Positions 1 to 25,193 of a DNA stretch of 25,193 nt are shown one piece after another; position 1 is the stretch's first letter; every line of letters starts with the position of its first letter. The notes below the pieces were generated by a model. The model made no database searches. It saw nothing but the letters and a program-made list of their open reading frames with translations, and was not told where the DNA came from. The translations under genes were made by a program, and so were the position numbers. Source of the DNA: Nannochloropsis salina CCMP1776 (lineage: Eukaryota > Sar > Eustigmatophyceae > Eustigmatales > Monodopsidaceae); assembly GCA_004565275.1 (NCBI GenBank), contig SDOX01000002.1, positions 46,865 to 72,057 of the forward strand, given 5' to 3'.

Positions 1-25
1 TGATTCATTTTCGCCATCTCGCCAC

Positions 26-58
26 TCCCTCCCTCCCTCCCTCCCTCCCTCCCTCCCT
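26..58. repeat. (TCCC)n tract near a splice acceptor
   Basis: Eight or so units in the intron that precedes the first visible WD40-gene exon, ending about 18 bases before its acceptor. Confidence 0.9.
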
Positions 59-76
59 TCCCCCCTCCTCCCGTAG

Positions 77-492
77 GTCTCCATCTGGGACCTGTCCGTG
101 GAGGAGGACGAGGAGGAGAAGAAACCCTCTGCCCTCCCTCTCTCCCACCTTCCCCCTCAGCTCCTCTTCGTCCATCAAGGGCAACAAGAAATCAAGGAGG
201 TCCACTTCCACGCACAGGTGGGGAAGAGGGAAGGAGGGAGGGAGGGAGGGAGGGAGGGGGGGAAGGAGGGAGAAAAGGCACGGGGAGTCGACTTTCAGCG
301 AGATAAATGAGCGAATGAACTGGCAAAGGCCGACCGCGCAACGTTGGGCGAGGTTCGCCTCCTCCTTTCTCCTTTCTCTTAGCGCCTATGATCCCCTCTT
401 CCCCCCCCCCCTTCTCTTTGCAGGTACCTGGGCTCCTCATGACCACCGCAGCGGACGGATTCAACGTCTTCAAGCCGGCGATCGGATTGTAG
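77..492 (+). CDS. GRWD1/Rrb1-like WD40 ribosome-assembly protein, C-terminal part (5' end outside window)
   Basis: Only the last two visible exons are present, 77-217 (47 codons) and 424-492 (22 codons plus TAG). They join in phase 0 across a 206-base intron. An acceptor at 75-76 shows that more exons lie before the window. The peptide reads VSIWDLSVEEDEEEKK, then LLFVHQGQQEIKEVHFHAQ, then VPGLLMTTAADGFNVFK. This matches the end of GRWD1 (yeast Rrb1), which runs from an acidic stretch through LLFVHQG and a final WD repeat ending in a short hydrophobic tail. In that family the protein is a WD40 propeller acting in the nucleus/nucleolus as a chaperone for a ribosomal protein (Rpl3) during 60S assembly. 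The function is carried over from the family; only about 69 residues are visible. RBBP4-like histone-binding WD40 proteins are related, but the LLFVHQG tail favours GRWD1. Confidence 0.85.
226..271. repeat. (GGGA)n tract near a splice donor
   Basis: Begins within ten bases of the donor of the last WD40-gene intron. The other end of the same intron is pyrimidine-rich (CCCCTCTTCCCCCCCCCC). Confidence 0.9.
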
Positions 493-1262
493 GCAGGGAG
501 GGAGGAAATAAAGACGAAGGGATTTCTCCTTGCTGCCCCTGACGTACAAAGAGGAGCGGAGGGGGAAGGTGGGAAAGAGGGAGAGCGAAGGGTTTGGGAG
601 AGTGGGGAAGGGAGGAGGACGGAGCTGTGTGCGCCCGGAGCTCGGTACCGATGGAGAGGAGGAGGGCACGATATCTTGCTTTGGGGATGAAAGAGGCAGA
701 AAAGGGGGGGCCAACAATGGAAGGGAGACCCTCGAGAAGTTTCGAGAAGGTCCGGGAAGGGAGAGCGAGAGGGGGTGTGAGCAAGCCATTGTTCGGAAAA
801 AAGAGGCTGGGACAGCCCAGCGTGGGAGGGAGGGTGGAATCTATACATACATAGACATGAGATGCGCGTTGTGGCTCTTGGTTTTCCAAGCGCGTGAAAA
901 TTTCTTTTCCACGTTGCCTCTATTTTCTACCAGCTGTTCGCAGGCACGCACGGCCATACACGTGGAGTTCCTGACCCTCCTGCTTCCCCTCCTTGGTCCG
1001 TCGACGGTGCCTTTTCCTTTTGGCCCCCACCCCCTTCCCCCGGCCCCTCCTTGTCGACCTGGGCATGCCAGCCTCTCACCGTCACCCCCTGAAACCTTTT
1101 CCTTACGATACCCACGGTTTCGCTACTGAATGCGTGTGGAAGCTCAGCCCTTCCTACCTCCTGAACCGCACCACTACGTCTCTCTCTTCGCCTCACCCCT
1201 CTCCCTCTCCACTGCCCCGGGACATTTCGTCCATCTCCCCCTCCCCCATTCCCCCCCTTGCC
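493..1262. other. Intergenic space between convergent genes (3' flanks)
   Basis: This stretch separates the stop of the WD40 gene from the stop of the DJ-1 gene on the other strand. It is purine-rich up to about 840 and pyrimidine-rich after about 970. Open frames of up to about 200 codons cross it, but they are low-complexity Gly/Arg/Glu or Pro/Ser sequence with no recognisable motif. I read it as two 3' untranslated regions. No RNA gene was seen. Confidence 0.6.
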
Positions 1263-2042
1263 CTAGTTCCTCTTTCCCGGGTAGTCTACCAACAAGCCTT
1301 TCGCCACCTCCACTGCCTTCGCCCGTCCGTACAAGCGATCGACCAAGGTCAAGGCGAAGCACAGCGTCGTCCCCGGACCGCGGCTCGTGACCACATGCCC
1401 GTCCTCCACCACGCCCTCCACCCCGTCCTCGTAGCGAGCCAGGCTCGACACGAAGCGTTCCGCCGGGAAACACGTGGCGCGTTTCCCTGTCAAGAAGCCA
1501 TGGGCCTGTAAAACCACCGCGGGCGAGGCGCAGATGGCAGCCACAAGGCGTTCCGCTTTATCTTGACGTTGCAACAGCGTCAAAAGGGCGGGGGAATCCC
1601 GCAAATGTTCCGCCCCCGGCAGTCCGCCTGGGCAGGCGATCAAATCCCATTCCTCCCCCAGGCAGTCGTCGATGCCCTTGTCCGCTACGAGCTTCACGCC
1701 ACGGGAGCACGTCACCTGCCACGGGCTGGGCAAAGTGGCAGTCGAGGCGGAGGGCATGACAGAGGCTACGGTCACGGCGGCCCCGGCCCGGACAAGGACG
1801 TCGACGATCGTCACCGATTCGATTTCTTCCGAGCCGTCGGCCACCGGCACGAGCACTTTCTTGGGCGCTGCCGGCGTGGAGGAGGATGACAAAAAGCACC
1901 GGGACCAGGTGGAGGTCGCCGCGGGGGAAGGAAAAGGACGGGCGCGGAGGAGGAAAGCGGAGGAGGTGGGGAGGAGAATGGAGTACATGCCAAGTATGGC
2001 GATGGCCGTGTTGGAAAAATAGAGCCGGGACAGTGTCGTCAT
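1263..2042 (-). CDS. DJ-1/PARK7 (DJ-1/PfpI) family protein with plastid-type leader
   Basis: A single exon of 259 codons. The domain starts at KKVLVPVADGSEEIESVTIVD, matching the DJ-1 beta-alpha-beta start. It carries the conserved Glu (E75) and nucleophile-elbow Cys in AAICASP (C171, counted from the chosen start), then TSRGPGTTLCFAL near the C-terminus, as in human DJ-1. Family members are redox-responsive, and glyoxalase or deglycase activity has been reported for some; which applies here is unknown. Before the domain lies a hydrophobic segment ending SSA-FLLRARPF, the signal-peptide and Phe-at-plus-one pattern of stramenopile plastid preproteins, so a plastid location is inferred. An ATG at 2126 in the same frame would add 28 residues, and one at 1988 would shorten the leader. 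I chose 2042 because it puts the hydrophobic core near the N-terminus. It is divergent from LipB. Confidence 0.9.
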   Translation of the reverse strand: MTTLSRLYFSNTAIAILGMYSILLPTSSAFLLRARPFPSPAATSTWSRCFLSSSSTPAAPKKVLVPVADGSEEIESVTIVDVLVRAGAAVTVASVMPSASTATLPSPWQVTCSRGVKLVADKGIDDCLGEEWDLIACPGGLPGAEHLRDSPALLTLLQRQDKAERLVAAICASPAVVLQAHGFLTGKRATCFPAERFVSSLARYEDGVEGVVEDGHVVTSRGPGTTLCFALTLVDRLYGRAKAVEVAKGLLVDYPGKRN

Positions 2043-2815
2043 GTGGGTTTTGGAAAAACGAAGAGGGAAGCTGGATGAGCGGGCAGGGAAGAAATAACAG
2101 GGAAATAGTGAGCGACTCAGGCACATGCTCCACTGTGTGAAAGACAGTGCAAGAGCGCCGTATCATATCACGTGCATGCAAGCGCGGAGGGTGACGCAAA
2201 GTCAGAATTGTTCACAGCATTGTTCTTCTGGAAGGGAGGGGGGAGGTTCACAAGGATTTAGGCACGAGACTGCTTACCGCTTTCCATACCACGCTCCGCA
2301 AAGGGGCTATTCACGCGGCTGCTGCGACGGACGTGTGATAGATGGATTTCCAGGTATATGTGTGAGCGCAATTATATGACCGAATTTGCCGGCGGGGGTG
2401 ATGGAAGTGAGGGAGCAAGAGGAAATATGTCCCGTCCACAGTCTTTCACTTGAGCACGTCTTTTGCCTCCTGTGCTTATCTCCTGCTGTAAAACCTCGCC
2501 CGCTCAATTAAGTCATCGAAATTTAGATAGAAAAATATAGATGTCGAGCGCGAACCTTCAGATAAGTCAAGCTAATGTGTCATAGTACATTTATTCCTAT
2601 CCCCTGTCAGCGCAGGCCAAAATGATATCTGTGGGTGTCAAAGTACGCTCCGCCCAGCCCTATTTTTCACTATTTTCCAAACATTATTGCCGGGCATGAA
2701 TGTCACAGATACTCTCCAGGCCAATCAAACCAAGTATTATCTATTTCACAAGTTTCGTTGCTCATGCTAATGTAATCTGACACCCTATTCCTCTTTTTCA
2801 CGGTAACAGGAGGGC
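2043..2815. promoter_or_regulatory. Divergent promoter region between DJ-1 and LipB genes
   Basis: The two genes start 773 bases apart and point away from each other, so their promoters must lie here or in upstream untranslated exons. The middle (about 2500-2800) is clearly more AT-rich than the flanking genes. A 3' splice-site-like sequence (pyrimidine run then ACAG) ends at 2809, six bases before the LipB ATG. No promoter element, tRNA or other RNA gene could be identified by eye. Confidence 0.45.
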
Positions 2816-3709
2816 ATGATACGCCAACGGACAGGCACGCATTCGAAAAATATTTTATGGTTATCATCACGTCTACCTGCTCATTCCTGTTGGTTATTGA
2901 TCCTGTTTTCCCAGCACCTTTTCATCAATGCCTTCCCAACCATACCTCCTCCTCCGTCCACTCGGCTCTCCGATGCTCTTTCATTCAGCCCCCTTACCTC
3001 CCATGCACGGGACCCTGTCCTGCTTCACGACTGGTCAGATCGTCTCACTCCGTACCAGGACGCATGGGACACCCAGCATCGTCTCGTGGATGGCAAGCTT
3101 GCCTCGCTTGCTGACAGCAGCCACGAAAAAGCCGCCTTCGACAGCTTACTCCTCGTTCAACATCCACCCACCTACACGCTGGGCACAGGAAGCACCCCTT
3201 CCAATATCCTTTTCGACCCGAACGACCCTCAAAATGCCCCCGCGGAGCTCTTCAAGACAGAGAGGGGGGGTGAAGCCACCTGGCATGGCCCAGGGCAACT
3301 GGTCGCCTATCCGGTCTTGGACTTGAGACATTACAAACAAGACCTGCACTGGTACTTGCGGGCATTGGAAGAGGTGGTGATCCGGACGCTGGCGCCCTTG
3401 GGTGTCCGTGGAGGAAGGGAAGAAGGACTGACAGGTGTGTGGGTGGAGGGACGGAAGGTGGCCGCAGTGGGGGTCAAGGTCAAGCGATGGATAACCATGC
3501 ACGGCGTGGCTCTGAATATCGACCCGCCCATGGAGTATTTTCGGCACATTGTGCCCTGCGGCATTGGGGACCGGCCCGTGGGCTCGCTCCAGGAGGCGTG
3601 GGAGCGGCAAGGGAAGACAGGAAAGCTGCAGGTGCAGGATGTGACCCCGTTGATGGTCAAGGCTTTCGAGGAAGTTTTTGGCGTGGCGCTAGATAGCGTC
3701 AAAGACTGA
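2816..3709 (+). CDS. lipB: Octanoyl-[acyl carrier protein]:protein octanoyltransferase (LipB), probably plastidial
   Basis: 297 residues in one exon. LipB transfers octanoyl from acyl carrier protein to lipoyl domains of 2-oxoacid dehydrogenases, the first step of lipoate synthesis. Family signatures are all visible: RGGEATWHGPGQLVAYP at 150-166, the active-site Lys in GRKVAAVGVK (K214), HGVALNI at 229-235, and the active-site Cys in VPCGIG (C248). The first 65 residues lie outside the family. They contain a hydrophobic core (WLLILFSQHLFINA) followed by FPTI and a Ser/Thr/Pro-rich stretch, as expected for a signal peptide plus transit peptide of a secondary plastid, so the likely client is plastid pyruvate dehydrogenase. 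The stretch before the hydrophobic core is unusually long (about 25 residues). With a splice-acceptor-like site just upstream, the true start is not certain. A mitochondrial isoform is possible but less likely. Confidence 0.93.
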   Translation: MIRQRTGTHSKNILWLSSRLPAHSCWLLILFSQHLFINAFPTIPPPPSTRLSDALSFSPLTSHARDPVLLHDWSDRLTPYQDAWDTQHRLVDGKLASLADSSHEKAAFDSLLLVQHPPTYTLGTGSTPSNILFDPNDPQNAPAELFKTERGGEATWHGPGQLVAYPVLDLRHYKQDLHWYLRALEEVVIRTLAPLGVRGGREEGLTGVWVEGRKVAAVGVKVKRWITMHGVALNIDPPMEYFRHIVPCGIGDRPVGSLQEAWERQGKTGKLQVQDVTPLMVKAFEEVFGVALDSVKD

Positions 3710-5009
3710 AGCGATGCGGATAAGACCTTTCTGGGGACGAGCACGAGGCAAGTCTTGGATTACGGCAATGAGGAAAGGAAAACTTGTATATACACGTGCA
3801 TCTTGCCTTTTGTGTCAATGTCAAAATGTCGTCCAGCCTAAAAAGGCGATGACTTTGCATAATTTCAGTTTTAGCTGACGGGAAATAGGCCTGTACTTGT
3901 AAAGAAAAGAATGCTCGAAGAGTTGCCCATTGGATAAAGTTTGACGTTTGACATATGTTCGACGAATGAGGGCCTCCGTGTACTCCAGCTTGAAGCACAT
4001 CCTGCCTGTACAACTTTTCTGATGATCAAAAAACCTCACATGGTAAATGTAAATGTACGCCTTCGTAATGAGCGATGTCATATACTGTATTGATCTCACT
4101 AAGTACAATCATCCATGAGAGAAGCCATGACGTTTCTCTCTGCAAATGCAAGCTGCATCAGTTTATGAAAAGCATTTTTCCTTCTTGTATATATATATAT
4201 TCATGGGCCTTGCTTTGAAACTTTTTTGTTATTCATTCTGTTTTTTCCAAAGGTACGCCGCCGTGCGTGACGGCACACGATTTGCTTTCTTTGTAGTGTC
4301 CGATTCTTAGTGATGTACTACCAATATATTGAATCCACTTATGAACGCGTCTGGGGGCAAAACAGTCGGGTAAAATAGCATTGACGAGCACGAAACAGAA
4401 TCTATGTCAGATCTTAACCACGCAATGCACGTATGTCAGCATGATCTTCACGCTTGCAATTCTGGTTCACGTCAACGACATCGATATCGCGGAAATTTCT
4501 GCCTGCCGCAAGGATGGTCCCCACAGGTTGGACCCAAGCCTTCGCGTGAAATTAGCAGAGAAAAACTTTCAATTATCTGGCTCAGAGGTTGGGATAAGAA
4601 GCGAACGTCTCCGCCTGGCTCGTTTTTTGTTGCTTTTGCACACGCATGGAAGGTTTTTGACTGCCCGAGGATAGGGATGATTTGGGGCCATATGCTGCGT
4701 CTGCATGGAGAGCAACCAATGTTTTTACAATTTCGACGCATCGAAGGCAAATAAAATAATTATGATTCCACGAGAGCTTAAGTTTTTGCGCTATCGCGTA
4801 ACCCACTACCAGCATAAGCGTGCTCTTATAGGGAAACTTCCCCTTTCATGCTTTGCTTGGAGCATCTTTTCGTTTTTTATCCATGATGCTGGGTAGTGTA
4901 TCAACCCCTCGCGTATCACCCCTGCGAAAATACCACATAAAACAGCTCTATCGCTGCTTCTATCCAGTTGAAAAGCAACTACAGTGAAATTTAACCCGGT
5001 GTCGTGTCC
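3710..5009. other. Intergenic region, relatively AT-rich
   Basis: 1.3 kb between LipB and the DsbA-like gene, both on the plus strand. It holds the LipB 3' flank and presumably the promoter of the next gene. A short (TA)n run lies at about 4187-4202. Open frames of around 100 codons near 4380-4750 overlap on both strands and show no domain, so I do not call a gene. No tRNA or repeat array was seen. Confidence 0.5.
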
Positions 5010-5932
5010 ATGCCGCGTTCATCGATCCCTCCAATGCCCCCAGGCGCGGCTGCCGCTCCTGCACTGATCGCGCCAAAGGTGGTCGTGGAGGTGAGTTAGT
5101 CGATGCAAAGTGCGCAAAACAGTATGGTAAAAATAAAAAGGTATCAAGTGTCACCAACAAGAGACATGTGTCTTGTCATTAGCGGATGGCAGCTAGCATT
5201 TTCGTTCCTTGTGGACGCCAAAGTACCGTTCCTCCGCATGCTAATTACCTACCCCTTGGGTATTTGCATGCCCTTTACCGATTCCCATCCGTCTTGCCCT
5301 CGTTCCCTAAAGCATGCAAATAAGTGTGTAAGAAGTGTGCTTATCCCAAGCGTTGTTGGAATTCAGCTTTCTCCTTTTTTTCACTCCTCTAGGTGTTTCT
5401 CGACTTGAATTGTCCTCCGTCCCGACGATGTTTCAAGACACTCTATGAGGGCGGCATCATCGAGGCCTACAAGGACAAGCCCGTGCAAATTCTCTTTCAC
5501 AACGTCATCCAGCCTTGGCACGCTGTGGGTGCTTGGATGCACGAGGCCGCTCTGGCCGTGAAGGACCTGCAGCCGTCCGCGTTCTATCCGTACGCTAACA
5601 AGGTATTCGACGCCATGGAGCGCTTCTCCGACGTGAACACGGAGGAAATGACGCGAAAAGAGGTGATGGCCGCGCTGATTGCCCTGGGCGTGGAGGCGGG
5701 AGTCCCGCGGCCGGCCTTGGAGGAGCGGCTCGCCTTGCAGGGAGGTAGCAGTGGGAACAAAGGCACAGCCACGACCCAAGCCGTGAAATGGGCGTGTAAA
5801 TATCACCGGCGCCGAGGCGTGCACGTCACGCCCACGGTGTTTGTGAACGGATTGGAAGCCAGCGAGGTCTCGAGCGCGTGGGGGGTGGAGGAATGGAAGG
5901 GGCTCCTGGACGAGTGCCTGGAGGCGAGATGA
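5010..5932 (+). CDS. DsbA/thioredoxin-like fold protein (Thioredoxin_4-type)
   Basis: Two exons, 5010-5090 and 5393-5932, join in phase 0 to give 206 residues. The donor is GTGAGT and the acceptor CTCTAG. An in-frame stop at 4992 just upstream supports the start. After a 22-residue Pro/Ala leader comes VVVEVFLDLNCPPS, the beta strand and active-site position of DsbA-like proteins. VHVTPTVFVNGLE (170-182) supplies the cis-proline loop (T173-P174), and a helical insertion lies between. The usual CXXC is CPPS (C34, S37), with a further Cys at C40, so classical dithiol chemistry is doubtful. A monothiol, CX5C or non-redox role is possible. There is no clear signal peptide, so a cytosolic location is likely. 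The substrate is unknown. A long GGGA tract begins a few bases after the stop. Confidence 0.8.
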
Positions 5933-6285
5933 GGGGTGCAGGAGGGAGGGAGGGAGGGAGGGAGGGAGGGAGGGAGGGAGGGGAGGGAGGGAGGGTGGCT
6001 TTCTTTGGCCGTGACAGGGGGAAAGAGGAAACATGGACCAAGTTTTAAAACAAGAGAAAAAGTTCCGATTGACCGAACATGTCGGCCGACTGAGGCCAGG
6101 CGACTATACATTGGAAAGAAGAAAATCAGTTGGCTTGGTTGCAAACGCTTCCACACGTTTTCCCGTCTTTTTCGTACGTTTGGCATCCACACGTCGTCTG
6201 TAAAGCAATGTTGTTGTTGCAGCCCCTCCTTCTCCGCCTCGTTGCCCCCTACGTACAGGCAGGGTCTTCCCAACCCCCCTCACCA
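5933..6285. other. Intergenic space between convergent genes
   Basis: 353 bases between two stop codons on opposite strands. It starts with a long (GGGA)n tract and then holds ordinary unique sequence, presumably the two 3' untranslated regions. Nothing else was recognised. Confidence 0.5.
5938..5995. repeat. (GGGA)n tetranucleotide tract
   Basis: About 58 bases of near-perfect GGGA repeat in the 3' flank of the DsbA-like gene. It is one of the longest uninterrupted tracts in the window. Confidence 0.95.
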
Positions 6286-7929
6286 TCATTCTTCTCCTCC
6301 CCTTTCCACCGGGGCGGTGATATCCCTCAACAATTTACGATTGATCCGATTGACCACCGCCAGCGACCAATACTTCCGCCGGCATACATCCCACCTCTCT
6401 GCCAAGCCTTCCGCCAGTGCCACGGCCTCCATCAGGCTTGTCTCGTCCCCCATCGTCTCGTACATGTCTATTAACAAGGCTCGGAGTGGTACACAGACCC
6501 ACCTTGCCGCCTCCCCCTCCCGCCCTCCCTCCCCCCCTCCCTCCCCCCCTCCCTCCTCGACCGCATTCACAAGCCGCTCCCGCCAGCCCGTTACTCGGTA
6601 CCCCGTTTCCCTCAGGTATCCGCGTAAATACATCCAAGCACTCTCATTATCTCCTAGTCTACCTTCCTTTCCTTCCCCGCCACCGCCCCCCCCCAGGCCG
6701 GCCCCCTCCTCCAGTACGGAATCCCATGCGTATGCCATCTCCCGTTCCCGAATGGCATCCGCTTTCCCTCCAACCCTCCCTCCCTCCCTCTCCAGATGGT
6801 AGGGAGAGAGCTCGTGGGTGTGCACGACGAACCATCGTTGGTTCCAGGCGCTGTTGTTGCTGGGAAAGGCAGACAGGGACAGAGGGAGGGAGGAAAAAAG
6901 GAAGTATGAGACCCTCCTTTCCCTTCGCCTCCCACCCGCCGTCTCCCCTTCTTCTTCCTTCCTCCTTCTTTCCCGACGAGCCCTTGATCCGTCTTTCCCG
7001 CCAAAAATTCCAGTGGCCTTCATGCGATCGTCCTGTTCGTGTCTCGTGGCTGCCCCTCGCGCCTGTTCTCCCCGTGCACCCCCACCCCAGCCTCCCCCCC
7101 CCTGGCCACGCTTACCGTCTGTCCTCATTGAGCAAGGTGTCAACGAATGCCATTTCCTCCTCCCAGCCTGCCTGGAAGGTTTTGAGAAGCCATTGCCGAT
7201 AGGCCCATACATGGTAGTTCTTGGCGTCCTTCCTCAAGGCCTGCGCCGAAATTTCCAGCTCCCCAGCCGGGTCCTCAGTCTCCGCAATAATGGTCTGCCG
7301 GTGAAACCACACCTGAAATTAAATGTGGTTGTTATTGTTAGGAAGCCATGAGGCGGGGAAGGGAGGGAGGAAAGGGGAAAGGGGGGAAGGGAGAAGACGT
7401 GCGAAGGGGAAAAGGGAACAACGGAGGGAAAAGAGAAGACAGCGGAAGCATTTCGCACGCATGGTCAGGCTTGTGGCCACAAACATTCCAGTTTCTCACA
7501 GAGAGCCTCGTGAGCAAGCAGACACACCTGATAGTTCTTGGGGTTTTCATCCGAAATACGCAGGGCGAAGGCCAGCTCCGCATCGTAAAGCTCCTCCACG
7601 GCCTCATCCATTTCCTTATCCCCCGCATTGCCCTGGGCTGTTGTTTCCGCTACCATTGCTTCCAAACAGCGTCGTCTCAGCCACCAGGCCGTGTAGTGTG
7701 CGGCATTCATTTCTATGACCTCCCCTGCTAGACCGTGCACGCGCCGTGACCGTTCCCCAGTGACCAAAGCCGCCCGCATGTAATCCGTGGCATCGCGGTA
7801 CTCGTCCGGATAGTCGATAGGGACCACGAGGGAGGACGCGGGGAGATCGTCTTGCGGGATAGGCGTGACATCTTGCCATTCGAGACGGTGGGAAAACGGC
7901 ACGTACATAGCTTGGGGGGAGGTCGGCAT
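6286..7929 (-). CDS. Protein farnesyltransferase/geranylgeranyltransferase type-1 alpha subunit
   Basis: Three exons, 7528-7929, 7116-7312 and 6286-6859, join in phases 0 and 2 to give 390 residues, close to the family length. This subunit pairs with a beta subunit and prenylates CaaX proteins in the cytosol. Five PPTA repeats are visible: HYTAWWLRR (78-86), NYQVWFHRQ (132-140), NYHVWAYRQ (167-175), NNSAWNQRWF (201-210) and NESAWMYLRG (271-280). WQDVTPIPQDD near the start matches the human WADIDPVPQND region, and RKYWSLAVVNR near the end matches RKEYWRYIGR. Two Gly/Glu/Arg-rich inserts (about 225-232 with 251-267, and 302-316) are absent from animal homologues and come from GGGA-like DNA. A strong 3' splice-site-like sequence ends at 7935, five bases before the ATG, so a 5' untranslated intron is likely. 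Rab geranylgeranyltransferase alpha is the alternative, but the domain layout fits FNTA better. Confidence 0.93.
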
Positions 7930-8823
7930 TGCGCCTGAGAAAGGAGGGGAGGGTGACGGGTAAAATTATCAACGGCACTTTGGCAAAAAGTACAGGAATC
8001 GCAGCCAAGGTTTATGGTCAATGAAAATTCACACTCAGTCTGGCTATCAGCACAGAATGGAGACGCACTGGGTTGGCGAACATGGTCCCTTTGATTGCCT
8101 GCTCGAATGCTAGACGCAGTCCTATAAATAAACACACGGTCAAGTCCGCCCATGAAGCGCCTTCATTATGATATCAGCACTGTATATGCCCCTTATTGCT
8201 TGGTTGATGCTGGTGGATCTCATTTGAATCGCGATCTAATGCTTATTCTACATTGTAGCCTGGAGGCCCTTCGGCTAACTACCAGGAGCATATTCTGCCA
8301 GTTGTAAGACTTACGGGTAGAACACACGCGCGCGAGGGCGTGCAAAAGGTCACGATGCACATCTGACCACCCGATACTCTACTCTAGAAAGACTGTGCCG
8401 CACTAACTGAAACAAAATCAACACATAAGTATGACTTTAAGAAAGGCGGAAAATAAAAAGCAAGTTGAAGCCTCGACGCGCGAGACTGCTGCAACCATCC
8501 CATCTTGCCCTGCAAGAAAACAACCACTTCCCAAGCACAACCTGGACTGACGAACAGTTCTTCTTCATCATTTCTATCAAGACGTAGTGTTGAATGCTGC
8601 GGAAAGTCGAATTAGTGGTCAAGAGCAAATGTTCAACCAAAGATGCATGGCTTAGTGCCCCACTGAGCACGACCCCCAACATGTCGCACAGGTCCTCTTA
8701 CCCCAAATCCTTTGGGTTCGGAAGGCCGCGATACCTTCGTACCACCACTTCACGGAGAAGGTTTGGCAAAGTCTCACTTTTCTACTGGATTTACTATCCA
8801 TCCCCTCACAGTCGGCGTAAACC
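7930..8823. promoter_or_regulatory. Divergent promoter region between prenyltransferase alpha and a membrane-protein gene
   Basis: 894 bases between two divergent start codons. A pyrimidine-rich stretch followed by CAG on the minus strand ends at 7935 and looks like the acceptor of a 5' untranslated intron for the prenyltransferase gene. The rest is unique sequence without a recognisable gene, RNA or repeat. Confidence 0.45.
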
Positions 8824-9682
8824 ATGGTCTCCCCTGACATCCGTCAACGCAAACCGGGCCTTGCGGCCTCTGAGGCGGACGACGTGGTCGTGGACGATGG
8901 AGAGAGCGAAGAGGAGGTGGAGTACGAAGGAGAGCCAGACGAACACGAGATGAGTGCGTTGGATTATTTGCACTCACAGGGATTATCCTTGAAGTCACTG
9001 AAAGATCCTTCCAAGGCCAAGACGGGAGCCACATGTCGTGCCGAGGGAAGCAGCAGGGACAAGGACGGCGGACAGAAAGAGGTTGCGGCAAACGTCAAAG
9101 CCGCAATGAAAGCACGAAGGAAAAAGGCTGTGGCGGAAGAGAATGAGAAGCAGGCTAAAAAAGAAGGGGGAATAAAGTGGATGCCGCTCCTCTTTCTGTT
9201 GGTAAGTGTCCTCACCTAGATAGAGAAAGGCTATTCTCGACGAACCCGGTGCGAGCAACTCCACTTTTCTTGCTTTCACTCAACCAGTTCATGATGGGGC
9301 CTGCGATCTTCACGGCGCTTGACTACCTGTTCCAGCTTCCTATGTTTGCTCGCTTTCATCGCAAACCAGACATGCGTCAGTGTTTAACCAATTACTACCG
9401 CAAGGTAAAGCTTGAAAGGGAGAGAAATGTCAAGAGAATGGTGGAGGCATGGATAGTTAGACCCTGAATTACTTGGAAGGAGTGCCGCTGGATGATTTAT
9501 AAGGCCCTTTGACGACCTATAACGCCCTTGCTTCCCTGTTCACTATGTTTCCGTTCCAGGTGAGCCCCGACCGCTTGAGCGAAGTGAATGTGGACGATAT
9601 TTTGCGAAAATACAAGGGGCGAGAATCCACGATGATCAGAAATTTGGAAAGCCGCTATCGCCGGAAATGGCAGTGTCCTTGA
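8824..9682 (+). CDS. Conserved-looking single-pass membrane protein of unknown function
   Basis: Three exons, 8824-9201, 9288-9404 and 9560-9682, join in phase 0 each time to give 205 residues. Donors are GTAAGT and GTAAAG; acceptors are ACCAG and TCCAG. Residues 1-117 are acidic, then basic and probably helical (AAMKARRKKAVAEENEKQAKK), and look soluble. One hydrophobic segment spans about 118-146 (KWMPLLFLL joined across intron 1 to FMMGPAIFTALDYLF). The last 60 residues hold RKPDMRQCLTNYYRK and VDDILRKYKGRESTMIRNLESRY, a helical Lys-Tyr-Lys-Gly-Arg-Glu motif that looks like a conserved end module. I do not recognise the family. An endomembrane protein with a long cytosolic N-terminus is the simplest reading. 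Codon phase across three exons makes the gene itself convincing. Confidence 0.75.
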
Positions 9683-10296
9683 AAAGAAGCGCGGAGAAGC
9701 AGACAAATAGGGGTGGGAAGTGAAGGGAACAGAGCGGCGAGAAATTTGCGTTTTCTCTTTCTTCTCCAACTTCTTCTTTCTTGTTTCTACACAACTTCAA
9801 ATCTGCTGGACGAATGTGTGGGCTTTGGAACATAAGACATGACGGCCTGCAAGAGAGCGCAGGTTGGGTTTTGAGCAATCATTAAATTCGAAAAGCAGAA
9901 AACCCAATCATGATCCGGCATTTATGCATCGGGATATATAGCTTTCTACCTGCGTTTAGCATCGAATTTGAGATCTGACAGAGAAAACAAGTGCGATCTT
10001 GCTAATGGGAACTTCAGTCATATTTCAAGTATTTGTAGGCAACCTGCTTTCTTGATCCAGCCACTCCTTTGCCGACCAGCCACTGCGTAAAACTAATCTT
10101 ATTGAAAGGATTTCTCAGAGTAACCGCAGCTTAGTCTTCAGCTCTTTAGTGTGTCTTTTGTAAGCTGGATTGGCCCATGACAAAAAACTTCAACCTCCTC
10201 CCGCTGCTGTTCCTGACCCGATGCTTATGTGGGTAGGGTGCACCATTACCCGTTGTGGCTCTAATCTCCCCGAAACCACATAAAAAAGATAATATT
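9683..10296. other. Intergenic region
   Basis: 614 bases between two plus-strand genes, fairly AT-rich. It must contain the 3' flank of the membrane-protein gene and the promoter of the dehydrogenase. No motif, RNA gene or repeat was recognised. Confidence 0.45.
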
Positions 10297-11716
10297 ATGG
10301 CCTCCGTGGATTTGATCTCCGGCTTGTACGGGGTTCTCCTAGCGTTTGGAATCATGCTGCTTGCCGTTCTCCTCCTCCCTCTCGTCGTCTACCTGATCAG
10401 CCGAAAGCGTTATCCCACTCTGAAAACATTGAGCAGCACTAAAACCCTCGGCGGTGTTCTCGTCACTGGAGCTTCTACAGGTATTGGCCGACACGCTGCA
10501 TTTTATTTGGCTAGGCAAGGCTTTTTAGTCTTCGCAGGGGTGCGGAAACCTGCAGATGGCGAAGGGCTCTTGAAAGCTTACCTAGATCAAGAAAGCAAAC
10601 AAACGAGTAAAAGCCGTAGCCGGGGCAAGGTATCCCCGACAAAAGAAGGTGTCTTACACTATCTCATTTTAGACATCACCAAACCTTTTCAAATCGCCGC
10701 TGCCGTGCGGAGTGTTCAGGAGGAATTAAGTCGGAGGGGCGGCCTCCCTTTCTTGGGCCTCGTGAATAATGCTGGCGTCACAGGCGGGGCCGATCCCGTC
10801 GAATTTCTTCCGCTAGAGCACAATCGAAATACCTTTGAGGTCAATTTTTACGGACCCTTAGCGGTCACTCAGGCTTTTTTGCCCCTGCTTCGCCAAGCTC
10901 CACAAGGCAGGATCGTCAACGTCAGTAGCATGGCTGGCATTGTCACTCGACCCCTAGGAGCTACGTATTCCTGCACAAAATTCGCCTTAGAGGCGTTAAG
11001 TGATACGCTCAGGGTAGAGCTAGGACATTTGGGGGTGTCTGTATCTGTCATTCAGCCTGGGTATATCCGCAGTGAAATCTTCGGGAAAGCGGACGAACAG
11101 CACCAAAATCGCATGCAAGAGCTCCCAGTGGAATGCAGCGCCCTCTACGGACATTTGTACACGGTCGATAAAACGAATGCGCTTATTGCTAAAGCTTCTG
11201 ATCCCATTGTCTGCTCCCGCGCGATTCACCACGCGTTGACAAGTCCATACCCTAAGGTAAGTCTTTTTTGGATTCGGAGAGCTTGCGGTAGACGAAGCTC
11301 TTGTTTTAGTATCTATCCACAAGAATTGTTTTACTGACATGCCATATGCTCACGGGCGCGAACGAAAGGCCGGCGGAGAATCGTTATCTTGTCATGAATT
11401 GCCCACTATTCTGTTTAATTTTGGGTGCAAGGGGACAGGCAGCCCGCTTTGTTGGATTTTAGTCGGGTCCAGTCGATTGAAAAAGGGCACATGTCACCCC
11501 TCGTTTATCTTGTCCCAAGGGGTAATGTTTCCCCTCTCTTATCCTCCTCCCTCCCTCCCTGCCTCCCTCCCTCCCTCCTCACACCCTCAGACCAGATATT
11601 TGGTAGGAAATGTGAACGGCACGCCTGCTTACTGGCTAGGATGGGGCATTTGGCTTCTAAACGATCGGTTAATGGACCGCATGATTTCGCCGCCATTCAA
11701 GAAAGGGGCCCGTTGA
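10297..11716 (+). CDS. Membrane-anchored short-chain dehydrogenase/reductase (retinol dehydrogenase-like)
   Basis: Two exons, 10297-11256 and 11591-11716, join in phase 0 to give 361 residues. An N-terminal hydrophobic anchor (about 5-35) precedes a classical SDR domain. It has TGASTGIG (57-64, NAD(P)-binding), NNAG (157-160), the catalytic Ser in VNVSSMAG (about 210) and YSCTK (Y224, K228). The PGYIRSEI segment follows the active site, as in retinol/17-beta-hydroxysteroid dehydrogenases. Exon 2 supplies the usual C-terminal TRYLVG segment after PYPK. An insert of about 20 Ser/Lys-rich residues (QESKQTSKSRSRGKVSPTK) lies between the second and third strands. ATG 10297 was chosen because nothing upstream in frame has an ATG. 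The substrate (retinoid, sterol or other lipid alcohol) cannot be told from sequence; an ER or lipid-droplet location is inferred from the anchor. The intron ends in a CCCT tract. Confidence 0.9.
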
Positions 11717-13125
11717 AGACTCAATCAAAGGCAGGAGGACGAGGGAGCGAGAAAGTGAAACGAAGCATGCGGAGGACTGTAAGCGACCAGAAGAGGACTG
11801 ACCGGATGCAAGTTAATTAGGAAAAGGAGATGGAGTACAAGATAATGCTAGTATAAATCATCTATAAAATGCTTGGCAGTACGCGGAGCTAGTGCCCGCG
11901 GTACTTCATTCGAAATATTGTTTCCTCGTGTGCAGTTGAGAAGGCCATGCACGGTCATGACCCAATAATGTGTGCACATAGAGAAATTGCATATTCTTCC
12001 AAAGATAATTTGCTGTCTTTGCTATAAAATGAATTCAAAGCCATGCCACTTTCTACCTGTTTATCGTTTTGGTTGCTCACTCCAGATTTCATATCATATG
12101 CTCTAGTTGTCCTGCACACCATCGATCATGAGTATTGAGTGAGAAGTACTTGAGTAACTGAGCGAGATATGTATTGCTACAAAGATTTGCTGCATGAATG
12201 AAAATTACGTGTATGTGCTGCGGGCATCACGGGGGATTGCACGGGCAGATTTTCCGTTTCGCTTGAGATCTGTCTGCTTTTAACATCTCAAAGGGACAAT
12301 TCTGGCATAAACGGCTTCAAAATATAAACTTCGCGGTACATAACGGTATAAAAATGTGAAGCATATCCATGCTTCGATCTGAGAATTTCAGACAAGTAAT
12401 CTAACCTTTGGGGAGAAGCAAAGTAGCCTACCCCAATCTGAGCCTTTCCTGATTGCGGAAGCGTCGTCGCGTTGAATGTACCAGAAATTTCCTCCTTCTA
12501 CCATTTCCTTGCCTTTTCCATATTCATATCTACATGCAATGCGCGCCTTTTATGTCTTGACATAGTCGATCAAGTCTTTCCGTCCAGCGACTTTGTTCTA
12601 TGACCGAGCGCCTTGCTTGATGGATAAGCTTGCAGCCAGCTTGACCACAACTTTTCCCGAAAAATCCTCTGGAGGACATTCGATGGACTTACTGAATGTG
12701 CATCGTGTGCTGTCCAATTCGAAAAACGTTGACGAGCGAACTTGACTTCTTACCACATGCTGCGGACCCTCGTCTCATGGGGCTCGAGTTTTTTGGAAAA
12801 GGACATACGTGGTCACATACCACGTTCCTCGTCCTGCCTGACCCATAAACGCGCTTGCAATAAACGCCTTTCTCTTCTGCATGTCCCCGCCTTCCCACTG
12901 GAAATTTGTGAGGAGCAAGCTCGTGATGCATGCACCTCCAGAATTGTGCCGCACCGGGGCATATTTTGGAACTTGCGTGTCACAATGTGCTGTAGTGCAT
13001 GGTCGTTGTCGCGTTAGGATCACCGCCACTAAGATATGACGTACATGATGTCTCGCAGTTGTTCGTCCTAAATTTAAGTCCGTCGTGTGAAAACCTTGTC
13101 ATACAGCACATTAAATCAAAAATAC
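11717..13125. other. Intergenic region, AT-rich
   Basis: 1.4 kb between the dehydrogenase and the transporter, both on the plus strand. Only short overlapping frames occur, none with a recognisable motif. There is none of the GGGA/CCCT sequence so common elsewhere. It presumably holds the transporter promoter. No tRNA was found by eye. Confidence 0.45.
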
Positions 13126-15092
13126 ATGCCCTGTCTACCGCTAGGTGATCGCAGCATAAGAGATCGTATCATGGATTCCGGGGAGGTGGAGCTTTTGGCT
13201 GGCTCCATGGCTACGAAGCACATCCCAACTTTTGAGGCAGGGCCTTTCACTGATGTTGTTTTTGACGACGAGAAGCCTCCCTCTTCCTCCTCCGCTCCAT
13301 CGGTGTCGTCCGAACAAGACTTCATGGACGATGACAAGAGGAATGCGAGAGCAGGAGAGGGCTCACTGAAGGCCTGTGCATCCTCCAGCCCGACTCCTGG
13401 TACCGATATATCGCCCTCCCGCACCGTCATCACCATCCTGGCGTGCATCGCTTTCCTCCTTCTAGGGGGCCTAGGTGGCATTATTGGCCCCTCTGTCCCA
13501 TCGTTAGCCTCAAAACTTGGCCTCCTCGAAACCAAATTGGCCGGTGTCTTCACGAGTCGTGGCCTTGGTTTCCTGGTGGGCTCCTTCTCCATGCCTTATC
13601 TCGACAAATACCTGCCCAAATACCTCCTCATGACGCTCTGCACCACCATTGCCGGCATCGTCACCTTCAGTGTCGTCTTTGCTCCCACCATCTCCCCGCT
13701 CCTCGCCCTCATGTTCTTGCAGGGACTGTCCTTGGCAGGGGTGGTGGTGACGGGCAACGCTGTGCTCGTAGAGGTGTGGGGGAAAGCGGTCGATCCTTAC
13801 ATGCAAGGGCTGCACGCCGCCTTTGGGGTCGGGGCTGTGTTGGGGCCCGTGGCAGTGGGCGGAATCGGCTACCGGGACGCATTTTTGATTTTTTCCACCG
13901 TCGCCGTTTTGCCCGTGGCGGGCGTGACCCTGGAGGAGATAGTATGGGGAGGGAAGGAAAGAAGACGAAGGCGGCGGCAGCAGAAGAAAATGGATAAAAT
14001 TGCCAGGGACACAGAGGAGGAAGGGCAAGAGGAAGATTTGCAGAGACTCGAGGAAGGACAGGAGGACGAGGCGCGGGTGCAAGTGGAGGAACGACGTGCG
14101 ATCATTTTGTGTGGGGAGAACCCTGTGGAAGACGCGGCGAGTACGTCGTCGGAGGAAAGCGGCCCGGAGGAAAGCCTCGAGACAGAGGCTCCCCCCCCTC
14201 AAGGAGAGGCGATTGGGAACCTCTACCGGGGCTTGCTCTCCTGCTTTTTGTTCCTCTACACTGGGTCCGAGGTTGGGGTGGGGGGATGGATCGCCACCGT
14301 CTTGTTATTACAGGGGGCGGTCAAGGACAAAGAAGCCGCCGCCTTTGTGGTGGCCACCTTCTGGGGGGCCTTAACGGCTGGCCGTTTCTTGGCGGTTCCA
14401 TTGGCGTTGAAGCTGAAACCGTCCCGGTTTCTCTTCTTACAGCTCGGCATCACCTTGGGGAGCGCTCTGTTGTTCCTAGGGGTCGATGGAGGGCGGGGGG
14501 GAGGGCGGGGAGAAGGGGGGCACGCTTCGCTGCTGGGAATGACGCTGGCCTCTGCGCTGTACGGCCTGGGCATGTCGTCGATTTTTCCCCTCATGATGAC
14601 GCTCCCAGGGGAGATGAATCTCCACCTGGATATGAAGAGCACCAGCCTCTTTGTGATCGGTGCGTGGCCCTCCCTCCCTCTGTTCCTCCCTCCCTCCCTC
14701 CCTCCCTCCGTCTCCATTCATGCCCCTCCTCCCTTCCTCTCTCCCTCCCTTCCTCCCTCCGTCTCCATTCATGCCCCTCCTCCCTCCTCTACCCTCTCTC
14801 CCCATCAGGTGCCTGTTTGGGCGAGGCCCTGGTCCCCTTGAGCATGGGTACTTTGATAGACAAGCTCGGACCCAACTGCTTTTCCTGGTTCATCCTTAGC
14901 ACCACCTTAGGTTTGTGGGTGTTGTATGGCGCAATTTTGTGGGTGGGGAGGGAGGGAGGGCGGGGGAGGCGGAGGGAGGGGGGCGAGGGAAAGGGAACAG
15001 ACGGGGTGGGTGGGAGAAGGCAGGGAGAGCGATGGGGAGGGAAGGAAGGGGGGCTGGAAGTGGAGGAAGGTAGGACGGTGACAAGCGCATAG
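13126..15092 (+). CDS. Major facilitator superfamily transporter (FucP/MFSD4-like)
   Basis: Two exons, 13126-14659 and 14809-15092, join in phase 1 to give 605 residues. About 100 soluble residues precede the first membrane helix (VITILACIAFLLLGGLGGIIG). Six helices follow, then a charged central loop of about 90 residues (about 274-362, with a run of Arg then Glu-rich sequence), then six more helices. YTGSEVGVGGWI after the loop resembles the helix-7 motif of the fucose permease/MFSD4 sugar-transporter group, so a sugar or small-metabolite substrate is a guess from family. The join restores TSLFVI-GACLGEALVPLSMG. The last 50 residues are Gly/Arg/Glu-rich and come from a GGGA-like tract running into the 3' flank. 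ATG 13171 is an equally reasonable start, 15 residues shorter. Confidence 0.85.
14701..14785 (+). repeat. 51-base tandem duplication within the transporter intron
   Basis: The segment containing GTCTCCATTCATGCCCCTCC occurs at 14710 and again at 14761, a period of 51, each copy embedded in CCCT-rich sequence. It makes up most of the 149-base intron 14660-14808. About 34 bases match exactly between copies (14701-14734 and 14752-14785). Confidence 0.9.
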
Positions 15093-15546
15093 ATTTAGGG
15101 AAGGGGAGGGGGAGGGGGAGGGAAAGGCCATTTAAGGGCAAGGGGGTGGAGTACATAGTGGGGGGGGTTGGAGGAATGGGGGCTTGGCAAGGGAAAGTAC
15201 TGAGACAGGAGGTAAAGGAGGAAAAGAGGAAAGCGAGGGTCGCGTAAATCCGAGGGAAGAGGGGAAGGAGAGCATAGCGGAGGCCCGGACGGATCATCGG
15301 ACGAAAATTTTTCTGTGAGAAGGGCGCACAATGTATCATTTTGCGAGCACAGGCATGACAAATTCCATCCACCATTCCGACGAATCAGACAAGAGGCTTC
15401 ACATTCTTGTTTATTTTCGTCCCATTTTGGTGAACATCTTTCCTTCCTTTGTCATGTATGTACGTGTGTGCAACTGTCAAAGATAAAGACGATGCATGGA
15501 ACCACGCTATATTGCCCTCGCAGGAGCACGCCTCATCCTGGCAACC

Positions 15547-15600
15547 TCCCTCTCTCCCTCCCTCCCTCCCTCCCTCCCTCTCTCCCTCTCTCCTCTCTCC
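15547..15600. repeat. (CCCT)n tract
   Basis: Roughly 50 bases of TCCC repeat degrading into CTCTCC sequence, in the 3' flank of the dioxygenase gene. Confidence 0.9.
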
Positions 15601-15615
15601 TACATCTTCCCCACT

Positions 15616-15722
15616 CCCTTCTTCTCATTCTCCCCCTCCCTTCTTCTCATTCTCCCCCTCCTTCCATCCTTTGTCCTCGCTCGACGATCCACGCCCCCTC
15701 GCTCGACGATCCACGCCCCCTC
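15616..15722. repeat. Two adjacent tandem duplications, each of period 22
   Basis: CCCTTCTTCTCATTCTCCCC starts at 15616 and again at 15638. Some 40 bases further on, GCTCGACGATCCACGCCCCC starts at 15679 and again at 15701. Two unrelated 22-base units are thus each present twice, lying just beyond the dioxygenase stop. Confidence 0.9.
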
Positions 15723-15739
15723 GCTTTTCCTCCTTTCCA

Positions 15740-18700
15740 TCAGAGTTCCTCCTTCGCCTTCCTTGCCGCCCCTCCTCCCTCCTCCACGACCTTCCCTTTC
15801 TCTAATACGACTTTGTCGCGTTGATTCTCGAGCTCGTTTTGCTCCACCCAGAGGGCGTGAAAGCCCCATGGGACCCGTCGAGGCAGCGCTACCGAGGCCA
15901 CCAACGCCTCCCTTCCTCCCTCCTTCCCTCCCTCCCCCCCTCCCTCCATCCTCCTCGCATCATAGACCCGAAACTCACTCATGTTTCTCGGATACGAATG
16001 GGTGAAGGTAAGCAAATAGCCGTCGTCCTCCTCCCTCTCCCCCCCGTCCTCCCGCCCTCCCTCCCGTGGCACAAAGATGACTTCCCCGCCGAACGTCCCT
16101 TCCTCATACTTGACTTCTGCGTAGGGCGCCCCTCCTTCTCCCCTCCCTCCCTCCAAATCTACCTTCACGAAGCCCTCTCCCTCCCCGTGCTGATTGAAGA
16201 CGGTCGCAAACATAAACCTGCTCTTCCTTCCTGCCTTTTTCTGGTTGATTTGTGGGAACTCCCATAGCCGCGGGTCGTGGGAGGCGGGGATGAGGCGGGA
16301 GTGGGCGAGGAGGCAGGAGGAGGAGGACGAGGAGGGGGGGGACGAGGAGGGGGGAGAGGAAGGAGGAGGAAGGAGGAGCGTGTATTCGTAGAGATGAGCA
16401 GCTAGAATGGAGAAGGAAGGGGAGGAGGAGGTGGGAGAGTCAGCGTCCTGCATGCAGCCACGTACGTCTCGTTTCCTTCCTCCCCCCCCGCATCTTCCTC
16501 CCCTTCCTCCCTCCCTCCCTCCCTCCCTCCCTCCGCACCTCGCGCGTCCATCTCCTCCTGCGTCCACTTCACTTCCTTTCCCGGACGGTCAAAGGTCCCA
16601 TCGAAATCCAGCTCGAAGTGCTCGAATCTGGACCATGCAGGAGCACGGGGGAGGGAGGGAGGTAGGGAGGTAGGTAGGTAGGTAGGTAGGGAGGGAGGGA
16701 GGGAAGAAGGAGCCGGAACTATTAGCTCGAGAGAGGAGGCTCATTTTTGGACCGCTCCCGTAATGTCCGGCCAACTTCTCTCTTTCCCTCCTCTTTCTTT
16801 TTTCCTCCCTACCTTTTCTCCTTCCTTCCCTCCCACCCTCCCTCCCTATTCCCTCCTTCCCTCCCTCCCTCCCCACCGTTGCGCCTCCAGGACGATTCGT
16901 CTTCCTCCTCCCTCCTCCTCCTCCTCCCACGCGTTTCCGAAATGGAAGACAAAGGAAGCAGGAATCGGGGAACCATCGCACATCTAGACAGGCAGGCAGG
17001 GAGGGAGGGAGGGAGGGAGGGAGGGAGGAGAGGTAGGGGGGGGAAGGAGGTACGTGAATGTGGGCAGCGACGGGTAATACAAGAAGACAATGAGAACAGG
17101 GGAGAGCGTAGGCGCAACAGAGAGAGGGAGGGAAGGGAGGGAGGAGGGAAAACGGGAGAGAGAGAGAGGAAGGAAAGGGGGGAGGAAAAGGAGGAAGGAG
17201 GGGGGAGGAGGACCTTGTCAATCCAGACGGCCTCCTCCGGTCGCGAGGCATTGAGGGGAAGGACGGCGAGGCGCGTTGGCTTCTGGGAATCGAAGCGGAA
17301 GAGTGAGGCGCTCCGGGGATGGGTGATGAGGTCCTGAGGGAGGAGAGGGAGGGAGGGAGGGGAGGGTGAAAATGAGCATCTCGTCGTGAAGTGCAAACGA
17401 AGAGATAGCACGCCCCTTCTGAAGTGCTTCCGACCACAAGGAAGAAGAGGACGTCGACGTTGCTACTTCTCCCTTCCCTCCCTCCCTCCCTCCCTCCCTC
17501 CCTCCTCCTCCCTCCCTACCTCTGGGCCACGTACAAGCCCCCCTCCAGGAAGACAGCGTGCTGGTGCGTAACGGCGAAGTCATGCCGTCATGCATGGCCG
17601 TTGGAAGTTGAGGGGCACTGTGGCTTCCTCCTCGCCTGAAGGGGGGGGGAGGGAGGGAGGGAGGGAGGGAGGAGAGGAGGAAGGGAGGAGGGAGGGAAGA
17701 GAGAGGAAGTGAGGGAGGTTCCTTGATCGTGAGAAGCGGGCATGAGATCGGAAGTGATAAATCAGAAGGAGGGACGGCAAGGGGGAGGAAGGGAGGGAGG
17801 GAGAGGGAGGAGGGAGGGAGGGAGGGAAGTGGGAAAGGCGGACCTCGCGCATTCATGCGGTAGAAGGAGAGATATGGCGGTGAGACAAGATCGTAGCCAA
17901 AGGCATAAAGCTTCTTCGTGTCTGGGTCGATCTAAAGGGGAAAAGAAGGGAGGGAGGGAGGGGAGGGAGGGAGTGATGGAGGGAGGGGAGGAAGGGAGGG
18001 AGGGACAATTCATCGTTCATCTCACTGTTACCCGCTCCTCCACTCCCCCCCTTCCTCCCCCGCCTCCCCGCCCTTACCTTCGGATGCGCAGTGAACCATT
18101 TCCCTTCCTTCCCCGCCTTGTGCACGCGTCCTTGCGTGCCGATCCTCCCGTTTTCTTCCGCGTGGAGAAGGTGGGGTTGGTCACCCTCGTGGAGGGCAAA
18201 GAGTCGGCCGTCGTGCCAGAGGAGGGCTGTGTTCGCGGTGTACATGCCCTGGAGGGGGGGAGGGAGGAAGAAAGGGAGGGAGGGAGGGAGGGAGGGTGGG
18301 CGGGGAATGCCACCACCGACACGGCTCCTTCTCACGACGCCCTTGCATCTTCTTCCACGCACATCACTCGCGTCGATGATGCCGAGAAGCTTCCTCATGC
18401 CCTCCACGGCCGTCAAGACCAAAGCGCCCAGGCCCCTGAGGTCGCCGAATTTGTTCGCCAGAGCCCGTCCCGCCGCACGTTCTTGCTGAAAGAGAGCAAG
18501 GAGGGGGGGTGGGGAGGTGATGAAGGGCAGGGGGTGCGCGGGGAAAGGACGGAGAGGACGAGAGTGTGTGAAAAGAGGACGGAGGAATATGAGAAGGACG
18601 GGACAGAGGGAACAAGCTTTGTCCCTGGAGGACAAAGCTTGTCCAAATTCAAACTCAAATTCAAATTTTCAAAAAAAGAGAGGGGACGAGCGGTGCCTCC

Positions 18701-19844
18701 TTCGTGTCAGTGGCGGGGTATGCGCGGATGCCCGGGAGGCAGGGTCACGCGCGTGTTTCCTTGCCACTTGCCTTTCAATCTGGCACTGCCATAGAACCAG
18801 CCCCTCTCATCCCACCTCCTTCCCACCCTTCTCAGGGCGGGAAGGAGTGGTCGCTGGAGTGGTATTGCAACACAGTGCCCACGCTATCCCCTCCCTCCCT
18901 CCCTCCCTCCCTCCCTCCCTCCCTCCCTCCCTCCCTCCCTCCTACCTGCAGAATCGGCGTCTGCACGAATTGACCCGAGTAATTGGCGGTCTGCGTGCCG
19001 GCATCCACGTGCACCGCGTGGATATAGCCCGAGCCGTCGAACCTACCATAGGAAAGGTCGATCCAGAGGAAAACGGGGTGTCAACGTCACTGAGCACCCT
19101 CACCTAGACCCGTATTTCCCCCCGGGGGCGGAGCAGGCGGGTATCCCATCCGAGAGTATCCCTCAATAGGACTACGACGGTATACAACAATACATCTATA
19201 TATAATTGTATATATACCCTTCCTTGCCAAGCTGTTCCCCCCTATTCTTGACCAGAACCCGTCCTTCTTCCTTTTCTCGACGCATGTCTCCCACGAAGAG
19301 AGACTTCTTGCCATTTTTTTCTGTGCATCTATCCCTTGTTACGCTGATCCCTTGACTGTTGCCTACCAGTGATATCCTGCCGATATAAAGGCTGGATTCG
19401 GCCCGTTGCGTGCGAATAACCCGGTGATCTCCGGGGGCAATTTACCCTCTGATACGGGGATGTTGGCCACGAACAGATCTCCATCCACCGGGGCATAATT
19501 CCCCCACAAGAAACGGTTGCTCTCACCACGTGGTATCTGTGTACGGGGGTGTGTGGTTGGTGAGTGCTGGCCCTCGCGTAAATCAGGAAAACTAAGCCCG
19601 CCACTTTGTCTCTTTGTCTATTCCTCCCACTCCCTTGAATGCTTTTACTGAAATATCGACGTACCGTTTCTGATCCTTGCAGCCAGAATACCCCGGACTC
19701 AGTCATGGACAAAAGCGCCCCCAACGCACTGCGTACGAGTGGCCAAATACTTCCCATGAATGATCTACAACACGATACATGTATGAGGAGACGTGAGTCC
19801 AAGAAAAACAAAGAACGAATCAATACGAGGCAAGGAACCGTCAC
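15740..19844 (-). CDS. Carotenoid cleavage dioxygenase (CCD/RPE65 family), eleven exons, exon 7 shifted in frame
   Basis: Exons in transcript order: 19665-19844, 19367-19536, 18946-19042, 18363-18485, 18078-18248, 17844-17931, 17520-17635, 17214-17333, 16877-16983, 16539-16627, 15740-16401. They sum to 1923 bases (640 codons plus stop) with compatible phases. The family is a non-heme iron beta-propeller that cleaves carotenoid or apocarotenoid double bonds. Motifs: GNYAPVDGD, GLFARNGPNPAF, GYHWFDGSG, FGDLRGLG, ANTALLWHDGRL, AFGYDLVSPPYLSFY, EFPQIN, EEDDGYLL, VPWGFHALW. The four iron-binding His lie at AHPK (about 245), THDF (about 294), FHFGNAW (369) and GFHA (602). The HDF part of exon 7 is one frame away from both neighbouring exons. 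A spare G at 17585-17586 and a missing G in the run at 17538-17543 would explain this; otherwise a stop falls in exon 7. Exon 11 carries Gly/Glu and Ser/Pro inserts. The start is uncertain: ATG 19844, or 19757 just before a hydrophobic stretch. Substrate and cleavage position are unknown. Confidence 0.92.
16648..16700. repeat. GGGA tract grading into (GGTA)5
   Basis: Within dioxygenase intron 9 a GGGA tract is interrupted by five GGTA units (16669-16690) and then returns to GGGA. One substituted repeat unit appears to have been amplified inside the older array. On the transcript it forms the pyrimidine-rich 3' part of the intron. Confidence 0.9.
18612..18642. repeat. Perfect 13-base inverted repeat with 5-base loop
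   Basis: ACAAGCTTTGTCC (18612-18624) and its exact reverse complement (18630-18642) flank a 5-base spacer in dioxygenase intron 3 (18486-18945). They are followed by a short array of CAAATT/CAAACT units to about 18670. The RNA of either strand would form a strong hairpin. Function is unknown. Confidence 0.9.
18888..18943. repeat. (CCCT)n tract at a splice donor
   Basis: About 14 near-perfect units. On the dioxygenase transcript this is (GGGA)n starting right at the donor of intron 3 (GTAGGAGGGAGG). Confidence 0.95.
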
Positions 19845-20476
19845 ATTGTATCCCTGGAGCTATCTGGCACCGAAAAGGGTTCGAAACGCCCTGATATTAC
19901 TTAAATACAAGTCCGCTAGGCTTCTATTCACGGATACAGGCAGGAGGCTACTGTAGTGCATACCCGGAAAGGCTTGCGCCTCTTCCTGATATTACCCCAT
20001 GCACCAGAACCACGGCAGTCGCACATGCCTCTCTTTCTTGCTACTGCTATCCAATACGTCCCCATGTCTCCCTTTCTTCGCCAAGACCCGGTTTTCATAG
20101 ACTCCGTGTCTTAAAAATGCGCCAAGTAAGACGCACGTATCGCCTGCGGGCGAGGGGGGAAACTGCTGGAATAATGCCTTGCTTCCAACACCTTGGAAGG
20201 AAATCAAAAAACCGCGCTGCAACGCGTGCTTCGGCACATTTCTTGTCTAAATGACAATCATCCATCGATGGCGATGAGGACATGCGTTCTGAGCGGGATA
20301 GTTTCTGAAGATTGTTACTTGGGCCCTTAAAATGAGCAGCGAAGGCCTCTCTCGGATGAGTTCGGAATCAGGAACATACCTCTTCTTTTCACATCAAGGT
20401 ATCAAATGCCGTCGTTTCGCTGCTTCCTCACAAATGCTTTCACTTTTGTCATAAAGGCGACGGAAGCAATTGCACG
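19845..20476. promoter_or_regulatory. Divergent promoter region between dioxygenase and MARVEL-like genes
   Basis: 632 bases between two divergent starts. It must hold both promoters. No element could be named, and no gene or repeat was seen. Confidence 0.45.
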
Positions 20477-22660
20477 ATGGATCAGCTGGGAGACTTGGAT
20501 CATGAAAAACTCATCACGGCGGGCTTGGTCACGCAGGGGGTGAGGGAGGGAGGGCAAGAGGGAGGAAGGAGAGAAGGGTGGAGAGAGGGAGGGATTGAAG
20601 GGAAAAACGAATTATTGGGCATTCGAAAGATGTTTACGAAGTAGGCGGGGCACGATTGTCCCCAAAATGCCACAATCAGACGGATTACGGCAGGAAAGCG
20701 GGCAAGAACACTGTTTGTCAGCACGGTGAAAGCGGCACTTCACGATCATAGCAGCAGATGCCATGGTACTTACCATGACGCACCCCTTCCATCCCCGTCT
20801 CACAGGTCTTTGTCCTCTGCTACACCATTTGCTCCTTCGTCGTCGCCAGCACCGCCAGTACGTACCGTTTCCCTCCCCCTCCTCACTCCCTCCTCTTTCC
20901 CCCTCTCCTTCTCGGCCTCATCCTCCTCTCTCTCCCTGACTTTCCCTCGCTCCAAGACATGGGATTCAATGCCGTACTGACAGCGCTGCTCTATATATTC
21001 TACGTGGCGGGCACTTACCATGTCCTACAGCGGTCGAAAATGCCATTGGCGGTGCGTCATTCGGAGGGAGAGAGGGAAATTGGGAGGGTAAGAGGAAGGA
21101 AGAAATTGCCTGGAAGGACCCTGATTCAATCGATCGACTCACTCTGACGCCACCTCCACGCTTCTCTCTTTCTTTTACGGTCCTGCCCTTCCCTTTCCCT
21201 CCCTCCGCTCCTTCTACCAGGTGGGATTCGTGTTGGGCGTCTCGGTCATGATCACCTTCCTCTCGCTTATGACGGCCATTTTCTGGGTGAGGCAGGGCGG
21301 GAGGGAAGGAAGGGAGGATTTTATCGGAAAGCTAGGACGGCCACGTGCATGGAGTGCTTTGGCCTCCTGTGCCCGCACGCCTCGACTAACCCTTACCCTG
21401 GGAGACTTTATTTAGATGATTACAGCGACTCCTTTACTTGGATGATTACAGCGACCCCTCTGTCTCCATGCGTGAGACCGACTGTCTTTGTAGCGTCCCG
21501 GCTCTAGGGCCTCTTTCATTAACCCTCTCTCCGTCCTTCCCCCCCTCCCTCCCCCCCTTCCTCCTCCACCGCAGGGTCAACTCGCGAACTGCTCCCCTGG
21601 CTACTACGATATCAAGAGATACTCGTGCACGGTAGGTCTGAATGGGAGATAGTCAGGGCCGGAGGTTCTTGAGTAATTGAAGGGAGTGGGAATAGGTTGA
21701 CGCGGTCTCTGCAGACCGAAGGCCTTTTCCCAGAAAGCTCTTCGTGCTTCTCCTGGAGCACGCCGTCAAAGTCTGGTTGCTGGGAGGGAAAAGGGAGCGA
21801 AAGGAGACAAAGAAGGGGACCGAGCTGCCTGTGAAGAGGCTTCCCACTATCCTTTCTGACCTCCCCTCCCTCCCCCCCCCGTCTCTCAGAACCGTAGCGC
21901 CTACAGTGCCACCTGCGCCTTCGCAACCCTGCTCTTCCTTGTTCAGGTTTGTGCATTCCATATTCGCTGCCTCGCATTCCCCCCCAACACCCCTTCCCTC
22001 GGAAGAGACCTAGCTCTCGTGGTCATGCTATTTTGTTAGGGTGTCTCCAGGAAGCTTTCCCTCCCATCACAAGGCACGCTTGCCTGGGGAGGGGTGTGGA
22101 TAGGATGGGGAATGAATTCGATAACCTCGATGATTTCCTTCTTTGAAACGAATATTTCACCTCTATCACGGTCCCCACTTTGACCACTGGCCTCCTCCTT
22201 TCCTCCCTCCCCCCCTTCCTCCCTCCCTCCCTCCCTCCCTCCCTCCCTCCCTCCCTCACTCACTCCAGCTTGTTTTCACGTCAGCCTTAGTCCTCTGGCG
22301 GGACGAGTTCATTCAAGACAGCAGCGCCTACGATGACATTCATGGTAAACAAATCCTACTTGCCTTCGCATTTCCTCCTTTTCCACCCCTTTTCCATGAA
22401 TAAAGTCCCCTCTCCTTTCCTGTTCTGCCCGCATCGTCCTCTTTTATTTTGGTGTTGTGTTATTTATTCCTCCCCCCTCTCCCTCAAATATTGCTCCCTC
22501 CTCTTTCCCCTGATACCTATCTTCCTACCAATTAATTCCTTCCTTCCTACCATGTTTAGGGGCCGGTGGTGCGAGCAGTAGCAGTGCCGCTGGCCTCCCT
22601 GGATACGAGGGGGGGACTCAACAGCCTTCTTACAACCAGTCGAGCACAGCAGATTTATGA
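20477..22660 (+). CDS. Four-transmembrane MARVEL-like protein, eight small exons
   Basis: Exons 20477-20539, 20806-20857, 20957-21051, 21221-21286, 21575-21631, 21890-21946, 22269-22344 and 22560-22660 sum to 567 bases (188 residues), with phases 0,1,0,0,0,0,1 all compatible. The start MDQLGDLDHEKLITAGLV is soluble. Four hydrophobic helices follow: VFVLCYTICSFVVAST (about 22-37), MGFNAVLTALLYIFYVAG (40-57), VGFVLGVSVMITFLSLMTAIFW (71-92), and SAYSATCAFATLLFLVQ joined to LVFTSALVLW (114-140). Between helices 3 and 4 is a Cys-containing loop (NCSPGYYDIKRYSC), presumably lumenal, with a possible disulphide. The tail is acidic, then Gly/Ser/Gln-rich and short. This is the MARVEL/synaptogyrin type of layout seen in vesicle membrane proteins. 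Family assignment rests on topology, not on a diagnostic motif, and trafficking function is inferred. Confidence 0.8.
22201..22259. repeat. (CCCT)n tract at a splice acceptor
   Basis: A TCCC array of over 50 bases forming the pyrimidine stretch of intron 6 of the MARVEL-like gene. The acceptor AG follows at 22267-22268. Confidence 0.95.
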
Positions 22661-23536
22661 GGCGTAGGGAGATGAGGCGCGGGAGGGAGGGGCGCTCGGG
22701 GGCGGGGGGGGGGGGGGAAGGAGATGTGTATGTAATACGCAAGATGGGGACTCGGATGCGCGTTTCTAAGATTGATGTCAGAAGGAGTGAATGTGACGAC
22801 GAGAAAAAAAGCATACGAATGCGCCGCGAACACGATATTCCAATCAGCAATTGATTGTCCTTGTCGCGATCACCACATTTAAATTTCTTCTTGTCTGCAT
22901 GCCTGTCCAAGGAAGGCGGTGAGTATGACTGGCAGAGATCCTAGTATTCCATAAGAGTCGAAGGCATGGTGCGGGTGGCTGAAAAATAACAGTAGATGTT
23001 TTTTTGCGAGGCCATATTTGAAGGTTGAGGCCTCTTTGATTTCACTTCTTTTTACGATGGCCATTTCCATCGTGTACTCCTCCTTGCCACTCCCAGCGTA
23101 CATACTCCTGACCAGGGGCATGAAACAAGATCTTAATGCTTTCTTTTCTGCTTTCACTAAACAACCGTATCGATTTCTGTGGAAAACTGTTCTTTTTTCT
23201 TTTTAAATGATTACATTCTTTCATTAAAATCGCCGCTTTTTCCATCGCCATGGACAGCGGGTCATTTTGCGGCGACTGGAGGCGAGGAGGACTGTACACG
23301 GAGTGCTTTGGTGCGTTTTTCTTGCGGTGTCTGTTGGCACGTTGCTTGGACACTCCTCTCGAGGATTTGTGGATGGTACCGCTTTTCGGAGGGGTGAAAT
23401 GTACAGTGTACGAAGGAGCTTCTCAAGCGCCACACAATAGTAATGTATGGAGAGACGCCTTAACCCAACCCTTATCCTTTCCTTTTCCTACTCCACCGCC
23501 ACATCTGTCAAATATTCCGCTCCTAATAGGATCACC
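22661..23536. other. Intergenic region with a G14 homopolymer
   Basis: 876 bases between the MARVEL-like stop and the HslU start, both plus strand. It contains a GGGA-rich stretch, a run of fourteen G at 22704-22717, and then AT-rich unique sequence that presumably includes the HslU promoter. Open frames here show no domain. Confidence 0.5.
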
Positions 23537-25141
23537 ATGCTCCCACGGGTTTTCCAGCGGACCCGTGTTTCCTTTACCTCCGCAATTCCGACGCTTTCTC
23601 GCAGAGTTGTCGGCTCATGCCCACTAGCGGCGTCTACTCACAGCGTCAATCGCGAGGAGGTTAATACCACAACCAGGAAACCCTACGCCACGTCCGTCTC
23701 GAAAGAAGCGACAAGGCATGCACACGCTCCCGTCGACGACACAGCAACATCGACAACCTTAGCTGGTGCAGCCGGCGTGTCAGGTGTCTGCGATGAACCC
23801 GGCAAAAGCAATTCACAGCTAAGTTCCGATTCGTTCCCGGAGGATATAGTGGCACATTTAGATAAGTATGTCATCGGGCAAGAGGAGGCCAAAAAAGCCA
23901 CGGCCATCGCTATGCGCATGCGTTGGCGTCGAAACCAGCTCCCGGAAGATTTGCGGGCGGAAGTGACGCCCTCAAATATCTTAATGAAAGGACCCACTGG
24001 GACGGGCAAGACCGAGATTGCCAGGCGTCTGAGTGCACTGGCCGAAGCCCCATTCATCAAAGTGGAAGCCACGCGATACACGGAAGTGGTGAGTGAGGCA
24101 GTGGGTTGCTGTTTTCGTCCGGATAGAGCCGCGACAAGGACCATGGCAACAGTCACCGTCACACCCATGCCCTCCCCCCTCCTCTTCCTCTTTCCCTCCC
24201 TTCCCCCCTTCCTCTTTCCCTCCCTCCCGTCAGGGTTTCGTGGGCGCCAACACCAGCGACATGATCAAGGGTCTCCTGGACAACGCCGTGCGCCTAGAGC
24301 GGGAGCTGGAGAAGAGGAATGTGGCGGCGGAGGCCCTCGCCAAGGCCGAGACCAAGGTCCTCGACCTCCTCAAGGTATGTCGAGCTCCCTGCCCTCCCTT
24401 CTTCCCTTCCTCCCCTCTCTCGTCCCCTTTATCGGACCTGTTTCCTTTCTTACCCTTACACCTTCATTCCCTTGCTCTGCTTTTCCTCTTTCCCACCCTT
24501 TCCATCCTTTCATATCTTCTCATCCTGCCACCCTTTCTGTTCCCCCTCTTATATACACATATATACATGTACTGTCTCGTCCACCCCTGTCCATTTTTCT
24601 CTCTCCTTATCCATATCCCTCTCCCGCCCTCCTTCCTCTCCCTGCGGCTCCTTCGTTTCTCCCTCCCGCCTTTTCGCGGTCAATTTCTCCCCCTCCCTCC
24701 CTCCCTCCTTCCGCCCCTCCCTCGCCCATTTCTCCCCTCCTTCCCCTCCAGCTAGGAAACCCCAAGAGCCTGAGTTCCGAGCAACAACAAGATTTAAGGA
24801 GCCGTTTGCGTGGAGGCGAGTTTGACCATTACACCGTCCGCGTTCCCACCCGAGAGCCCCGGTCGCCCTCTTCCCCTTCCTCCCTCCACCCCCTCTCCGA
24901 CTTGTTGGACGGCTTGGACCTGGGGAACATCAATATGGGCCAAGGAGGCTTCGTCACGATCGAGCGAGCCCCGGGCGCCCCCGGGGGGAGGGGGGGAAGG
25001 TGGGGGGGAAGGGGGGCGGGGGGGAGAAGCAGGTCCTGTCGGTCAGGAAGGCCTTGGAGCGATACGTGGAGGAGTACGAGGAGGCCCTGATGAATGAGGA
25101 GGAAGTAATCATGCGCGCCAAGGAGAAGGCGGAGAATTGCG
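23537..25141 (+). CDS. hslU: HslU (ClpY) AAA+ ATPase of the HslUV protease, mitochondrial type; 3' end outside window, exon 3 shifted in frame
   Basis: Exons 23537-24088, 24234-24374 and 24752-25141 are visible; a donor at 25142 shows that more follow. HslU unfolds proteins and feeds them to the HslV peptidase. Residues 1-27 ([20 protein letters not shown] then SRR) look like a mitochondrial presequence. The AAA+ domain begins at [20 protein letters not shown]. It has Walker A GPTGTGKT (152-159), then [13 protein letters not shown], and across intron 1 the pore motif GFVG (GYVG in bacteria). Exon 3 starts in the I-domain ([14 protein letters not shown]) and should end [19 protein letters not shown] then AKEKAENCG, just before Walker B. 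That last part is one frame off: one G appears to be missing in the G-runs at 24977-25022. One added G restores both the sequence and the phase-1 donor. ATG 23447 would add 30 residues. Confidence 0.93.
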
Positions 25142-25193
25142 GTGAGGGAGGGAGGGAAAGAGGGGAAGGAGGGAGGGAGGGAGGGAGGAAGGA
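25142..25193 (+). repeat. (GGGA)n tract at the donor of HslU intron 3
   Basis: The intron opens GTGAGGGAGGGAGGG and stays GGGA-rich to the end of the window. This is the same donor-side placement seen in the dioxygenase introns. Confidence 0.9.

Follow-up and report, generated by a model that had tools for sequence, protein, structure and literature searches.

In short GC-rich introns of the type represented by intron 4 of human LCAT, runs of G lie just inside the donor and a C/T-rich tract precedes the AG (PMC2481429, PMC5778605). G triplets near 5' splice sites promote the use of those sites (PMC5778605), and G-rich and C-rich enhancers cooperate in a human intron whose pyrimidine tract is weak (PMC2481429). 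Non-canonical introns of Euglenozoa have a G-rich start and a C-rich end that are able to pair, and in two diplonemids the introns mostly lack GT-AG ends (PMC12621601). In flies and some other eukaryotes, purine motifs are scarce in ordinary sequence before acceptors, as read through strand asymmetry, and selection against spurious acceptors is reported to shape the pyrimidine tract (PMC10946897). For Nannochloropsis oceanica, a genome of 29.3 Mb with 54.01% GC and 2.87 exons per gene is reported (PMC6610115). A literature search for Nannochloropsis introns with polypyrimidine tracts or splicing found no paper, and a search of titles and the beginnings of abstracts found none on the repeat layout described below, the Euglenozoan report being the nearest (PMC12621601).

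The present analysis concerns a stretch of 25,193 nucleotides from Nannochloropsis salina CCMP1776, called the window (positions 46865-72057 of contig C55, in a genome assembly of 26.5 Mb and 103 contigs), in which introns tend to begin with G-rich sequence or (GGGA)n arrays and to end with C/T-rich sequence or (CCCT)n arrays on the sense strand. G runs inside the donor and a C/T-rich tract before AG are common to these introns and the LCAT type, and ordinary introns of the present genome show the same asymmetry. Unlike the LCAT type, the runs are tetranucleotide repeats of up to tens of bases that are regionally clustered, and a minority of the donors carry the opposite strand; in addition, the motifs tested in LCAT lie upstream of the pyrimidine tract (PMC2481429). 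The likeness to Euglenozoan introns consists of a G-rich start and a C-rich end able to pair, but here pairing is no better than with swapped partners, and 42 of 42 introns with both ends in hand are GT-AG, which was part of how they were chosen. Scarcity of purine motifs before acceptors is shared with the flies and other eukaryotes mentioned above, with the difference that a spreading microsatellite takes the place of ordinary sequence.

Gene models and orientation of arrays at intron ends

Six-frame Pfam scans of the window detected a carotenoid-oxygenase-like gene of the RPE65 family, here called the dioxygenase gene, on the minus strand at about 15.7-19.5 kb, and around it DJ-1, lipoate ligase, thioredoxin-like, prenyltransferase alpha (PPTA), SDR, MFS and AAA (HslU-like) genes. 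As the MARVEL-like protein has no Pfam family match at E 0.01, its name is that of the original prediction only; HslU and WD40 come from the same source, HslU having loose support from an AAA match (best 19.5 bits, under the family cut-off).

Because the ab initio gene finder is weak in repeat-rich DNA, introns there were curated by eye by a single reader from open frames and protein domains, with GT-AG ends among the criteria. The curated set comprises 44 introns from 13 genes (24 introns in the window and 20 in loci L028 and L030), introns of the same gene being non-independent, and for 42 of the 44 the acceptor is in hand (two-ended introns). Three of nine repeat-rich loci were curated in this way (the nine being the window, L021-L023 and L026-L030, with L023 all N); Pfam searches covered L028 and L021 on the plus strand, L021 giving nothing usable, and L030 on both strands. 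The set excludes dioxygenase intron 1, MARVEL-like intron A, for which no donor was found, cullin intron 4, which contains an N gap, the second introns of the methyltransferase and borealin genes, whose ends are unclear, and a stretch of the kinase gene with a frame break near L028:8520.

Removal of the introns left the frame open across the translated junctions in the sulfate transporter, kinase, cullin, MARVEL-like, thioredoxin-like, MFS, prenyltransferase, borealin, SDR, WD40-like and methyltransferase genes and at HslU introns 1 and 2, of which those in the short WD40-like and methyltransferase stretches say little because two of three frames are open there. Splicing also raised the Pfam scores, from 85.6 bits in a single frame to 154.8 bits for the kinase, from 72.2 and 52.8 to 139.3 and 145.9 bits for the cullin, and from 45.5 and 30.7 to 151.4 bits for the N-terminal half of RPE65. 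Each junction of dioxygenase introns 2-6 and 8-10 reads open. The dioxygenase frame is broken in the exon between introns 6 and 7, by either a pseudogene state or an assembly error, and the donor of intron 7 is therefore uncertain, the downstream frame fitting the GT at 17530 better than the GT at 17519. The HslU frame is also broken, within the G-rich part of the third exon, and the acceptor of HslU intron 3 lies beyond the window, where the following 10 kb are N. The donor consensus is present throughout most of the set, with G at +5 in 40 of 44 donors and a purine at +3 in 39 of 44. Positions within the window of the introns and arrays on which the description rests are these:

16402..16538, minus strand: dioxygenase (RPE65/CCD) intron 10, GGGA donor, C/T-rich acceptor without a strict CCCT array
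16628..16876, minus strand: dioxygenase intron 9, GGGA donor, CCCT/CCTA acceptor side
16984..17213, minus strand: dioxygenase intron 8, CCCT-type at both ends, a counter-example
17334..17519, minus strand: dioxygenase intron 7, GGGA donor (position uncertain), CCCT acceptor
17636..17843, minus strand: dioxygenase intron 6, CCCT-type at both ends, a counter-example
17932..18077, minus strand: dioxygenase intron 5, G-rich donor, CCCT acceptor
18249..18362, minus strand: dioxygenase intron 4, donor without array, CCCT acceptor
18486..18945, minus strand: dioxygenase intron 3, long GGGA donor array, C-rich acceptor without a strict array
218..423, plus strand: last intron of the WD40-like gene, GGGA donor, C-rich acceptor
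20858..20956, plus strand: MARVEL-like intron B, CCCT-type donor, C/T-rich acceptor, a counter-example
21052..21220, plus strand: MARVEL-like intron C, G-rich donor, CCCT acceptor
21287..21574, plus strand: MARVEL-like intron D, GGGA donor, CCCT acceptor
24375..24751, plus strand: HslU-like intron 2, CCCT-type at both ends, a counter-example
25142..25193, plus strand: donor of HslU-like intron 3, GGGA array, acceptor beyond the window
14660..14808, plus strand: MFS gene intron, CCCT-type at both ends, a counter-example
6860..7115, minus strand: PPTA intron 2, G-run donor (not scored as a GGGA array), CCCT acceptor
15907..15947, minus strand: sense-GGGA array in a dioxygenase coding exon, arrays not being restricted to introns

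The original prediction had named eight introns, seven with GGGA repeats after the GT and CCCT or C-rich sequence before the AG and one, in HslU, for its donor alone. At essentially the positions given there, all eight have GT and a G-rich stretch or repeat at the donor, and the seven with an acceptor in hand are C/T-rich before AG; the C-rich acceptor of dioxygenase intron 10 has no strict CCCT array. The layout was found as described in dioxygenase introns 5 (18077-17932), 9 (16876-16628) and 10 (16538-16402), which start with GT and G-rich sequence and end C/T-rich, in the last WD40 intron and in MARVEL-like introns C and D, taken as the introns 3 and 4 named there. It is also present in dioxygenase intron 7 (17519-17334), with the uncertainty of its exact donor position, and the HslU donor at 25142 has GT and a GGGA array, the donor alone lying in the window.

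On the acceptor side, sense-CCCT arrays were present in 29 of the 42 two-ended introns, sense-GGGA arrays in 0 and no array in 13 (C versus G, p 3.7e-9). Donor sides carried sense-GGGA arrays in 18 of 44 introns, sense-CCCT arrays in 7 and none in 19 (binomial p 0.043). From these counts it is evident that the acceptor rule is strict in the curated set and the donor rule a tendency. When the dioxygenase and the other named introns were removed, donors scored G in 9, C in 5 and neither in 17 of 31, and acceptors C in 20 and none in 10 of 30. Pyrimidine content gave the same picture for acceptor sides, 35 of 42 containing at least 70% pyrimidine, 7 lying in between and 0 containing at least 70% purine. 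In the 30 introns that have a C array in the acceptor half under a looser definition of arrays, its end lies at a median distance of 7.5 bases from the AG, which is the location of a pyrimidine tract; a single GGGA array does occur in an acceptor half, that of MARVEL-like intron E, and ends 92 bases before the intron end.

All 18 donors with a GGGA array keep the purine at +3 and the G at +5, and the array therefore lies outside the core that pairs with U1 or in a register that preserves this core; among CCCT donors the purine at +3 and the G at +5 are each found in 5 of 7, and among array-free donors in 16 and 17 of 19, respectively. Six of the seven CCCT donors (MFS 1, dioxygenase 8, MARVEL-like B, HslU 2, sulfate transporter 2 and kinase 3) have open junctions, and the seventh, dioxygenase 6, reads open as far as the point in the following exon where the frame breaks. 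As the donor strand is itself CCCT in these 7 of 44 introns, they are unable to pair with a CCCT acceptor. These counts support the earlier idea that a repeat is spreading and that its orientation within introns varies with the strand that is transcribed.

Array orientation in other parts of transcripts and in repeat-poor DNA

The reading preferred here, with a probability of roughly 0.68, is that orientation of the repeat is filtered by independent needs of splicing, each end acting alone, and that the complementary look of the introns is a by-product of this separate filtering. A (GGGA)n/(CCCT)n microsatellite would spread through particular regions of the genome, and ordinary requirements of the spliceosome would filter the orientation of arrays in genes, one end at a time. 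Just upstream of the 3' splice site only the pyrimidine strand would be acceptable, since it acts as, or stands in for, the polypyrimidine tract, which the purine strand would abolish. U2AF prefers U over C, and CCCT may thus be a weak pyrimidine tract, a point against this reading. In the rest of the transcript, namely exons, donor halves and 3' flanks, arrays of the purine strand prevail by about 3:1, plausibly because C-rich sequence with an AG behind it would make a spurious acceptor, with spurious acceptors as the cost under selection, and plausibly also because GGG by the 5' splice site is compatible with, or helps, recruitment of U1, in which case G runs may have an enhancer role.

Arrays of at least 3 units in the curated genes were also counted by sense strand in each compartment. 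Ratios of G to C were 17:6 in donor halves and 1:28 in acceptor halves, 4:0 in 3' flanks, 0:1 in 5' flanks and 9:2 in exons, where one G and one C lie in the methyltransferase stretch and may be intronic and another G lies in the kinase stretch after the frame break. Sense-GGGA predominates in exons and 3' flanks as well, so it is the acceptor half that departs from the general pattern, and the acceptor side rather than the donor side is distinctive.

The same counts speak for a different explanation, namely that mutation or repair linked to transcription gives purine-rich sense strands and that only the acceptor is constrained, with no selection for splicing at the donor. A purine-strand excess in exons, donor halves and 3' flanks and its absence from acceptor halves would follow, the lone 5' flank array is C, and the donor half is indistinguishable from exons and 3' flanks taken together (17:6 versus 12:1, p 0.38). 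Against it, donor-like GT is found at the edge of arrays above expectation: before AGGGAGGGAGGG, GT occurred 255 times and another base before T 90 times, compared with 164 and 109 in the reversed control (Fisher p 0.0003), and arrays and donors are therefore not placed independently. Introns in repeat-poor DNA, the only sequences compared there, also have an excess of GGG at donors. Explanation by mutation alone is on this evidence doubtful, though it deserves serious attention.

The repeat-poor comparison consisted of a 220-kb stretch of contig C1 with 37 ab initio introns in 53 predicted genes. Its first 200 kb contain 0 GGGA and 3 CCCT arrays of at least 3 perfect units, and the 220 kb contain 2 and 4, respectively, under the looser array definition. 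At donors GGG exceeded CCC in 18 introns, was exceeded in 7 and tied in 12 (p 0.043), and at acceptors CCC exceeded GGG in 27, was exceeded in 4 and tied in 6 (p 3e-5). These results show that the repeat exaggerates a GGG/CCC asymmetry already present in ordinary introns of the genome.

Genome-wide word counts, taken here to be anchored on the splice-like word, were compared with the same pattern reversed; anchored counts were used because a pattern with a variable gap scores the same array repeatedly on the strand on which the array precedes the word. Within about 12 bases upstream of an array, the donor word CAGGTR was found 116 times for GGGA (reversed control 34) and 52 times for CCCT (control 13). 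Its excess is about 2:1 in favour of GGGA (82 versus 39, z 2.9), near the 18:7 of the curated donors. Fold enrichment is similar on both strands (3.4 for GGGA, 4.0 for CCCT) and the reversed controls favour G too (34 versus 13), the genome-wide donor test being partly driven by composition. The acceptor word TGCAGG was found within 25 bases after a CCCT array 33 times (control 13) and after a GGGA array 38 times (control 35), the contrast between the two excesses being weak (z 1.6). Alternative, non-anchored counts went in the same direction, with 222 versus 76 for G arrays and 75 versus 17 for C arrays at donors, and 70 versus 23 after C and 60 versus 73 after G at acceptors. The strong-donor pattern AGGTRAGT was not usable, since by GGGA arrays it gave 24 matches at 9 distinct places against 33 reversed, and by CCCT arrays 3 places against 2 reversed.

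Pairing and structure of the intron ends

Donor GGGA arrays might act through RNA G-quadruplexes that keep the donor open or recruit factors. When quadruplexes were allowed in folding, one was predicted in the minimum-energy structure of 10 of 16 G-donor introns, 0 of 7 C-donor introns and 3 of 18 introns with array-free donors, and quadruplex-capable sequences near donors are reported to be common in mammalian introns (PMC5778605). However, the predicted quadruplexes follow from the repeat itself, sense-GGGA arrays in exons and 3' flanks leave nothing specific to the donor, and the same source describes a quadruplex overlapping the donor as a proposed inhibitor in Bcl-X (PMC5778605). Action through quadruplexes seems unlikely.

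The original prediction had presented the arrays as complementary brackets of the intron, and one could suppose that they are kept because a stem between them promotes splicing by placing donor and acceptor side by side. Donor GGGA and acceptor CCCT arrays are indeed complementary, and folding predicts a mean of 33.6 base pairs between the terminal 60-mers in 16 G-donor introns, compared with 0.5 in 7 C-donor and 7.7 in 18 array-free-donor introns, so a stem in G-donor introns is possible according to these models. No sign of its selection was found. A CCCT acceptor was present in 11 of the 16 introns with a GGGA donor and in 18 of the 26 with any other donor (Fisher p 1.0), which is no excess in the curated introns for the co-occurrence that the prediction had itself proposed as a check. 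Over four thresholds the Fisher p values were 0.23, 1.0, 0.32 and 0.11, and the trend was against co-occurrence, with 15/20 versus 20/22 at the loosest threshold and 5/12 versus 18/30 and 1/8 versus 16/34 at the two strictest, longer arrays thus co-occurring less than expected (p 0.11 for the last). Duplex energies between the first and last 60 bases were -34.1 kcal/mol for own ends and -35.7 kcal/mol for swapped ends (permutation p 0.82, n=41, kinase intron 2 with its N gap having been dropped from duplex and fold tests). Donor and acceptor arrays occur independently, and own ends pair no better than swapped ones; bracketing by complementary arrays as a unit is thus unsupported.

A stem would, moreover, bury the pyrimidine tract, for which the predicted unpaired probability is 0.18 in G-donor and 0.91 in C-donor introns, and a similar stem in human LCAT intron 4 was judged to be non-contributing, a swap that would abolish it leaving near-wild-type splicing (PMC2481429). 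Genome-wide, GGGA followed by CCCT at 90-120 bases was barely commoner than the reverse (372 versus 312 overlapping matches). The order of arrays at a local spacing of 51-150 bases, taken without gene models, was GC 14, CG 17, GG 17 and CC 9, and such order is uninformative because acceptor, exon and donor together yield the reverse order in multi-intron genes. Retention of the arrays for the sake of a stem is quite improbable. Hairpins or quadruplexes are physically possible as modelled and are unsupported as the reason for the layout.

Descent of the introns from copies of an inserted introner or MITE with inverted GGGA/CCCT ends, an origin suggested for the inverted G- and C-rich intron ends of two diplonemids (PMC12621601), is very improbable here, as many introns have arrays at one end only and all-against-all BLAST of 42 array-masked introns revealed no common interior, with 8 between-intron matches at E <=1 (best E 0.049, 11-27 bases). 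An Rfam search for an alternative U1 for G-rich donors gave no U1 match here, nor in 14 control genomes.

The original prediction is in sum partly confirmed: the layout by orientation is real and the claimed pairing is not there, and the present evidence gives no ground for maintaining that the intron ends are paired.

Regional distribution of the repeat and intron density

The regions rich in the repeat seem to be situated near contig ends and to contain more introns. Among the matches listed, the places of (GGGA)4 and of the patterns on C1 (1,072,967 bases) are all below 265 kb or above 754 kb, and on C55 (1,343,167 bases) they are all within 160 kb of an end, while some listed places look interior (410 kb on C57, where others reach 1.41 Mb, and 602 kb on C72, where others reach 1.34 Mb). 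Over 82 kb of repeat-rich DNA the density of open frames of at least 1500 bases was 0.36 per 10 kb, versus 1.27 in the repeat-poor 220 kb; those of at least 600 bases were not fewer (4.62 versus 3.91 per 10 kb). At least 44 introns in 13 curated genes compare with 37 confident introns in 53 predicted repeat-poor genes, a contrast that is a lead and not a result, because the methods differ and the curated genes were partly chosen for their introns.

It is conceivable, though it would be a surprise, that the repeat supplies ready-made splicing signals, a G-run donor flank on one strand and a pyrimidine tract on the other, and that, as a result, many introns are gained or retained by genes of the outer, repeat-rich chromosome parts, the repeat-poor interior remaining poor in introns. 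If true, a microsatellite drives regional intron density. Should the regional difference hold, it would offer a natural comparison of repeat-rich with repeat-poor DNA for a link between the repeat and intron gain.

The orientation rule is real, strong at acceptors and modest at donors, and its explanation is ordinary; what merits further attention is the possible link, region by region, between the repeat and intron density. A microsatellite, a kind of sequence commonly dismissed as noise, here seems to double as a splicing signal, the allowed orientation of its arrays reading out, site by site, what the spliceosome tolerates.

Placement of the repeat along contigs

In the assembled genome of the alga (G000), arrays of (GGGA)n seem to cluster toward the ends of contigs C1 and C55, the latter carrying the window. 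With a threshold of three or more perfect units, the interior of C1 between 300 and 500 kb (200 kb) contains no GGGA and 3 CCCT arrays, whereas the 25-kb window contains 17 of each. The right end of C1 is capped by TTAGGG repeats. Such repeats also occur away from the contig start, for example at C2:76440, C3:96415 and C12:64484.

Arrays and frame breaks in coding exons

GGGA arrays also lie within coding exons of the window and translate to Gly/Arg/Glu-rich stretches in proteins that are otherwise ordinary enzymes.

GGGA arrays within coding exons (window positions)
6523-6558, exonic GGGA array
6774-6793, exonic GGGA array
15907-15947, exonic GGGA array
16129-16154, exonic GGGA array

The dioxygenase frame is broken at about 17592-17579 (minus strand), in the exon flanked by introns 6 and 7 and at what we take to be the conserved His-Asp-Phe region, reflecting either a pseudogene or an assembly error. 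The frame of the HslU-like gene is broken at about 24970-25035 (plus strand), within a very G-rich part of its third exon, and the residues 3' of the break continue in a different frame.

Introns and open frames in repeat-rich regions

Introns per gene are seemingly more numerous in the repeat-rich regions (the window and loci L021, L022 and L026-L030) than in the repeat-poor stretch of C1, in a comparison of curated genes, picked partly for their introns, with ab initio predictions. Open frames of at least 1500 bases are about 3.5-fold fewer in the same repeat-rich regions than in that C1 stretch (L001-L020, L024 and L025).
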